Shown here one piece after another: positions 1 through 64,000 of a DNA stretch of 64,000 nucleotides (within the stretch, counting starts at the first letter, position 1; every line of letters starts with the position of its first letter). Made by a program: the position numbers and the translations under genes. The stretch is from Hyphomicrobiaceae bacterium (GTDB lineage: Bacteria; Pseudomonadota; Alphaproteobacteria; Rhizobiales; Xanthobacteraceae): the NCBI GenBank assembly GCA_947472885.1, contig CANJBX010000001.1, forward strand, positions 1 through 64,000. Direction: 5' to 3'. The notes under the pieces are model-generated. The model was not told the DNA's origin and did no database searches. It saw only the letters and a program-made list of their open reading frames with translations.

Positions 1-138
1 TCGCAGAACGCAAACGCATCAAACATGCAACTATCGCAAACCGCCGCTTGCAGCACCGACTGCAGGCCGCCTAAACTCTAACCCTGATGAGCCAGAGCCT
101 CTCTTCTCGAAACGCCTGATCAGTCTCAAATTGCCTGA

Positions 139-495
139 CGACGGACAGCGCGCTATACGCTGCTCGGACTTGGAATTGCCGGCGCGTTGTGCGCGCTTGC
201 CGGTGCGCTGCTGGCGCAGAACCAGGCCTTCGCCGACGTCGGTATGGGCTTCGGCATTCTGGTCAACGGGATGGCGTCGGTCATTGTCGGCGAACAGATC
301 ATCGGGCGCGCCACGCTGGGGCGGCAGTTGCTGGCGCCGGTCGTCGGAGCCGTCGTTTACTATCAGATTGTCAGCCTGGCGCTTGCAGTCGGCCTGCAGC
401 CCTCGGACCTCAAGCTCGTCACCGGCGTATTCGTGCTGGTCATGCTGGCCGCACCGATGCTGGCGAAGTCCGGCGGACGCCTGAGCATGCAATGA
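139..495 (+). pseudogene. Truncated ABC transporter permease (C-terminal remnant)
   Basis: The reading frame encodes about 118 residues resembling the C-terminal third of the uncharacterised permease family that partners TrpX-type binding proteins (COG4120-like). Recognisable pieces are 'YTLLGLGIAGAL', 'NQAFADVGMGFG', 'ASVIVGEQIIGR' and 'GLQPSDLKLVTG'. Family members are normally about 290 residues, so roughly the first 170 are missing. Similarity begins near base 151; an in-frame TGA at 136-138 closes the frame and nothing upstream resembles the permease. The only start codons inside are TTG/GTG types (for example TTG at 187). No binding-protein or ATPase gene follows. I infer a deletion or rearrangement remnant rather than a working permease. 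Confidence 0.7.
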
Positions 496-616
496 CAGCC
501 CTGCGGAAATAGGGGGCGGCGTGGCTTTCGGGCCGCGCGCTTCCCGCGCTATAAGGGGCTATTCAAGAGTCAGGGCGGAAACGGGCGGCGACGCCATCAA
601 CACTTAAGGTATTCCC

Positions 617-2275
617 ATGCTCGATACAGTCAGCAAGGCCGCGCAGAAAATCTCGGTCCTCAATCCGACCGGCTATCCGCCGAAGGTGACGAAGAAGTCC
701 GCCGCCGCGCGCCTGAGTACGCTGGATGGCAAGACCGTCTATCTGGTCGATTGCCGGTTCGATGACTCCATCGAGCTGCTGAAGCAGATCCAGGCGTGGT
801 TCACCGAGAAGATGCCTTCGGTGAAGACTAAAATGGTCTCGCTGAGCAACTATTACGGCCACGACGATCCCAAGCTGTGGGAAGAGATCAAGGCCAATGG
901 CGATGCCGCGATCCTCGGCGTCGGCCATTGCTCGACCTGTGCGCCCGCCGTCACCACCCACGCCATCATGGTCGATACCAAATACGGCGTGCCGACCGTC
1001 TCGCTGCATACCGAAATCTTCGACCGCGTCGTGCGCTCGACCGCGCGCGTGCAGGGCCTCGCGCATATGCCGGCGATCTTCGTGCCACAGCCGGTGATGG
1101 GAAAATCCGCCGCCGAGTTGCGCGCCTATGTCGATGGCAAGGACCCGGTGACGGGTGTGCCGGTGATGCAGGAAATCATCGAAGGTCTGACCAAGGGCCT
1201 CGCCGGCGATACCACCAAGGAGACCGACCGTTCGACGCCGCGCCTTGTGGCGCCGGACACCGAGGAAAACCTGCACAGACTTTTTCTCGAAAATCACTGG
1301 ACCGACAATCTCCCCATCGTGTTGCCGACCGAGGAGCGCGTCGCGGCTATGCTGGCGGCGACCAGCCATCCGGCGGACAAGGTTGTTGGCCGGATGCAGA
1401 TGACGGCCAATCGCGGCTGGTGGGAATGTACGGTCGAGAAGGTCGCGGTGAATGCCGTGATGGCCGGCTGCAACCCGGAATATTTCCCGGTGGTGCTGGC
1501 GCTGGCGTCGTCGGAACTTTCCGCGCGCTCTTCGACGTCCAGTTCGGCGTCGTCGATGGTCATTGTGAACGGCCCGATCCGCAAGCAGATCAACATGAAC
1601 TGCGGCATCGGCGCGATGGGGCCGTACAACCACGCCAACGCCACCATCGGCCGCGCCTACGGCCTGCTTTCGATGAATACGCAGGGCGGTTCGGTGCCGG
1701 GCGAGACCTACATGGGCTCCATCGGCAACGGCTACAGCTACAACAATCTCACCTTCGCGGAGAACGAGGAGCGTTCGCCGTGGGAGCCGCTGCATGTGCA
1801 GAAGGGCTTCAAGCCGGAAGACTCGACCGTCAGCATCTTCTGGGGCGCGCGCTCGACCACGTTTAACCTCGGCCTGCGCGAGAAGCACTGGCGCGAACAC
1901 GTTACCGACATGCTGCGCGGCACCGACGCGCAGGCGCGGCCGTGCCTGATCCTCGATCCGATCACGGCGCGGCAGTTCATCGACCGTGGCGGCTTTGTGA
2001 AGAAGGCGGACCTGATCCAGTGGATTCACGATACGGCGCAGCGCCCCGCCGGCGAATACTGGGACCTGCAACTCATTCAGAACTACATCTATCCGCGCGC
2101 GACTTATGGCGAGGAGCCGTTCGCCGGTAACCTCGCGCAGCCGGCGGAACAGATGATCAGGATTTTCCCGCTCGCGGATATCAACGTGGTCGTCGTCGGC
2201 GGCGAGTCCAACGGCTACTGGCAGATCATGGGGGCGACCTACCGCAAGACCATTTCGGTGGATGCGTGGCGGTGA
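617..2275 (+). CDS. UGSC-type protein, cysteine form (CxxC)
   Basis: This 552-residue protein begins with the UGSC-type N-terminal domain (about residues 13-180), recognisable by 'VLNPTGYPPKV', 'LVDCRFDDS' and the redox-type motif G-H-C105-S-T-C108. In the UGSC family of (seleno)proteins the first position of this U/C-x-x-C motif is selenocysteine or cysteine; here it is TGC (Cys). The remaining 370 residues form a second conserved region with 'GPIRKQINMNCGIGAMGPYN' and a C-terminal '...TISVDAWR' shared with the gene at 7524-9158. The two proteins align nearly end to end. The start is supported by an AAGG-type ribosome site upstream of ATG 617. The reaction catalysed is unknown to me; a thiol/selenol redox role is an inference from the motif. 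Confidence 0.75.
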   Translation: MLDTVSKAAQKISVLNPTGYPPKVTKKSAAARLSTLDGKTVYLVDCRFDDSIELLKQIQAWFTEKMPSVKTKMVSLSNYYGHDDPKLWEEIKANGDAAILGVGHCSTCAPAVTTHAIMVDTKYGVPTVSLHTEIFDRVVRSTARVQGLAHMPAIFVPQPVMGKSAAELRAYVDGKDPVTGVPVMQEIIEGLTKGLAGDTTKETDRSTPRLVAPDTEENLHRLFLENHWTDNLPIVLPTEERVAAMLAATSHPADKVVGRMQMTANRGWWECTVEKVAVNAVMAGCNPEYFPVVLALASSELSARSSTSSSASSMVIVNGPIRKQINMNCGIGAMGPYNHANATIGRAYGLLSMNTQGGSVPGETYMGSIGNGYSYNNLTFAENEERSPWEPLHVQKGFKPEDSTVSIFWGARSTTFNLGLREKHWREHVTDMLRGTDAQARPCLILDPITARQFIDRGGFVKKADLIQWIHDTAQRPAGEYWDLQLIQNYIYPRATYGEEPFAGNLAQPAEQMIRIFPLADINVVVVGGESNGYWQIMGATYRKTISVDAWR

Positions 2276-2303
2276 CGTCAGTCGCTGAAGTAATTTGTTT
2301 GCG

Positions 2304-2339
2304 ATCAAGGGCGGGCCTCGATTGATGCCCACCCTTGAT
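2304..2339. terminator. Stem-loop between convergent genes
   Basis: An 8-bp arm (ATCAAGGG/CCCTTGAT) continues after one mismatch into GGGC/GCCC, with a 10-nt loop. It lies between the convergent UGSC gene and the Cache-domain gene. There is no clear T-tract on either side, so bidirectional termination is probable but not certain. Confidence 0.5.
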
Positions 2340-2347
2340 GCTTCCGC

Positions 2348-2872
2348 CTATTCCTTCAGATAGCCGACGTAGTAGATGCCGACGACATTGTTCGCGGCAT
2401 CGCGGATCGGGTCGTAGCCTGTGATGTAGGGCTTACCGAGGATCGTAACCTCACCGTAAAAGGCTTCGTTGGCCTTGATCGCAACGATGGCCTTGCCGGC
2501 GGGATCGAGAATGGTGCCGATGGCGCGCGAACCATCGTCCTTCTTCACGTTCGTGGACACGCGGACGTATTCGTCGCCGCTCTTCACGAAGATCGTCGCC
2601 GTGCCGCCGGCTTCCTTCACGACTTCGTCGACCAGTTCGAAATTGTTGTTGATCTTGGTTGCGCCGAAATAAATGGCGGGGACGGGCCGCTCGGAGACGG
2701 CTTCGGTTCCCTCGACCTTGACCGCACCCATCTTCGCGGCCTTGGTTTTCAGAAGCTCCATCGCCGTTTTTACTTTTGCGTCCTGAGCGTAGCCAACGTT
2801 CGAAAACAGGAGAGAAGTACCGGCGACAAATCCCGCCGCCAGCAGGCCAGCAAGTGCTTGCTTGATACGCAT
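2348..2872 (-). CDS. Secreted single-Cache-domain protein
   Basis: The 174-residue product has a signal peptide (about residues 1-29, ending 'NVGYAQ') followed by one Cache-like ligand-binding fold (about 40-172). Visible hallmarks are 'PAIYFGATKINNNFELVDEV', 'GDEYVRVSTNVKKDDGSRAIGT' and the terminal 'GKPYITGYDPIRDAANNVVG-IYYVGY'. This pattern is typical of sCache_3 or Cache_3-Cache_2 domains in chemoreceptors and histidine kinases. Here the domain stands alone with no transmembrane signalling module, so it is probably a periplasmic ligand-binding protein. The ligand cannot be read from the sequence. It is convergent with the Cys-form UGSC gene. Confidence 0.75.
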   Translation of the reverse strand: MRIKQALAGLLAAGFVAGTSLLFSNVGYAQDAKVKTAMELLKTKAAKMGAVKVEGTEAVSERPVPAIYFGATKINNNFELVDEVVKEAGGTATIFVKSGDEYVRVSTNVKKDDGSRAIGTILDPAGKAIVAIKANEAFYGEVTILGKPYITGYDPIRDAANNVVGIYYVGYLKE

Positions 2873-2982
2873 GTGACTTAATCCTCCCTGAGACGGTGCC
2901 GCGCGGTCTCATGAAGCGCGAGGCGATACCGGCAGGCGCGGATGCCGGTGTGGATATTTCGTCCGCATCGTCCCCGCGTACA

Positions 2983-3158
2983 TGGAGCGCCGGGGAGGCG
3001 CCGGGCCCGTGCGGCTGGCTTCGCAAGCCTGCTGCATCAGGGTCCGCGCACCTCGCGACAGGATTTCGCAGTCCTGTTGTCACGGCGCGCGGTGGGGCCG
3101 ATCGCAAGGCTCCGCCAAGGGTGCCTCGCAAGCACCCTGGCGCCTCCCCGGCGCTCCA
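2983..3158. repeat. Structured intergenic element with 20-bp inverted ends
   Basis: The segment is bounded by a perfect 20-bp inverted repeat (TGGAGCGCCGGGGAGGCGCC at 2983-3002; its complement at 3139-3158). Inside are shorter hairpins: GGCTTcgcAAGCC, an 'aggatttcgcagtcct' hairpin, and GGGTGC...GCACCC. Frames crossing it give Pro/Arg/Ala-rich peptides with no domain, so I treat it as non-coding. It fills most of the 378-bp gap (2873-3250) between the Cache and GMC genes. No transposase is present. It resembles dispersed palindromic elements of Bradyrhizobium-like genomes. Confidence 0.55.
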
Positions 3159-3250
3159 TTCCTCGCGCGAGCGAGGGAGGAAAACGGGTGAAGGCGCACC
3201 CGCGCCTCAAAACAACAGGGCCGCGCAGCGTTGGCTAAATGAGGAGGGCA

Positions 3251-4870
3251 CTATGCGCGCGCATCTTCGCGGATCATCGCCGCGCCTTTTTCGGCAATCA
3301 TGATCGTCGGCGCGTTGGTGTTGCCGGTCGTGACGTTTGGCATGATTGAGGCGTCGATGACGCGCAGGCCATCAATGCCGCGCACGCGCAGGCGCGGATC
3401 GGTGACGGAAGCCTCGTCGCCACCCATGCGGCAGGTGCCGACCGGATGAAACACGCTGCCGACGGTGGTGTGGACATAGTTCGCCAGTTCATCGTCCGAT
3501 GTCAGTGCAGGGCCGGGCCGCAATTCACTGACGCTGTATTTCATCCACGCGGGCGAAGAGAAAATCCTGCGCGCGATCCGAATGCCCGACAGCGTCGCTT
3601 CCATGTCGCGTGGCGCGGACAGGTAATTTGGCCGGATCGCGGGATGCGCAGCGGCGTCTTTCGATTTCGCCATGATCGTGCCACGGCTTTCCGGCTGCGC
3701 GACACACACGGCGATCGCCGCGCCGGGTTCACGTTCCAGTTCATCGAATTTATGAATGGCGGGATCGCGGCTCATCGGCGTGAACGACAATTGCAGGTCC
3801 GGCGTCTCCAGCCCTTCGCGCGACTTCACGAAAGCGACTGCCGTGGTGACGCCGAAGGTAAACGCGCCGCGTCCGGTCAGGACATATTTGGCGAATTCAA
3901 AGGCAAGCCTGGGTCCATGGACGAGTTGATTGACCGAGGTTGCGCCCTGCACGCGATGCACGACCAGCGAGGAAAGATGGTCGATCAGGTTGCGCCCGAC
4001 GTTCGGCGCGGCATGAATGACATTGACGCCGATGGAAGCAAGATGCGCAGGGTCGCCGATGCCGGAGACTTGCAATAGGTGAGGGCTGCCGACCGCGCCG
4101 GCGGCGACAATCACCTCGCGCGCGGCTTTCACAACGATGGTCTTGCCGCCGCGCCGCAGTTCGACGCCGGTGCAGCGCCTGCCGTCGAACAGTAGCCGGT
4201 TCGCCAGCACATTGGTTTCGACGCGCAGGTTGTTGCGTCCCAGCGCGGGTTTCAGAAATGCCTTGGCGGTGGATTCGCGAAACCTGCCGCGCCGTGTGTT
4301 CTGCGAATAGCCGACGCCTGCGTGGCGCTTGCCGTTGTAGTCGCCGGTCAAGGGAATGCCGGCCTGCTGCGCGGCGGCGACGAAATGATCGGTGAGCGGC
4401 AGCACGGTGCGGTAATGCTCGACGGCCATCTCGCCCTGTTTGCCGCGATATTCGTCCGTGCTGCCGGCGAAGTTTTCCGATCGTTTGAAGTAGGGCAGCA
4501 CGTCGGCATAGCTCCAGCCGGCGCAGCCCATCTGCGCCCAGCGGTCGAAGTCGCGCGGGTTGCCGCGCACATAGAGCATGCCGTTGATGGCGGACGTGCC
4601 GCCCAGCACCTTGCCGCGCGGCCAGTGGATTGCGCGGTTGTCCACGCCGGGGTCTTCCTCGGCAAAGAAATTCCAGTTGAGCCTGGGATGCCGGTGCAGC
4701 TTCATCATGCCGGCTGGAATGGCGATCAGCGGATGGGTGTCGCGCGGCCCGGCCTCGCACAGCAATACGCGCGCGCCGTCTGCGCTCAGGCGGTTCGCCA
4801 GCACGCAGCCGGCGGAGCCTGCACCGACGATGATGTAGTCGGCCTCAATCGTGTGTGGCGTTTCCGGCAT
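3251..4870 (-). CDS. GMC-family FAD-dependent oxidoreductase
   Basis: A 539-residue glucose-methanol-choline oxidoreductase. The N-terminal Rossmann motif 'DYIIVGAGSAGCVLANRLS' binds FAD. 'WPRGKVLGGTSAINGMLYVRG' is the GMC signature 1. Near the C-terminus 'FHPVGTCRMGGDEASVTDPR' carries the usual catalytic His, and 'TGNTNAPTIMIAEKGA' the second conserved catalytic position. The length matches choline/alcohol dehydrogenases. GMC enzymes oxidise alcohols to aldehydes; neighbouring genes do not define the substrate, so BetA identity should not be assumed. No leader peptide is apparent, suggesting a cytoplasmic enzyme. Confidence 0.88.
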   Translation of the reverse strand: MPETPHTIEADYIIVGAGSAGCVLANRLSADGARVLLCEAGPRDTHPLIAIPAGMMKLHRHPRLNWNFFAEEDPGVDNRAIHWPRGKVLGGTSAINGMLYVRGNPRDFDRWAQMGCAGWSYADVLPYFKRSENFAGSTDEYRGKQGEMAVEHYRTVLPLTDHFVAAAQQAGIPLTGDYNGKRHAGVGYSQNTRRGRFRESTAKAFLKPALGRNNLRVETNVLANRLLFDGRRCTGVELRRGGKTIVVKAAREVIVAAGAVGSPHLLQVSGIGDPAHLASIGVNVIHAAPNVGRNLIDHLSSLVVHRVQGATSVNQLVHGPRLAFEFAKYVLTGRGAFTFGVTTAVAFVKSREGLETPDLQLSFTPMSRDPAIHKFDELEREPGAAIAVCVAQPESRGTIMAKSKDAAAHPAIRPNYLSAPRDMEATLSGIRIARRIFSSPAWMKYSVSELRPGPALTSDDELANYVHTTVGSVFHPVGTCRMGGDEASVTDPRLRVRGIDGLRVIDASIMPNVTTGNTNAPTIMIAEKGAAMIREDARA

Positions 4871-4920
4871 GTATCCGCATTTCTTGTTGCGCGGACATTA
4901 TAGGTGACGCCTTCTCTGTT

Positions 4921-5025
4921 CGTCATCACCGGACCGGCGCGTAGCGCCGTGTTCCGGTGATCCCGAGCAGGCGGGCACGCTGCGTCCCTAAGCGAGATGG
5001 CCGGGACAAGCCCGGCCATGACGGA
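4921..5025. repeat. Palindromic intergenic repeat, family B copy 1
   Basis: Two adjacent hairpins: TCACCGGA...TCCGGTGA, then the palindrome GATGGCCGGGACAAGCCCGGCCATGAC at 4996-5022. The second core recurs exactly at 32956-32982. When translated it yields the familiar spurious 'MAGLVPAI' peptide. It sits between two minus-strand oxidoreductase genes. Confidence 0.75.
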
Positions 5026-5047
5026 AAGGGCGGGGTGCGGGTAGGTG

Positions 5048-6448
5048 CTACCGCGTCATTGTCTTGCTGAGTTCCGTTTGCGGCAGATACGCGCCCGCGC
5101 CACGCAACGTCGTCACCAACTCGGCAGTGTCGAGATCGCAGGCCGGCTGTCCGGTGCGGATCGACTGCACGGCGGCAGTCGCCGCCGCCTGACCCATCAT
5201 GTAGGCCGCAGACTGCGCGCGGATCGAACCATGCACCTTGCTGTCGCTCGAATGGCAGCGTCCCGCGACCCACAGGTTCTCCCAGCCCTTCGGCACCAGA
5301 ATGCCATAGGGGATGCCGAGGCAATCGCCTTCGCCGAGGCCGTGGAAGCCCTCAAAATCCTTCATGAAGCGCTGGTATTCCTCCTCCGACGTGTCCTTCG
5401 GATGATTGTCCATCGGCCGGTTGTAGACGGCGACCTGATCCGGGAATTGCCGCGCCGCCTTGAAGTCCTCGATGGTGAGTTCGAACTCGCCGACAATGCG
5501 GCGGGTGTCGCGCACGCCCATCACAGGGGCGGTGGTGAGAAGGTCGATCTCCTCGCAGCCTGGCAGGTATTTACGGAAGAACTCCATATATTCGACCGCG
5601 AGCTTGCGGCCCTCGATCATGCCGTCGGAGAGCGAGCGGCTGTCGAGGCCGTCGAGACCGAACACATGGCCGGCGTTGAGCTGCGCGGCGTGCTTGCCGA
5701 TCTTGTTCATGCCCGGCATGAAACGGTCCGGCACCGAGAAGAAACCGTCGTCGACGGCCTTCTGCAACTGCTTCTTGGAAAACGCCTTCACCTTGTCGAT
5801 GCCGCGCCAGTCTTCGCCATAGGCGGCGTCGTTCCAGTTGACGCCGGTGAACATCGAACACAGCGTGCTTGGCGCCACCGCATCGTTGTCGCGCAGGATC
5901 AGGTGGCAGTCCGCGCCCGCGAGCGCCGAGAGCTGCGCATCGCCGGTGGCGTCGATATAGGATTTGGCACGGATAAATTTGTAACCTTCGATATTGCTGA
6001 TGACCGCGCCTGCGATCTTGCCGTCCCTGGCTTCGGCGTCGATCAGGCGCGTGAAGAAGCGCACGTCAACGCCGGCGTACTGTACCATTTCGTCGAGGAT
6101 GCGCTTGAGCATTTCCGGCTTGAACGGTACCCAGCGGTTGAGCTGGCTGTAGAGAAACTCCGGTACGACATGCGGCCCCAATGCGCCGCGCTGGAACATC
6201 GACTCCACGAGTTCCTTCATGAAGCCACCGACCAGCATGCGCTTGCCGTCGGACACCGGGCCGAACGTCGAGACAAGGCCCGCCGTGCCCATGCCGCCGA
6301 GGCAGCCGGTCGCCTCGACCAGCAGCACCTTCGCGCCAAGCCGCGCCGCGCTCACCGCTGCCGCGGTTCCGGCGGGGCCGCCGCCTGCGACAAGGACGTC
6401 GAAACTTTCATCGACGGGAATGTCACGGGTGAGTTGATACGTTGCCAT
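5048..6448 (-). CDS. FAD-dependent oxidoreductase (FAD_oxidored type)
   Basis: A 466-residue flavoprotein with an N-terminal dinucleotide-binding motif 'FDVLVAGGGPAGTAAAVSAARLG' followed by 'LLVEATGCLGGMGTAGLVSTFG', the signature of the FAD_oxidored family (PF12831-like). 'IDATGDAQLSALAGADC' is the second conserved FAD-contact region and 'ENLWVAGRCHSSDSKVHGSIR' the third. Substrates in this family are mostly unknown. The gene follows the Bug/TctC-type binding-protein gene by 9 nt on the same strand, so the two are almost certainly co-transcribed, downstream of the selenoprotein candidate. A role in oxidising or reducing an imported organic acid is an inference from that context. Confidence 0.8.
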   Translation of the reverse strand: MATYQLTRDIPVDESFDVLVAGGGPAGTAAAVSAARLGAKVLLVEATGCLGGMGTAGLVSTFGPVSDGKRMLVGGFMKELVESMFQRGALGPHVVPEFLYSQLNRWVPFKPEMLKRILDEMVQYAGVDVRFFTRLIDAEARDGKIAGAVISNIEGYKFIRAKSYIDATGDAQLSALAGADCHLILRDNDAVAPSTLCSMFTGVNWNDAAYGEDWRGIDKVKAFSKKQLQKAVDDGFFSVPDRFMPGMNKIGKHAAQLNAGHVFGLDGLDSRSLSDGMIEGRKLAVEYMEFFRKYLPGCEEIDLLTTAPVMGVRDTRRIVGEFELTIEDFKAARQFPDQVAVYNRPMDNHPKDTSEEEYQRFMKDFEGFHGLGEGDCLGIPYGILVPKGWENLWVAGRCHSSDSKVHGSIRAQSAAYMMGQAAATAAVQSIRTGQPACDLDTAELVTTLRGAGAYLPQTELSKTMTR

Positions 6449-6457
6449 TGCGAAAAC

Positions 6458-7450
6458 CTATTGCGGTTGGATGCCTGCATCCGCGGTGATCTTGCGATAG
6501 CGGTCGATGCCGTTCTTGAGAATGGTCGCAAATTCCGCAGGTGTATTGGTGGCGACTTCGAAGCCGCTGCTCTCAAGCGACTTCGTCACCGACGGATTCT
6601 TGATCGCGATGGTGAGCGCGGTGCTGATCTTCTGCGCCAGCGCGGGCTGTATCTTGCCCGGCGCGAGAAACCCAAGCCAGCTCGACGGCATGGCGTAGCC
6701 CTTGATGGTTTCGCCGATGGTCGGAACATCGGGCCGGGCGTGAGAGCGCTTCGCTTCGGCAAGGCCCAGCACTTTCACCTTGCCGGAGTCGATGTAAGGG
6801 ATCGCGGTCGAAAGCGTGGCGAACAGCAGCGGAATTTGTCCGGCCAGCAGATCCGTCATCGCGGGATTGCCGCCGCGATAGGGCACATGCACGATGTCGA
6901 TCCCGGCCGCGATCTTGAGCAATTCGCCGGCAAGATGGTGCGTGGTATTGGGGCCGGAGCTGCCGAACGACAGCTTGCCCGGATTGGCTTTCGCATAAGC
7001 CACCAGTTCCGCAATATTGTTTGCCGGGAAACTCTGGCTCACGACAAGGCAGATTGGAAGTTCGACAGCAAGCGTAAGCGGTGCGAGATCCACAATCGGA
7101 TCGTAAGGCATGTTCTTGTTGAGCACCGCGCCGATGGTCAGCGCCGCGGCTGAGCCCAGCAGCAGCGTGGTGCCATCCGGCTCCGCGGTAGCGACCATTG
7201 CTGCGGCGAGTGTGCCGCCGCCGCCGGGCCGGTTGTCGATGATGACGGTCTGCTTGAGATTGGCCGAAAGCACGTCGCCGACCGTGCGGCCGACGATATC
7301 CGCCGCGCCGCCCGCCGCCAGCGGCGTCACGATCTTGATCGTCCGCGCCGGCCATTCCTGGGCGTCAGCCCGCGGCGCCGCCAAAGCGGCGGCAAGCGCC
7401 ATCCACACGCAAGATTTCCAGACAGTTTTGAACAAATGGGCCAGCGTCAC
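6458..7450 (-). CDS. Bug/TctC-family tripartite tricarboxylate transporter binding protein
   Basis: This 330-residue protein has an N-terminal signal sequence ending near 'APRADAQ', then the family pattern 'WPARTIKIVTPLAAGGAADIVGR', 'VIIDNRPGGGGTLAAAMVA', 'DIVHVPYRGGNPAMTDLLAGQ' and 'FLAPGKIQPALAQK'. Bug proteins are periplasmic binders of carboxylates or amides; many, as here, have no TctA/TctB membrane genes beside them. The GTG start at 7450 abuts a GGGAGG-like site and is not secure; starts slightly downstream would also give a signal peptide. It lies 73 bp after the selenoprotein candidate and 9 bp before the FAD oxidoreductase, suggesting one operon. Confidence 0.88.
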   Translation of the reverse strand: MTLAHLFKTVWKSCVWMALAAALAAPRADAQEWPARTIKIVTPLAAGGAADIVGRTVGDVLSANLKQTVIIDNRPGGGGTLAAAMVATAEPDGTTLLLGSAAALTIGAVLNKNMPYDPIVDLAPLTLAVELPICLVVSQSFPANNIAELVAYAKANPGKLSFGSSGPNTTHHLAGELLKIAAGIDIVHVPYRGGNPAMTDLLAGQIPLLFATLSTAIPYIDSGKVKVLGLAEAKRSHARPDVPTIGETIKGYAMPSSWLGFLAPGKIQPALAQKISTALTIAIKNPSVTKSLESSGFEVATNTPAEFATILKNGIDRYRKITADAGIQPQ

Positions 7451-7523
7451 CTCCCTCAGGTGTGGCCGCTAGCGTCAATGGATCGCCTGTGTTGTCAAGG
7501 CTGAGGGCGGCAGGACAGCCGTG

Positions 7524-9158
7524 CTACCGCCACGCATCGACGGAAATCGTCGCAGCCTTGGTGTAGCGCCCGCCGATCATGCGGAACGCACCCTGTGTTT
7601 CGCCGCCGACCACGACGATCTTGATTTCCTCCGGCTCGTACATCCGCACAAGCTGGTCAGGCGGCGCCTTGAGCTTCGCGGCGTGCGGCTCGACGCCTGC
7701 GACGGCGAGGGGGAGCGTCAGGGTTTGCACCCACTGGTCGTCCCAGTAATCGCGCGCCGGCATCACGGCGTTTTCCGAACACCACTGCGCAAGTTTTTCC
7801 TTGGTGTCGAAGCCCATTTCGACGAACAGCCGCGCGACGAGCGGGTCCATCACGATCAGCGGCGGCTGGTTGTGATCGCCGGCGGTGATGCAGCGCACGA
7901 ATTTTTCTTTCCAGGTGTCGCGCGGGCCAAAGCCGGAGGTCGTGTAGCGGCCGCCGAAGAAGATGCTGACAGTCGAGTCCGTCGGCTTGAAGCCTTGCTG
8001 CACATGGAACGGCTGCCACGGCGAGCGGTCCTCGGCTTCGGCGAAGGTCGCCGAGTAATTATAGGCGTTGCCGAGCGTGCCCATATAGGTGTCGCCCGGC
8101 ACCGAGCCGCCCTGACCGTTGACCGAAAGCAGGTTGTAGGCGCGGCCGATGGTGACGTTGGCGTGGTTATAAGGACCCATCGCGCCGATGCCGCTGCTCA
8201 TGCCGATCTCGTCGCGGATCGGACCATTGACGACCGTCGTCATCGCGAGCGAGGTCGTGCTTGAGGAGCGCGCCGAGATGCCGCTCGCGGCGTGCGCGAG
8301 GACGACCGGGAGGTATTCAGGCTTGCAGCCTGCCATCACGGCGTTGACGGCAACCTTCTCGACGGTGAGTTCCCAGGCCTCGCGGAAATTCGTCGGCCGC
8401 ATCCGGCCGACCACCTTGCCCGGCGGGTGGCTGGTGCCCTTGAGCATCGCCGCGACGCGTTCTTCCGTCGGCAGGATCACCGGCATGAAGTCGGTCCAGT
8501 AGTTGTCCATGAACAACTGCTGGAGATCGTCTTCGGTGGCCGGTGCAAGCAGGCGCGGCGTCGAGCGCTCGAACGACATGCCCTTGAGGTCTTCGTCGTT
8601 GAGTGGGCCGGTGAGGCCCTCGATCACGCCCTGCATGAACGGTTTTTTGGAAACCGGATCGATGCCTTCGATGTAGCCGCGCAGGTGTTCGGGTGAAACG
8701 TCGACGACGGGTTGCGGCACGAACGATTGCCGCGTACGCGGCATGCCGGCGGCGCGCGCCGTCGATTGCGCCAGACGGGCGAACACGTTGGTATGCACCG
8801 CGACTGCAGGAATGCCTGCTTGTTCGAGGGCCATCGTCAACCCCACGACCGTGGGGCTACAGGTGCTTCAAAGTCCGACACCCAGGATGGCTGCTGAGCC
8901 ATCCGCCTCTATCTTTGCCCGCATGTCGGCGTCATCGACCCAGCTTTCGCGCGGCTTGATGATCTTCGTGTTCACGGCCGGAAGGTTCTTGGCGAACCAA
9001 TCCTTGAGCTGGTCCATGAACACTTCGGAATTATCGAACAGGCAATCGACGAGATAGAGCGTCTTGCCATTGAGCGTCTCGGGCCGCGCCGCGAGGCGCT
9101 TGCCTGCGACCTTCGGCGGATAGCCGCGCGGGTCGTGAACGGTAATGAGTTGAGACAT
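7524..9158 (-). CDS. UGSC-type selenoprotein candidate (in-frame TGA read as Sec97)
   Basis: One 544-residue frame runs from ATG 9158 to the stop at 7524 if the in-frame TGA at 8868-8870 is read as selenocysteine. Codon 97 (TGA) lies in 'ILGVGL-U-S-T-C-SPTV', aligned with 'ILGVGH-C-S-T-C-APAV' of the 552-residue paralogue at 617-2275. Similarity to that paralogue continues on both sides of the TGA to the shared C-terminal 'TISVDAWR'. A hairpin with a GGUC loop follows at SECIS distance. The start is chosen from GGAG 6 nt before ATG 9158; ATG 9164 is also in frame. An ordinary gene caller would report two genes (8868-9158 and 7524-8846). The alternative is a nonsense-mutated pseudogene. It lies 38 bp after a thioredoxin-reductase-like gene. 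The catalytic role is unknown. Confidence 0.82.
8838..8867 (-). promoter_or_regulatory. Candidate bacterial SECIS element
   Basis: On the coding strand, 11 nt separate the TGA from a perfect stem CCCCAC / GTGGGG (8841-8856) closed by the tetraloop GGTC. G-U, A-U and U-G pairs lengthen the stem to nine (8838-8859). Loop nucleotides fall at +18 to +21 after the TGA. The known E. coli fdhF SECIS has a similar spacing and GGUC in its apical loop (recalled, not computed). The matching region of the Cys paralogue has no such hairpin. Confidence 0.78.
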
Positions 9159-9196
9159 GCGCATCTCCGGGCGCGAAGCGCCGTTGTGAGTCGAGC

Positions 9197-10123
9197 TTAC
9201 ACCGGCCACACGCCGTCGGCCAAGTAGCGATCAACCGAGATTGCGGCGGCGGTGCCATCGCCCGCCGAAGCGGCAGCGCGGCCCGCAGCGCCCACGCGCA
9301 CCATGCCGGCAGCGCAGATCCCTTTGAGCGAAGTACGCATCGCGCCGTCGGTGGGCACCGCGCCGGTTGAGTCCCGCGACAGATGTCCATCGAGGAAGGC
9401 AGCTTCGGGTTGCAGGCCGATGTAGACGAACACGCCGTTGACCTCGACATCGGACGCTGCGCCGCCATTAAGGACGCGCAGACTGGACACGGCTGCATCG
9501 CCAAGAATTTCCTGTACGGTCGAGCCGTTGCGCACTTCGATTTTGGCGTTCTCTTCGACCAGTTGCCTGTAGGCCTGCTGGCCGGTGAGTTCCGGCGCCT
9601 TGTTGATGACGATGGTCTTCGCCGCGAATTGCGCGAGCGTCAGCGCCTCCTGCAAAGCCGAGTCGCCGCCGCCGATCACCGCAGCGACCTTGTTCCTGAG
9701 CAAAGGTCCGTCGCAGGTCGCGCAATGGCTGACGCCCTTGCCAGTGAATTTTTCTTCGCCGGGGACATTGAGATGTTTCAGCGCCGCGCCGGTCGCAATG
9801 ATGATGGCGCGCGCGGTCATATCGCCTTCGCCGGTCGTGACTTTCCAGCCATCGCCGTCAGCGTTGAGGCTTTCGATATTGGTCTGCGAGAATTCCGCGC
9901 CGGCGTTCATCGCCTGCTCCTGCGCGATCGGGCAGAGGTCATAGCCCGGCACGCCTTCGGGAAAGCCCGGATAGCCATCGACTTTTTCGATGCTCATCAA
10001 CTGTCCGCCCAGCACGTCACCCGACAGCACCATGGTCTTGCGGCCAAGCCGTGCGGTGGTGAGCGCAGCGGTAAGTCCGGCAATGCCTGCGCCGGCGACG
10101 ATGACATCGAAATCGTGAGACAA
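9197..10123 (-). CDS. Thioredoxin reductase-like NAD(P)/FAD oxidoreductase
   Basis: The 308-residue product has the two-domain layout of low-Mr thioredoxin reductases: FAD motif 'FDVIVAGAGIAGLTAALTTARLG', 'GGQLMSIEKVDGYPGFPEG', the redox-active 'GVSHCATCDGPLL' (C-A-T-C) and the NAD(P) motif 'VAAVIGGGDSALQEALTLA'. A longer frame runs to 10264 but enters a palindromic repeat, so I prefer TTG 10123, preceded by AGGA; this start is provisional. It lies 38 bp upstream of the selenoprotein candidate on the same strand. I infer that it may reduce that protein's USTC motif, either directly or through a carrier. The housekeeping trxB could be elsewhere. Confidence 0.82.
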   Translation of the reverse strand: MSHDFDVIVAGAGIAGLTAALTTARLGRKTMVLSGDVLGGQLMSIEKVDGYPGFPEGVPGYDLCPIAQEQAMNAGAEFSQTNIESLNADGDGWKVTTGEGDMTARAIIIATGAALKHLNVPGEEKFTGKGVSHCATCDGPLLRNKVAAVIGGGDSALQEALTLAQFAAKTIVINKAPELTGQQAYRQLVEENAKIEVRNGSTVQEILGDAAVSSLRVLNGGAASDVEVNGVFVYIGLQPEAAFLDGHLSRDSTGAVPTDGAMRTSLKGICAAGMVRVGAAGRAAASAGDGTAAAISVDRYLADGVWPV

Positions 10124-10197
10124 GTTTTGGAATCCTGTTGAGCGGTTCGGGGCGAAACTTAGTGACTTCCGTCGAGCGGATAAAGCTGTTTCGCAGC

Positions 10198-10315
10198 CCT
10201 CATCCTGAGGAGCCGCGCAGCGGCGTCTCGAAGGAGAGGGCGGGTGCCCATGCTTTCTTCGCACGGCCTCGTCCTTCGAGACGCGATCCTTATGGATCGC
10301 TCCTCAGGATGAGGC
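10198..10315. repeat. Palindromic intergenic repeat (CCTCATCCTGAGGAG type)
   Basis: The ends are inverted copies: 'ctcatcctgaggag' at the left and 'ctcctcaggatgag' at the right, with inner arms GTCTCGAAGGA and TCCTTCGAGACGC. The core looks like the dispersed 'CTCAGGATGAGG' repeats of Bradyrhizobium-like genomes. Its right end overlaps the last codons and stop of the Gfo/Idh gene. Confidence 0.7.
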
Positions 10316-11494
10316 CTGCGCGAGAGCCACCTGCTGCTTTAACACGACTTCCTTCTGCTCCCGTGCCGATTCCCGCATCGCCAGGCAGACTTCCATGGTG
10401 GCGAGGCTCCACGCGCCGTCATGCAGCGGCTTCTTGCCTTCCACAACGGCGGCGTAAAATTCGTCGATTACTTCGCCGCGCGGCACCGCGGGCGGGGCTA
10501 ACGGCTCGAACTTCGCTTCGCCATCGCCGTAGACCATCATGCCGTCGGTAGTCGGCCGCAGGTCGGCATGATCGCAGGACGCGACAACCAGACCGAAATG
10601 CGGATGTTTCGTCTCAAGCCCCGGCGCGGAACGTGGCTCGTTGAATCCCGCGCCGCCATAATTGCGCGCATTCTTCATCGCGACTTCGTCGTTCACGTTC
10701 GCCATGGCGCGCCGCGCTGCGCCGTAATTGGCGGCGGATTTTGGCTGGCCGCCTTCGCCGGTCCAGTTCATGAACTCGTCGGAGTCAAAATGCGCAAAGC
10801 CCGAATAGGTCAGCGAAGCGAATACGCCGTCGCCGAACGTCACCAGCGCGGAATAGGCGACGGTCGTGGGGCGCTTGCTGTCCCAGTCGCCGGCCATGGC
10901 GCGCACGGTTTTGGCGTCACCCCCGGCAAGCAGCCGCGCGACATCGACCTGATGCGGTGCCTGGTTGAACAATACGCCACCGCTATCGCCGAGTTCTTCC
11001 GGGCGGCGCGGGCGGTACAGCCAGTCGGTATAGTTGAGCGAATGAATCATCCGCAACTTGCCGTAAGCGCCGCTGGCGATCATCTCGCGCGTCTTCGCAA
11101 TCGGCGCATCGAAACTGTGGCTATGCCCGACGACGAGCGCCACGCCCGCCTTGCGTGTGGCCTCGTTCATCGCTGCGCAATCTTCCAGCGTCAGCGCCAT
11201 AGGCTTCTCGACCAGCACATGCTTGCCTTTGGAAGCCGCGTAGCAGACCTGTTCGGCGTGCAACTCATGCGGCGTCGAGACATAGACCGCCTCGACATTG
11301 GGGTCGGCGCAAAGCTGCGCGATGTTTTCGTAGCCCTTGCCGCCAAAGTCAGTGGTGAATTTCGCGCGCGCATCCGCACGCGGGTCCGCGCCCGCGACCA
11401 TTTCCACCAGCGGGTGGCGCACGAAGGTCGGCAGCATCAGGCTGAAGGCGCGTCCAAGCCCGACAGCGCCAATGCGGAGTTTTCGCTTGTTCAT
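10304..11494 (-). CDS. Gfo/Idh/MocA-family oxidoreductase
   Basis: A 396-residue NAD(P)-dependent dehydrogenase. The N-terminal Rossmann region reads 'LRIGAVGLGRAFSLMLPTF', and 'HVLVEKPMALTLEDCAAMNEA' contains the EKP motif typical of the family. 'GDSGGVLFNQAPHQVDVARLLAGG' matches the conserved C-terminal-domain motif whose His/Asp region lines the active site. Family members act on sugars, inositols or related compounds; this substrate is unknown. The last residues (A-S-S) and the TGA stop lie within the flanking palindromic repeat, so the extreme C-terminus was probably altered by repeat insertion. Confidence 0.87.
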   Translation of the reverse strand: MNKRKLRIGAVGLGRAFSLMLPTFVRHPLVEMVAGADPRADARAKFTTDFGGKGYENIAQLCADPNVEAVYVSTPHELHAEQVCYAASKGKHVLVEKPMALTLEDCAAMNEATRKAGVALVVGHSHSFDAPIAKTREMIASGAYGKLRMIHSLNYTDWLYRPRRPEELGDSGGVLFNQAPHQVDVARLLAGGDAKTVRAMAGDWDSKRPTTVAYSALVTFGDGVFASLTYSGFAHFDSDEFMNWTGEGGQPKSAANYGAARRAMANVNDEVAMKNARNYGGAGFNEPRSAPGLETKHPHFGLVVASCDHADLRPTTDGMMVYGDGEAKFEPLAPPAVPRGEVIDEFYAAVVEGKKPLHDGAWSLATMEVCLAMRESAREQKEVVLKQQVALAQASS

Positions 11495-11596
11495 TGCGAT
11501 GATCGTAGCGCAGCCATGTGAATAGTCTATCCGGGCGGCCTGTCCCGGCGTGCGGACATGCTAAGTTGTAGCCGCGCAGACCGCCAGGAGACAGCC

Positions 11597-12832
11597 ATGA
11601 ATACCGCTAAACCCGCCTTCGGATTTCTGACCCGCCAGGCCGAGACGCTGCCGCAGGCGCGGCCCGATGACGTTGGCCTGTCGCCGGAACGGCTGGCGCA
11701 TATTCGCACCTTGCTGGATGCGGATATCGCGGCGGACAAGATGCCCGGCGGCGTGCTGGCGATTGCGCGGCGGGGCAAGCTCGCCTTTCTGGAAACCTAC
11801 GGCTTTCGCGACAAGGCCAACGGCGTGGCCATGACGGCCGATTCTCTGTTCAACATCGCTTCGATGACGAAGGCCGTCACCACCGTCGCCGCCTTGCAGC
11901 TTTACGAGCAGGGCAAGCTGCTGATCGACGATCCGGTGTCCAAATATCTGCCGAAGTTCGCGGACATGAAGGTCGCCGTGCTGGATGACAGCAAGCAGAA
12001 CATCCTCAGCACGGTTCTAGCCAAGCGCCAGATCACGATTCAGGACCTGATGCGCCACACCTCCGGCCTCGTCTACGGTGGGCGCGGCGCGACCGCGGTC
12101 CACAAGCTGCTGCCCGAAGGCAGCGGCGCGGCCAGCGCGAAAATGACTGCCCAGGAATTCATCGACAAGGTGACGTCGGTGCCACTGCTGCATCAACCCG
12201 GCGCGGCATGGGACTACGGCTTTGGCCTCGATGTGCTGGGTCTGGTGATTGAAAAGATCACCGGCAGGGGGCTTGGCGCATATTTTCAGGACCATATCTT
12301 CGCGCCGCTCGGCATGGACGACACCAGCTATCTCATTCCGGCCGAAAAGGGCGGCCGCTACGCTATCGGGGTTCCGAGCGCGGCCGGTCCGACCCTGCAC
12401 GATTGCCGCCTGCCGCTGAAATTCGAGTGCGGTGGCGCTTGTCTTGCTTCTACTGCCACGGATTACCTGCGTTTCGCGTTGGCCTTGCTCAACCGTGGCA
12501 AGTTCAACGACGCGCGCATTCTCAGCCGCAAGACGGTCGAATACATGATTTCCGATCACCTGAACGACGACGTCGAGAACCTGATCGCCAACGCGGACCC
12601 GACCCGTGCGGGCTACAGCTTTGGCCTGGGCGTCGCCGTGCGCACCTACAAGAGCGTGACGCCGATGATGGGTTCGATGGGGGAGTTCAACTGGCCGGGC
12701 GCGGGCGGCACCAACTGGTGGGCCGATCCGCGCGAGGACATGGCGGTGGTCTACATGGCGGTGACGCCGGGGCCGATCCGCTGGCACTATCGTCAGCTCA
12801 TCAATGCGCTGGTCTATCAGGCCCTCGACTGA
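11597..12832 (+). CDS. Serine hydrolase, class C beta-lactamase-like
   Basis: The 411-residue product belongs to the beta-lactamase/esterase (PF00144) group. The nucleophile motif S-x-x-K is in 'NIASMTKAVTTVAAL' and the Y-x-N-like element lies around 'WDYGFGLDVLGLVIEKITG'. The third element appears near 'NWPGAGGTNWWADP'. ATG 11597 follows CAGGAG. No clear leader peptide is seen, so an intracellular esterase or amidase is more likely than an antibiotic-inactivating enzyme. The BMP-type ABC importer starts 13 bp downstream, and the pair may process an imported compound (inference). Confidence 0.85.
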   Translation: MNTAKPAFGFLTRQAETLPQARPDDVGLSPERLAHIRTLLDADIAADKMPGGVLAIARRGKLAFLETYGFRDKANGVAMTADSLFNIASMTKAVTTVAALQLYEQGKLLIDDPVSKYLPKFADMKVAVLDDSKQNILSTVLAKRQITIQDLMRHTSGLVYGGRGATAVHKLLPEGSGAASAKMTAQEFIDKVTSVPLLHQPGAAWDYGFGLDVLGLVIEKITGRGLGAYFQDHIFAPLGMDDTSYLIPAEKGGRYAIGVPSAAGPTLHDCRLPLKFECGGACLASTATDYLRFALALLNRGKFNDARILSRKTVEYMISDHLNDDVENLIANADPTRAGYSFGLGVAVRTYKSVTPMMGSMGEFNWPGAGGTNWWADPREDMAVVYMAVTPGPIRWHYRQLINALVYQALD

Positions 12833-12845
12833 GCAAAGCCGGATC

Positions 12846-14399
12846 ATGGCCGCCACCGAAACTGTCATGGGTAAAGGTGAGCCGCTGCTGCGGGCCGCCG
12901 GCATTACCAAGCGTTTCGGCACATTCGCCGCCAACGACGCTGTCGACCTAGACCTTCATCCTGCGCAGATTCATGCGCTGCTGGGCGAGAACGGCGCGGG
13001 CAAATCGACGCTCGTGAAAATCATCTACGGCTTGCTGCAGCCGGACGCAGGAGAGCTGCGCTGGAACGGGACGCCCGTCGTGCTGTCGGGTCCCGCGCAG
13101 GCACGCGCGCTCGGCATCGGTGTGGTATTTCAGCATTTCTCGCTGTTTGAGAATCTCACGGTCGCCGAAAACGTCGCGCTGGGTCTTGGGCCGGGCGAAA
13201 CGCTGGCGCAAGTCTCCGTGCGGCTTGCGGAAGTCTCGCGCGCCTATGGCCTGCCGCTCGATCCCGCGCGCGAGGTCTGGCAGCTCTCCGCCGGCGAGCG
13301 CCAGCGCATCGAGATCATTCGCGCGCTGATGCAGAACCCGAAATTGCTCATTCTCGACGAGCCGACGGCGGTACTGACGCCACAGGAAGCCGACCTGCTA
13401 TTCACGGTGTTGAGGCGCCTGAAAGACGAGGGCCGCGCGATCCTCTACATCAGCCACAAGCTCGATGAAGTGAAACGCCTGTGCGACACCGCAACGATCC
13501 TGCGTGGCGGCAAGAAGGTCGCGACCTGCGATCCGCGGCAGGAAAGCGCCGGTTCGCTGGCGCGGCTGATGGTCGGCGGCAACATCGGCGATGTCGCCGT
13601 CGCGCCACACAAGCCGGCGGGCAACCCGCGCCTGATCCTCAATGATGTGACGCTGCTGCCCGATGACCTGCATGGCGTGCGGCTGGCGAATGTATCGCTC
13701 GACGTGCGCGGCGGCGAAATCTTCGGCATTGCCGGTGTCGCGGGTAACGGGCAGGACGAGTTGTTTTCGGTGTTGTCGGGCGAACGCTTTGCGCAAGGCG
13801 AGGTCGATGTCGTGATTGACGGCGCCGCCGTCGGTCATCTCGCGATCACGCAGCGGCGGCGGCTCGGCGCGGCGTTCATTCCCGAGGATCGTCTCGGCCA
13901 CGGCACCGCGCCACGCATGAAGCTTTCCGACAATGCGCTGCTCACCGGCCACGCAGCAGGCGGCATGGTGCAGCGCGGGTTCATCGTTCGCGATGCGATG
14001 TTGGCGACCGTGGATCGCGCAACCAAAGTATTCGATGTGCGCAAGGCCCGCCGCGACCCGGAGGCTGTGAGTCTGTCGGGCGGCAACTTGCAGAAATTCG
14101 TGGTCGGCCGCGAAATCCTGCGCGAGCCGGGTGTGCTGGTCGTCAGCCAGCCGACATGGGGCGTCGATGCCGGTGCGGCAGCGACGATCCGGCAGGCGCT
14201 GGTCGATCTCGCCGCGCGGGGCAGCGCGGTGCTGGTCATCAGTCAGGACCTCGTCGAGCTGACGGAAATCGCTGACCGCGTCGCCGTGATGTTTGCCGGG
14301 CAATTGTCACAGCCGATGGCGGCGGCGTCTGCCAGCCGCGAAACACTGGGACTTCTGATGGGCGGCGCCGGCATGGAGCTTTCTTATGCTGGTGCTTGA
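12846..14399 (+). CDS. ABC transporter ATP-binding protein (BMP/nucleoside type)
   Basis: A 517-residue protein with two fused nucleotide-binding domains. The first has Walker A 'GENGAGKSTLVK', signature 'LSAGERQRIEIIRAL' and Walker B 'LLILDEPTAVLTP'. The second is degenerate: 'GVAGNGQDELFSVLSG' replaces Walker A and 'SLSGGNLQKFVVGREI' the signature. This asymmetric architecture is typical of sugar- and BMP-type importers. It drives import with the two permeases and the BMP protein that follow. The start at 12846 is favoured by the alignment; ATG 12867 is possible. Its stop overlaps the next gene by 14 nt. Confidence 0.92.
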   Translation: MAATETVMGKGEPLLRAAGITKRFGTFAANDAVDLDLHPAQIHALLGENGAGKSTLVKIIYGLLQPDAGELRWNGTPVVLSGPAQARALGIGVVFQHFSLFENLTVAENVALGLGPGETLAQVSVRLAEVSRAYGLPLDPAREVWQLSAGERQRIEIIRALMQNPKLLILDEPTAVLTPQEADLLFTVLRRLKDEGRAILYISHKLDEVKRLCDTATILRGGKKVATCDPRQESAGSLARLMVGGNIGDVAVAPHKPAGNPRLILNDVTLLPDDLHGVRLANVSLDVRGGEIFGIAGVAGNGQDELFSVLSGERFAQGEVDVVIDGAAVGHLAITQRRRLGAAFIPEDRLGHGTAPRMKLSDNALLTGHAAGGMVQRGFIVRDAMLATVDRATKVFDVRKARRDPEAVSLSGGNLQKFVVGREILREPGVLVVSQPTWGVDAGAAATIRQALVDLAARGSAVLVISQDLVELTEIADRVAVMFAGQLSQPMAAASASRETLGLLMGGAGMELSYAGA

Positions 14400-15465
14400 G
14401 CGGCGTACCGAGCGCTCGATGGTGGCGATGGTCGTGTCGCCGCTGATCGCGATCACGCTGACCTTGGTGACGATGGCAATCCTGTTCGCATTGCTTGGAA
14501 AAAATCCATTTTCGGCGCTTGCGGTTTATTTTCTCGATCCGCTGCTGGACTCCTACGGCCTGCAGGAAATCGTGGTGAAGGCAACGCCGCTGGTGTTGAT
14601 CGCGGTCGGACTGTCGCTGTGTTACCTCGCCAATGTCTGGAATATCGGCGCGGAAGGGCAATTCCTCATCGGCGCGGTATGCGGAAGCTGGCTTGCCGTG
14701 ACGACCCACGGCACCGAAGCCGGCGCATGGGTGTTGCCCGCGATGCTGGTGCTGGGTGCGCTCGGCGGCGCGCTCTACGCCATGATCCCGGCGCTGTGCC
14801 GGGTGCGCTTTGGCGCCAGCGAAATCCTCACCAGCCTGATGCTGGTCTATGTCGCCGATCTCTTGCTCGATTACCTCGCGCGCGGACCGTGGCGCGATCC
14901 CAAGGGCTACAATTTTCCGACGACGGCAGAATTCGATGCCGTCGCGACCGTGCCGTTGCTGATCGAGGGTAGCCGCGTTCACATCGGCGCGCTGTTCGCG
15001 CTCGCCGCGGTCGCTATCGTGTGGCTGGTGCTGTCGCGCACCATCAAGGGCTTTGAAATTCGCCTCGTCGGCGCCGCGCCGCGCGCCGCGCGGTTTGCCG
15101 GGTTCGATTCCAGCAAGATGGTGATTTTCACGTTTGCCGTATCCGGCGCGCTCGCTGGCCTTGCCGGTATTATCGAAGTTGCGGGGCCGGTCGGGCATCT
15201 GCAACCCAACTTCTCGCCGGGTTACGGCTTCACCGCCATCATTGTTGCGTTTCTGGGGCGGTTGAATCCCATCGGCATCCTGATCTCCGGATTGTTCCTC
15301 GCGCTGACATTCATCGGCGGCGAGCAGGCGCAGATTTCCATGAAACTGCCGCTCGATCTCACGCGCGTGTTCCAGGGGCTGCTGCTGTTCTACGTGCTCG
15401 CCTGCGACTCGCTGGTACTCTACCGCTTCAAGTGGAGTTCAAGGAGCGCCAGCCGTGCTGCTTGA
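14386..15465 (+). CDS. ABC transporter permease (BMP/nucleoside type), first subunit
   Basis: A 359-residue integral membrane protein of the BPD_transp_2 family. It has multiple hydrophobic helices and the conserved 'NVWNIGAEGQFLIGA' and 'FGASEILTSLMLVYVADLLLDY' patterns seen in YufP-type permeases. It overlaps the ATPase gene by 14 nt and the next permease by 11 nt, indicating tight translational coupling. With the partner permease it forms the transmembrane channel of the importer. Confidence 0.92.
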   Translation: MLVLERRTERSMVAMVVSPLIAITLTLVTMAILFALLGKNPFSALAVYFLDPLLDSYGLQEIVVKATPLVLIAVGLSLCYLANVWNIGAEGQFLIGAVCGSWLAVTTHGTEAGAWVLPAMLVLGALGGALYAMIPALCRVRFGASEILTSLMLVYVADLLLDYLARGPWRDPKGYNFPTTAEFDAVATVPLLIEGSRVHIGALFALAAVAIVWLVLSRTIKGFEIRLVGAAPRAARFAGFDSSKMVIFTFAVSGALAGLAGIIEVAGPVGHLQPNFSPGYGFTAIIVAFLGRLNPIGILISGLFLALTFIGGEQAQISMKLPLDLTRVFQGLLLFYVLACDSLVLYRFKWSSRSASRAA

Positions 15466-16372
15466 ACTCATTGTCGTCTCGGTGATCGCCGCCTCGACGC
15501 CGCTCCTGCTGGCCGCAGCGGGCGAGCTTGTCACCGAGCGCGCCGGCGTTCTCAATCTCGGCGTCGAGGGCATGATGATCATGGGTGCGGCCTGTGGTTT
15601 CGCGGGCGCGTATTTCACCGACTCGACGTTACTGGGCGCGCTGTGCGGCATTGCTGCGGGCGCTGCGTTGGCGGCGATGTTCGCCGCACTGACGCTCGGG
15701 CTTGCGGTCAATCAGGTCGCGACCCGGCTGGCGCTGACGATCATCGGCATCGGCATTTCGGGTTTGATTGGTGCGGGCTTTGTCGGTGAGCGCATCACGC
15801 CCGCGCCGCATCTCGCCCTTCCGGGATTGAGCGCGCTGCCGTTCGTCGGCAGCGTTTTGTTCGGACAGGATGCGTTCGTCTATTGCTCGGTCCTGCTGAT
15901 CCTTGCGATCCGCTGGTTTCTGTACCGGACACGGCCCGGACTGGTGCTGCGCGCGGTCGGCGACAACCATGCCTCGGCCCACGCGCTCGGCTATCCGGTG
16001 CTGCGCATTCGCCTGCTCGCTGTGCTGTTCGGCGGCGGCTGCGCCGGACTGGCGGGGGCTTATCTTTCGCTGGCCTATACGCCGTTCTTCACTGCCGGCA
16101 TGACGGCGGGGCGCGGCTGGATCGCGCTGGCGCTGGTGGTTTTTGCATCATGGCGGCCGCTGCGTCTGGTGGCGGGTGCCTACCTTTTTGGCGCGGTCAC
16201 GATCCTGCAGCTCCATGCGCAGGGCGCGGGGATGGGCATAACGCCGCAATTGATGGCGGCGCTGCCCTATCTCGCGACAATTCTGGTGCTGGTGGCGATT
16301 TCAGGCACGCGCCGGATGGCGGGTTCGACCGCACCGGCCTCGCTTGGCGTGCCGTTCGTACCCGACCGTTGA
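15455..16372 (+). CDS. ABC transporter permease (BMP/nucleoside type), second subunit
   Basis: A 305-residue membrane protein of the YufQ type, starting at GTG 15455 inside the end of the preceding gene. 'TERAGVLNLGVEGMMIMGAA' is the family motif, and 'GMTAGRGWIALALVVFASWRPLRL' is the conserved C-terminal motif. About eight hydrophobic segments are apparent. It pairs with the first permease. Confidence 0.92.
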   Translation: MLLELIVVSVIAASTPLLLAAAGELVTERAGVLNLGVEGMMIMGAACGFAGAYFTDSTLLGALCGIAAGAALAAMFAALTLGLAVNQVATRLALTIIGIGISGLIGAGFVGERITPAPHLALPGLSALPFVGSVLFGQDAFVYCSVLLILAIRWFLYRTRPGLVLRAVGDNHASAHALGYPVLRIRLLAVLFGGGCAGLAGAYLSLAYTPFFTAGMTAGRGWIALALVVFASWRPLRLVAGAYLFGAVTILQLHAQGAGMGITPQLMAALPYLATILVLVAISGTRRMAGSTAPASLGVPFVPDR

Positions 16373-16450
16373 AAACTGCAAGATGCCACAAGACTTGAAG
16401 CTGCCTGTTAGCAATAATGTCTGCAGCCCTTCCAGCCCGGAGTCCATGTC

Positions 16451-17524
16451 ATGCGCAAGGTTCTGATTGCCGCCGCCGCGATGCTCGTTGCCTCGGTCGG
16501 CGCTGCTTCCGCCCAAGGGAAGACCAAGGTCGGCTTTGTCTACGTCGGTCCGATCGGCGATTTCGGCTGGAGCTACCAGCATGAGGTCGGCCGCCGCGAA
16601 CTGGTGAAGGCGCTGGGCGACAAGATCGAAACGACGTACCTCGAGAACGTCAACGAAGGCCCGGATTCAGAGCGCGCCATCGAGCAGCTTGCCCGCGCCG
16701 GCCACAAGCTGATCTTCACGACCTCGTTCGGCTTCATGGACGCGACCGCGAAAGTTGCCAAGAAATATCCTGACATCAAGTTCGAACACGCCACCGGCTA
16801 CAAGCGCGACAAGAACCTCGCGACCTATTCCGGCCGCTTCTACGAGGGCCGCTACATCCAGGGCCAGATCGCGGCCAAGATGTCGAAGACCGGCACGCTC
16901 GGTTACATCGCCTCGTTCCCGATTCCTGAAGTGATCTCCGGCATCAACGCCACGATGCTCGGCGCGCAGACCGTCAACCCGAACATCAAGGTGAAGATCA
17001 TCTGGGTGTCGTCGTGGTTCGACCCCGGCAAGGAAGCCGCCGCCGCCAAGGCGCTGCTCGATCAGGGCGCGGACGTCATCATGCAGCACACGGATAGCCC
17101 GGCCGCGATGCAGGCTGCCGCGGCGCGCGGCAAGTTCGCGTTCGGGCAGGATTCCGACATGATCAAGTTCGGCGAGAAGAGCCAGCTGACCTCCATCACC
17201 AACAACTGGGCGCCGTATTATATCGCGCGCACCAAGGCCGTACTCGAAGGCACCTGGAAAACCGGCGACGTCTGGGGCGGGCTGAACTCGAAATATGTCG
17301 TGATGGCGCCCTACACCAACATGCCGGACGACGTGAAGAAGGCGGCGATGGATACGGAGGCCGCGATCATCAGCGGCAAGCTGCATCCGTTCAAGTGCCC
17401 CATCGTCGCGCAGGACGGCAAGACGGTGGAGTGCAAGGGCGGCGCCAACCTCGACGACGGCCAAATCCTGAGCATGAACTATTTCATCAAGGGCGTGGAC
17501 GACAAGGTGCCGGGCGCGAAGTAA
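16451..17524 (+). CDS. BMP-family ABC transporter substrate-binding protein
   Basis: A 357-residue periplasmic protein with a signal peptide of about 22 residues (ending 'GAASAQ') followed by 'KTKVGFVYVGPIGDFGWSYQHEVGRRELVKALGD', the start of the Bmp/PnrA fold. 'IFTTSFGFMDATAKVAKKYPDIKFEHATGYK' and 'GADVIMQHTDSPAAMQAA' are family-conserved. Bmp proteins often bind purine nucleosides or related heterocycles; the ligand here is inferred by family only. It is the last gene of the four-gene importer, 78 bp after the permease. Confidence 0.92.
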   Translation: MRKVLIAAAAMLVASVGAASAQGKTKVGFVYVGPIGDFGWSYQHEVGRRELVKALGDKIETTYLENVNEGPDSERAIEQLARAGHKLIFTTSFGFMDATAKVAKKYPDIKFEHATGYKRDKNLATYSGRFYEGRYIQGQIAAKMSKTGTLGYIASFPIPEVISGINATMLGAQTVNPNIKVKIIWVSSWFDPGKEAAAAKALLDQGADVIMQHTDSPAAMQAAAARGKFAFGQDSDMIKFGEKSQLTSITNNWAPYYIARTKAVLEGTWKTGDVWGGLNSKYVVMAPYTNMPDDVKKAAMDTEAAIISGKLHPFKCPIVAQDGKTVECKGGANLDDGQILSMNYFIKGVDDKVPGAK

Positions 17525-17548
17525 GGCCCGGTCTACGCGCAATCAAGA

Positions 17549-17671
17549 CTCTCGTGTCCCGGACGAGCGCGCACTGCGCGCGACGATCCGGGACCCAGAG
17601 CTGCACAACGAAAGCCAGCGCATTTAGCCCTAGGTCCCGGCTCTCCGCTTCGCTTCGGCCGGGACAAGAGA
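17549..17671. repeat. Palindromic repeat family A, copy 1
   Basis: The left arm begins CTCTCGTGTCCCGGACGAGC and includes 'gatccgggaccc'. The right arm has 'ggtcccggctctccgcttcg' and ends 'ccgggacaagag'. The same layout is present at 19363, 25644, 30415 and 32069. Confidence 0.8.
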
Positions 17672-17769
17672 ACTGCCCACGCTGCAACATCAGGTGACAA
17701 AAGGCGCGCGCTCCCCATATTGCGCCCCCGGACGGATCGCGTATCAATCCGCCCGGGGAGACGCCGCCG

Positions 17770-19320
17770 ATGCAGCCTTACCTGCCGCCTGACTATCCGA
17801 ATTATCCCACCATTGTTCACGCGCTCGCTGCAGCGGCGGAATTGCACCCCGATGCGCCGGGCATCGTCTGTCAGGACCGCCAGCTCAGTTATGGCGAATA
17901 CGTCCATGTCGTCGGCGCGCTGGCGCAGCAGTTCGCCGGGTTTGGTGGTGTGCAGGGAAACATGGCGGGCGAACGCATCGCCTTTGTGATGACCAACAGC
18001 CTCGAAGCGACCGTCGGCCTGATGGCTGGCATGGCTTCGCGCGCGCAGGCCTCGCCGCTCAATCCGTTTTATACCGAAGCCGAACTCGAACCGCTGGTGC
18101 GCGATGTCGAGCCGCGCGTGATCGTCTGCGACGCCGGCACTGCCGAACGCGTGCGCGCGATGGCCGCAGAGCTCAACGTCAAGCATGTCGTGCAGCTTGG
18201 CGCAGGGGGAATCACCATCGACGAGTTGCTGGCGCGTCCGGCCGGCGCGCTGCCGCTGCCGCAGGAGAGCGACCTCTCCGCGATCTTCTTCACCGGCGGC
18301 ACCACCGGCGTGCCGAAGGGCGCCAACCACACGCACTTCAGCCTGATGGCGTTCTGCTATGGCGTTTCCGCGCTATGGCCGCTGACGCTCGACAAGGAGC
18401 GCATTGTCAATGTTGCGCCGCTGTTCCATGTCTGGGGTTTTTGCTTCACGCTGATCGCGCCGGTTTATTTCCGCGCCTTCATGGACATCATGCCGGCCTA
18501 CAAGCCGGCGCTGGTGCTGGAGGAATTCCAGAAGCAGAAGATCACGGTGTTCGCCGGCGGTCCCGCCGCGCTCTATCTTGGCCTGCGCGCCAACGAGAAT
18601 TTCGCCAAGACGGATTTCTCCAGCCTGAAGATCTGTCTCTCCGGCGGCGCGCCATGCCCGGAAGAACTGCTGACCAGCTGGGAGAAGGCGACCGGCTGCG
18701 TACTGCTCGAAGGCTGGGGCATGTCGGAAGGCGCGCCGATCAACTCCAATCCGTTGAATGGTGTGCGCAAAGTCGGTTCGGTCGGCATCAAGCCGCCCAA
18801 TGCGGAAGTCGAGGTCGTCGATCTCGAAACCGGCGAGAAAATAATGCCAGTCGGCGAGCGCGGCGAGATCCGCCTGCGCGGCCCGATGTTCACCACGGGC
18901 TATCGCAACCGGCCGGAAGACAACAAGCAGTCGATCCGCAACGGCTGGCTCTACACCGGCGATATCGGTTACTACGACACCGACGGCTACCTGTTCCTCG
19001 TCGATCGCAAGAAGGAAATAATCATCGTCGGGGGCTACAACGTCTATCCGCGCGAGATCGACGAGTTGCTGTTCAAGCATCCGGCCATTCTGGAGGCCGC
19101 AACGCTCGGCGTGCGGGACTCGTTCAGCGGCGAGGCGGTGAAGGCCTATATCGTGCTGCGCCCGAACGCGAAGCTGACGGTGGACGAAGTGCAGGGCTAT
19201 TGCCGCACGTCGCTCGTCAAATACAAGGTGCCGACGAAGATCGAGTTCATCGATGCGCTGCCGCGCACCGGCGTCGGCAAGATCAACAAGATGGAACTGA
19301 AGAAGCGGTCTGCCTCATAG
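17770..19320 (+). CDS. AMP-dependent acyl-CoA synthetase/ligase
   Basis: A 516-residue ANL-superfamily enzyme that activates a carboxylic acid to its acyl-adenylate and then the CoA thioester. The P-loop-like motif is 'AIFFTGGTTGVPKGANHTH'; 'EGWGMSEGAP' is the A5 motif; 'LYTGDIGYYDTDGYLFLVDR' is A7/A8; 'GGYNVYPREIDE' is the hinge region; and the catalytic Lys lies in 'RTGVGKINKMELKK'. Length and motifs fit long- or medium-chain acyl-CoA ligases; substrate specificity cannot be read. Palindromic repeats flank it on both sides, so it is probably a single-gene unit. Confidence 0.9.
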   Translation: MQPYLPPDYPNYPTIVHALAAAAELHPDAPGIVCQDRQLSYGEYVHVVGALAQQFAGFGGVQGNMAGERIAFVMTNSLEATVGLMAGMASRAQASPLNPFYTEAELEPLVRDVEPRVIVCDAGTAERVRAMAAELNVKHVVQLGAGGITIDELLARPAGALPLPQESDLSAIFFTGGTTGVPKGANHTHFSLMAFCYGVSALWPLTLDKERIVNVAPLFHVWGFCFTLIAPVYFRAFMDIMPAYKPALVLEEFQKQKITVFAGGPAALYLGLRANENFAKTDFSSLKICLSGGAPCPEELLTSWEKATGCVLLEGWGMSEGAPINSNPLNGVRKVGSVGIKPPNAEVEVVDLETGEKIMPVGERGEIRLRGPMFTTGYRNRPEDNKQSIRNGWLYTGDIGYYDTDGYLFLVDRKKEIIIVGGYNVYPREIDELLFKHPAILEAATLGVRDSFSGEAVKAYIVLRPNAKLTVDEVQGYCRTSLVKYKVPTKIEFIDALPRTGVGKINKMELKKRSAS

Positions 19321-19362
19321 GCAGTTCCGGTTCTTCAAGCTCAGCTCTCGTGTCTCGCATTC

Positions 19363-19487
19363 AGCTCTCGTGTCCCGGACGAGCGCGCACTGCGCGCGAT
19401 GATCCGGGACCCAGGGCGACATATGCAGACCTGAGTATTTAGCCCTGGGTCCCGGCTCTCCGCTTCGCTTCGGCCGGGACACGAGAC
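19363..19487. repeat. Palindromic repeat family A, copy 2
   Basis: This has the same arms as copy 1: AGCTCTCGTGTCCCGGAC at the left, CCGGGACACGAGAC at the right. A partial duplicate of the left end ('agctctcgtgtctcgcattc') lies just before it at about 19343-19362. Confidence 0.8.
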
Positions 19488-19518
19488 TTTTGTTATGGCG
19501 ATAACAGTACCAGCCTGA

Positions 19519-20655
19519 CTACACCGTCCCCCACACGTCCTTCGCCGTCCCGACCACCAGCTCCAGCTTCTTCCTCTGGTCGTCCATGGTCAGCCGGTTA
19601 CCCTTGATGGTCGAGGCGAAGCCGCATTGCGGCGACAGCGCGAGTTGCGCCAGCGGGATCACCTTGGCCGCTTCGTCGATACGCCGCTTGATATCCTCCT
19701 TGCTTTCCAGCGCGGCACGTTTGGACGTCACGAGGCCCAGCACCGCGATCTTGCCCTTGGTGAGGAACCGCAGCGGCGCAAACGTACCTGCGCGGGGCGA
19801 ATCGTACTCCAGGAAAAATCCGCGCAGGTTCAACCCGCCGAACGCAGCTTCCGCGATGGGATCGTAGCCACCGTCGGCGACCCACGAGCTTTCATGGTTT
19901 CCCCGGCACATGTGCATGGTGATCGCCATGTCGGCTGGCGCATCGCGCACGCAGTCGTTGATGAGCGCGACATATTTTGCGATCAGCGCATCCCGCGTCT
20001 CGCCGATGTTCTTCAGGTGGCCCTGCAAATTTGGGTCGCACATGAACGGCAGGTTGGTCTCGTCGATCTGGACGTGGCGGCAGCCGGCCGCATAAAGCGC
20101 GGCGATTTCCTCGCGGTAGACGCGCGCGAGGTCAGAAAAGAATCCCTCCATGTCCGGATAGGCCTTGCTGTCCACAGCGGCACGGCCGCCGCGAAAATGC
20201 AGCAGCGTCGGTGAGGGGATGCATTGCTTGGCCGCGATACCCGCCGCATCGGCCGCGGGCTTGAGCGCGATGAAATCGTCCGACGAGAGTGCGCGCGAAC
20301 GCTTGAGCTTGCTGCGCACCTCAATGCGCGGCGGTGAGAACTCGATGTCGCCGTCCTCGTTGTGGAAGCGCGCCGGCAGGCCGCCCGCAAAGGCAACGCC
20401 GTCGATACGCTCGACAAAATCGATGAACCAGTGGCGGCGGTGAAAGTCGCCATCGGTGCAGACCTTCAGGCCGACGCTGCGCTGGAGTTCGACCGCGCCG
20501 GTGATTTCCTTCGCCTCGATGGTGCGCAATTCCTGCGGCGATATTTTTCCCTGCTCCCTGTCGATACGCGCCTGCAAGATCGTTTGCGGCCGCAGCAGGC
20601 TGCCGACCACGTCGGCGCGATAGGGGTAGTGCGTTTCAACCGTCGGCTTGAGCAT
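19519..20655 (-). CDS. MetE C-terminal-like methyltransferase (cobalamin-independent type)
   Basis: The 378-residue protein resembles the C-terminal catalytic half of cobalamin-independent methionine synthase and is about half the length of MetE. Recognisable elements: 'RADVVGSLLRPQTILQAR', 'HVQIDETNLPFMCD', 'ITMHMCRGNHESSW' with the likely zinc His-x-Cys pair, and 'LALSPQCGFAST' with the last zinc Cys. Stand-alone homologues are common in Hyphomicrobiales next to catabolic genes. Their methyl donor or acceptor is usually unknown, so it should not be called metE. It ends a minus-strand run with an alpha/beta hydrolase 54 bp upstream. Confidence 0.82.
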   Translation of the reverse strand: MLKPTVETHYPYRADVVGSLLRPQTILQARIDREQGKISPQELRTIEAKEITGAVELQRSVGLKVCTDGDFHRRHWFIDFVERIDGVAFAGGLPARFHNEDGDIEFSPPRIEVRSKLKRSRALSSDDFIALKPAADAAGIAAKQCIPSPTLLHFRGGRAAVDSKAYPDMEGFFSDLARVYREEIAALYAAGCRHVQIDETNLPFMCDPNLQGHLKNIGETRDALIAKYVALINDCVRDAPADMAITMHMCRGNHESSWVADGGYDPIAEAAFGGLNLRGFFLEYDSPRAGTFAPLRFLTKGKIAVLGLVTSKRAALESKEDIKRRIDEAAKVIPLAQLALSPQCGFASTIKGNRLTMDDQRKKLELVVGTAKDVWGTV

Positions 20656-20709
20656 CGCTGATGATCCGGTTCTTGTTGTGATGGATCAAGCGTAAAGCAA
20701 CGCGACGTA

Positions 20710-21462
20710 TTAGGCGAGATGCCACTTCAATATCGCTGCCGCGACTTCGTCCGGTGCTTCGATATGCGGATTGTGCCCACACTCGCCGATGGAAAACGCA
20801 TTCGGATCGTGCGGCTTGAGTTCCGCAACCGTCACCATGGGATCTCGCCCGCCGCAGAACAGTTGATAGGGCGAGCGCGCCGCGGCCGCGAATTGTCCGC
20901 AGGTTGCGCCGGCTGCGGAAACGGTGGCGTTGTCGGCGGCGAGCCGCCAGCGTCCGTTTTCCGCGACGATGCCGGTATCCGCGACCGGGTCGTTCAACGC
21001 GATATGCCCGAACAGGCCGGATACTTTCAGGAATCGTTCCGCCGCCGCATCGCGCGTATCAAACCAGCGCACCGGCGACGCTGCGAAGGCCGCGCCTCTG
21101 GCGAGTTCATCCGCGCTCCAGGTTTCCTTGGCGCCGAAGGCGGACACTTTCAGCACGTTAACGCCGTAAAGGCCGTTGGCCAGCACCAGCGCGACCGCGC
21201 CGCCCATGGAGTGCCCGACGACGTGGATCGGTTCGTCCTTGGCGAACAGGTTGGCGACGTCGGCGGCGTGGTGGCCCATGCCGTAGTGCCTGGCATGGGG
21301 CGAGCGGCCATGGCCGCGCATGTCCGGCACGACGATTTTTCCGGGCCATGCCGCCAGCTTTTCAATCAGCGGCTTGAAGGCCCCGCCGGTCGCCCCGACG
21401 CCGTGCAAAAGTACGAGCGTCGGGTCGCCGGAGCCGAAGGTCTGGTTGAAAAGGGCGGTCAT
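20710..21462 (-). CDS. Alpha/beta hydrolase
   Basis: A 250-residue alpha/beta-fold hydrolase. The oxyanion region is 'LVLLHGVGATGGAFKPLIEKL', the nucleophile elbow is 'HVVGHSMGGAVALVLA' (Ser in G-H-S-M-G), and 'CGHNPHIEAPDEVAAAIL' has the catalytic His. 'CGGRDPMVTVAEL' carries the probable Asp. The substrate is unknown. It begins 10 bp after the upstream dehydrogenase and precedes the MetE-like gene. Confidence 0.87.
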   Translation of the reverse strand: MTALFNQTFGSGDPTLVLLHGVGATGGAFKPLIEKLAAWPGKIVVPDMRGHGRSPHARHYGMGHHAADVANLFAKDEPIHVVGHSMGGAVALVLANGLYGVNVLKVSAFGAKETWSADELARGAAFAASPVRWFDTRDAAAERFLKVSGLFGHIALNDPVADTGIVAENGRWRLAADNATVSAAGATCGQFAAAARSPYQLFCGGRDPMVTVAELKPHDPNAFSIGECGHNPHIEAPDEVAAAILKWHLA

Positions 21463-21471
21463 CCTGTCAGC

Positions 21472-22437
21472 TTACGGAATCAACAGCACCTTGCCGAAAT
21501 GCGCGTTCGCCTTCATGTGCGCCTGCGCGGCAACGGCATCCGTCAGCGGGAAGGTTTTATCAATGGGCAAATGCAATTTGCCGGACTGGATGGCGTCCTT
21601 GAGGTCTTTCCACATCACGCGGGTTTCCTCGCGCAATTCGTCAACCGTGCGCGTGCGGTGCGTCACGCCGATGAAGGCGATGCGCTGGGCGGCGTGCAGG
21701 GCGAAATCGAAATCACCGTTGGTGCCGCCGAGGCGGCCGACGCTGATGATGCGGCAAAGCACATTCGAGCATTTCAGGGAGCCGGCGACGGTCGGGCCCG
21801 ACACCTGATCGACGATGACATCGACACCCTTGCCGCCGGTCGCTTTCTTCACTTCTTCAGGCCACGCCGGATTTTTGGTGTCGATGGTGAGGTCGGCGCC
21901 GAAGTCCTTGAGCTTGGCGCGGCGTCCGGCATTGGTCGAAGAGCCGATCACGAGACCTGCACCCAGGAGCTTGGCGATCTGCAGGCCCATGATGCCGACG
22001 CCGGAGCTTGCGCCCTGGATCAGGACGGCTTCGCCCTTTTTCATCTTGCCATTGGAAATAAGCGCGTCGTGCATTGTCGCAACCGCGACCGGCAGGGTCG
22101 CCGCCACTTCAAAGCTCATGTCCTTGCCCATGGGCGATACGCGGCCCCAGTCCGCGACGGCGTATTCGGCGTAACCGCCCGCGCCCGCGCACATCACGCG
22201 GTCGCCCGGCTTGAAGCCGCCTTGCACTTCGCTGCCGATATCGACGACTTCGCCCGACCAGTCGAGGCCGACCACATTGCCAGTCGCGCCGTGACCGCCC
22301 TTGCCGAATGCGGCATTGAGGTCGGCGCGGTTGAGGCTCGCGGCCTTCACCTTCACTAGCACCTCATTGGGCTTTGGCTTGGGCTGCGGAATGTCCCGGA
22401 TTTCGAGACCTTTTTCTGTGGATACGCCGGCCTTCAT
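21472..22437 (-). CDS. Zinc-binding-type alcohol dehydrogenase / NADPH:quinone reductase-like
   Basis: A 321-residue medium-chain dehydrogenase/reductase of the quinone-oxidoreductase type. The start 'KPNEVLVKVKAASLNRADLNAAFG' and 'VVGLDWSGEVVDIGSEVQGGFKPGDRV' form the GroES-like half; the nucleotide motif 'VLIQGASSGVGIMGLQIAKLLGA' binds NADPH. The structural-zinc Cys cluster is absent, as in quinone reductases. It starts a three-gene minus-strand group with the hydrolase and MetE-like gene. Confidence 0.87.
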   Translation of the reverse strand: MKAGVSTEKGLEIRDIPQPKPKPNEVLVKVKAASLNRADLNAAFGKGGHGATGNVVGLDWSGEVVDIGSEVQGGFKPGDRVMCAGAGGYAEYAVADWGRVSPMGKDMSFEVAATLPVAVATMHDALISNGKMKKGEAVLIQGASSGVGIMGLQIAKLLGAGLVIGSSTNAGRRAKLKDFGADLTIDTKNPAWPEEVKKATGGKGVDVIVDQVSGPTVAGSLKCSNVLCRIISVGRLGGTNGDFDFALHAAQRIAFIGVTHRTRTVDELREETRVMWKDLKDAIQSGKLHLPIDKTFPLTDAVAAQAHMKANAHFGKVLLIP

Positions 22438-22737
22438 GGAAATCTCCCCTCACGCAAAAAAAAACAGCGCGTTCATGTGACACGCCCCGGCGGAAAACCG
22501 CCCGCGCGACAATTACCACACCTGTTTGCGCCAAACGACAGGCCTTTGTGGCGTAAAGCCCGCCGGACTGCCTGCCATGCATCGGGGATGACTTCGCCAC
22601 ATTGGAACCAAACCACAGCCGGAGGATTGAGGGTTCGGTATCCGGCAAACTCGATGCAATTCTAACAATGGCAATTCGGGCGATAGCGGATGCGCAAAGT
22701 TAATCATGCGTTGAATCGCTGTATTGGGAGATTGAAT
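22438..22737. other. Intergenic region with divergent promoters expected
   Basis: These 300 bases separate the minus-strand dehydrogenase from the plus-strand lipoprotein gene and must hold both promoters. A run of nine A residues occurs near 22456-22465. I see no convincing -35/-10 pair and no gene. Confidence 0.4.
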
Positions 22738-23007
22738 ATGCGCAAACTCGTGCTGGTTACGGCCCTCGTCGCGGGCTCCTTCGCGCTCGCAGGCTGTCAG
22801 ACTGCCCGGCAGGATCGTCAGCTTTCGGGTGCTTTGATCGGCGGCGGCGCGGGCGCCATCATTGGCGGCATGACCGGCGGCGGCACGGGTGCGCTCATTG
22901 GCGGCGCGGTTGGCGCTGCGGCGGGCACGGTGATTGCGGATGCAACGCGTCCCGGCCAGTGCGGCTATCGCACGCGCTCGGGCAAGGTTCGCTGGACCCG
23001 CTGCTAA
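22738..23007 (+). CDS. Small glycine-zipper lipoprotein
   Basis: An 89-residue secreted lipoprotein. The signal peptide ends in a lipobox, 'LAGC' (Cys20). A glycine-zipper segment follows, 'GALIGGGAGAIIGGMTGGG...GAVGAAAGTVIADA', typical of membrane-associated glycine-zipper domains. It ends in a short basic tail containing two Cys. It resembles small OmpA/Rick_17kDa-related surface lipoproteins. GGGAG precedes ATG 22738. A strong terminator follows at 23037. Confidence 0.85.
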   Translation: MRKLVLVTALVAGSFALAGCQTARQDRQLSGALIGGGAGAIIGGMTGGGTGALIGGAVGAAAGTVIADATRPGQCGYRTRSGKVRWTRC

Positions 23008-23036
23008 TTCTGCGAACTGGATCGAATATCCGGAAC

Positions 23037-23064
23037 GGCCCGTCTCGCAAGAGGCGGGCCTTTT
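23037..23064 (+). terminator. Rho-independent terminator of the lipoprotein gene
   Basis: A 10-bp stem GGCCCGTCTC / GAGGCGGGCC (one G-U pair) with loop GCAA is followed by TTTT. Confidence 0.85.
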
Positions 23065-23209
23065 CGTTTGCCCACGCGAATGGAGAGACGCCGGCGCGCA
23101 ATGCATCAAGGCTATGGGCTGTATTCCCGTGCAAAGGACCGTCGGCTTTGGCGGGCGCGCCATCCGCCTGCTAGTAATTCGGGGCCGGAGTTTTGCGGAG
23201 TGTCTGCGC

Positions 23210-24772
23210 ATGTACGATGTCGTGATTGTCGGCTACGGACCGACCGGGATGCTGGCGGCGGTGAAGCTCGGTCGCGCCGGCGTCAAGGTCGCGGTGGTCG
23301 AGCGTTACAAGTCGCTCTATATGCTGCCGCGCGTCGGCATCGTCCACGACGACATCATGCGGATGTTTCAGGAAATCGGCATCGACGAAAAGGTGAAGCC
23401 GGCGACGCAGTTCCTGCCGACCTACGAGATGATCAACAACGGCAAGATCCTGCTCTCGAACAATGTCGAGCCCTATGCCGCGCACGGCTGGCCGGAATTC
23501 ATCTCGATCTATCAGCCGGCATTCGAGGCTGAACTCGACAATGTTGCGAAAAGCCTGCCGTCCGTCGATGTGTTCCAGGGCGAGAAGGCTGTCGCGCTTG
23601 CGCAGGACAGCGCGAAAGTTTCCGTCTCCGTCGAGGCCGACGATGGCGCGCATCGCGTGATTCAAGGCCAGTATATGATCGCTGCCGACGGCGGCAACAG
23701 CTTTGTGCGGCCCGCGCTTGGTCTTGAATACGAATTCCTCGGCTTCGATCAGGACTGGCTGGTGATCGACGCGAAAATCAGGCGGCCCAAGCCCAACATG
23801 CCGCCGCTGCGGCAGTTTTGCGAGCCGCAGCAGCCCGGTATGACCATGCAGATGGGCGCGAACCATCGCCGCTGGTCGTTCATGATCTTCGAGAACGAAA
23901 CCATCAAAAGTGCCATGAAGCCGGAGAATGTCTGGAAGCGGCTCGACCGTCCGGAAGGCGGCACAGCGGACGACTTCGAACTGATCCGCGTGGCGTCCTA
24001 CAAGTTTACGTCGCAGCTCGCGACAGGCTGGCAGGTCGGCCGCGTGTTTCTCGCCGGTGACGCCGCGCACCTGATGCCGCCGTTCCTCGCGCAAGGCATG
24101 TGTTCCGGCTTTCGCGATGCCTACAATCTGGCGTGGAAGCTCGAACTGGTGGTGAAGGGACTTGCGGGCGAAGACCTGTTGAAAAGCTACGAGGCCGAGC
24201 GTTCGCCGAATGCCCGCGCCACCATCATCGAGAGCGCCCGCGTCGGCCAGAATGTCGTCATCCGCGATCCCGAAAAGGCCAGGGCGCGCGATGCGCAGCT
24301 TGCGGTCATGCAGGCCGAACTGGAGAAAGCTAAAGGCCAGAAATCGCTGATCGCGTTTCGCGTGCCGGGCTTTACGGAAGGATTGATTGCCAGCGCAAAA
24401 GGGAAAGTGCGCGGTGCGGGCGATGTGTTCCCGCAAGGCCGCGTGAAGAATACGCACGCTGAAGGTCCGTTCGACGATGTGGCAGGGCGCGGCTTTCTCA
24501 TTGTGTCGCGCAATGGCGATCCGGCGGCGGCGCTATCGGCAGAGGACCGCGCGTTCTGGCATTCGCTTGGCGGCGGCTTCGTGTGCTTCGACGCACATCC
24601 CGGCGGGTTCGCGGACCTCGAAGGCCGCTACACCCAGCTGATGGATGAGTATGGTTGCGACGTGATCGTGAAGCGGCCCGACTATTATATCTTCGGCGCG
24701 TGCCCGTCGGCGGCGGAGTTGCCGGCGTTGATCGCGGACCTGCGCGGACAGTTGAGGGCTGGGCTGAATTAG
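23210..24772 (+). CDS. FAD-dependent aromatic monooxygenase (MhpA/PheA-like)
   Basis: A 520-residue class A flavin monooxygenase. The FAD motif is 'YDVVIVGYGPTGMLAAVKLGRAG', the DG-type motif is 'YMIAADGGNSFVRPALG', and the GD motif is 'GRVFLAGDAAHLMPPFLAQGMCSGFRDAYNLAWKLELV', all typical of phenol and 3-hydroxyphenylpropionate hydroxylases. The reading frame extends upstream to 22934 with no coding character, so ATG 23210 is chosen. The substrate is unknown but probably a hydroxyaromatic compound hydroxylated with NAD(P)H and O2. Confidence 0.87.
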   Translation: MYDVVIVGYGPTGMLAAVKLGRAGVKVAVVERYKSLYMLPRVGIVHDDIMRMFQEIGIDEKVKPATQFLPTYEMINNGKILLSNNVEPYAAHGWPEFISIYQPAFEAELDNVAKSLPSVDVFQGEKAVALAQDSAKVSVSVEADDGAHRVIQGQYMIAADGGNSFVRPALGLEYEFLGFDQDWLVIDAKIRRPKPNMPPLRQFCEPQQPGMTMQMGANHRRWSFMIFENETIKSAMKPENVWKRLDRPEGGTADDFELIRVASYKFTSQLATGWQVGRVFLAGDAAHLMPPFLAQGMCSGFRDAYNLAWKLELVVKGLAGEDLLKSYEAERSPNARATIIESARVGQNVVIRDPEKARARDAQLAVMQAELEKAKGQKSLIAFRVPGFTEGLIASAKGKVRGAGDVFPQGRVKNTHAEGPFDDVAGRGFLIVSRNGDPAAALSAEDRAFWHSLGGGFVCFDAHPGGFADLEGRYTQLMDEYGCDVIVKRPDYYIFGACPSAAELPALIADLRGQLRAGLN

Positions 24773-24878
24773 CCGCCGCCCGGGCTTCGTTGGCGCTTCT
24801 TTATTTCCCCGTTCTGGCGTTCTATAAGGCCCGCCGCCATCCTAGGATGGTTGTTCAAGCGCGCAATCAGGACGAGCC

Positions 24879-25625
24879 ATGGCCGGACATTCCCAGTTCA
24901 AGAACATCATGCGCCGCAAGGGCAAGCAGGATGCCATCAAGTCCAAGGTGTTTGGCAAGCTGGCGCGCGAAATCACGGTTGCCGCCAAGATGGGCCTGCC
25001 GGACCCGGCGATGAACCCGCGCCTGCGCGCCGCCGTCATTGCCGCGCGCCAGGAAAACATGACCCGCGACGCCATCGAGCGCGCCATCAAGAAGAGCGAA
25101 GCGGCGGACGGCGCGAACTTCGATGAAATCCGCTACGAGGGTTATGGGCCGGGCGGCGTCGCCGTCATCGCCGAAGTGCTGACCGACAACAGGAACCGCA
25201 CCGCATCCGACGTGCGCGCGGCCTTCACCAAGTCCGGCGGCAACCTCGCGGAAACCAACGCGGTGTCCTTCATGTTCGATCACACCGGCATCGTCGAGTT
25301 CGACGCCGGCGTGGCTTCCGCCGACGACATGCTCGAAGCCGCCATCGAGGCCGGCGCGGACGATGTCGTATCGAACGAGAACGGCCACGAAATCTACGCC
25401 GCGCAGGAAACCTATCGCGACGTCGCCAAGGCGCTTGAGGCGAAATTCGGTGAGCCGCGCAAGGCTGCGATGATGTGGAAGCCGCAGAACACTATCGCAG
25501 TGGACGACGAAGTCGGCGAGAAATTGCTGATCCTGGTCGAGACGCTCAACGAGCATGACGACGTGCAGAACGTCTACGCGAACTTCGAAGTGTCCGACGC
25601 GCTGGTGGCGAAGCTGAGTGCGTAG
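24879..25625 (+). CDS. yebC: YebC/PmpR-family protein
   Basis: A 248-residue member of the universally conserved YebC/PmpR (TACO1) family, starting '[25 protein letters not shown]' with '[25 protein letters not shown]' and '[38 protein letters not shown]'. The family is described as DNA-binding regulators and, more recently, as ribosome-associated factors aiding proline-stretch translation. Location upstream of ruvC is the classic arrangement. Confidence 0.95.
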
Positions 25626-25643
25626 GTCTTAGCGTCACCCATC

Positions 25644-25809
25644 ACTCTCGTGTCCCGGACGAGCGAGCATCGCGCGCGATGATCCGGGACCCAGGGCTGC
25701 ACGCAAAGCGCTAGCCAAAGTCCATTCGGATTTAAGATTTTTTGCGCTGGGTCCCGGATCTCCATCCGCTCGGTGCAAGCGCACCTCGCTCCTGTCGTCC
25801 GGGACATGA
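25644..25809. repeat. Palindromic repeat family A, copy 3
   Basis: Left arm CTCTCGTGTCCCGGACGAGC, inner GATCCGGGACCC and GGGTCCCGGATCTCC, ending in a degenerate 'ccgggacatga'. It lies between yebC and the convergent TSUP gene. Confidence 0.75.
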
Positions 25810-25827
25810 AAACTGCGATGTTGGCCG

Positions 25828-26607
25828 CTACCGATACAGCCCGTCAAACAACGGAATGCTGACAATCGCCGCCAACGCGACGATGACATAGGCGACCTGC
25901 CGGTAGGTCGTGTCCGACGATCCGCGGAAGAAGCGCGCCCCGACCACCATCGAAACCCAGAATGCAGGTCCCAGCATCAGCGCGAAGGCCAGCACCTGGG
26001 GCGTCAGCACGCCCTGGATCGCGTAAGCAACGATCAGCGCCGCGCCGTTGAGGACGAAATACACCAGCAGGTTGGCGCGAATGACAATCGGCGGTGATTT
26101 GCTCGACAGCCAGTAGATGATGACGGCCGGCCCGCCGACCTGCACCGCGCCCGCGCCGACACCCGCGATGAAGCCGACGCCGAGTTTGGTCGGCAGACCG
26201 GGCTCGCGCGTATAACGCCAGCCCGACAGCAGCACGGCGAGCAGGCCCAGCACGAGGACCGAGATCAGCCAGCGCAGCGCAACCGGATCGGCAAACAGCA
26301 GCAGATAGGTGCCGAACGGCACGCCGATGGCGGCCATGATCGACAGTGGCGTGACATCGCTCCAGTTGCAGATCTTGCGCGACACGATGGCAAACGGCAG
26401 CCCGCTGACGAAGTCGAGCAACAGCAGCGTACCTGCGGCAACGCGCGGGCCGAACAGCGCCGCCATCAGCGGAATATAAATCAGCGCCGAGCCGAAACCG
26501 GAAAAGCCGCGCACCACGCCGGACAAAGCGGCGATGCCCATGGCAAGCCAGAACCGCTGGTCGGCCAGCAGCGCCGTGAAAGTTTCGGTGGTGGGGAGTT
26601 CAATCAC
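25828..26607 (-). CDS. TSUP-family permease (TauE/SafE type)
   Basis: A 259-residue membrane protein with about eight hydrophobic helices. 'SGVVRGFSGFGSALIYIPLM' is the typical N-terminal motif of TSUP proteins, and 'VGFIAGVGAGAVQVGGPAVIIYWLSSK' is the conserved second-repeat motif. Family members export sulfite or organosulfonates, but many are unassigned. The start is GTG 26607, overlapped by a tandem 13-bp repeat (26604-26629) that may affect initiation. It is convergent with yebC. Confidence 0.87.
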   Translation of the reverse strand: MIELPTTETFTALLADQRFWLAMGIAALSGVVRGFSGFGSALIYIPLMAALFGPRVAAGTLLLLDFVSGLPFAIVSRKICNWSDVTPLSIMAAIGVPFGTYLLLFADPVALRWLISVLVLGLLAVLLSGWRYTREPGLPTKLGVGFIAGVGAGAVQVGGPAVIIYWLSSKSPPIVIRANLLVYFVLNGAALIVAYAIQGVLTPQVLAFALMLGPAFWVSMVVGARFFRGSSDTTYRQVAYVIVALAAIVSIPLFDGLYR

Positions 26608-26629
26608 GAAGTTAAATCACAAAGTTAAA
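26604..26629. repeat. Tandem 13-bp repeat over the TSUP start
   Basis: TCACGAAGTTAAA (26604-26616) is followed directly by TCACAAAGTTAAA (26617-26629), one mismatch apart. It covers the GTG start and leader of the minus-strand TSUP gene. Confidence 0.6.
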
Positions 26630-26756
26630 TTACTTGGCTGCCGCAAACGCGTGAAGTCGCAACCCTCTCTAGCAGGCCCGAGCAGGCCCGTCCCGCATGC
26701 GCGATGCGCGCGGGCGCGCCATGCACACCCGCGCGAATAGCCATCGGGAATACAGT

Positions 26757-26915
26757 CTAGTGCGGCTTTTCGTTTTCCGGTTTGGCAGAGTTCTCGAATG
26801 CGCCCTTGAGCTTGTCGCCGTGCGGCTTGGTTTCCTTGCTCGGTTGCGCAATGTTTCCGGCGTTTTTGGTCTCGCCCGCCATCGCATCGTCCTGTTTCGG
26901 CTTGAGTTCACCCAT
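26757..26915 (-). CDS. Small hydrophilic hypothetical protein
   Basis: The 52-residue product is rich in Lys, Glu, Gly and Pro ('MGELKPKQDDAMAGETKNAG...'). It has no hydrophobic segment and no domain I recognise. Stress-related disordered proteins have this composition, but nothing else supports that. I chose ATG 26915 because 'MGELKPKQ' starts the low-complexity body; an upstream in-frame start at 26954 exists. It is divergent from ruvC. Confidence 0.45.
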   Translation of the reverse strand: MGELKPKQDDAMAGETKNAGNIAQPSKETKPHGDKLKGAFENSAKPENEKPH

Positions 26916-27038
26916 CACATTGCCCTTTCGGTTCCGTATGTTAGCCCATGACAACGGGCAGGGAGGCCGGTTGGTTCCAGCCGGAAAACCGCACCGTTAG
27001 GTGTCGGGCGAAAGCGCGGATTGCGCTATGTAAGGACC

Positions 27039-27548
27039 ATGAGCGTGCGCCCGATTCGCATTATCGGCATCGATCCGGGCCTCCGCCGCACTGGCTGGGG
27101 CATTATCGAGACCTCGGGCAATCGCCTGAGCTATATCGCCTGTGGCTCGGTAGAACCCGATCCCAAGGCGGATCTCGCCTTGCGGCTCCTCGGCATTCAC
27201 GACGGGCTTGCGAAAATTCTCGCGCAGTTCACACCCGACGAAGCCGCGGTTGAACTGACCTTCGTCAACCGCGATCCGGCGATCTCGCTCAAGCTCGGCC
27301 AGGCGCGCGGCATCGCCATGCTGGCGCCGGCGATTGCAGGCGTCAGCGTTGCCGAATACGCGGCGAATCTCGTCAAGAAAACCATCGTCGGCGCGGGCCA
27401 TGCCGAAAAAGCGCAGATCCGCGTCATGATCGGCGTGCTGCTGCCCAAGGCCGATCCGAAATCCGAAGACGCCGCCGACGCGCTCGCCATCGCGGTGACG
27501 CATGCGCATCACCGCACGAGCATTTTGCTGAAAGCCGCGGCGTCATGA
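27039..27548 (+). CDS. ruvC: Holliday junction resolvase RuvC
   Basis: A 169-residue endonuclease that cuts Holliday junctions with RuvAB. The first catalytic Asp is in '[16 protein letters not shown]', the catalytic Glu in '[12 protein letters not shown]', and the last acidic pair in '[17 protein letters not shown]'. '[15 protein letters not shown]' is family-typical. The start is set by TAAGGA just before ATG 27039. It is followed by a repeat of about 125 bp before ruvA, so co-transcription must pass through it. Confidence 0.95.
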
Positions 27549-27594
27549 TCGGTTCTTCTCAGTTTTTGTCATTCCGGCGCACGCCACGCGGGTG

Positions 27595-27724
27595 GTGTCA
27601 TCCCTCCCACGCTTGCGGGGGAGGGTGGCGGCCTCTGGCCGCCGGGTGGGGGCGCTTTCCCCGACAAGCCCCACCCGTCCGCTCGCCTGCGCTCGCGTCC
27701 ACCCTCCCCTTGCAGGGGAGGGAT
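27595..27724. repeat. Palindromic repeat between ruvC and ruvA
   Basis: 'ccctcccacgcttgcggggg' and the terminal 'cctccccttgcaggggagg' form inverted arms; a small hairpin GGCGGCctctGGCCGCC lies inside. The pattern is the common 'CCCTCCCC...GGGGAGGG' repeat of Hyphomicrobiales. It ends six bases before the ruvA start, so its right arm supplies the GGGAGG ribosome-binding site of ruvA. Confidence 0.7.
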
Positions 27725-27729
27725 AAAAG

Positions 27730-28347
27730 ATGATCGGCAAGCTCAAAGGCACGCTCGACAGCTACGGCGAGGACTTCATCATCATCGACGTCCATGGCGT
27801 CGGCTACATGGTGCATTGCTCGGCGCGCACGTTGCAATCGCTGCCGGCTGCGGGTGAGGCCGTCGCGCTCGCCATCGAGACCCATGTGCGCGAAGACCAG
27901 ATCAAGCTGTTTGGCTTCACTTCCGAACTTGAGCGCGAATGGTTCCGCCTGTTGCAGACCGTGCAGGGCGTCGGCACCAAAGTCGCGCTGGCCATTCTTT
28001 CGACCCTCAAGCCCGCCGATCTCGCCACCGCCATTGCGCTGCGCGACAAGGCGGCGATTGTGCGCTCGCCTGGCGTCGGCCCGAAGGTCGGCGAGCGCAT
28101 CGTGACGGAACTCAAGGACAAGGCGCCGGCCTACGCCGACGTCGATCCGGCGATCATGAAACTGTCCGGCGACATCGACGACCGCCGCGCGCCGCGCGCG
28201 GTGTCGGATGCGGTGTCGGCGCTGGTCAATCTCGGTTATGGCCAGCCGCAGGCCGCTGCGGCCATCGCCGCCGCCGCGCGCGAAGCCGGCGAGGGCGCGG
28301 AAGTGAAGGTGCTGATCCGGCTGGGACTGAAGGATTTGGGTAAGTGA
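27730..28347 (+). CDS. ruvA: Holliday junction branch migration protein RuvA
   Basis: A 205-residue protein with the usual three domains: the OB-fold '[26 protein letters not shown]', two HhH motifs ('[17 protein letters not shown]' and '[19 protein letters not shown]'), and the C-terminal domain near '[22 protein letters not shown]' that binds RuvB. It tetramerises on the Holliday junction. The ribosome site GGGAGG is inside the preceding repeat. Its stop codon overlaps the GTG of the next gene. Confidence 0.95.
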
Positions 28348-28877
28348 GCCAGTTGGCAGAGTCGCGCTCATCATCGATACGAACATCGTGGGGCGTTGCG
28401 CTTCTCGGCTGGAACGCTTTGCGTGTCATTTTTATCTTTTTTGCGGGGGGTGTTTTTCTAGCGTTGGCTGCTGACGTGGTTGTGCTAGCAGGCAGTTGGG
28501 CACTAAATGCCATCTATCCTAATAAACTCGGCCAAATGACCGGAGATACATTGAAAGTTTTGCCTGCGTCTCCCTATCTTGCTTTTACTGTTCTTTTCTA
28601 TTTTAAGGGCCAGTTCGTAAATACTCTTTTTGCATTGCTTTCGTTCGCTGTTCTTCAGCGTGTTTCATTTTGGACGATGATTGTTGCTGCTCCGATTGTG
28701 GCCTACGCGTTCGAACACAGCTTTGCGGCCGACTGGTATTGGGAAACTGCTAGGCCATCTTTGGGGCTGACCAAATTTCTTGCGCTGTTGGCGCACCAGT
28801 TATTTGTGACGATTATTTGCTGCTCCTTATTGAAGGCGGGTAAATTGCGCAACAAGAGGCGTAGTGATCCGCAATGA
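28344..28877 (+). CDS. Unknown membrane protein inserted between ruvA and ruvB
   Basis: The 177-residue product has about four hydrophobic segments (roughly 30-52, 72-92, 96-118 and 140-160). It carries no motif I recognise. The start GTG 28344 overlaps the ruvA stop (GTGA), and its end overlaps the ruvB start by four bases, so it is translationally coupled to both. Codon use is much more AT-rich than its neighbours (many TTT, ATT, TTG, AAT codons). This suggests a foreign origin, even though the junctions are exact. Its function is unknown. Confidence 0.75.
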
Positions 28878-29920
28878 ACACACCCCCCAAACGCATCGTC
28901 ACGCCCGAGCGCCGCGAGGAAGACACCGGCGAGACGTCGCTGCGTCCGTTGCAGCTTTCCGAATTCATCGGCCAGCAGCAGGCGCGCAAGAACCTCTCCG
29001 TGTTCATCGACGCCGCGCGCGCGCGCAAGGAAGCGCTCGACCATGTGCTGTTTGTCGGCCCGCCGGGCCTCGGCAAGACCACGCTGGCGCAGATCGTCGC
29101 GCGCGAACTCGGCGTCAACTTCCGTTCCACTTCAGGCCCTGTGATCGCCAAGGCCGGCGATCTCGCCGCGCTGCTGACCAATCTCGAAGAGCGCGATGTA
29201 TTGTTCATCGACGAAATCCACCGGCTCAACCCGGCGGTGGAGGAAGTTCTTTATCCCGCGATGGAGGACTTCCAGCTCGATCTCATCATTGGCGATGGCC
29301 CCGCCGCGCGTTCGGTGAAGATCGATCTCGCCAAGTTCACGCTGGTCGGCGCGACGACGCGCGCGGGCCTACTCACCAATCCGCTGCGCGACCGCTTCGG
29401 CATTCCGATCCGGCTAAATTTCTATACCGAGGCCGAGCTCGAACTCATCGTCACGCGCGGCGCGCGCGTTCTTGGCATCGGCATGGGCAAGGACGGCGCG
29501 CAGGAAATCGCCCGCCGTGCGCGCGGCACGCCGCGTGTGGCGGGCAGGCTGTTGCGCCGCGTGCGCGATTTCGCGCATTCGGAAGGCGCTTCGAGCGTGG
29601 ACCGCAAGGTCGCCGACCGCGCACTGCTGGCGCTGGAGGTCGATGCGGAGGGGCTCGATGCCATGGACCGCCGCTACATCGACCTGATCGCGAAGAACTA
29701 CGGCGGCGGGCCGGTCGGTATCGAGACCATCGCCGCCGCGCTGTCGGAGCCGCGCGACGCCATCGAAGACATCATCGAGCCGTTTTTGCTGCAGAAGGGT
29801 TTTATCCAGCGCACGCCGCGCGGACGTCTGCTCACCGGCCACGCCTTCAAGCACCTCGGCCTTGCCGAGCCGCCGCGCGATGCGTCGCAGATGGGGATGT
29901 TTGCAAGCGATGATGAGTAA
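28874..29920 (+). CDS. ruvB: Holliday junction ATPase RuvB
   Basis: A 348-residue AAA+ ATPase that drives branch migration. Walker A is '[22 protein letters not shown]', Walker B '[13 protein letters not shown]', sensor 1 region '[20 protein letters not shown]' and the winged-helix C-terminus ends '[15 protein letters not shown]'. It overlaps the preceding membrane gene by four bases, and ybgC starts three bases after its stop. Confidence 0.97.
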
Positions 29921-29923
29921 GGC

Positions 29924-30394
29924 ATGACAAGCGACACCTCCCTCGACGGCTTCATCCGCGACGGCAGGCACCATCAGCGCGTGCGCGTCTATTATGAGGA
30001 CACCGATTTCACCGGCATCGTCTATCACGCCAACTACCTGCGCTACATGGAGCGCGGCCGGACCAACTACCTGCGGCTGATCGGCGCCGACCATCGCGTG
30101 CTGTTCGAAGAGACCCAGAAGGAAGCGCCGGGGTTCGCTTTCGTCGTCCGCGCCATGACCATCGACTATCTCAAGCCCGCGAAGATGGATGACATTCTGG
30201 AAGTCGTCACCCATCCCGGCGAGGTGAAGGGCGCGTCCATTGTGCTCAAGCAAAAGGTGATGCGCGGTGAGGAATTGCTGGTCGCGTCCGATGTGCGCGT
30301 GGCGTTCGTGTCCGGTGGCCGTGCGCGGCCGATCCCGAAGCCGCTGCGGATTGCGATGGCGGCGGACAAGGAAGTGGCGGGGGAAGTGGGCTAA
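29924..30394 (+). CDS. ybgC: Tol-Pal-associated acyl-CoA thioesterase YbgC
   Basis: A 156-residue hotdog-fold thioesterase. 'VYYEDTDFTGIVYHANYLRYMERGRTNYLR' is the 4HBT motif, with the catalytic Asp in 'EDTDFTG' and the conserved His in 'YHANYLRY'. It hydrolyses acyl-CoA or acyl-ACP linked to membrane lipid metabolism. In many bacteria it leads the tol-pal operon; here it is linked to ruvB and separated from tolQ by about 5.7 kb. Confidence 0.93.
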   Translation: MTSDTSLDGFIRDGRHHQRVRVYYEDTDFTGIVYHANYLRYMERGRTNYLRLIGADHRVLFEETQKEAPGFAFVVRAMTIDYLKPAKMDDILEVVTHPGEVKGASIVLKQKVMRGEELLVASDVRVAFVSGGRARPIPKPLRIAMAADKEVAGEVG

Positions 30395-30414
30395 CACTGC
30401 TTCCGCAAACACCG

Positions 30415-30553
30415 CTCTCGTGTCCCGGCGAAACGGAGCGCGCTTGCGCGCGAAGTGCGAGCCGGGACCCAGGGCTGAAAACGCCGTGCTGAGTTTGTAG
30501 CCCTGGGTCCCGGATCATCGCGCCGCGTTGCGGCGCTTGTCCGGGACACGAGA
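30415..30553. repeat. Palindromic repeat family A, copy 4
   Basis: Left CTCTCGTGTCCCGGCG, inner GGGACCCAGGGCT and CCCTGGGTCCCGGATC, right CCGGGACACGAGAG. It lies between the convergent ybgC and LLM-monooxygenase genes. Confidence 0.8.
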
Positions 30554-30567
30554 GCATTGATGACGCG

Positions 30568-31908
30568 CTATTCCGCCGCCATCTGCTTCCTGAAAAACTG
30601 GTTCTCCGGCCGCGGCAATCCCAGATTCTCGCGCAGCGTCTTGCCCTCATACTCCTTGCGGAAAATCCCGCGCCGCTGCAGCTCCGGCACCACGCGTTCG
30701 ACGAAATCGACGACGCCACCCGGCTGATACGGGAACATGATGGTGAAGCCGTCGGAAGCGTTCGTCATCAGCCACTCTTCCATCTGGTCGGCGATCATTT
30801 CGGGTGTGCCCAACACCGTCGCGCCGGAATAGCCAGCGAGCCGCTGCGCAAGCTGGCGCACCGTAAGGTTCTCGCGACGCGCCAATTCGATGACGCGCGC
30901 GCGGCCTGATTTCGAGGCATTGGTTTCCGGAATTTCCGGCAGCAGGCCATCCGGATCGAACTTCGATGCGTCGTGCCCAAGCGAGATCGAGAGCGATCCG
31001 ATTGCGTTTGCATAGTTCACGAGGCTGTCGAGTTTGGCGCGCTTTTCTTGCGCCTCCTCGAGGCTCTCGCCGACCACAACGAAACAGGACGGCAGGATCT
31101 TGATGTGGTCCGGGTTGCGTCCGAGCTTTTTCGCCCGGCCCTTGACGTCGGCATAGAACGTGCGGCCCGCCTCGATGCTCCCATGCGAAGTGAACACTGC
31201 TTCCGCGGTTTCTGCGGCAAGCTGACGTCCGTCGTCCGACGCGCCGGCCTGCACGATCACCGGCCAGCCCTGGATCGGCCGCGCGATGTTGAGCGGGCCT
31301 TTCACGGAGAGATGCTCGCCCTTGTGGTTGAGCGTGTGCATTTTCTCAGGGTCGAAGAAGATACCGCTATCGACATCGCGGATGAAGGCGTCGTCCGCCC
31401 ATGAATCCCACAGGCCGGTGACGACGTCGTAGAATTCGCGGGCGCGCTGATAGCGGTCGTGATGCTCCATGTGTTCTTCGAGGCCGAAGTTGAGCGCGGC
31501 GTCGGGATTGGAAGTCGTCACGACGTTCCAGCCCGCGCGCCCGCCGGAAATATGGTCGAGCGAGGCGAAGCGCCGCGCGATGTGGTACGGCGCGTCAAAC
31601 GTCGTCGAAGCTGTGGCGACGAGGCCGATGTTGTTTGTCGCCTGCGACAGCGCGGACAACAGCGTGAATGGCTCGAAGGAAGTTGAGGTGTGGCTGCGCT
31701 TGAGCGCATCCATGGGCATGTTCAGCACGGCCATGTGGTCGGCCATGAAGAAAGCGTCGAACTTGCCGCGCTCCAGCGTCTGGATCATTTCCTTGGTGTG
31801 CTGGAAATTGAAATTCATGTCCGGCCATGCGCCGGGATAGCGCCACGCGCCGGCGTGGATGGAGGCGGGGCGCATGAACGCGCCGAGATGGAGTTGACGC
31901 TTTGCCAT
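30568..31908 (-). CDS. LLM-class flavin-dependent monooxygenase (NtaA/SnaA/DszA type)
   Basis: A 446-residue FMNH2-dependent monooxygenase. 'MAKRQLHLGAFMRPASIHAGAWRYPGAWPDMNFNF' is the classic N-terminus of this group, and 'DHISGGRAGWNVVTTSNPDAALNFG' and 'PVIVQAGASDDGRQLAAETAEAVFTS' are conserved motifs. Homologues attack nitrilotriacetate, dibenzothiophene sulfone and other sulfur or nitrogen compounds. They need a separate flavin reductase, which is not in this window. ATG 31908 is chosen over 31917 because AGGA lies nine bases upstream. Confidence 0.9.
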   Translation of the reverse strand: MAKRQLHLGAFMRPASIHAGAWRYPGAWPDMNFNFQHTKEMIQTLERGKFDAFFMADHMAVLNMPMDALKRSHTSTSFEPFTLLSALSQATNNIGLVATASTTFDAPYHIARRFASLDHISGGRAGWNVVTTSNPDAALNFGLEEHMEHHDRYQRAREFYDVVTGLWDSWADDAFIRDVDSGIFFDPEKMHTLNHKGEHLSVKGPLNIARPIQGWPVIVQAGASDDGRQLAAETAEAVFTSHGSIEAGRTFYADVKGRAKKLGRNPDHIKILPSCFVVVGESLEEAQEKRAKLDSLVNYANAIGSLSISLGHDASKFDPDGLLPEIPETNASKSGRARVIELARRENLTVRQLAQRLAGYSGATVLGTPEMIADQMEEWLMTNASDGFTIMFPYQPGGVVDFVERVVPELQRRGIFRKEYEGKTLRENLGLPRPENQFFRKQMAAE

Positions 31909-32068
31909 GACGAGCATTCCTGTCGCGGACGATGACCTGAATATAGGCGCAAGTTCGCAGATGCGAAACGGCAGGCGGATGGTGCGCGATCAAGAATTAT
32001 TGTGAGAAATTTTATCCATGGGTGCGGCCTGCGGCAGATTAAATCCCCGCTGCCTGCTTCAAAAACAG

Positions 32069-32211
32069 CTCTCGTGTCCCGGACGGTACGCAGGACCGAT
32101 CCGGGACCCAGGGCCAGAATCTCAAATCAAAGTCATGAGCGGGCAGTTGCGTTTGCCGCCTTGGGTCCCGGATCTTCGCGCGCGTTGCGCGCTCGTCCGG
32201 GACACGAGAGC
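32069..32211. repeat. Palindromic repeat family A, copy 5
   Basis: Left CTCTCGTGTCCCGGACGG, inner GATCCGGGACCCAGGGCC and GGGTCCCGGATCTTC, right GTCCGGGACACGAGAG. It lies between the antitoxin and LLM-monooxygenase genes. Confidence 0.8.
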
Positions 32212-32264
32212 GGTGCCGTTGCGAGGAGCGCACGCTCTCGTCACACCGCCTCAACAAGACGCTG

Positions 32265-32552
32265 CTAGGCAACGGCTTCCATGATTTCCTTGGGCCGCCG
32301 CTTGATCGCCAGCAAATAGGCCAGCGCCGGCGCATCGGGTGCGCGGCGTCCCTGTTCCCAATTTTTGAGCGTCGGAAGCGGAATGCGATACGCGGCGGCA
32401 AAACGGTGCTGCGACATGCGCAGCGAACGGCGGATCGCTTTTACGTCGGGGATTTTCATCTTGGTGACGCGGACGCCCTTTACCCGGCGGCCTTCGGCAT
32501 GCGCGGCCGCTTGCGAAAGACTTTCGATCAACTCTTTTCCGAACCTGGCCAT
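32265..32552 (-). CDS. Type II antitoxin, XRE/HTH (NadS/HigA-like)
   Basis: A 95-residue helix-turn-helix protein. 'PDVKAIRRSLRMSQHRFAAAYRIPLPTLKNWEQGRRAPDAPALAYLLAIKR' is a clear Cro/CI-type HTH. Family members bind their own promoter and neutralise a RelE/HigB-like toxin. It lies 22 bp downstream of the toxin gene, the order used by higBA-type pairs. The start is at ATG 32552 where 'MARFGKELIESL' begins. Confidence 0.85.
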   Translation of the reverse strand: MARFGKELIESLSQAAAHAEGRRVKGVRVTKMKIPDVKAIRRSLRMSQHRFAAAYRIPLPTLKNWEQGRRAPDAPALAYLLAIKRRPKEIMEAVA

Positions 32553-32574
32553 GTTCACCGTTCCACTTTCCGTT

Positions 32575-32907
32575 TCAGCCCTTGAGAATACCGGCGAGTT
32601 TGCGCACGGCCCGCTTCTCATCGGCGGTCAGGTTTTCGCGCTGCGCCTTGGCGTACACCATCAGCAGATACAGCGGGCGATCCGGGTCGTGGTAGAAATA
32701 GATCACCCGCGCTCCGCCGCGTTTGCCCGTTCCGGTGCGCGCCCACCTGATCTTTCGCACGCCGCCCGTTTCAGGGATCACGTCGCCTGCATCGGGGTTG
32801 GCTGCGATGAAATCCACGAAGGCCACGCGCTCGTCTTCGTCCCAGACCACGTCGGCCTGGCGCACGAAAAGAGGGGTCTCCGCAACCGTCAGGAGTTTTC
32901 GCGGCAC
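32575..32907 (-). CDS. Type II toxin, RelE/HigB-like
   Basis: The product (about 110 residues) has the RelE/HigB-like pattern 'DERVAFVDFIAANPDAGDVIPETGGVRKIRWARTGTGKRGGARVIYFYHDPDRPLYLLMVYAKAQRENLTADEKRAVRKL'. Family toxins are mRNA interferases. The start is uncertain: GTG 32907 is provisional and no ribosome site is obvious. The longer frame runs through a palindromic repeat ('MAGLVPAIHV' peptide), so an upstream start is unlikely. It pairs with the HTH gene downstream. Confidence 0.8.
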   Translation of the reverse strand: MPRKLLTVAETPLFVRQADVVWDEDERVAFVDFIAANPDAGDVIPETGGVRKIRWARTGTGKRGGARVIYFYHDPDRPLYLLMVYAKAQRENLTADEKRAVRKLAGILKG

Positions 32908-32955
32908 CGCCGCAGTGTACGCCAATGGCGTCCATTCTGCAACAAGCAAGACGTG

Positions 32956-32983
32956 GATGGCCGGGACAAGCCCGGCCATGACG
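32956..32983. repeat. Palindromic repeat family B, copy 2
   Basis: An exact 27-base match to the core at 4996-5022. It lies just upstream of the toxin gene. Confidence 0.75.
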
Positions 32984-33028
32984 TAGATAAATTGGCCGCT
33001 AGTTAGATTGCGAATTGCGCCGTTTAGT

Positions 33029-34042
33029 TCACTGCCACGCCGCAAACGCCATGCCGCTTCCCGTTCCCGCTTCGGAGCGATAGCACGGCACATAGTCGAG
33101 CAGGTCCATCTTCAGCTTCGTCTCGGCGAGGATGCCGGCGGTGACGAGCCAGTTCTTGGTCTCCGACGTGCCGGAGCGGAAGTGAATGTCCGGCTCCGCC
33201 ATCAGCGTCTTGTGGTCGCCCTTGAGCATGGCGTCGAGCAGGCGGCGGTCCATGTCCTCATCGACGACGAAGTGCGACACGCCGCCGGAAGCAGCAACCG
33301 CGATGCGCTCGTTGCCCTTCCACGACTGGATGGCGCGGCCGATGGCGCGGCCGAATTCGAAGCAGCGCTTCGGCGTGGGCTGGTTCGGCGGATAGTAGGT
33401 GTTGACCATCACGGGGATCAGCGGCACCGGCCTGCTCTTGAGTACGCGGCGATAGATAAAGCCGTAGGAATGTCCGAGCTGGCGAAGCTGGCCGTTGTCG
33501 GACGGCTGTTCGCCGATGGCGGTGACGTCGAAATCCTGCTGCACGACGTTGTGCACGATGTGCGAGGCGAGGCTGGTCGGGCAGGGATAGGTCTCGTCCT
33601 TCTGCGGGTAATAAATTTTCATCGCGTAGCCGTTGCCGCGCGAGGTTTTTTCTTCCTCTTCTTCCCTGGTCAGCGCGCGGTTGAACACCTGCTTGCCATG
33701 GAAGATCGAGAACGTCGGCTGGATATCGTTGAGGAACCATTCGTGATGGTCGTCGCCGACGATCAGGATGGCGTCCGGGTTCACCTTGGCGATTTTCTCG
33801 CCGATGACGTCGAGCTGTTTCTGGCAGCGCGCGTCGCGTTCGATGCGCACAGGGATCGCGTTCTGCTGCTCGAAGTGTTCGCCCTTGCGCAGCTCATAGA
33901 GCTTTTCGAAATTGAACGTGCCGTCGCGAAACGCCAGTTCCTGATTCTTGCGGTCGACGTTCGCGCGCAGGTCCCATTGATCCGGCGGCGTTGCCAGCAG
34001 GGGGCCATGGGACGTTCCAAACCCGAAAACGATCTCAGCCAT
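33029..34042 (-). CDS. Class III extradiol ring-cleavage dioxygenase (LigB-like)
   Basis: A 337-residue protein of the LigB/protocatechuate 4,5-dioxygenase beta-subunit family, which uses Fe(II) to open catechol-type rings. 'GFGTSHGPLLATPPDQW' includes the first Fe-ligand His, and 'DAILIVGDDHHEWF' the second His region. 'VAASGGVSHFVVDEDMDRRLL' is the C-terminal conserved part. The alpha subunit (LigA) is not beside it, so it could be a single-chain enzyme. ATG 34042 ('MAEIVFGFG') is chosen; the open frame extends upstream without similarity. It is divergent from tetR at 34379. Confidence 0.85.
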   Translation of the reverse strand: MAEIVFGFGTSHGPLLATPPDQWDLRANVDRKNQELAFRDGTFNFEKLYELRKGEHFEQQNAIPVRIERDARCQKQLDVIGEKIAKVNPDAILIVGDDHHEWFLNDIQPTFSIFHGKQVFNRALTREEEEEKTSRGNGYAMKIYYPQKDETYPCPTSLASHIVHNVVQQDFDVTAIGEQPSDNGQLRQLGHSYGFIYRRVLKSRPVPLIPVMVNTYYPPNQPTPKRCFEFGRAIGRAIQSWKGNERIAVAASGGVSHFVVDEDMDRRLLDAMLKGDHKTLMAEPDIHFRSGTSETKNWLVTAGILAETKLKMDLLDYVPCYRSEAGTGSGMAFAAWQ

Positions 34043-34378
34043 TGTTGTTCTCCACTTTGCGCGAATTAAGCACACGGGGTCCGCGCGCGGTATCACCCTG
34101 GCGCATGATATAGGTGCGCGGTTTGGGTGCGCCCTTCGGATGTGGGTCGTGGGCGCGTCATTCGGCCCGTTCCCTGTTCCGTAAAAAGCGGAATAAGGCC
34201 CGGATTTTTAAAAATCGGAATAAGCGCGGGGAGGCGAAACGGCGGATGCTGGCCGGTCCCGCGCAGGCCGGCGGCGTGATACTGCGTGGTCTTGGCCGGT
34301 CTTATTCCGCTCCGGCTTGACCGGCAGACCGGCAGTTCCGTTCGACTTGCAAGCCGAACTCATGTAAACGCCTTTTAC
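34043..34378. other. Divergent promoter region between ligB-like and tetR
   Basis: These 336 bases hold several 'GGAATAA/TTATTCC' motifs (34187-34223 and 34302-34308) and one copy of a direct repeat (34292-34310). No gene is visible. The promoter of the dioxygenase gene must be here. Confidence 0.5.
34292..34310 (+). repeat. Direct repeat flanking tetR, copy 1
   Basis: TTGGCCGGTCTTATTCCGC recurs at 35103-35122 with one extra T. The two copies flank the tetR gene about 810 bp apart. Confidence 0.6.
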
Positions 34379-34381
34379 ATG
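34361..34381. promoter_or_regulatory. Candidate TetR operator over the tetR start codon
   Basis: A perfect 8-bp inverted repeat, CATGTAAA and TTTACATG, is separated by five bases and covers the ATG of the TetR gene. This fits an autoregulatory operator, but other regulators could use it. Confidence 0.6.
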
Positions 34382-35047
34382 CCATGGAAACGAGATCAAG
34401 GCTCAGGCGGGGCTTCCGGCGGTGGCCCGCGCGGCTACCATCACGGTAATCTGAAGGAAGCCTTGGTGCGGGCGGCGCTTGAGCTGATCGCGCAAAAGGG
34501 GCCGAGCGGATTCACGTTCGCGGAAGCGGCGCGCTGGGCCGGCGTCAGCGCGGCCGCGCCGTACCGCCATTTCCGCGACCGTGATGAACTGATCGCCGAC
34601 GTGGCGCTGCGCGGCTACGACCAGTTCGCCAACGCGCTCAGCCACGCCTGGGCGGAAGGCCGGCCCGATCCCGGCAGTGCGTTCGAACGGCTCGGCAAGG
34701 CCTATCTGAATTTCGCGCGCAACGAGCCGTCGTATTATTCGGCGATGTTCGAGGCGGGCGTTTCGCTCGATCCCAGCGCGGAATTGCGCGCGGCGAGCGA
34801 TCGCGCGTTCGGCGTATTGCGCAGCGCGGTTGAGGCGTTAATCGCAATCATGCCGCCGCAGGCGCGGCCGCCTGCATTGATGATGGCGCTGCATATCTGG
34901 ACGCTGTCGCATGGCATCGCGTCTCTCTTCGCGCGCGGCGATGCGGGACGGCGGACGTTACCGATGTCGCCGGAGGAATTGCTGGAAGCCGCGGTGCTGA
35001 TCTATCTGCGCGGGCTGGGTATCGAGCATCCGGCGAAGAAGACCTGA
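34379..35047 (+). CDS. TetR/AcrR-family transcriptional regulator
   Basis: A 222-residue regulator with an N-terminal HTH (about residues 20-65): 'RGYHHGNLKEALVRAALELIAQKGPSGFTFAEAARWAGVSAAAPYRHFRDRDELI'. The C-terminal domain resembles the WHG-type TetR ligand domain ('HIWTLSHGIASLFARGD'). The ligand is unknown. The gene is divergent from the LigB-like dioxygenase and may control it (inference). ATG 34379 lies in the palindrome at 34361-34381. Confidence 0.88.
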   Translation: MPWKRDQGSGGASGGGPRGYHHGNLKEALVRAALELIAQKGPSGFTFAEAARWAGVSAAAPYRHFRDRDELIADVALRGYDQFANALSHAWAEGRPDPGSAFERLGKAYLNFARNEPSYYSAMFEAGVSLDPSAELRAASDRAFGVLRSAVEALIAIMPPQARPPALMMALHIWTLSHGIASLFARGDAGRRTLPMSPEELLEAAVLIYLRGLGIEHPAKKT

Positions 35048-35102
35048 ACCAAAACGGGCGGGCTGCCGGCTTGTCCGCGCGCTGCCAGCGCCGGGCAGTG
35101 CG

Positions 35103-35122
35103 TTGGCCGGTCTTTATTCCGC
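35103..35122 (+). repeat. Direct repeat flanking tetR, copy 2
   Basis: TTGGCCGGTCTTTATTCCGC matches 34292-34310 apart from one inserted T. Confidence 0.6.
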
Positions 35123-35319
35123 GCAGGCCGCGCCGGATTAACGCAGGCCAGGCGGAATAATTCGGCGCCGAAGCCCTTGTTCGCCGCGTTGCAGGGCTTA
35201 GTTCAAATCCCGCAGTTGTCGCCAGTTGCGCCCGCCATCGCCGCTGTCGTCGTCGCCGTGACCTTACCTTCGCTGCCGTCGTTACCCGCACCTGTATCCA
35301 CACCGCTCCCATCGCCCCC

Positions 35320-35361
35320 TTGACACCCGGCCGCTCTTGGCTATGTTAATGTTATTAACAT
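35320..35361 (+). promoter_or_regulatory. Promoter and operator of the DUF2852 gene
   Basis: TTGACA (35320-35325) is followed after 16 bp by TATGTT (35342-35347), a good sigma-70 pair. The -10 region overlaps a perfect palindrome, ATGTTAAT-gtt-ATTAACAT (35343-35361). One more ATGTTAAT half-site lies on the start codon at 35380. Repressor binding here is an inference. Confidence 0.6.
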
Positions 35362-35379
35362 TCACACACGAGGTTCGAG

Positions 35380-35830
35380 ATGTTAATTGCAGAACGACTC
35401 GACGACATGGGCAAACCCGCCTGGATCGCCGTTATGGTATTGAGTTTCTTCGTGTTTTGGCCTCTAGGCTTGGCTATCCTGGCCTTTTTGATATGGAGCG
35501 GACGCATGGGTTGCGCAAACTACGGAAGCAATGACCGCTGGGGTCATAAGATGGCGCGAATGCGGGAAAATGGACCGCATGCGGACCCGCTCCGGCGGTG
35601 GCAGCGGGTTCTGGGGCGGTACGCCGCCCAGCGGCAACCGCGCCTTCGACGAATACCGCTCCGAGACGCTCAAGCGCCTCGAAGACGAGCAGAGCGAGTT
35701 CCGTAACTTCCTGGACCGCCTGCGTTTTGCCAAGGACAAGACCGAGTTCGACCAGTTCATGGCCGAACGCCGCGACCCGCCGGCCCAGCAGCCGCCGCAG
35801 GGCAATAATCCCTACCCGCAGCAGGGCTGA
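35380..35830 (+). pseudogene. DUF2852-type membrane protein, split by a frameshift
   Basis: The first part, from ATG 35380, gives 'MGKPAWIAVMVLSFFVFWPLGLAILAFLIWSGRMGC', the transmembrane N-terminus of DUF2852 proteins. The second part, in the next frame and ending at 35830, gives 'GNRAFDEYRSETLKRLEDEQSEFRNFLDRLRFAKDKTEFDQFMAERR', the coiled-coil C-terminus of the same family. Joined by removing one base around 35540-35590 (for example near the AAAA at 35569-35572), they give about 149 residues, the usual length. This is either a real inactivating mutation or a sequencing/assembly error. The intact promoter and terminator favour a recent event or an error. Confidence 0.75.
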
Positions 35831-36140
35831 TCCAGCCACCTAACTGCCTGTTACCAAAGACCGTCCGTCTCAACCGAGGCGGGCGGCCTTTGGCTTTTGG
35901 AACGTTGAAATCGGCATCTGGCTTTGGCAGGAAGTAACGCATTATTAACCACGAATAACGCGTTATGGCTGGGATGTCCGGCCGGTCCGCGCCCGGTAAC
36001 AGGTGGCCTTGCGCCCTTGTTTTGACACGTTGAACGGGAATTCCGGTGTCTCAGAATTCTGACAGCATTTCCGCCGGACGGAATTTCACAACAACCCGAT
36101 TTGCGCTGCGCGGCCGCCGTGCTTTCGGAGAGGATTTTTC
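35831..36140. other. Region upstream of tolQ
   Basis: It contains the terminator at 35854-35893 and then about 250 bp with no gene, in which the tol promoter must lie. I cannot identify a confident -35/-10. Confidence 0.4.
35854..35893 (+). terminator. Terminator-like stem-loop after DUF2852
   Basis: Stem CCGTCCGTCTC / GAGGCGGGCGG (two G-U pairs), loop AACC, extended by outer arms CCAAAG / CTTTGG. Confidence 0.7.
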
Positions 36141-36854
<714 letters not shown>

Positions 36855-36878
36855 CGTGCGCAGAACGGGGACTTCCCG

Positions 36879-37334
36879 ATGGGAATGAACGCAGCGGCAA
36901 CTTCAGGACGGGGTGGCCGCCGCTCGCGCCGTAGCGAGGTCATGAGCCAGATCAACGTCACACCGATGGTGGACGTGATGCTGGTGCTGCTGATCGTGTT
37001 CATGGTGTCCGCGCCATTGCTCACCGTCGGCGTGCCGATCGATCTGCCGCAATCGCAGGCCAAGAGCCTCGATCAGGACAAGGAACCGCTCGCGGTTTCG
37101 GTCAATCTCGACGGCAAGGTGTTCCTGCAAAATACCGAAATCCCACTTGAAGAACTGGTGCCGAAGCTGAAGGCGATTACGGAAGCGCGCGGCAGCCAGA
37201 ATGCGAACGACGAACGCATCTATGTGCGCGGCGACAGGAAGGTGGATTACGGCACGGTGATGCGCGTGATGGGCCGGTTGTCCGCAGCGGGTTTCCGCCG
37301 TGTGGCGCTGGTGACGGAAGTCGAAGGCACCTGA
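36879..37334 (+). CDS. tolR: Tol-Pal stator protein TolR
   Basis: A 151-residue ExbD/TolR protein. The N-terminal cytoplasmic region leads into 'SQINVTPMVDVMLVLLIVFMVSAPLLTVG', the single transmembrane helix with the conserved proton-relay Asp. The periplasmic domain includes 'RGDRKVDYGTVMRVMGRLSAAGFRRVALVTE'. It starts 24 bp after tolQ. Confidence 0.96.
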   Translation: MGMNAAATSGRGGRRSRRSEVMSQINVTPMVDVMLVLLIVFMVSAPLLTVGVPIDLPQSQAKSLDQDKEPLAVSVNLDGKVFLQNTEIPLEELVPKLKAITEARGSQNANDERIYVRGDRKVDYGTVMRVMGRLSAAGFRRVALVTEVEGT

Positions 37335-37353
37335 GCAGGCTGGTGAACGGGAC

Positions 37354-38217
37354 GTGATAAAATCGAGCGTCACCATATCGACACTGGGCCACGCCATTCT
37401 GCTGGCGTGGGGACTGGTCTCGTTCTCGGCAAAGCCGTTTGATTCGGCAACCGCGGAGTCGCTGCCGGTTGACGTGATTTCCTCATCCGAATTCTCGCAG
37501 ATGACCGCGGGCGTGAAGACCGCACCAATGGCGGAGGCGCCGAAGCCGCTGGTCGAGAAGGTCGCGCCCCATCCGAAGCCAGTGAAGGACACGACAGCGA
37601 AAATTTCCGAAAAGCCGGAGATCGAGGCAGCGAAAGCCGATGCGCCGCCGCCGGCGCCGCAGGTGAAGCCGCAGCCGGAACAAAAGCCGCCAGAAGAAAA
37701 GAAGCCTGACGAGATCGCCGAGGCGCTCAAGACGGAGGTGGTGAAACCGCCGCCTGCGCCGAAGAAGCCACCGCCGCCCAAGCTCGACATGAGCAAGATC
37801 GAGAATAAGCTCGCGCTGCTCGACAAGCGCGAGCAACGCCGCAGCGCCGCGATTGGCGAGACGCTGAATGCGACGCCGACGCTTGGCGCAGCGACCGGCC
37901 AGTCGGCAACGTTGAGCCAGAACGAGATCGACGCATTGCGTGGCCGCCTTCGCGATTGCTGGGATGTCCCGGTCGGTGTCGCCGACGCGCGCGACCTGTT
38001 TGTCGTGGTGCGTATCCAGTTCAAGCGTGGCGGCGATCTGGACAACGAGCCGATCATTACCAACCGTCTCTCGCACCCGGCGTTCCAGGTTGCTGCGGAA
38101 AGCGTATTACGGGCCGTGCGCAAATGCGCGCCTTACACTTTCATGCCCGCAGCGAAATACGATGTCTGGAAGGACATCGAAGTGAAATTTGATCCGCGCG
38201 AAATGTTCCGTGGTTGA
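37354..38217 (+). CDS. tolA: Tol-Pal energy-transducing protein TolA (TonB/TolA type)
   Basis: A 287-residue protein. One transmembrane helix (about 8-26) is followed by a long Pro/Lys/Glu-rich linker of about 130 residues and a TolA/TonB-like C-terminal domain ('[29 protein letters not shown]...'). This replaces the long helical domain II of the E. coli protein, as is usual in alphaproteobacteria. The start is GTG 37354. The stop overlaps the longest tolB frame. It spans the periplasm between TolQR and Pal. Confidence 0.88.
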
Positions 38218-38243
38218 CGGCTTTGGATTTGGGAACTCGATTG

Positions 38244-39602
38244 ATGCGTGATGACCATTTTTCCGTTCAACGGTCGGGATTTTCCCGGCGTGGATTGTTG
38301 CTCGGCGGTATGGCCGCCGGCGTCTATGCCGGTCTGCGGCCTCGCGATGCGATGGCGCAACTGCGCATTCCCGACATTACATCGGGCAACGTCCAGCCGA
38401 TCCCGGTTGCGATCCCGGATTTTCTTGCCGGCTCGCCAAACGAAGGCGACGTGCCGCGCAACATCAGCGGCATCATCACCAACAACCTGCGCCGCAGCGG
38501 CCTGTTCATTCCCATCGACCAGCAGGCGTTCATCGAGAAGATTGCCAATTTCGACAATAATCCACGCTTCCCCGACTGGCGGCAGATCAACGCGCAGGGC
38601 CTCGTCACCGGCCGCGTCACACGGCAGCAGGACGGCCGGCTCAAGGTCGAGTTCCGTCTGTGGGATGTATTCGGCGGCACGCAGTTGCACGGCCAGCAGT
38701 TCTTCACCACGCCGGACTACTGGCGGCGCATCGCGCATATTATCTCGGATGCGATCTACGAACGCCTCACCGGCGAAAAAGGCTATTTCGACAGCCGCGT
38801 CGTGTTCGTCGATGAGACTGGCAACAAGGCGCAGCGCATCAAGCGCCTGGCGCTGATGGATCAGGACGGCGCCAACGTACGCTATCTCACGCGCGGCCAG
38901 GACCTCGTGCTGACGCCGCGGTTCTCGCCGGCGACGCAGGAGATCACCTACATGTCCTACGGGCAGGGCGATCCGCGCGTTTATATCCTCAACACGGAGA
39001 CCGGCCAGCGCGAGATCGTCGGCAATTTTCCGGGCATGACATTTGCGCCGCGCTTCTCGCCGGATGGCCAGCGCGTCGTCATGAGCCTGCAGCAGGGTTC
39101 GAACGCCAACATCTTTGTGATGGACCTGCGCTCGAAGGCCACGACGCGGCTCACCGACACGCCGGCGATTGATACCTCGCCATCGTTCTCGCCTGATGGT
39201 GCGCGCATCTGTTTCGAAAGCGATCGTGGCGGCAAGCCGCAGATCTACGTGATGGCCGCAACCGGCGGGCCGGCGCAGCGCATTACCTTTGGCGAAGGCA
39301 CCTTTTCGACGCCGGTATGGTCGCCGCGCGGCGACGCAATTGCTTTTACCAAACAGGGCGGCGGCAAGTTCGCCATCGGCGTCATCAAGCCGGATGGTTC
39401 CGGCGAGCGCATCCTGACGGAAGGTTTCCACAACGAAGGCCCGACGTTCGCGCCGAACGGCCGCGTGCTGATGTTCTTCCGCGATCCTGGCGGCGAGGGC
39501 GGGCCTTCGCTTTACTCGATTGACCTGACCGGCCGTAACGAACAGCGCGTGCAGACGCCGAGCTACGCCTCCGATCCTGCCTGGTCGCCGTTGCTGGTGT
39601 AG
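38244..39602 (+). CDS. tolB: Tol-Pal beta-propeller protein TolB
   Basis: A 452-residue periplasmic protein with an N-terminal domain followed by a six-bladed WD40-like beta propeller, visible as repeated '[13 protein letters not shown]', '[14 protein letters not shown]' and '[12 protein letters not shown]'. The N-terminus has a twin-arginine-like signal, '[19 protein letters not shown]...AMAQ'. TolB binds Pal and the Tol motor. The start ATG 38244 is preferred; TTG 38214, four bases into the tolA end, is an alternative. Confidence 0.93.
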
Positions 39603-39830
39603 CCATAGCCGCGTCGTGGCGTGGTAAGTCAAAACCGCCCCGATGTTGCCGCGTTATCGGTTGATTAACCATTCCAAATGGTTTCAAGCGAAACCATGCA
39701 TTTGATGGGTGTTCGCAAGTCCTCATCAAGGTTGACGGAACGTTCGCTTAACAAAACCACGGTTAGATCGCCCCGGAAACCGACGGACCGGAGTTGCGTC
39801 CGGTCATTTGGGAAATGAAGGAGCTACGCA

Positions 39831-40319
39831 ATGCCAACTGCCACCCGTTTCATCCGTGGCGCCAAGTTCGCGTTCGCCCTGGTTGCGGTGCTGACCATCG
39901 CTGCCTGCGCCAACAAGCCGGCCGATCAGGCCGGTATTGGCGGTCAGGCGACACCCGGCAGCCAGCAGGACTTCGTCGTCAACGTCGGCGACCGCGTGTT
40001 CTTCGAATCCGACCAGACCGACCTGACCACCACCGCACGTGCGACGCTCGACAAGCAGGCGCAGTGGCTGCAGCAATACAACCGTTATTCGTTCACCGTC
40101 GAAGGCCACGCCGACGAGCGCGGCACGCGTGAATACAACATCGCGCTTGGCGCCCGCCGCGCCCAGACGGTGCGTGAGTATCTGGTGTCGCGCGGCATTG
40201 CGGCAAACCGCATGCGTACGATCTCTTACGGCAAGGAGCGTCCGGTCGCGGTGTGTAACGACATCTCGTGCTGGTCGCAGAACCGCCGCGCCGTCACGGT
40301 ACTCAACGCGGGTTCCTGA
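39831..40319 (+). CDS. pal: Peptidoglycan-associated lipoprotein Pal
   Basis: A 162-residue outer-membrane lipoprotein. The signal peptide ends in a lipobox, 'TIAAC' (Cys25), followed by an OmpA-like peptidoglycan-binding domain with 'VFFESDQTDLTTTARATLDKQAQWL', 'FTVEGHADERGTREYNIALGARRAQTVREYLVSRGI' and 'RMRTISYGKERPVAVC'. GAAGGAG precedes ATG 39831. A strong terminator follows. Confidence 0.96.
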   Translation: MPTATRFIRGAKFAFALVAVLTIAACANKPADQAGIGGQATPGSQQDFVVNVGDRVFFESDQTDLTTTARATLDKQAQWLQQYNRYSFTVEGHADERGTREYNIALGARRAQTVREYLVSRGIAANRMRTISYGKERPVAVCNDISCWSQNRRAVTVLNAGS

Positions 40320-40355
40320 CACCGTTTGCGGGCATGATTTTAGTGGGGTAGGGGT

Positions 40356-40390
40356 AATGGCGGCGGATGATTCCGCCGCCATTATTATTT
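40356..40390 (+). terminator. Terminator after pal
   Basis: Perfect 12-bp stem AATGGCGGCGGA / TCCGCCGCCATT, tetraloop TGAT, then ATTATT. It may reduce read-through into cpoB. Confidence 0.8.
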
Positions 40391-40460
40391 CCGGTCACAA
40401 TTTTGGCCGCTAGCGGAACTATGATGCCGGTATTCCAGAGCATGCGTTCGAACGTCCCGA

Positions 40461-41645
40461 ATGGACGCGCCAAAAACCAAGACTGCGATCATGATCCGTA
40501 ACCACATGCGCGCCGCTGCCTTTGCGTTGACGACACTGGCTGTTGCCGGTGTGCCGGGCGCGGCGCTGGCGCAGATGCAGCAGATGGACCCGTCCGATGT
40601 GACAGTACGCATCGACCAGCTTGAGCGCATCATCCGCCAGCTCACGGGCTCCGTGGAACAGTTGCAATTCCGCAATCAGCAGCTCGAGCAGCAGGTGAAG
40701 CGGATGCAGGACGATACCGAGTACCGCCTGCAGGAACTCTCGCGCGGTGGCGCGCGGCCGCAAGGCGCGTCGCAGCAGGCGCAGCGTCCCGGCCAGATCC
40801 AGCAGCCGCTGCCCGGCGCGACGAATGTCCCGGCTGCGCCGTTGCAGCCGCCGACGCAGCAACAATTGCCGCAACAGCAGGGCCGCAATGACGCTTTCGA
40901 TCCCGGACAGAATCCAGGCGCGCCGGTCGCGCCGCGCACCCTTGGCGCACCCGGCCGCCGCTCCGATGTGGCGCCGCAGCCGCAGGGCAATGACCGCATT
41001 GGCGCTGTCATCGCGAACGAGGAGCCACAAGGCGGCGGACAGGTCGGCATTCCGGGCGGCCGCGAGGCCGGTGCGCCGCTCGATCTCTCGACCCTGTCGC
41101 GGCAGGCTTCTGCCGGCGACAATGTCGCCATGTCACCTGGAATGGCGCCGGGCGGCAATTTTCAGCGCCAGCCTGCGCAGCAACAGATGCAGCCGCAGGC
41201 GGTTCCGCAGCAGCAGGCTTATCCGCAAAATTATCAGCAGCAGGCGGCCGTGCAGCTGCCGCCGACCGTGCGTGACGAATACGACGCCGCCTATGGCTTC
41301 ATGCTGCGCAAGGATTATGCGGCGGCGGAACAGAACCTGCGCGCGTTCGTGGCAAAATATCCACGCGACAAGATGGTTGCCGACGCGCAGTTCTGGATCG
41401 GCGAAAGCGAATTCCAGCGCCAGCAATACCGCGAGGCGGCGGACGCGTTTGTCGCGATGTCGAAGAAGTATGAAAATCACGCCAAGGCGCCGGATGCGCT
41501 ATTGCGTCTCGGTCAGTCGCTGGCGGCGCTGAACGAAAAAGAACTGGCCTGCGCCACCTTCGGCGAGGTCGAACGCAAGTACCCGCGTGCTTCCAAAAAC
41601 GTGAAGCAGACCATTGAGCGGGAACTCAAGCGTGTCCGCTGCTGA
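40461..41645 (+). CDS. cpoB: Cell-division coordinator CpoB (YbgF), TPR protein
   Basis: A 394-residue periplasmic protein. After a signal peptide ('...AAAFALTTLAVAGVPGAALAQ'), it has the YbgF coiled-coil 'VRIDQLERIIRQLTGSVEQLQFRNQQLEQQVKRMQDD', then a long Gln/Pro/Arg-rich linker of about 170 residues. The C-terminal tetratricopeptide region starts 'YDAAYGFMLRKDYAAAEQNLRAFVAKYP'. It links peptidoglycan synthesis to Tol constriction. ATG 40491 ('MIRNHMRAAAF') is an equally plausible start and gives a more typical signal peptide. Confidence 0.92.
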   Translation: MDAPKTKTAIMIRNHMRAAAFALTTLAVAGVPGAALAQMQQMDPSDVTVRIDQLERIIRQLTGSVEQLQFRNQQLEQQVKRMQDDTEYRLQELSRGGARPQGASQQAQRPGQIQQPLPGATNVPAAPLQPPTQQQLPQQQGRNDAFDPGQNPGAPVAPRTLGAPGRRSDVAPQPQGNDRIGAVIANEEPQGGGQVGIPGGREAGAPLDLSTLSRQASAGDNVAMSPGMAPGGNFQRQPAQQQMQPQAVPQQQAYPQNYQQQAAVQLPPTVRDEYDAAYGFMLRKDYAAAEQNLRAFVAKYPRDKMVADAQFWIGESEFQRQQYREAADAFVAMSKKYENHAKAPDALLRLGQSLAALNEKELACATFGEVERKYPRASKNVKQTIERELKRVRC

Positions 41646-42672
41646 GCCAGTCTCGGACAAAGAGGCCGACCTGCTTTTCGCCGATCTGAGCGCCGCACCC
41701 GCGGTCGTGCTTGCCGTATCCGGCGGGCCGGATTCGACGGCGCTCCTCGTACTCGCCGCGCGCTGGCGCAAGCGCCGCCGCAAGGGACCGGCGCTGGTGG
41801 CCGTTACCGTCGATCATGGCCTGCGCCCGGAAGCTGCGCGTGAGGCGCTCGCGGTGAAGAAGCTGGCGACGTCGCTCGGTGTCGCGCATCGCACCGTGCG
41901 GTGGAAAGGCGTGAAATCTTCGACCGGCATTCAGGCGAGGGCGCGGACGGCGCGCTACGATTTGCTGGCGAAGGAAGCACAGCGCTGCGGCGCGACGCAT
42001 TTACTGACTGCGCATACGCGCGACGACCAGGCCGAAACGGTGATGTTCCGCCTCGCGCGCGGCAGCGGCATCATGGGGCTTGGCGCGATGGAGCGTCTGC
42101 GGCCCCTGCCGGACCGGCAGTGGCTGGTCCGGCCATTTCTGGATCTGACGAAGGCGCGGCTGCTTGCCACGCTGGCGGCGCGCAGGATTGGCTTTACGGA
42201 CGATCCTTCGAACATCGACCCGAAATACACCCGTGTGCGCTGGCGCGTGCTGATGCCCAGTCTCGCGGACGAAGGATTGCACGCCGACCGGCTGGCGACG
42301 TTTGCCGGCCGGATGCGGCGTGCCAATGCGGCGATCGACACGCTGGTTGGCGGCGTCATCCATCGCGTGACGGCGCCGAAGGCTGGCGTTCTGGCGCTCG
42401 ATGCCGGGTTGTTCGCCGAGCTTCCCGAGGAGGTCGCGCTGCGTCTTCTGGGTCACATGATCTCTGCTGCGGGCAACGAGGGTGAGGTCGAACTGGGCAA
42501 GCTTGAGTCGCTGGTTCTGGCACTTGCGGAGGCGGTCGCGGCCAACGCGCGCTTTCGACGCACGCTGGCGGGAGCCATGATCACCTTCGCGCAGGACAGG
42601 ATTGCGGTTGAGCGGGCGCCGATGCGCAGGAATCAGGCAAAAAAGCCCCAAAAACTGCGTTCCGGGGACTGA
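41632..42672 (+). CDS. tilS: tRNA(Ile)-lysidine synthase TilS
   Basis: A 346-residue enzyme that adds lysine to C34 of tRNA-Ile(CAU) using ATP. The PP-loop motif is 'VVLAVSGGPDSTALLVL', and 'LLTAHTRDDQAETVMFRLARGSGIMGLGAM' is the second family motif. It lacks the longer C-terminal domains of the E. coli enzyme. The start GTG 41632 overlaps the cpoB end by 14 bases; TTG 41614 is an alternative. The cpoB-tilS-ftsH order is typical of alphaproteobacteria. Confidence 0.92.
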   Translation: MSAAEPVSDKEADLLFADLSAAPAVVLAVSGGPDSTALLVLAARWRKRRRKGPALVAVTVDHGLRPEAAREALAVKKLATSLGVAHRTVRWKGVKSSTGIQARARTARYDLLAKEAQRCGATHLLTAHTRDDQAETVMFRLARGSGIMGLGAMERLRPLPDRQWLVRPFLDLTKARLLATLAARRIGFTDDPSNIDPKYTRVRWRVLMPSLADEGLHADRLATFAGRMRRANAAIDTLVGGVIHRVTAPKAGVLALDAGLFAELPEEVALRLLGHMISAAGNEGEVELGKLESLVLALAEAVAANARFRRTLAGAMITFAQDRIAVERAPMRRNQAKKPQKLRSGD

Positions 42673-42863
42673 AAAAGCCTGTTCACCAATAGGCCGCTAT
42701 TTTCGTGCCTTTACCTGACGCTTACTTGGCAGAACGGGCTTGCGCACCTACATTTGTTTCACGTTACCGCGACGGCCCAAAAGACCCAGGTTCTTGCATA
42801 CGGAACGCCTCGCGGCGGCCGGCCGGGTTTTGAGACAAGGGACGTTGCCATGAGGATTTTGGG

Positions 42864-44777
<1,914 letters not shown>

Positions 44778-44806
44778 GGCTTTCCTTCACCTAAGCTTAC
44801 CGAACT

Positions 44807-44847
44807 AAAAAATGCCGCGCCCCTCATTCGAGTGGTGCGGCATTTTT
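44807..44847. terminator. Bidirectional terminator between ftsH and the small secreted gene
   Basis: Arms AAAAATGCCGC and GCGGCATTTTT give A- and T-runs on both sides, serving the convergent genes. Confidence 0.85.
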
Positions 44848-44864
44848 CTTTTCAGGCGTCGGGA

Positions 44865-45101
44865 TTAACGAATGACGACGCGGGCGTTTGAACGGTGTTT
44901 AGAGTGACGCCAGCCATTATGATGGCCGCGGTCCCAGCCGCGATGCAGGCCACGGTCATGACGGACGACCCGCTGATGCACCACGCCGCCGTGATGGCGG
45001 TGCATTCCCGAGCCAATGCGAACATTGACATCTTGTGCCAGCGCCGGGGTCATGGTGGCCACTGCGGCAGCGGCGGCAATTAACAGGGCAAATTTCTTCA
45101 C
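44865..45101 (-). CDS. Small secreted His/Arg-rich protein
   Basis: A 78-residue product with a signal peptide (ending 'TPALAQ', about residue 23). The mature part is rich in His and Arg ('RHHGGVVHQRVVRHDRGLHRGWDRGHH'). The GTG start at 45101 has a strong AGAGGAGA seven bases upstream; ATG starts are not available in that frame. The His content suggests metal binding, which is an inference. I recognise no family. Confidence 0.7.
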   Translation of the reverse strand: MKKFALLIAAAAAVATMTPALAQDVNVRIGSGMHRHHGGVVHQRVVRHDRGLHRGWDRGHHNGWRHSKHRSNARVVIR

Positions 45102-45239
45102 TGCATAATCTCCTCTGGGTACATCGCCTCCCGTTAAACAACGCCCCGGCAAGTGCCGCTTTCCGCGGTTTCTGGATTTATAAAATGAAGGGCTATTCAT
45201 GTTCGTCGCGGTTCAATCCGACATGAGTTATGTTGGATC

Positions 45240-45875
45240 ATGCCCTTGCAAAACCGCGTCGATCCATTCGGTGAACTGTTCGCGGATGCTGCGCGCGGCA
45301 TGCTGTTCGGTAATCGCGGCGGCAAGTTTCATCGTGACGACAAAACACTCGGCAAGCGCCGCCATGTGTCGCGACAATGGATCTGCTGCGTGCTGGAATT
45401 CAAGAACCGCCAGCGCGATGTCTGGGGCCGCTATTACACCGAGCTGTTCTTTCTCGATGAAGTGACCGCACTCGCGGCCGGACACCGGCCCTGTTTCGAG
45501 TGCCGCCGTCCGGAGGCGGAATCTTTTGCCGCCGCATGGGCGCGCGCGAATGGAAAAGATAAACGCCCCAGCGCGCCGGAGATGGACGTGGTGCTGCATG
45601 CGCAGCGGCTCGACGGACATGCCAAGCGCGTCCATCGCCTTGCGGCAAAGGACCTGCCGGACGGTGCGATGGTTTCGATTGAAGGCGCGGCATTTGCCGT
45701 CCGGGGCGGTCAACTGTTGCACTGGACGCCGCTAGGGTATGGCGAGCGGCGCGAGCGCCCGCGCAAAGGGCAACTCAGCGTGCTGACGCCGCCCGCGATC
45801 CTTTATGCACTGGCGGCGGGATATAAGCCACGTTGGCATGAAAGCGCATCCCAAAGCGTGATCGCTTCAGCTTGA
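45240..45875 (+). CDS. Conserved hypothetical protein with Ada-like CxxC motif
   Basis: The 211-residue protein contains 'GHRPCFECRRPEAESFAAAWARAN', similar to the 'RPCxxCRP' motif of Ada-type metal-binding domains. N-terminal 'GMLFGNRGGKFHRDDKTLGKRRHVSRQWICCVLEFKNRQRDVWG' resembles no enzyme I can name. No membrane segment or leader is present. It may bind zinc through the Cys pair. Its function is unknown. Confidence 0.7.
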   Translation: MPLQNRVDPFGELFADAARGMLFGNRGGKFHRDDKTLGKRRHVSRQWICCVLEFKNRQRDVWGRYYTELFFLDEVTALAAGHRPCFECRRPEAESFAAAWARANGKDKRPSAPEMDVVLHAQRLDGHAKRVHRLAAKDLPDGAMVSIEGAAFAVRGGQLLHWTPLGYGERRERPRKGQLSVLTPPAILYALAAGYKPRWHESASQSVIASA

Positions 45876-45897
45876 TTCGATGTTGCTGCGAACTCTG

Positions 45898-46011
45898 TTC
45901 ACCTCTCCCATCGGGAGAGGTCGGCGCGAAGCGCCGGGTGAGGGGTTACAGTCCATCGAGAGATTTAGAACCCTCACCCCAACCCTCTCCCCACAGGGGA
46001 GAGGGAGCCTA
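45898..46011. repeat. Palindromic repeat (CTCTCCC...GGGAGAG type)
   Basis: Hairpin CTCTCCCatcGGGAGAGG at the left, GGCGCGAAGCGCC next to it, and at the right CCCTCTCCCCacagGGGAGAGGG. One translated frame gives the familiar 'SPQPSPHRGEG' peptide, typical of these repeats. It lies between the CxxC gene and azlC. Confidence 0.75.
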
Positions 46012-46108
46012 CTGCCGTTGCCGCAAGCGTTTCGATTCAAAACAATCAATGCTCTCGGTTGCGATTTCCTCACTTGTGCCACGCGGCGGTGTCGCTACAA
46101 AGCGGCGG

Positions 46109-46840
46109 ATGAGTTCCGCCGATCATCCATCCAACAGGCCCTATTGGTCGCGCGCCGGTGCCGCGCTTGGCGCACGCCTCGCGCTGCCGCTGATCCCCGG
46201 CTATATCGCGTTCGGGCTTGCGGTCGGCGCCACAGGTGCCAGCAAGGGCTTCAGCTTCATCGCCGTCTTACTGATGAATGCGTTTGTCTATGCCGGCGCG
46301 TCGCAACTGATCGCGATGGAGATCTGGCCGGCGAAGCTGACCCTCGCCACCATTCTGGGAATGGCGCTCATTATTGCGACGGTGAATGCGCGCATGCTGC
46401 TGATGGGCGCATCGCTGCGGCCATGGCTTGGGCCGCTGCCATGGTGGCAGGCCTATCCGATGCAGCACCTCACGACGGACCCCGGCTGGATTCTCGCCAT
46501 GCGCTACCGCGCCGAGGGCGGCAACGACGCGGCGATGTTTCTTGCCAACGGCCTTGTGCTGTGTGGCGTCTGGATGACGTCGACCTCGGTGGGTTACTGG
46601 CTTGGTGCGCTGGTGAGCGAGCCGCGGCGTTTCGGTATCGATCTCGTCATGCCGATTTTCTTCGCCGTTATGCTGATCCCGCTATGGCGCGGCGGCACCC
46701 GGAAGATGCGGCGCGGCATTGCATGGCTGGTCGCGGGCGGTGTTGCGCTTGTGGTGCAGCATCTCGTGCCGGGCTGGTGGTTCATCATCGCGGGCGCAGT
46801 CGCCGGTGCATTGGCGGAGGGCTTCGCCGATGAACGCTGA
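46109..46840 (+). CDS. azlC: AzlC-family branched-chain amino acid exporter subunit
   Basis: A 243-residue membrane protein. 'PLIPGYIAFGLAVGATGASKGFSFIAVLLMNAFVYAGASQLIAMEIW' is the AzlC motif, with 'QHLTTDPGWILAMRYRAEGG' further along. With AzlD it exports branched-chain amino acids. The frame continues upstream to 45872 through the repeat but coding begins at ATG 46109. Confidence 0.9.
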   Translation: MSSADHPSNRPYWSRAGAALGARLALPLIPGYIAFGLAVGATGASKGFSFIAVLLMNAFVYAGASQLIAMEIWPAKLTLATILGMALIIATVNARMLLMGASLRPWLGPLPWWQAYPMQHLTTDPGWILAMRYRAEGGNDAAMFLANGLVLCGVWMTSTSVGYWLGALVSEPRRFGIDLVMPIFFAVMLIPLWRGGTRKMRRGIAWLVAGGVALVVQHLVPGWWFIIAGAVAGALAEGFADER

Positions 46841-47147
46841 TCTTGGTATTTACGGCACCTATGTGGCGATCTTCGCCATGGTGCTGGCGACCTATCCGAT
46901 GCGGGTTGGCGGCTACTGGCTGATGGCGCATGTGCCGCTGACGCCGAGGGTTCGGCGGATTCTCGAGGCGCTGCCCGGTGCGGTGATTGTCTCGACCGTG
47001 CTGCCGATCCTGGCGCGCGAAGGCGTGCCTGCGGCCATCGGCATTGCTGCGGCGCTGGCCTCGACGCTCATCCGGCGCAACGATTTCGTGGCGCTGATTG
47101 CCGGCGTTGCCGCTGCCGCCGCCGCGCGGGCGATGGGGCTGGGCTAG
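46830..47147 (+). CDS. azlD: AzlD-family branched-chain amino acid exporter subunit
   Basis: A 105-residue hydrophobic protein with about four membrane segments; 'YGTYVAIFAMVLATYPMRVGGYWLM' and 'RRILEALPGAVIVSTVLPILA' are AzlD-like. It overlaps the azlC end by 11 bases, indicating translational coupling. Confidence 0.9.
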   Translation: MNADLGIYGTYVAIFAMVLATYPMRVGGYWLMAHVPLTPRVRRILEALPGAVIVSTVLPILAREGVPAAIGIAAALASTLIRRNDFVALIAGVAAAAAARAMGLG

Positions 47148-47384
47148 GATTTCAATTTTTTGTGCGCGTTGGCAGCGTCTGGCATCGGCGCACGGCGGCG
47201 TTGACTCACTCATATATAGTGCGCCGGTCACACCGCTGGCGGCGGCTTCGTGTTCCGGTATGGCTGCCGCACTATTGTCTTTGCGCCCAAAGCGAAGCAA
47301 TCTTGCCCACCAATCCGCCGAAATTGCCGCCGTCTCCACGCAATGCAGGCTCAACGCAATAAAAAATTTAACGACGGAGGGCGG

Positions 47385-49076
47385 ATGCCCGCTACCAGGA
47401 ATATGCGCAGCGCCGCCGAGGTGCTGGTCGATCAGCTCATCGTTCATGGCGTCGAACATGCGTTCTGCGTGCCGGGCGAGAGCTATCTCGCCGTCCTCGA
47501 TGCTTTCCACGACCGCAAGCTGAACATCACGGTCTGCCGGCAGGAAGCCGGCGCGGCGATGATGGCGGAAGCCGTCGGCAAGGCGACGGGCCGGCCCGGC
47601 ATCTGCTTTGTCACACGGGGGCCGGGCGCGACCAATGCGGCGCATGGCGTGCACATCGCGCAGCAGGATTCCTCGCCGATGATCCTGTTCGTCGGACAGG
47701 TGGCGCGCGGTATGCGCGGCCGTGAGGCGTTTCAGGAAATCGATTTCCGCGCCGTGTTCGGCTCGATGGCGAAGTGGGTGACGGAGATCGACGATCCCGA
47801 GCGCATTCCTGAAATCATCTCGCATGCATTTTATGCCGCAACGAGCGGCCGGCCCGGTCCTGTGGTGATCGCGATTCCCGAAGACATGCAGCGCGAGATG
47901 ATCGCGATCGACGATGCGCCGCCCTGCGAGCCGGTGGAAATTTGGCCCGGCCTCACCGACATGGTGAAGTTGCAGAAGATGCTATGGGCGGCAGAGCGGC
48001 CGATGGTGCTGCTCGGCGGCAGCCGGTGGTCGGAAGCGGCCTGTGCATCGGTAATGCGGTTTGCGGAGCGTTTTGCGATTCCGGTCGCCACTTCGTTCCG
48101 GCGGTTTCATCTGTTCGATGCGCTGCATGAAAGCTACGCCGGCGATCTCGGCATCGGCGTCAATCCGAAGCTGCTGGCGCGCATCAAGGCGGCGGACGTG
48201 ATCGTCAATATCGGCGGGCGTCTCGGTGAAGTGCCGTCGCAGAGCTACAAGCTGTTCGAGATTCCGGGACCCAAGCAGACGTTTGTTCACGTGCATCCCG
48301 GCGTCGAGGAACTCGGCAAGGTCTACCGGCCCCATCTCGCGATCAATGCTGCGCCGACCGCGTTCGCTGCTGCGCTGGAGGGCCTGCAGCCGCCGAATGA
48401 AATCAAATGGCGCGCGGAAACGAAAATCGCGCACGACGATTACATGGCATGGAGCGAGATCGCGACGGAAGTCCCGGGTGCGGTGAATCCCGGCAAGGTC
48501 GCGGTATGGCTGCGCGAAAATCTTGCGCGCGGTTCGGTGATCTGCAACGGCGCGGGAAATTTCTCAACCTGGCTGCATCGGTTCTATCGCGTGCGCGATT
48601 TCGCGACGCAATTCGGTCCGGTGTCCGGCTCGATGGGGTATGGCGTGCCGGCGGCGATTGCGCTGAAGCGCCTCGATCCGAACCGCACGGTGGTCGCGCT
48701 GGCGGGCGACGGCGACTTCCTGATGAACGGCCAGGAGTTCGCCACTGCCGTGCAATACGATCTGCCGATCATCGTCATCATCAGCGACAACGGCATCTAC
48801 GGCACGATCCGCATGCATCAGGAGCGCGATTATCCCGGGCGCGTTTCGGGGACCGATCTCAGGAACCCGGACTTTGCGATGTATGCGCGCGCGTTCGGCG
48901 GTTTCGGTGTGCTGGTCGAGAAGACCGAGGATTTCGCCGAGGCGTTCCGGGCGGCGGAAAAGTCCGGCAAGCCGTCGATCATCCACATGAAGATCGACCC
49001 GGATGCGATCACCCCGACAACGACGCTGACCAAGTTGCGGGCGCAAGGGAATGCGGCTGGCGGCGCCAAGAAGTAA
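47385..49076 (+). CDS. Thiamine pyrophosphate-dependent enzyme (acetolactate synthase-like)
   Basis: A 563-residue TPP enzyme. The N-terminal domain holds the catalytic Glu in 'AFCVPGESYLAVLDAFHD' and 'GRPGICFVTRGPGATNAAHGV'; the TPP-binding motif is 'VVALAGDGDFLMNGQEFATAVQYDLPIIVIISDNGIYG'. The overall pattern is acetolactate synthase-like, but no regulatory small subunit (ilvH) is adjacent, so it may be a decarboxylase or a carboligase of another acid. A GGAGG site precedes ATG 47385; ATG 47403 is an alternative. Confidence 0.85.
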   Translation: MPATRNMRSAAEVLVDQLIVHGVEHAFCVPGESYLAVLDAFHDRKLNITVCRQEAGAAMMAEAVGKATGRPGICFVTRGPGATNAAHGVHIAQQDSSPMILFVGQVARGMRGREAFQEIDFRAVFGSMAKWVTEIDDPERIPEIISHAFYAATSGRPGPVVIAIPEDMQREMIAIDDAPPCEPVEIWPGLTDMVKLQKMLWAAERPMVLLGGSRWSEAACASVMRFAERFAIPVATSFRRFHLFDALHESYAGDLGIGVNPKLLARIKAADVIVNIGGRLGEVPSQSYKLFEIPGPKQTFVHVHPGVEELGKVYRPHLAINAAPTAFAAALEGLQPPNEIKWRAETKIAHDDYMAWSEIATEVPGAVNPGKVAVWLRENLARGSVICNGAGNFSTWLHRFYRVRDFATQFGPVSGSMGYGVPAAIALKRLDPNRTVVALAGDGDFLMNGQEFATAVQYDLPIIVIISDNGIYGTIRMHQERDYPGRVSGTDLRNPDFAMYARAFGGFGVLVEKTEDFAEAFRAAEKSGKPSIIHMKIDPDAITPTTTLTKLRAQGNAAGGAKK

Positions 49077-49170
49077 CCCGCTGCCAAGTCTTAAAGCCCG
49101 TTAACTTCTGTGCGCTTGATGAAGCGCGAATCATGGTTCATTCCTTGGCGCAGGAAATTGGACCTTCTCA

Positions 49171-49836
49171 ATGGCCTATCGCCGCACCGAACGGGTGGTT
49201 GCGCGCTTCAATGCGCGCCGCGAGGCCATTGTGGAAGCCGCAAAGGAACTGGCCGCCGAGGCCGGGATGGAGGCCGTCCAGATCGCCCAGGTCGCTGCGC
49301 GGGCCAACATCGCCGCCGGCACCGTCTATCGCTATTTTCCCTCCAAGAACGAACTGGTCGCCGCACTGGTCGAGGGGATCGCCGCGCGCGAACTCGCCGT
49401 CATGCGCCATGCGGCGATGGTTGCGCCGGGCCCGCTGTCGGCGCTGGCTGCGGCCATCGTTACCTTTGCCGCGCGTAGCCGGCGGCAGCACAAGCTGATC
49501 TGGGCCGTGCTGGCCGAGCCGGTCGATCATGACATCGGCGCACTGCGCATTTCCTGCCGCAAGACGCTCGCCGCCGAGTTCGAGGCGCGGATCGCCGCCG
49601 CCATCGCCGGTGCCAACCTGCCGGAACAGGACAGTGCGCTGACGTCGGTTGCATTGCTGGGCGCGTTGCTCGAAGGGCTGGTCGGGCCGCTCGCGCCGGA
49701 GCCCGGCGACGACTGGAAGATGCGCGACAGCGTGCAGGCGCTGACGCTCAATGCGCTGCGCGGGCTTGGCGTGGTGGATGCCCGCGCACGCGGCCTTGTC
49801 GTGCAGGCCGCGTGGCCGAAGGAAGCGGCAGCTTGA
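49171..49836 (+). CDS. TetR/AcrR-family transcriptional regulator
   Basis: A 221-residue regulator. The HTH is 'RREAIVEAAKELAAEAGMEAVQIAQVAARANIAAGTVYRYFPSKNELVAALV'. The C-terminal ligand domain is not recognisably specific. It is 94 bp after the TPP enzyme on the same strand, and ends four bases from the convergent YbdK-type gene. Confidence 0.87.
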   Translation: MAYRRTERVVARFNARREAIVEAAKELAAEAGMEAVQIAQVAARANIAAGTVYRYFPSKNELVAALVEGIAARELAVMRHAAMVAPGPLSALAAAIVTFAARSRRQHKLIWAVLAEPVDHDIGALRISCRKTLAAEFEARIAAAIAGANLPEQDSALTSVALLGALLEGLVGPLAPEPGDDWKMRDSVQALTLNALRGLGVVDARARGLVVQAAWPKEAAA

Positions 49837-49839
49837 TCT

Positions 49840-50958
49840 TTATTGTAGCGTTGCCGTCGCCAGCCAGTCGGTGACGGCACTCAACGCCAGTTCGCCACCT
49901 TCCTTGCGCTCGTGCTTTTCATACACAGCAAGCTGCGCATCGGCTGAAGTGCCCGCGCCGACAATGGAACGGCAACGCCCAAGTTCGGATGCGCAGCCAA
50001 GCGCTTCGGCGTGCGGCATCGCTTCCTCGAGTACGTCTTCCAGCATGGCCGGGACCGTGATCGCGCCTTCACCTTTTTCGTTGGCGAAGGTGCCGTGAAT
50101 GCCGTAACGCTGCGCGCGCCACTTGTTCTCGACGATCAGCGCGCGCGTGACGGCGGTGATGTTGAAATTCTGCAGCGGGTTCTTGCACAGCATGCGCGCC
50201 AGCGAACGATACAGCGCCGCGATGGCGACCGAGTCGTCTACGAACGTGCAGGAGTCCGGTGCGCGCAACTCGAGCGTCGGATGCTTGAGCGACGGGCGGA
50301 TCGCCCACCACACGTAACTGGAGTCGTCGATAATGCCGGCGTTGGTCAGCGCCTCGATGTAAGCGTCGAATTCCTCGCGCTTGCGGAACAGCTCCGGCAC
50401 GCCCGTGCGGGGGAGTTCATCATAGGCCGCGAGGCGATAGCCCTTCATGCCGGTGCGGCGCGATTGCCAGAACGGCGACGATGTCGAGAGCGCCACGAAC
50501 AGCGGCAGATACGGCAGCATGCGATACATAATATCCACGCGGTCTTCCTCCTGGGGAAGCTCGACATGCACATGCAGCCCGCACAGCATGTTGCGCTGGC
50601 CGGTGATCTGCAGGTCGTGCATCACGGCGTCATAGCGTTCGCCCGGCGACTGGATCGATTCTTCCCACTTGGCCGTCGGATGCGTGCCGGCGGCGAGAAT
50701 GCCAAGCCCATGCTGCGCGGCGACGCGCGCCACGGTCTGGCGCAGGAATTTCAGTTCGGCTGTTGCGGAGGCCATGTCGGTGTGCGGCAAGGTCGCGATT
50801 TCCATCTGCGACTGCAGCATTTCACCCGTTACCTGTTCGCCGATTTCCTTCTTTACGGCGGCAAAAAAAGCCTGCGGGCGCGTGGTCGTCACCGACTTGG
50901 TCTCGGCATCGACCAGGAAGAATTCTTCCTCGATCCCGAATTTGTAATCGTCCGGCAT
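49840..50958 (-). CDS. Carboxylate-amine ligase, YbdK type (GCS2 family)
   Basis: A 372-residue protein of the glutamate-cysteine ligase 2 family. 'YKFGIEEEFFLVDAETKSV' is the N-terminal GIEEE motif; 'GLHVHVELPQEEDRVDIMYRMLPYLPLFVALSTSSPFW' and 'APDSCTFVDDSVAIAALYRSLAR' are conserved. YbdK-like enzymes have weak glutamate-cysteine ligase activity and the physiological role is debated, so GshA is not claimed. Confidence 0.87.
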   Translation of the reverse strand: MPDDYKFGIEEEFFLVDAETKSVTTTRPQAFFAAVKKEIGEQVTGEMLQSQMEIATLPHTDMASATAELKFLRQTVARVAAQHGLGILAAGTHPTAKWEESIQSPGERYDAVMHDLQITGQRNMLCGLHVHVELPQEEDRVDIMYRMLPYLPLFVALSTSSPFWQSRRTGMKGYRLAAYDELPRTGVPELFRKREEFDAYIEALTNAGIIDDSSYVWWAIRPSLKHPTLELRAPDSCTFVDDSVAIAALYRSLARMLCKNPLQNFNITAVTRALIVENKWRAQRYGIHGTFANEKGEGAITVPAMLEDVLEEAMPHAEALGCASELGRCRSIVGAGTSADAQLAVYEKHERKEGGELALSAVTDWLATATLQ

Positions 50959-51294
50959 GTGCGACCTCTCGGCTGATTGCGTAGCTACGAATGCTTGCGG
51001 CGTCCGGTGGTTCCACGGCGCTTGCGGCGCTCAGGAACATCGTTCGTTGCGCTGAAACTCAGGATGAAACGACAGTGAAAAAGGGTGCTGGCGCGCGTCT
51101 TGAAGATTCAAACGTGCTTCGCCGATGCGATCAGGAAAGCCCGAAAGCAGGTCATTTGATGTGACGGCATGCGTGCACCTCCGACGCCCTTACATAATTC
51201 CGGACGCGTCAAAGAGTTCCGGCCGCGAAGGCCGGAAAAATGCACACGATTTCTGTGTGTTAGCGCAATTGCGCGGTGCGCTGCGTTTTCGCGG
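50959..51294. other. Intergenic region
   Basis: These 336 bases lie between two minus-strand genes (the YbdK-type ligase gene and the cytochrome c gene). They hold a stem-loop TTCCGGCC-gcgaa-GGCCGGAA (51217-51237), which could end cytochrome c transcription. No gene is apparent. Confidence 0.4.
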
Positions 51295-51705
51295 CTAGTT
51301 CTTGATTTTACCGTCGGCGCCGAATTGCTTGAGATACGCCCACAGGTCGTTGCGCTCGCGCTCGTTCTTGATGCCGGCGAATATCATCTTGGTCTTCGGG
51401 ATCTTCACCTTGGGATCGGTGATGTAGTCCTTGAATTCCGCGTCGCTCCAGGTGATGCCGGAAGTCTTGTTGGCTTCGGTATAATTATAGCCCTCGATGG
51501 AACCGGACTTGCGGCCGTCGAGCCCGTTCAACCGCGGGCCAAGCTTGTTCTGCGCGGCCGGGCCAATATCGTGGCAGGCCGTGCATTTGCGGAAGGACTT
51601 TTCGCCCGCTTCTACATCCTGTGCCCACCCAGGCGCGGCCATGGTGACAAGGCTGGCGGCAACGGTGAGGGTGGCGAGCAGCAAGCGGGGCATGAACGTC
51701 GCCAT
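51295..51705 (-). CDS. Periplasmic c-type cytochrome
   Basis: A 136-residue single-heme cytochrome with a signal peptide ('MPRLLLATLTVAASLVTMAAPGWAQ'). The heme motif is 'FRKCTACHDIG' (C-T-A-C-H), and the axial Met is probably in 'IPKTKMIFAGI'. It resembles the class I cytochrome c2 type. ATG 51705 is chosen; a longer frame to 51759 is less likely. It is divergent from glcD, so it may carry electrons from glycolate oxidation, which is an inference. Confidence 0.88.
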   Translation of the reverse strand: MATFMPRLLLATLTVAASLVTMAAPGWAQDVEAGEKSFRKCTACHDIGPAAQNKLGPRLNGLDGRKSGSIEGYNYTEANKTSGITWSDAEFKDYITDPKVKIPKTKMIFAGIKNERERNDLWAYLKQFGADGKIKN

Positions 51706-51806
51706 AATTACAAAAGCCGAACGGTATTGGACTGCGAGTTTGGCAGGCATACGAACCAATTTCCAGTTATAATCTGATGCCTGTCCCGTAAAGAGGTTCT
51801 TCTGTA

Positions 51807-53297
51807 ATGGTCACGATGCCCAAACCGGATGCCGCCGTTCTCGCGCGCCGAGAGGCGATTGTGAAGGCGCTGCGGGCCATCGTGCCGGGCGAGGGGGTGA
51901 TCGCCTCCGAACGCGAGATGAAGCCCTATGAATCCGACGGCCTGACTGCCTATCGCCAGATGCCGATGGTGGTCGTGCTGCCAAGCACAACCGGGCAGGT
52001 TTCGGCTGTCCTGAAGTATTGCCACGACAACGGCATCAAGGTGGTGCCGCGTGGTGCCGGCACGTCGCTTTCCGGCGGCGCGCTGCCGCTGGGTGACGGC
52101 GTGCTGCTCGGCATGGCGAAATTCAACCGCATTCATTCCATCGACTACGCAAATCGCGTGGCGGTGGTTGGGCCGGGCGTCACCAACCTCGCGGTATCGA
52201 CCGCTGTCGCGCATGCGGGGTTCTATTACGCACCCGATCCGTCGTCGCAGATTGCCTGCACCATCGGCGGCAATGTCGCGGAGAATTCCGGCGGCGTGCA
52301 TTGCCTGAAGTATGGCATGACCACCAACAATGTACTCGGCTGCGAGCTGGTGCTCATCAACGGAGAGATATTGCGCTTCGGCGGCAAGCACCTCGATTCC
52401 GCTGGCTATGACCTGCTCGGCATCATCACCGGCTCGGAAGGCCTGCTGGGGGTCGTCACCGAGATCACCGTGCGACTCCTGAAGAAGCCGGAGACGGCGC
52501 GCGCCGTGCTGGTCGGGTTCTACTCGTCTGAAGATGCTGGTGAATGTGTGTCCAAGATCATCGGTGCCGGCATCATCCCCGGCGGCATGGAGATGATGGA
52601 CAAGCCGGCGATCCACGCCGTGGAGGAGTTCGTCCATGCCGGCTATCCACTCGATGTAGAAGCCCTGCTGATCGTCGAACTCGATGGTCCAGGCGCCGAG
52701 GTAAATCACCTGATCGAGCGCATCGACAGGATTGCCAAGCAATGCCGCGCCACGAGCTGCAAGGTGTCCAACTCGGAAGAGGAGCGCCTGCTGTTCTGGG
52801 CGGGACGCAAGGCGGCGTTTCCGGCGGTCGGCCGTATTTCCCCGGACTACTACTGCATGGACGGCACGATCCCGCGTGCGAAACTGCCGCTGGTGCTGGC
52901 GCGCATGCGCGAGATGTCGGCGAAATATGAACTCGGCGTCGCCAACGTGTTCCATGCCGGTGACGGCAACCTGCACCCGCTTATTCTTTACGATGCCAAC
53001 AAGCCCGGCGAACTCGAACGCTGCGAGGCGTTCGGCGCAGAAATCCTCAGGCTGTGCGTTGAGGTCGGCGGCGTGCTGACCGGCGAGCATGGCGTCGGCG
53101 TCGAGAAGCGGGACTTGATGCCGGTGATGTTCACGGAGGAAGACCTCAAGCAGCAGCAGCGCCTGAAATGCGCATTCGACGACAAGGGGCTCCTCAATCC
53201 CGGCAAGGTGTTTCCGACGCTGCACCGCTGCGCTGAACTCGGCCGCATGCACGTCCATCATGGACAGACGGCATTTCCTGACCTGCCGCGTTTCTAG
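51807..53297 (+). CDS. glcD: Glycolate oxidase subunit GlcD
   Basis: A 496-residue flavoprotein of the FAD_binding_4 type. FAD motif: 'VVPRGAGTSLSGGALPLGDG', then 'CTIGGNVAENSGGVHCLKYG'; C-terminal 'NVFHAGDGNLHPLILYDANKPG' and 'GGVLTGEHGVGVEKRDLM' are diagnostic. It oxidises glycolate to glyoxylate with GlcE and GlcF. It is the first of three co-directional genes. Confidence 0.95.
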   Translation: MVTMPKPDAAVLARREAIVKALRAIVPGEGVIASEREMKPYESDGLTAYRQMPMVVVLPSTTGQVSAVLKYCHDNGIKVVPRGAGTSLSGGALPLGDGVLLGMAKFNRIHSIDYANRVAVVGPGVTNLAVSTAVAHAGFYYAPDPSSQIACTIGGNVAENSGGVHCLKYGMTTNNVLGCELVLINGEILRFGGKHLDSAGYDLLGIITGSEGLLGVVTEITVRLLKKPETARAVLVGFYSSEDAGECVSKIIGAGIIPGGMEMMDKPAIHAVEEFVHAGYPLDVEALLIVELDGPGAEVNHLIERIDRIAKQCRATSCKVSNSEEERLLFWAGRKAAFPAVGRISPDYYCMDGTIPRAKLPLVLARMREMSAKYELGVANVFHAGDGNLHPLILYDANKPGELERCEAFGAEILRLCVEVGGVLTGEHGVGVEKRDLMPVMFTEEDLKQQQRLKCAFDDKGLLNPGKVFPTLHRCAELGRMHVHHGQTAFPDLPRF

Positions 53298-53327
53298 ACG
53301 CACATTCTTTAGGTATCCAGTTTATCC

Positions 53328-54554
53328 ATGGCCGATCCCCTCAAAGTGCGCGATGCCCGCGATGTCGAAACCGCCGTGCGGTGGGCGATTGCGCAAAGCA
53401 AGACGCTGGAGATCGTCGGTCGCGGCTCCAAGCGTGCGCTGGGCCGTCCTGCGCAATGGGACGCAACACTCGACCTGTCCGCGCTCAATGGCGTCACCCT
53501 GTACGAGCCGGAAGAACTGGTGCTGACCGCGCAGGCGGGCACGCCGCTGCGCGAGATCGAATCACTGGTCGATCGCAGCAATCAGGAACTCGCCTTCGAA
53601 CCGATGGATTACGGTCCGCTGCTCGGCATGCCGCATGGCCGCAGCAGTATCGGCGGCGCAATCGTGACAAATCTCTCAGGCCCTCGCCGTATCAAGGCGG
53701 GTGCTGCACGCGATCATTTCCTGGGTTTCAGCGGCGTGTCGGGCCGGGGCGAGACTTTCAAGTCCGGCGGGCGGGTCGTGAAGAACGTCACCGGCTACGA
53801 TCTTTGCAAACTGATGGCCGGATCGTGGGGCACGCTGGCGGCGCTGACGGAAATCACGATCAAGGTGCTGCCGCGCGCCGAAACCGAAATGACTCTTGTT
53901 GTGCAGGGCCTCGTCGATGCCGGCGCTGCCAAGGCAATGGCGGCGGCGATGGGTTCGCCCTGCGACGTTTCGGGCGCGGCGCATCTGCCGGCGCGGGTCG
54001 CAGCTCAACTCCTGCCGGGCCTCGGCGCTGGCAAGGCCGCAACGGTGTTCCGGATCGAAGGTGTGGAGCCGTCGGTGGTGCATCGCGCGCGCGTGTTGTC
54101 CGAACTGATGAAGTCCTATGGCGCGCTGGCGATGGTCGAGCCGCAGCGTTCGCGCCATTTGTGGCGTGCGATCCGCGACGTCACGCCGTTCGGTGCAGAC
54201 GGACCTGTCGGCACCTATCCGGTGTGGCGTATCTCGACGGCGCCGACCGAGGGCGCGGAACTCGCGCGGTTGATCTCGGAAGACATTGAGGCCGAGTTCA
54301 TTTTCGACTGGGCTGGCGGATTGATCTGGGCGGTACTGGCGCCTTCTGACGATGCGGGCGAGGCGATTGTGCGCGCGGCCACGACGATCTGCGGTGGCCA
54401 TGCCATGCTGGTGCGAGCCCCCGCTGCGATCCGCGCCATGGTGCCGGTATTCGCTCCCGAGGAAGGCGCGCTGGCTGCGCTCACCGCGCGCGTGAAGCAC
54501 GGTTTCGATCCGCAGGGTGCGTTAAATCCTGGCCGCATGTGGGCGGGTATCTGA
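53328..54554 (+). CDS. glcE: Glycolate oxidase subunit GlcE
   Basis: A 408-residue FAD-binding subunit, similar to the N-terminal half of GlcD. Family motifs include 'TLEIVGRGSKRALGRPAQWDATLDLSALNG' and 'GRSSIGGAIVTNLSGPRRIKAGAARDHFLGFSGVSGRGETFKSGGRVVKNVTGYDLCKLMAGSWGTLA'. It begins 30 bp after glcD. Its stop overlaps the glcF start (TGATG). Confidence 0.93.
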   Translation: MADPLKVRDARDVETAVRWAIAQSKTLEIVGRGSKRALGRPAQWDATLDLSALNGVTLYEPEELVLTAQAGTPLREIESLVDRSNQELAFEPMDYGPLLGMPHGRSSIGGAIVTNLSGPRRIKAGAARDHFLGFSGVSGRGETFKSGGRVVKNVTGYDLCKLMAGSWGTLAALTEITIKVLPRAETEMTLVVQGLVDAGAAKAMAAAMGSPCDVSGAAHLPARVAAQLLPGLGAGKAATVFRIEGVEPSVVHRARVLSELMKSYGALAMVEPQRSRHLWRAIRDVTPFGADGPVGTYPVWRISTAPTEGAELARLISEDIEAEFIFDWAGGLIWAVLAPSDDAGEAIVRAATTICGGHAMLVRAPAAIRAMVPVFAPEEGALAALTARVKHGFDPQGALNPGRMWAGI

Positions 54555-55876
54555 TGCAAACGTCGTTTTCACTGGCGCAGCTCGCCGATCCGGATGTCGC
54601 CGAAGCGGACAAGATTCTCCGCGCCTGCGTGCATTGCGGCTTTTGCACCGCGACCTGTCCGACATACTTGCTGCTCGGCGACGAACTCGATAGCCCGCGC
54701 GGCCGCATCTATCTCATCAAGGATATGCTGGAGAACGACCGCCCCGCCAGCGAGGAAGTCGTTACGCATATTGACCGCTGCCTGTCGTGCCTCTCGTGCA
54801 TGACGACGTGCCCATCAGGCGTTCACTACATGCACCTTGTCGATCATGCGCGCGCGCATATCGAGGAAACCTACCGCCGGCCGATCGGCGACCGCTTGCT
54901 GCGCGCGCTGCTGGCCTGGCTGATGCCAAGGCCGCGGCTGTTTCGCATTCCGCTGTTGTTCGGAATTCTGGCCAAACCGTTCGCACCGCTGCTGAAGGGT
55001 ATCGGGCTCACGTGGCTTGCAGCCATGCTCAAGCTGGTGCCCGGAAAAATCCCGCCGCACCCGTCGGAGCAGGGCCGGGTGTCGCTGGCGCAGGGTGAGC
55101 GCACGGCGCGCGTTGCGCTGCTGACGGGTTGTGTTGCGCCGGTGCTGGCGCCCGATATCAACGCGGCGGCAGTGCGGGTGCTCAATCGCCACGGGATCGA
55201 AGTCGTGTCGGTTGCTGGCGAGGGCTGCTGCGGTTCACTGGCGCATCACATGGGCCGGGAACATGAGGCGCTCACCATGGTGCGCGCCAATGTCGATGCC
55301 TGGACGGCGGAGATGGATCGCGCCGGGCTGGACGCCATCCTTGTCACGGCGTCGGGCTGCGGCACCACGATCAAGGATTACGGCTTCATGCTGCGCAACG
55401 ACCCGGCCTATGCGGAGAAAGCCGCGAAAGTCTCCGGCCTGGCGAAAGACATTTCCGAATATCTAGCTGCAATGACGCTGCAGCCAGTGGCGGGCCATCC
55501 CGCACTCAACGTCGCTTATCACGCAGCTTGTTCGCTGGCGCATGGCCAGAAGGTCGTGCACCAGCCCAGACAGATGTTGTCCGACGCCGGATTTGCGGTG
55601 CAGGAAATCCCCGAAGGCCACATTTGTTGTGGCTCAGCTGGCACCTACAACATTCTCCAGCCCGAACTCGCAGGCCAACTCCGCGACCGCAAGATCCGCA
55701 ACATCGAGCGAATCAAGCCTGACGTGATCGCGGCGGGAAATATCGGCTGCATCACGCAAATCGCGACGGGCACGGTGATCCCCGTGGTGCATCCGGTGGA
55801 ATTGGTAGACTGGGCGACCGGCGGGCCTGTTCCGGCGGTACTGGAACGCAGGATATCCACAGAAACGCCGCTGTAG
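54554..55876 (+). CDS. glcF: Glycolate oxidase iron-sulfur subunit GlcF
   Basis: A 440-residue protein with two N-terminal [4Fe-4S] motifs: 'CVHCGFCTATCPTY' and 'CLSCLSCMTTCPSG'. Two CCG-type domains follow, with 'GCCGSLAHHMG' and 'CCGSAGTYNI'. It passes electrons from the flavin subunits to the membrane pool. It overlaps the glcE stop by one base. Confidence 0.94.
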   Translation: MQTSFSLAQLADPDVAEADKILRACVHCGFCTATCPTYLLLGDELDSPRGRIYLIKDMLENDRPASEEVVTHIDRCLSCLSCMTTCPSGVHYMHLVDHARAHIEETYRRPIGDRLLRALLAWLMPRPRLFRIPLLFGILAKPFAPLLKGIGLTWLAAMLKLVPGKIPPHPSEQGRVSLAQGERTARVALLTGCVAPVLAPDINAAAVRVLNRHGIEVVSVAGEGCCGSLAHHMGREHEALTMVRANVDAWTAEMDRAGLDAILVTASGCGTTIKDYGFMLRNDPAYAEKAAKVSGLAKDISEYLAAMTLQPVAGHPALNVAYHAACSLAHGQKVVHQPRQMLSDAGFAVQEIPEGHICCGSAGTYNILQPELAGQLRDRKIRNIERIKPDVIAAGNIGCITQIATGTVIPVVHPVELVDWATGGPVPAVLERRISTETPL

Positions 55877-56294
55877 CGCCGTCATTGGATTTTCCGGAAA
55901 TGCCGGCGCGCTTCCGCGCATTTCGCTGAAAACAGCGCCACAACCTCTCGGAGATGGCGTTTTGTCGCAGAAAACGCGTCGAAAACCGGAAAAATTTGCA
56001 TTTTCTGTCACCGAAAGCCGCTTCCAGGCTTCAAAATCTGAATTGTTGAGTGGCTGCAACACCCTGAAATGATTCAATAAAAAAGCGCTTTTTTGCCTAT
56101 TTCTTTGGCAAATGCCGCGTCTATGCGCTTGAAGGAAATCAGTGCGCCGATGTTAATCCGTATTAGTAATTTCGCAGTTGTGGTTGGCCTGTCGGGGGAC
56201 AACGACTTCACTTCGCGAGGTTGTCGCTGAGGGTCTTGAGATCCACCCAACGACGGGATGGGAAAAGGTCGAAAGAGTGAGAAGGGGCTTACTG
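55877..56294. other. AT-rich leader region of the porin gene
   Basis: 418 bases without a gene. It includes a perfect 16-bp palindrome AAAAAAGCGCTTTTTT (56079-56094) and a hairpin GACAAC...GTTGTC (about 56198-56226). The palindrome could end glcF transcription in either direction. The porin leader may be long. Confidence 0.5.
56079..56094. terminator. A/T palindrome, possible bidirectional terminator
   Basis: AAAAAAGCGCTTTTTT is perfectly self-complementary and AT-rich compared with its surroundings. It is only an 8-bp stem with no room for a loop, so the call is tentative. Confidence 0.4.
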
Positions 56295-57260
56295 ATGAAG
56301 AAAGTAGTATTGTCGGCACTCGCCGCAATCGCGTTTTCGACCGCGTCATACGCGGCGGATATGAAAATGGTTACGAAGGCTCCGATGGCACCGCCGCCGA
56401 GCCCGTGGGATCTCGCCTTCGGCGCAGGTATCATGAACGACTACATCTTCCGCGGCGTCACGCAGTCGAACCACAAGGGTTCGGTCGCGGCGTATTTCGA
56501 GCCGCGCTACAACATCAACGCGAACCTGCAGGCTTACGTCGGCATCGCCGGTGAAAGCATCAGCTTCCCGAACCGTGCTGCTGGCGAAATCGATCTCTAC
56601 GCTGGTATCCGCCCGACCTTCGGCGCCCTCGCGCTCGATTTCGGCTACTGGTACTACTACTATCCGGGTGGACAGTGCTTCGGCGGCTGCCCCGGTATTG
56701 CAGCGCTCCCGAACGGCAACTTTGCCAAGGCTGATGCCAGCTTCTGGGAAGTCTACGCCAAGGGTACCTGGACTGTTAACGACCAGTGGGCGCTCGGCTT
56801 CAACGTGTTCGCCACCCCGAACTTCCTTCAGCTCGGCGCTGATGGCCAGTACGTGTCGGGTACTGTGAAGTACACCGCTCCGACTTCCGCTGCGCTGTGG
56901 AACTCGGTCGGCTGGTACGTGTCGGGTGAACTCGGACAGCAGTTCCTCGGCAGCAGCGACGCGTTCTACGGCACCGGCATCGTCGGCAACCCGTTCCGCT
57001 TCAGCGTCCCTTACAAGGACTACACGACCTGGAACGTTGGCGTCGGCTTCACCTACAAGGTGTTCACCCTCGACCTGCGTTACTCTGACACCGACATGTC
57101 TGAATCGGAATGCAACATCTTCACCAGCGACCACACTGCTGGCGGCCCGACTGTCGCCAACACCACCCTCTCCAATCCGGGTGGCCTCGGTTCGAAGTGG
57201 TGCGGCGCGGCATTCGTTGCCAAGCTCTCCTTCGACATGACGCTCGGCGCACTGAAGTAA
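56295..57260 (+). CDS. TorF-family putative outer-membrane porin
   Basis: A 321-residue outer-membrane beta-barrel protein. The signal peptide ends 'ASYAAD'. The family pattern is 'PWDLAFGAGIMNDYIFRGVTQSNHKGSVAAYFEPRYNINANLQAYVGIAGES' (Gcw_chp/TorF), and it ends with an aromatic/hydrophobic barrel-type strand '...VAKLSFDMTLGALK'. These proteins are thought to be substrate-specific channels. Codon use is distinctly biased, suggesting high expression. A clear terminator follows at 57290. Confidence 0.87.
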   Translation: MKKVVLSALAAIAFSTASYAADMKMVTKAPMAPPPSPWDLAFGAGIMNDYIFRGVTQSNHKGSVAAYFEPRYNINANLQAYVGIAGESISFPNRAAGEIDLYAGIRPTFGALALDFGYWYYYYPGGQCFGGCPGIAALPNGNFAKADASFWEVYAKGTWTVNDQWALGFNVFATPNFLQLGADGQYVSGTVKYTAPTSAALWNSVGWYVSGELGQQFLGSSDAFYGTGIVGNPFRFSVPYKDYTTWNVGVGFTYKVFTLDLRYSDTDMSESECNIFTSDHTAGGPTVANTTLSNPGGLGSKWCGAAFVAKLSFDMTLGALK

Positions 57261-57289
57261 GTCTTTAGACTTCAGTCAGCTACAAGATC

Positions 57290-57319
57290 GGCGGCAGCCT
57301 TCGGGCTGCCGCCTTTTTT
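57290..57319 (+). terminator. Rho-independent terminator of the porin gene
   Basis: Perfect 10-bp stem GGCGGCAGCC / GGCTGCCGCC, UUCG tetraloop, six T residues. Confidence 0.95.
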
Positions 57320-57419
57320 ATGTGCCGAGGCGTGGATGCCTGTAATTCTTTGCGCATGACCGTCACGAAAAAGTCTGCGATGAATCGCGGCGTCGCATTC
57401 ATACTGGCCAGGGACTGCC

Positions 57420-57938
57420 GTGCGAAATTTCCGGCTCAAAAGTTTCTGGTCGAAGGATGACGGGCCAATGGTTGATGGCCGGCCGCTTGCGCTCATCCTC
57501 GCGGGTGCTGCCGGCGGCGCCGTCGCAAGCTGGTTGATGGGGTATCTCTCGAACACCGCCATGCTGCCGCTGGCCGTCGTGCCGTTCGCAACTTCCATCC
57601 TCGTGGTGATGGGAACGCCGGAAGCCGAGCCGGCGCAGCCGCGCGCGCTGGTCGGTGGACATTTGATCTCGACGCTGGTTGGTCTCGCGATGGTTCACCT
57701 GACCGGGCCATCGCCTGTTGCGGCAGCAGCTGCGGTCGGCATCGCCATGCTGGCGATGCACCTCACACGCACTTTCCATCCGCCAGCCGGCATCGATCCG
57801 CTGATCATTGTCTATCAGGATATGGGATGGAGCTTCCTGCTGATGCCGGTCGCGGTCGGCGCGCTGCTGCTCGCCGCGTTTGCCTTTGTCTGGCACAACG
57901 CGTCGCGCCGGGGCTCGTGGCCGGCGCGGTGGTGGTAA
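57420..57938 (+). CDS. HPP-family membrane protein
   Basis: A 172-residue protein with four hydrophobic segments. 'LTRTFHPPAGIDPLI' has the HPP motif, and 'MGTPEAEPAQPRALVGGHLISTLVGL' is conserved. Some HPP proteins transport nitrite or sit in chloroplast or bacterial membranes; the role here is unknown. The start GTG 57420 is provisional. Confidence 0.85.
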   Translation: MRNFRLKSFWSKDDGPMVDGRPLALILAGAAGGAVASWLMGYLSNTAMLPLAVVPFATSILVVMGTPEAEPAQPRALVGGHLISTLVGLAMVHLTGPSPVAAAAAVGIAMLAMHLTRTFHPPAGIDPLIIVYQDMGWSFLLMPVAVGALLLAAFAFVWHNASRRGSWPARWW

Positions 57939-57945
57939 CTTAAAT

Positions 57946-59685
57946 CTACCTCGCGATTGCAGTCTCGCGAAGCTGCGCGCTCTTGCCGTCGCGGGTGACT
58001 TCCAGCCGCCGCTGATGGAATGCGGCAAGCGTCGAGCGGTGGCCGATGGAAATGACTGCAGTTTCGGGAAGCCGCTCACCGATCAGCTTGTAAAGCGTAG
58101 CCTCCGCGGGTTCGTCGAGCGAGGCGGTCGCCTCGTCAAGGAACAGGAAATCCGGGGCGTTCAGCAGCGCACGGGCGATGCCGAGCCGCTGCTGCTCGCC
58201 AAGCGACAGCATGCGGCTCCAGTGTGCTTCCTCGCCAAGCCTTTCCGTCAATGCCGGCAGGCCGACGGCGGCGATGGCGTCGCGTACTCTCGCGGCGTCG
58301 AATGCTTCCGGCAGTGCCGGATAGGCGATGGCAGCATGCAGCGTTCCGATGGGCAAATAAGGGCGCTGCGGCAACACCATGACATGCGCATTGGCGGGCA
58401 GGGTGACGGTGCCTGAGCCGAATGGCCAGATGCCGGCGATGGCGCGGAACAGGGTCGATTTTCCCGAGCCTGATGGGCCGTTGACCAGCACATGATCGTG
58501 CGGGCGGATTGCGACCCCATTCGCATCGAGCAGGGATTGGCCGTTCGGCAAGCGCAGATCGAGGTTGTCGATACTCACCCCGGCAGCACCGTCGCCTGTC
58601 GTGACCTTGATCGCCTGCGGATCGTCCGCGATGCGGTGGCCACCCGCGACCGCCGCCTCGAAGCCGTCGATCCGCTCGATCACGGAGCGCCATTCGGCAA
58701 GCTGCCGGTAAGAGCTGACGAAGAACGACAATGCGCCTTGCACGCTGCCGAATGCGGAAGAGGTCTGCATCAGGCCGCCCAGCTGGATAGCGCCCGCGAA
58801 ATAGGCTGGGCTGACGACGATGAACGGAAACACGTTGGAAAACTGGTTATAGCCGGCGGTGAACGACGTCAGCTTCTTTTGCCGTGACATCATCGCGAGC
58901 CAGTTCGCGACGACAAAGGAAAACCGTTCGAGCAGCCGGTTACGCTCCGCGGTCTCGCCGCGAAGCAATGCAATTTGTTCGGCGTTCTCACGCACGCGCA
59001 CCAGGTTGAAGCGGAAGTCTGCCTCGTAGCGCTGCTGATTGAAGTTAAGTCCGATCAGCGGGCGGCCGATCAGGTGGGTGATCCAGGTGCCGAAGACGGC
59101 GTAAATCAGGGCGCTCCAGACCAGATAGCCGGGGATCGCCATATCGACGCCGAACAGCCGCAGCGGGGCCTCGTTCGAAAGCGACCACAGGATAACGACG
59201 AACGAACCGAGCGTAACGACCGAGGACAGCAATCCAACGCCGATGGAGAGCGTGCGATCAACAAATAACTGGATGTCGTCGGAAATGCGCTGGTCCGGGT
59301 TGTCGGCCGCGTCGCCGAGCAATTGCATGCGGTAATGGTTGCCACCGTCCAGCCACTGGGTGAGGTAGCGGTTGGTCATGAACCGCCGCCAGCGGATCTG
59401 GAGCCACTGGTTGAGATAGAGCTGGTAGACCGCCAGCACGATGAAAATCGCCGCCAGTGCACAAAAGTAGAGCAGCTCAGAGACGAACGTGTCCCAGTTC
59501 TTTTCCTGCAGGGCATTATAGAACCGCGCATTCCACTGGTTGATCAGCACCGAAATCGCCACGATTCCCAGTTCGATGGCGATGACGGCGGCGAGCAGTC
59601 CCCGCCCGGCCCAGCGGTCCTCGGAACGGAAATAGGGGACACTTAGCCGCCACAGCAGGGCGAGCGTCGATAAGAGGCGTGTCAC
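57946..59685 (-). CDS. ABC transporter, fused membrane and ATPase (SbmA/BacA, YddA type)
   Basis: A 579-residue half-transporter. The N-terminal membrane domain has about six helices with 'WRRFMTNRYLTQWLDGGNHYRMQLLGDAADNPDQRISDDIQLFVD', the SbmA/BacA signature. The ATPase domain has Walker A 'LVNGPSGSGKSTLFRAIAGIW', signature 'LSLGEQQRLGIARALL' and Walker B 'FLFLDEATASLDEP'. Relatives handle peptides, vitamin B12 or long-chain acyl groups. The substrate is not determined. Confidence 0.9.
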   Translation of the reverse strand: MTRLLSTLALLWRLSVPYFRSEDRWAGRGLLAAVIAIELGIVAISVLINQWNARFYNALQEKNWDTFVSELLYFCALAAIFIVLAVYQLYLNQWLQIRWRRFMTNRYLTQWLDGGNHYRMQLLGDAADNPDQRISDDIQLFVDRTLSIGVGLLSSVVTLGSFVVILWSLSNEAPLRLFGVDMAIPGYLVWSALIYAVFGTWITHLIGRPLIGLNFNQQRYEADFRFNLVRVRENAEQIALLRGETAERNRLLERFSFVVANWLAMMSRQKKLTSFTAGYNQFSNVFPFIVVSPAYFAGAIQLGGLMQTSSAFGSVQGALSFFVSSYRQLAEWRSVIERIDGFEAAVAGGHRIADDPQAIKVTTGDGAAGVSIDNLDLRLPNGQSLLDANGVAIRPHDHVLVNGPSGSGKSTLFRAIAGIWPFGSGTVTLPANAHVMVLPQRPYLPIGTLHAAIAYPALPEAFDAARVRDAIAAVGLPALTERLGEEAHWSRMLSLGEQQRLGIARALLNAPDFLFLDEATASLDEPAEATLYKLIGERLPETAVISIGHRSTLAAFHQRRLEVTRDGKSAQLRETAIAR

Positions 59686-60001
59686 GGGCTTCTCCAGGGT
59701 GGCGGAAACTGAGCGGTTGAAATGGCGAGACCGTTAGCCGCGGCCGGTCAGCGGAATCGGCAGGTCGGTCGGTCTGACTGCCCCATTAGCATGAAAAATG
59801 GCGGATAGCCGTTCGTTCAGGGGTCAAGTCATGGTGAGTTATCAGATGGTCGCAGGCCGGAATTCCCGAGAATCCGGCTGCGAGGCTTGTGGAATGCCAC
59901 CAAGTCTGGTCACATTGAGGGGTCACAGCCCATAATAACGGGCCGGGACAAACGTTATTTTTAGAACGGCGCGCTTAACCGACGCCGGCAGGGAGGGGTG
60001 A
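59686..60001. other. Divergent promoter region for the ABC and TRAP genes
   Basis: These 316 bases contain the promoters of both genes; I see no clear consensus. A GGAGGGG site lies just before the TRAP binding-protein start. Confidence 0.4.
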
Positions 60002-61150
60002 ATGTCAAAAAGCGATATCTCGCGCGATTCCAAAATTGCAACACGTCGTAAGTTTCTCGGCGGCATGGCCGCAGCCACTACTGCAGCGGTCGCTGCACCG
60101 AGTGTTGTCAAGGCGCAGGGCGTGACCAGCATGCGCTGGCAGAGCACATGGCCGGCGAAGGACATCTTCCACGAATACGCGAACGACTTTGCCAAGAAGG
60201 TCAACGATATGACCGGCGGCGACCTCAAGATCGAGGTGTTGCCCGCTGGCGCAGTCGTTCCGGCGTTTCAATTGCTCGACGCCGTCTCGAAGGGCGTGCT
60301 CGACGGCGGTCACGGCGTGCTGGTTTATCACTACGGCAAGCAGACTGCGCTGGCGCTGTGGGGCTCGGGTCCGGGCTGGGCGATGGACGCCAACATGCTG
60401 CTGTCCTGGCACAAGTACGGCGGCGGCAAGGAGCTGCTTGCCGAACTCTATGCCTCGATCGGCGCAAACGTCGTGTCGTTCCCGTATGGACCGATGCCGA
60501 CGCAGCCGCTTGGCTGGTTCAAGAAGCCGGTTACCAAGGCCGAAGACATGAAGGGCCTGAAGTATCGCACCGTGGGCATTTCGATTGACGTGTTCACGGG
60601 TATGGGCCTCGCGGTCAACGCGTTGCCCGGCGGCGAAATCGTGGCTGCGATGGATCGCGGCTTGCTCGATGCGGCTGAATTCAACAACGCCACGTCGGAT
60701 CGCATACTCGGCTTTGCCGACGTTTCGAAGGTCTGCATGCTGCAGAGCTATCATCAGAACGCCGAGCAGTTCGAGATCATGTTCAACAAGGACAAATACA
60801 ACGCGTTGCCGGAAAAGATGCGCTCGATCATCGTAAATGCGGTGGAAGCGGCCAGCCAGGACATGTCGTGGAAGGCAGTTGATCGGTACTCGCAGGACTA
60901 CATCGAGTTGCAGACCAAGGACAACGTCAAGTTCTACAAGACGCCGGATAGCATCTTGAAGCAGCAACTTGAAATCTATGACGAAGTCGTCAAGAAGAAG
61001 TCGGCGGAAAATCCGCTGTTCAAGAAAATCGTCCAGTCCCAGCTCCAGTTTGCCGAACGCACGACGCGTTGGGAGCAGGACACGGTCGTAAACCGCAAAA
61101 TGGCGTTTGACCATTATTTCGGTGCGAACGGGGCGGCGAAGAAGATCTAA
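60002..61150 (+). CDS. TRAP transporter substrate-binding protein (DctP family)
   Basis: A 382-residue periplasmic protein. It has a twin-arginine signal, 'TRRKFLGGMAAATTAAVAAPSVVKAQG', followed by 'MRWQSTWPAKDIFHEYANDFAKKVNDMTGGDLKIEVLPAG' and 'KPVTKAEDMKGLKYRTVGISIDVFTGMGLAVNALPGGEIVAAMDRGLLDAAEF', which contain the conserved Arg that binds carboxylates. Similar proteins (TakP type) bind alpha-keto acids; that ligand is only a suggestion. A stem-loop separates it from the membrane genes. The first codon is a GTG preceded by GGAGGGG. Confidence 0.92.
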   Translation: MSKSDISRDSKIATRRKFLGGMAAATTAAVAAPSVVKAQGVTSMRWQSTWPAKDIFHEYANDFAKKVNDMTGGDLKIEVLPAGAVVPAFQLLDAVSKGVLDGGHGVLVYHYGKQTALALWGSGPGWAMDANMLLSWHKYGGGKELLAELYASIGANVVSFPYGPMPTQPLGWFKKPVTKAEDMKGLKYRTVGISIDVFTGMGLAVNALPGGEIVAAMDRGLLDAAEFNNATSDRILGFADVSKVCMLQSYHQNAEQFEIMFNKDKYNALPEKMRSIIVNAVEAASQDMSWKAVDRYSQDYIELQTKDNVKFYKTPDSILKQQLEIYDEVVKKKSAENPLFKKIVQSQLQFAERTTRWEQDTVVNRKMAFDHYFGANGAAKKI

Positions 61151-61166
61151 CGATACGTCGAACTGG

Positions 61167-61202
61167 CAAAGCACCATTCGGAATCGGCCGGATGGTGCTT
61201 TG
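61167..61202 (+). terminator. Intra-operon stem-loop after the TRAP binding-protein gene
   Basis: Perfect 11-bp arms CAAAGCACCAT / ATGGTGCTTTG with a 14-base loop. There is no long T-run. It may stabilise the upstream mRNA or weaken transcription of the membrane genes. Confidence 0.65.
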
Positions 61203-61261
61203 TCGTTCCTGTAAATCCCTCGGGTAGCACTTGTTATCCTCCTAACTAACGGCGGCGGAGT

Positions 61262-61930
61262 ATGAGCGTCCAGAAGTTCCTCCATACGATCGACGGCATC
61301 AGTACGTGGGTCGGCAAGGCCGCGGCCTGGTTGATTATCGCTTTAATGCTGGCGGTCTGCATCGAAGTGTTCAAACGCTACATCCTGAACGCGCCTACGG
61401 CGTGGATCTTCGATCTCGATAACATGCTGTACGGATCGCTGTTCATGCTGTGTGGTGCCTATACGCTGGCGCAAAATGCCCATGTGCGCGGCGACTTTCT
61501 TTACAGCTCCATGAAACCGAGAACGCAGGCGACGCTCGACCTCATTCTCTACGTCGTGTTCTTCATTCCTGGCATTGCCGCGCTTATCTACGCTGGCTAT
61601 TCCTATGCTGCAGATTCCTGGCGCATTCTGGAACACTCCACCGTTACGTCGGACGGCCCGCCGGTCTATCATTTCAAGTCGGTAATCCCGATTGCTGGTG
61701 CGTTTGTCATGCTGCAGGGCTTTGCCGAAATCGTGCGTTCCGTCGTTTGCCTCAAGACTGGCGAATGGCCCAGCCGCCTGCACGATGTGGCGGAAACCGA
61801 TGTTATCGAGCAACAGTTGGCCAACAGCGAATACGTCGATGAAGAGTCGCGCAAGATCGCCATTGAAGGAGCCAAGAAAATAGACGAGGTCGCGCGCCAG
61901 CGTGGCATGGGCGGGGAGTTGAACTCATGA
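61262..61930 (+). CDS. TRAP transporter small permease (DctQ family)
   Basis: A 222-residue membrane protein with four helices (about 18-36, 60-78, 95-115, 140-160). 'LDNMLYGSLFMLCGAYTLAQNAHVRGDFLYSSMKPR' is the DctQ motif. A hydrophilic C-terminal tail of about 45 residues is longer than usual. It overlaps the large permease start by four bases. Confidence 0.92.
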   Translation: MSVQKFLHTIDGISTWVGKAAAWLIIALMLAVCIEVFKRYILNAPTAWIFDLDNMLYGSLFMLCGAYTLAQNAHVRGDFLYSSMKPRTQATLDLILYVVFFIPGIAALIYAGYSYAADSWRILEHSTVTSDGPPVYHFKSVIPIAGAFVMLQGFAEIVRSVVCLKTGEWPSRLHDVAETDVIEQQLANSEYVDEESRKIAIEGAKKIDEVARQRGMGGELNS

Positions 61931-63678
61931 GCGATCCCGCACTCGGACTACTGATGCTCAGCCTCATCGTGGTGGTTATCATGATGGGGTTCCCGACAGC
62001 GTTCACGCTGATGGGCCTTGGCATCATGTTCGGCTTCAAGGCCTTCTACGATCCAACGCACGGCTTTCTGGATAACAAGGTTTTCGACCTGATGGTCCAG
62101 CGCACCTATGGCGCCATGACCAACGACGTACTGATCTCGATCCCGCTGTTTGTGCTGATGGGATACGTGATGGAGCGCGGCGCGCTGGTCGACAAGATGT
62201 TCTATTCGATCCAGCTTGCCTTCCGGCGTGTGCCAGCATCGCTCGCCGTCGCGACGCTGGTCGTGTGTACGTTCTGGGGCATCGCATCCGGCCTTGTCGG
62301 CGCGGTGGTGGTGCTGATGGGCGTTATCGCATTCAATCCGATGCTGCGCGCGGGCTATGACGTGAAGCTCGCATCGGGCGTCATCACGGCCGGCGGCACG
62401 CTCGGCATCCTGATTCCGCCGTCGGTGATGATTATCGTGTATGCCGCGGTGGCGGGACAGTCGGTGGTGAAACTTTACGCCGCCGCGATGTTCCCCGGTT
62501 TCTTTCTGGCATTCCTCTATCTCGTCTATATCATCGGCTGGGCGTTGATAAATCCGAAGATCGCGCCGCCGCTGCCCGAGGAGCAGACGCGGGTGCCGGT
62601 GCCCGAGTGGCAACGCAAGATGCAGGCTGCCTATTCCAAGAATATGTTCGTCGCTCTGGTCTCGTCGCTGTTTTCGCCGAGCAAGGCGATGCAGATCGAG
62701 ACAGAGAGCGGCCGTATCAATTACTGGATGCTGGTCAAGAGTTTCTGTATCTCGCTGGTCCCATTCATTCTGACAGGCGGCACTATTCTGCTCATCTACT
62801 GGTATGTGGTGATCCACCAGCAGGCTGGTGTCGAAGTTGTGACGCAAGGCGTCGAGCAGCTCGGCACGCCGGGGCTTGCGACCAGAGCCGCAACCGAGGC
62901 GGAGAAGGGGCCGTCTGCGGCGTTCTATTACTGGTTCGGCGCGATCTCACTGGTTATGATGTTCTTCCAGGGGCGTTACTATTTTCGAATGGATGCCGAA
63001 CGCTTCGAAGTGCTGAAGCTGTTGACTTCGTCGGTCATGCCGCTCGGCATTCTCACCGTCATCGTGCTTGCCGTCATTCTGTTGGGCATCACGACGGCGA
63101 CCGAGTCCGCAGGCGTCGGCGCGGCGGGTGCCTTCGTCCTCGCATTCTATGCGCGAACGCTGAACTGGAAGCGCACCAAGGAAGCGGTGTTCCTGACGGC
63201 GAAGACGACAGCCATGGTGTGCTGGCTGTTCGTTGGCTCGGCGCTGTTCTCCGGCGTATTCGCGATCCTTGGCGGGCAGGCACTGGTCGAGCAGTGGGTG
63301 CTGTCGCTCAACATGTCGTCGATCCAGTTCATGATCCTGTCGCAGGCGATGATCTTCGTGCTGGGCTGGCCGCTGGAATGGACAGAGATCATCGTGATCT
63401 TCGTGCCGATCTTCCTGCCGCTCCTCAAGCACTTCAGCATTGATCCGGTACTTTGGGGCACGCTGGTGTTCGTCAACCTGCAGGCGGCGTTCCTGTCGCC
63501 GCCGGTGGCGATGTCGGCGTTCTACCTCAAGGGCGTCGCGCCCAAGCACGTCACGCTCAACCAGATTTTCAGCGGAATGATGCCGTATATGTTGATCGTG
63601 ATTGTCTGCATGATCTTCATGTATATCTGGCCGGGTATGACGCTCTGGCTGCCGAACTATCTTTACGGCGGCAACTGA
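61927..63678 (+). CDS. TRAP transporter large permease (DctM family), extended
   Basis: A 583-residue membrane protein. DctM motifs include 'MGFPTAFTLMGLGIMFGF', 'IPLFVLMGYVMERGALVDKMF' and 'GGTLGILIPPSVMIIVYAAVAGQSVVKLYAAAMFPGF'. Typical DctM proteins are about 430 residues; this one has roughly 140 extra residues near positions 210-350 that include two hydrophobic segments. Similar extended forms occur in keto-acid-type TRAP systems. With DctQ and the DctP protein it imports a carboxylate using a sodium gradient (family knowledge). Confidence 0.92.
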   Translation: MSDPALGLLMLSLIVVVIMMGFPTAFTLMGLGIMFGFKAFYDPTHGFLDNKVFDLMVQRTYGAMTNDVLISIPLFVLMGYVMERGALVDKMFYSIQLAFRRVPASLAVATLVVCTFWGIASGLVGAVVVLMGVIAFNPMLRAGYDVKLASGVITAGGTLGILIPPSVMIIVYAAVAGQSVVKLYAAAMFPGFFLAFLYLVYIIGWALINPKIAPPLPEEQTRVPVPEWQRKMQAAYSKNMFVALVSSLFSPSKAMQIETESGRINYWMLVKSFCISLVPFILTGGTILLIYWYVVIHQQAGVEVVTQGVEQLGTPGLATRAATEAEKGPSAAFYYWFGAISLVMMFFQGRYYFRMDAERFEVLKLLTSSVMPLGILTVIVLAVILLGITTATESAGVGAAGAFVLAFYARTLNWKRTKEAVFLTAKTTAMVCWLFVGSALFSGVFAILGGQALVEQWVLSLNMSSIQFMILSQAMIFVLGWPLEWTEIIVIFVPIFLPLLKHFSIDPVLWGTLVFVNLQAAFLSPPVAMSAFYLKGVAPKHVTLNQIFSGMMPYMLIVIVCMIFMYIWPGMTLWLPNYLYGGN

Positions 63679-63700
63679 TCGCAGCGCTGCTCAAAAACAA

Positions 63701-63737
63701 AAGCGCCGCCCCGAAAAACGAGGCGGCGCTTTTTTTA
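63701..63737. terminator. Rho-independent terminator after the TRAP operon
   Basis: Perfect 10-bp stem AAGCGCCGCC / GGCGGCGCTT, 11-base loop, TTTTT after it. Because of the A-runs on the other side it may also act for the convergent gene. Confidence 0.92.
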
Positions 63738-63754
63738 TTCTCGCCTGTGCGGGG

Positions 63755-64000
63755 CTAGGAAGCCTTCGCCGGTGTACCAAGATTTTCCCGGAAGAACACA
63801 ATTGTGCGGCCCCATGCAAGGTCGGCGGCTTCCTTGTTGTAGCGCACGCCGGCGGTGTCGTCGTTGAAGGCGTGCTGCGTGCCCGGATAGATGTAGATCG
63901 TATAGCGCTTGTTGCTGGCTTTCAGCGCGGCTTCATAGGCGGCGATGCCCTTGTTGATGTTGTCGTCGTTCTCGGCGTATTGCAGCAGCAGCGGCGATTT
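63755..64000 (-). CDS. Dienelactone hydrolase family protein (C-terminal part)
   Basis: The gene runs off the right edge; 81 C-terminal residues are visible. 'SPLLLQYAENDDNINKGIAAYEAALKA' includes the conserved Asp region, and 'YTIYIYPGTQHAFNDDTAGVRYNKEAADLAWGRTIVFFRENL' carries the catalytic His (T-Q-H-A-F), typical of dienelactone hydrolases. These enzymes open lactones in chlorocatechol or related pathways. The nucleophile is outside the window. Confidence 0.9.
   Translation of the reverse strand, partial: KSPLLLQYAENDDNINKGIAAYEAALKASNKRYTIYIYPGTQHAFNDDTAGVRYNKEAADLAWGRTIVFFRENLGTPAKAS

Follow-up and report, generated by a model that had tools for sequence, protein, structure and literature searches.

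We found that positions 7524-9158 of the window (i.e., the whole 64,000-nucleotide stretch of DNA analyzed here) very probably hold a bona fide UGSC-type selenoprotein-family gene, a judgment that is drawn from sequence and concerns the nature of the gene. A preceding sequence-only reading had proposed that a TGA within this gene is translated as selenocysteine (Sec). The selenoprotein type stood up, given a conserved TGA, a hairpin just past it, co-occurrence with SelB and no decay specific to the gene, whereas Sec translation in this organism did not find the same footing. Standard annotation of the region would yield two fragments or a pseudogene. The features discussed below are collected in the table.

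Features of the window discussed in the text (positions count from the first letter of the window)
Feature	Position	Strand	Remarks
UGSC-type (seleno)protein gene, USTC motif	7524..9158	-	544 codons, two-domain frame
In-frame TGA, predicted Sec97	8868..8870	-	TGA at the same codon in 10/10 close genes
Predicted bacterial SECIS hairpin	8841..8856	-	6-bp stem CCCCAC/GUGGGG, loop GGUC, 11 nt past the UGA
Thioredoxin-reductase-like flavoprotein gene, CATC motif	9197..10264	-	38 bases upstream; proposed selenoprotein reductase
TctC-type solute-binding protein gene	6458..7450	-	directly downstream
Cys-type paralogue (CSTC)	617..2275	+	552 aa, 53% identical to the TGA gene

The 544-codon frame contains a single TGA, at codon 97, in the context GL-U-S-T-C. 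As the sequence-only reading had described, the two conventional minus-strand frames (7524-8846 and 8868-9158) share one phase across a 21-base gap, and the joined product has 544 residues with a U-S-T-C motif when the TGA is read as a residue. The Cys-type paralogue carries TGC at this very codon (GHCSTC), so that the TGA indeed falls on the paralogue's first Cys, and the claimed similarity on both sides of the TGA was recovered independently by the Pfam UGSC model (PF24696), which matches each half separately (31.8 and 38.3 bits). A GGAG lies a short way upstream of the ATG at 9158. Only 20 of the 544 codons, the TGA itself counted, lie one change from TGA; given so few near-TGA codons, and independent relatives with a TGA at this place, a chance TGA is no serious explanation. 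Reassignment of the genetic code was also considered and rejected, as 4 of the 10 genes inspected near the locus end in TGA as their ordinary stop.

Matches to the protein were found in 27 of 198 family genomes and, at a stricter limit, in 37 of 391 genomes. Comparison of homologues at the TGA position, which had been suggested as a check, gave a uniform answer: all ten genes that share at least 65% identity across 450 residues or more, the present gene among them, carry TGA (the gene of its own genome, G000; two genes each from G004, G046 and G068; one each from G016 and G075; and L058, a partial gene of a Rhodospirillaceae MAG that is counted among the ten). Cys-type relatives, at 43-54% identity, have TGC or TGT at the codon. 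A UGA conserved where other homologues have Cys, the pattern looked for in bacterial selenoproteins, is therefore what this gene displays. Across 49 near-full-length rows, a few of which are repeats of one gene, 35 had a single stop, a TGA, 11 had no stop, and three had a stop near residue 190. The expectation that the UGSC site holds either Sec or Cys was likewise upheld: when TGA was translated as C, column 97 of the resulting alignment (A1) was C in 41/41 covering rows and column 100 in 35 of the 41, eight of the 49 near-full-length rows having been left out of this alignment (repeats, partial rows and rows with other stops).

In a tree built from 21 protein rows, for which the program warned of long branches separating the acidobacterial rows from the rest, the nine alphaproteobacterial TGA genes formed one clade (100/100), apart from the Cys paralogues, with the G000 gene pairing with that of G004 (100/100). 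A TGA gene from Chloroflexi (L053) grouped with the Cys clade, with weak support (82/68). Separately, we observed that Cys-type relatives of genus g9 (L029, L030 and L031) are interrupted by TAA or TAG close to residue 190, where the two domains meet, and hence the UGSC and C-terminal domains appear to be separate neighboring genes in that genus.

Bacterial SECIS elements are short stem-loops located just past the UGA, with a G in the apical loop. The hairpin found here has this position and the loop G, its SECIS function itself being predicted from sequence. We examined its conservation in 13 TGA genes, chosen from a table of 20 TGA rows (L057 and L058 are absent from this table, and the seven rows of L054-L056, which do not form the hairpin, were left out). 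In these 13 genes, 96.2% of the 78 hairpin cells were paired, and changes on both sides of the stem occurred in 10 cells, distributed among three of the six pairs. None of 500 shuffles reached the observed paired percentage, double-change cell count or covariation score; the two remaining measures of five, i.e., the number of double-change pairs and the number of pair types, did not exceed the shuffles (237/500 each). When the partner column was shifted by 1-3 positions as a control, 25.6-71.8% of cells paired, and in a second control, comprising six Cys genes, only 38.9% of hairpin cells were paired, with zero double changes. The folding energy of the hairpin was unremarkable (z -1.11), and the evidence for a SECIS element is thus its covariation, the energy of the single hairpin not being exceptional.

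We then turned to the Sec machinery of the relatives. SelB, scored by its SelB-wing_3 domain, was present in 11 of 12 TGA carriers versus 4 of the 15 carriers without a TGA match (Fisher p 0.0014); this comparison covers 27 carriers, and ten further carriers from the stricter 391-genome search are not in it. Across the whole family draw, SelB was present in 116 of 391 genomes. In G046, selD, tRNA-Sec, selB, selA, two USTC genes and a thioredoxin-reductase-like gene all lie within ~9 kb. In G016, selB adjoins the USTC gene, and neither SelA nor tRNA-Sec was seen in the 16-kb stretch around it. In G075, selA and selB sit amid fdhB-like, cytochrome b and fdhE genes, in an order largely common to G068, and a stand-alone SelD was found near selB in G046 and G068. 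Taken together, the conserved TGA, the covarying hairpin, the presence of SelB in 11 of the 12 TGA carriers and the sel genes adjoining a USTC gene in two relatives support the selenoprotein type.

Beyond these genomes, SelA and/or SelB flanked 22 of 80 named loci (the best 80 of 585 confirmed), one of which, L052, appears to be the same as G016, and a tRNA-Sec gene was found in 17 of the 22. Such loci, among L052-L131, belong to Sulfitobacter, Henriciella, Burkholderiales and others; at them sel genes lie near UGSC-type genes or the partner domain, which look as if they were the main clients of the Sec system there. We also observed that, in G046, G075 and G068, the 3' end of the selB reading frame harbors the tRNA-Sec gene in frame (L141:6549-8621, L143:4628-7207 and L144:5529-7628), an arrangement already described for Alphaproteobacteria in the available part of PMC8124441.

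The gene's own genome (G000: 3.88 Mb, 128 contigs, 99.43% complete, reported contamination 0.73%), whose genus has no second genome in our sample, gave a different picture, being the single one of the 12 TGA carriers in which SelB was not found. The sequence-only reading had counted the absence of selA, selB, selC and selD from the genome as evidence against it, and this is largely what we encountered. No SelA and no SelB-wing_3 was found in the assembly; the SelB model (cut-off 242) gave no match above 182 bits, with EF-Tu and a CysN-like protein ranking highest; the best tRNA-Sec match was tRNA-Ser(UGA); and SelU was absent. The sole SelD over the cut-off was an NADH-dehydrogenase-SelD fusion (L145:8690-10915, contig C3), and no stand-alone SelD was found, the SelD model's two other matches, at 59.7 and 34.5 bits, falling short of its cut-off of 125. 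We rejected SelD as proof of Sec use, since genomes with an orphan SelD are known (PMC5029168, in the portion available), and likewise discarded the idea that formate dehydrogenase is a second Sec gene of G000, none of its 12 matches exceeding the cut-off or containing an internal stop. The combination of SelA, SelB and tRNA-Sec was thus lacking in this 128-contig draft. Accordingly, with SelA, SelB and tRNA-Sec not found and SelD present only as a fusion, translation of the TGA as Sec in this organism is not established; as G000 is a draft, absence of these genes from the organism is equally unproven.

The copy itself bears no mark of decay specific to it. The sequence-only reading had named random stops and decayed sequence after the TGA, in close relatives, as a sign against Sec, and in this gene zero further stops or frameshifts occur in the 544 codons. 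dN/dS was 0.153 relative to the nearest gene (G004), and comparison with seven further TGA genes gave 0.23-0.32. Of the 226 columns on which the other eight genes all agree, G000 deviates at 8, the corresponding count for each of those eight genes being 5-16. The G000 branch did show a nonsynonymous excess over that of G004 (63N/54S vs 28N/66S, p 0.0005), with 29 versus 15 amino-acid changes in the TGA gene (p 0.049). Yet the Cys paralogue exhibited the same pattern between the two genomes (60/52 vs 23/48, p 0.006), so the excess looks like an effect of the lineage and not like a relaxation of the Sec gene.

How, then, can a gene of this type reside in a genome apparently devoid of its decoder? 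We favor an assembly gap over recent loss of the decoding genes: selA, selB and selC are probably present in the organism, in a block that was left unassembled or unbinned. In a benchmark reported in the available part of PMC5330540, every selenoprotein-containing genome lacking a tRNA-Sec match had that gene missing from its assembly. A real though lesser possibility is that selA, selB and selC were recently lost and the gene is an orphan relic, its UGA stopping translation at 96 residues while the Cys paralogue keeps the function; this history would be a branch of the same explanation and is not opposed to the nature of the gene. It would fit the near-complete assembly from which SelA, SelB, tRNA-Sec and SelU are missing and in which SelD is only fused, as well as the intact Cys paralogue in the same genome, and it has a precedent in strains of Yersinia pestis whose selB is broken and that keep a UGA in formate dehydrogenase (PMC1273633, in the portion available). 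The purifying selection described above, with its lineage pattern shared by the Cys paralogue, speaks against such a relic, and so does the uninterrupted frame. Single changes that make stops amount to 3.0%, and the chance that an unselected copy stays free of a further stop, computed for neutral drift by substitution with frameshifts not counted, is 0.61 for a drift of 0.01 changes per site and falls to 0.08 for one of 0.05; hence, if selABC was lost, only a very recent loss fits. Either way, the locus offers a concrete case of how long a Sec gene outlives its decoder, or of how often drafts miss a sel block.

Other readings fare worse. Contig C1 being misbinned from another, Sec-using organism would account for the missing machinery; this is very unlikely, as eight pieces of C1 showed tetranucleotide correlations of 0.954-0.982 with other G000 contigs, a span inside that of 16 stretches of the latter (0.938-0.986) and higher than any of 15 stretches taken from relatives (0.869-0.950), in a test that is blind to a contig from a very close strain, and the reported contamination of 0.73% points the same way. 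It is highly improbable that the organism, lacking SelA, SelB and tRNA-Sec, reads UGA otherwise, e.g., by an unrecognized UGA-reading tRNA inserting Cys or Sec; if true, this would explain why selection acts on the gene as it does on the Cys paralogue. We give almost no credence to an ordinary pseudogene, in which a Cys codon was turned into a stop by a random mutation: TGC and TGT are each a single substitution away from TGA, and a genome without SelB would treat the codon as a stop, but the same TGA in orthologues of other genera largely refutes this account, and neither the compensatory hairpin changes seen in TGA genes and in no Cys gene, nor the 100/100 clade of nine alphaproteobacterial TGA genes apart from the Cys paralogues, agrees with it. 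Equally negligible is the prospect of two independently translated genes, encoding 96-aa and 440-aa proteins. Cys relatives of genus g9 do have an interdomain stop, but that natural split falls near residue 190 and not at codon 97, where the TGA lies inside the UGSC domain; moreover, the GTG at 8846 that would start the second gene has no Shine-Dalgarno-like ribosome-binding sequence and sits within the 3' arm of the hairpin.

To characterize the putative product, we modeled its structure. The full model (pLDDT 93) placed Sec97 after a strand (89-95) and at the start of a helix (100-113), within a domain of alternating strand-helix order. Among solved structures, Rossmann-like and receiver-like folds made up most of the top matches (Z up to 10.8, with 138 residues superposed at rmsd 4.9), and the better matches of the full model fell in residues 26-191. 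The model thus suggests a two-domain redox protein with a UxxC site at the helix start of a Rossmann-like N-terminal domain. The C-terminal domain (7527-8561 of the window, ~345 residues), modeled alone at pLDDT 90.7, had a best structural match of Z 5.7 over 79 residues, TM-scores by query length of no more than 0.24 among the 50 Foldseek matches listed, and no significant hit in Pfam, NCBIfam or the PDB sequences. The lack of a good structural match does not show that this domain has a new fold. The structure searches yielded no function for the protein.

Counting the present locus, the thioredoxin-reductase-like gene neighbors USTC or CSTC genes at 11 loci, whether these are of the Sec or the Cys type; no such neighbor was seen for either G004 Sec gene, for the C14-borne gene of G068, or at L054-L061. 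A plasmid search returned 24 records, all below 60% identity. A Variovorax plasmid carries these three genes in a different order, namely thioredoxin-reductase-like gene, TctC gene and UGSC fusion, the latter having CGSC at its redox site. In the lineage of carriers, SelB with Sec-tRNA would read UGA codon 97 as Sec, guided by the hairpin, and the conservation of columns 97 and 100 suggests that Sec97 and Cys100 could form a selenenylsulfide pair. Judging from the gene pairing, the UxxC site may be re-reduced by the neighboring flavoprotein, with electrons presumably passing from NADPH to the flavoprotein, to the UxxC site and on to a substrate. The TctC neighbor hints, as a weak inference, at an imported organic acid as that substrate. 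The UGSC selenoprotein fusion, the thioredoxin-reductase-like flavoprotein and the TctC binding protein together form a testable unit in a little-studied family of selenoproteins.

With regard to known systems, the joined frame scored 91.8 bits against Pfam UGSC (PF24696; cut-off 25), which makes it a member of that family, and 64.5 bits against the NCBIfam equivalog UGSC_fam (NF041046; cut-off 125), which does not make it a member of the latter. Like the UGSC-containing selenoprotein (PF24696; NF041046), it has the N-terminal domain recognized by Pfam (~residues 7-161) and a UxxC/CxxC redox site occupied by Sec or Cys, here U-S-T-C; the literal U-G-S-C motif, which this gene does not have, is carried by distant TGA relatives, a distant Variovorax Cys relative has CGSC, and USSC, USQC, UGGC and UGSC all occur among the relatives. 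It differs from that selenoprotein in its U-S-T-C motif, its score below the equivalog cut-off and its ~345 extra C-terminal residues, the UGSC domain being fused to an uncharacterized domain (~residues 200-544). The USTC variant is not described in the available parts of PMC2398784, PMC13188914, PMC5029168, PMC1273633, PMC8124441, PMC9312934 and PMC5330540, and the string 'USTC' has zero occurrences in the available text of the first.

The novelty initially ascribed to this locus was nonetheless too strong, and is better called modest, as both a UGSC-containing selenoprotein and a UGSC fusion protein already appear in the accessible part of a 2008 paper (PMC2398784). Were the gene a relic, it would resemble the UGA-containing formate dehydrogenase of Yersinia pestis in keeping a Sec codon without the ability to decode it; as far as the available text of PMC1273633 goes, selA, selC and selD remain in Yersinia pestis and selB is a visible pseudogene, whereas here the whole of selABC is missing from the draft. 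A close parallel to the gene is the UGSC/Unknown_1 fusion from the Global Ocean Sampling study (PMC2398784, in the portion available), in which a UGSC-type selenoprotein is likewise joined to a conserved domain whose function is unknown. Unknown_1 and the C-terminal domain found here are likened by description only, and the same source takes the UGSC protein to be likely thioredoxin-like, whereas our model of the Sec domain is Rossmann-like.
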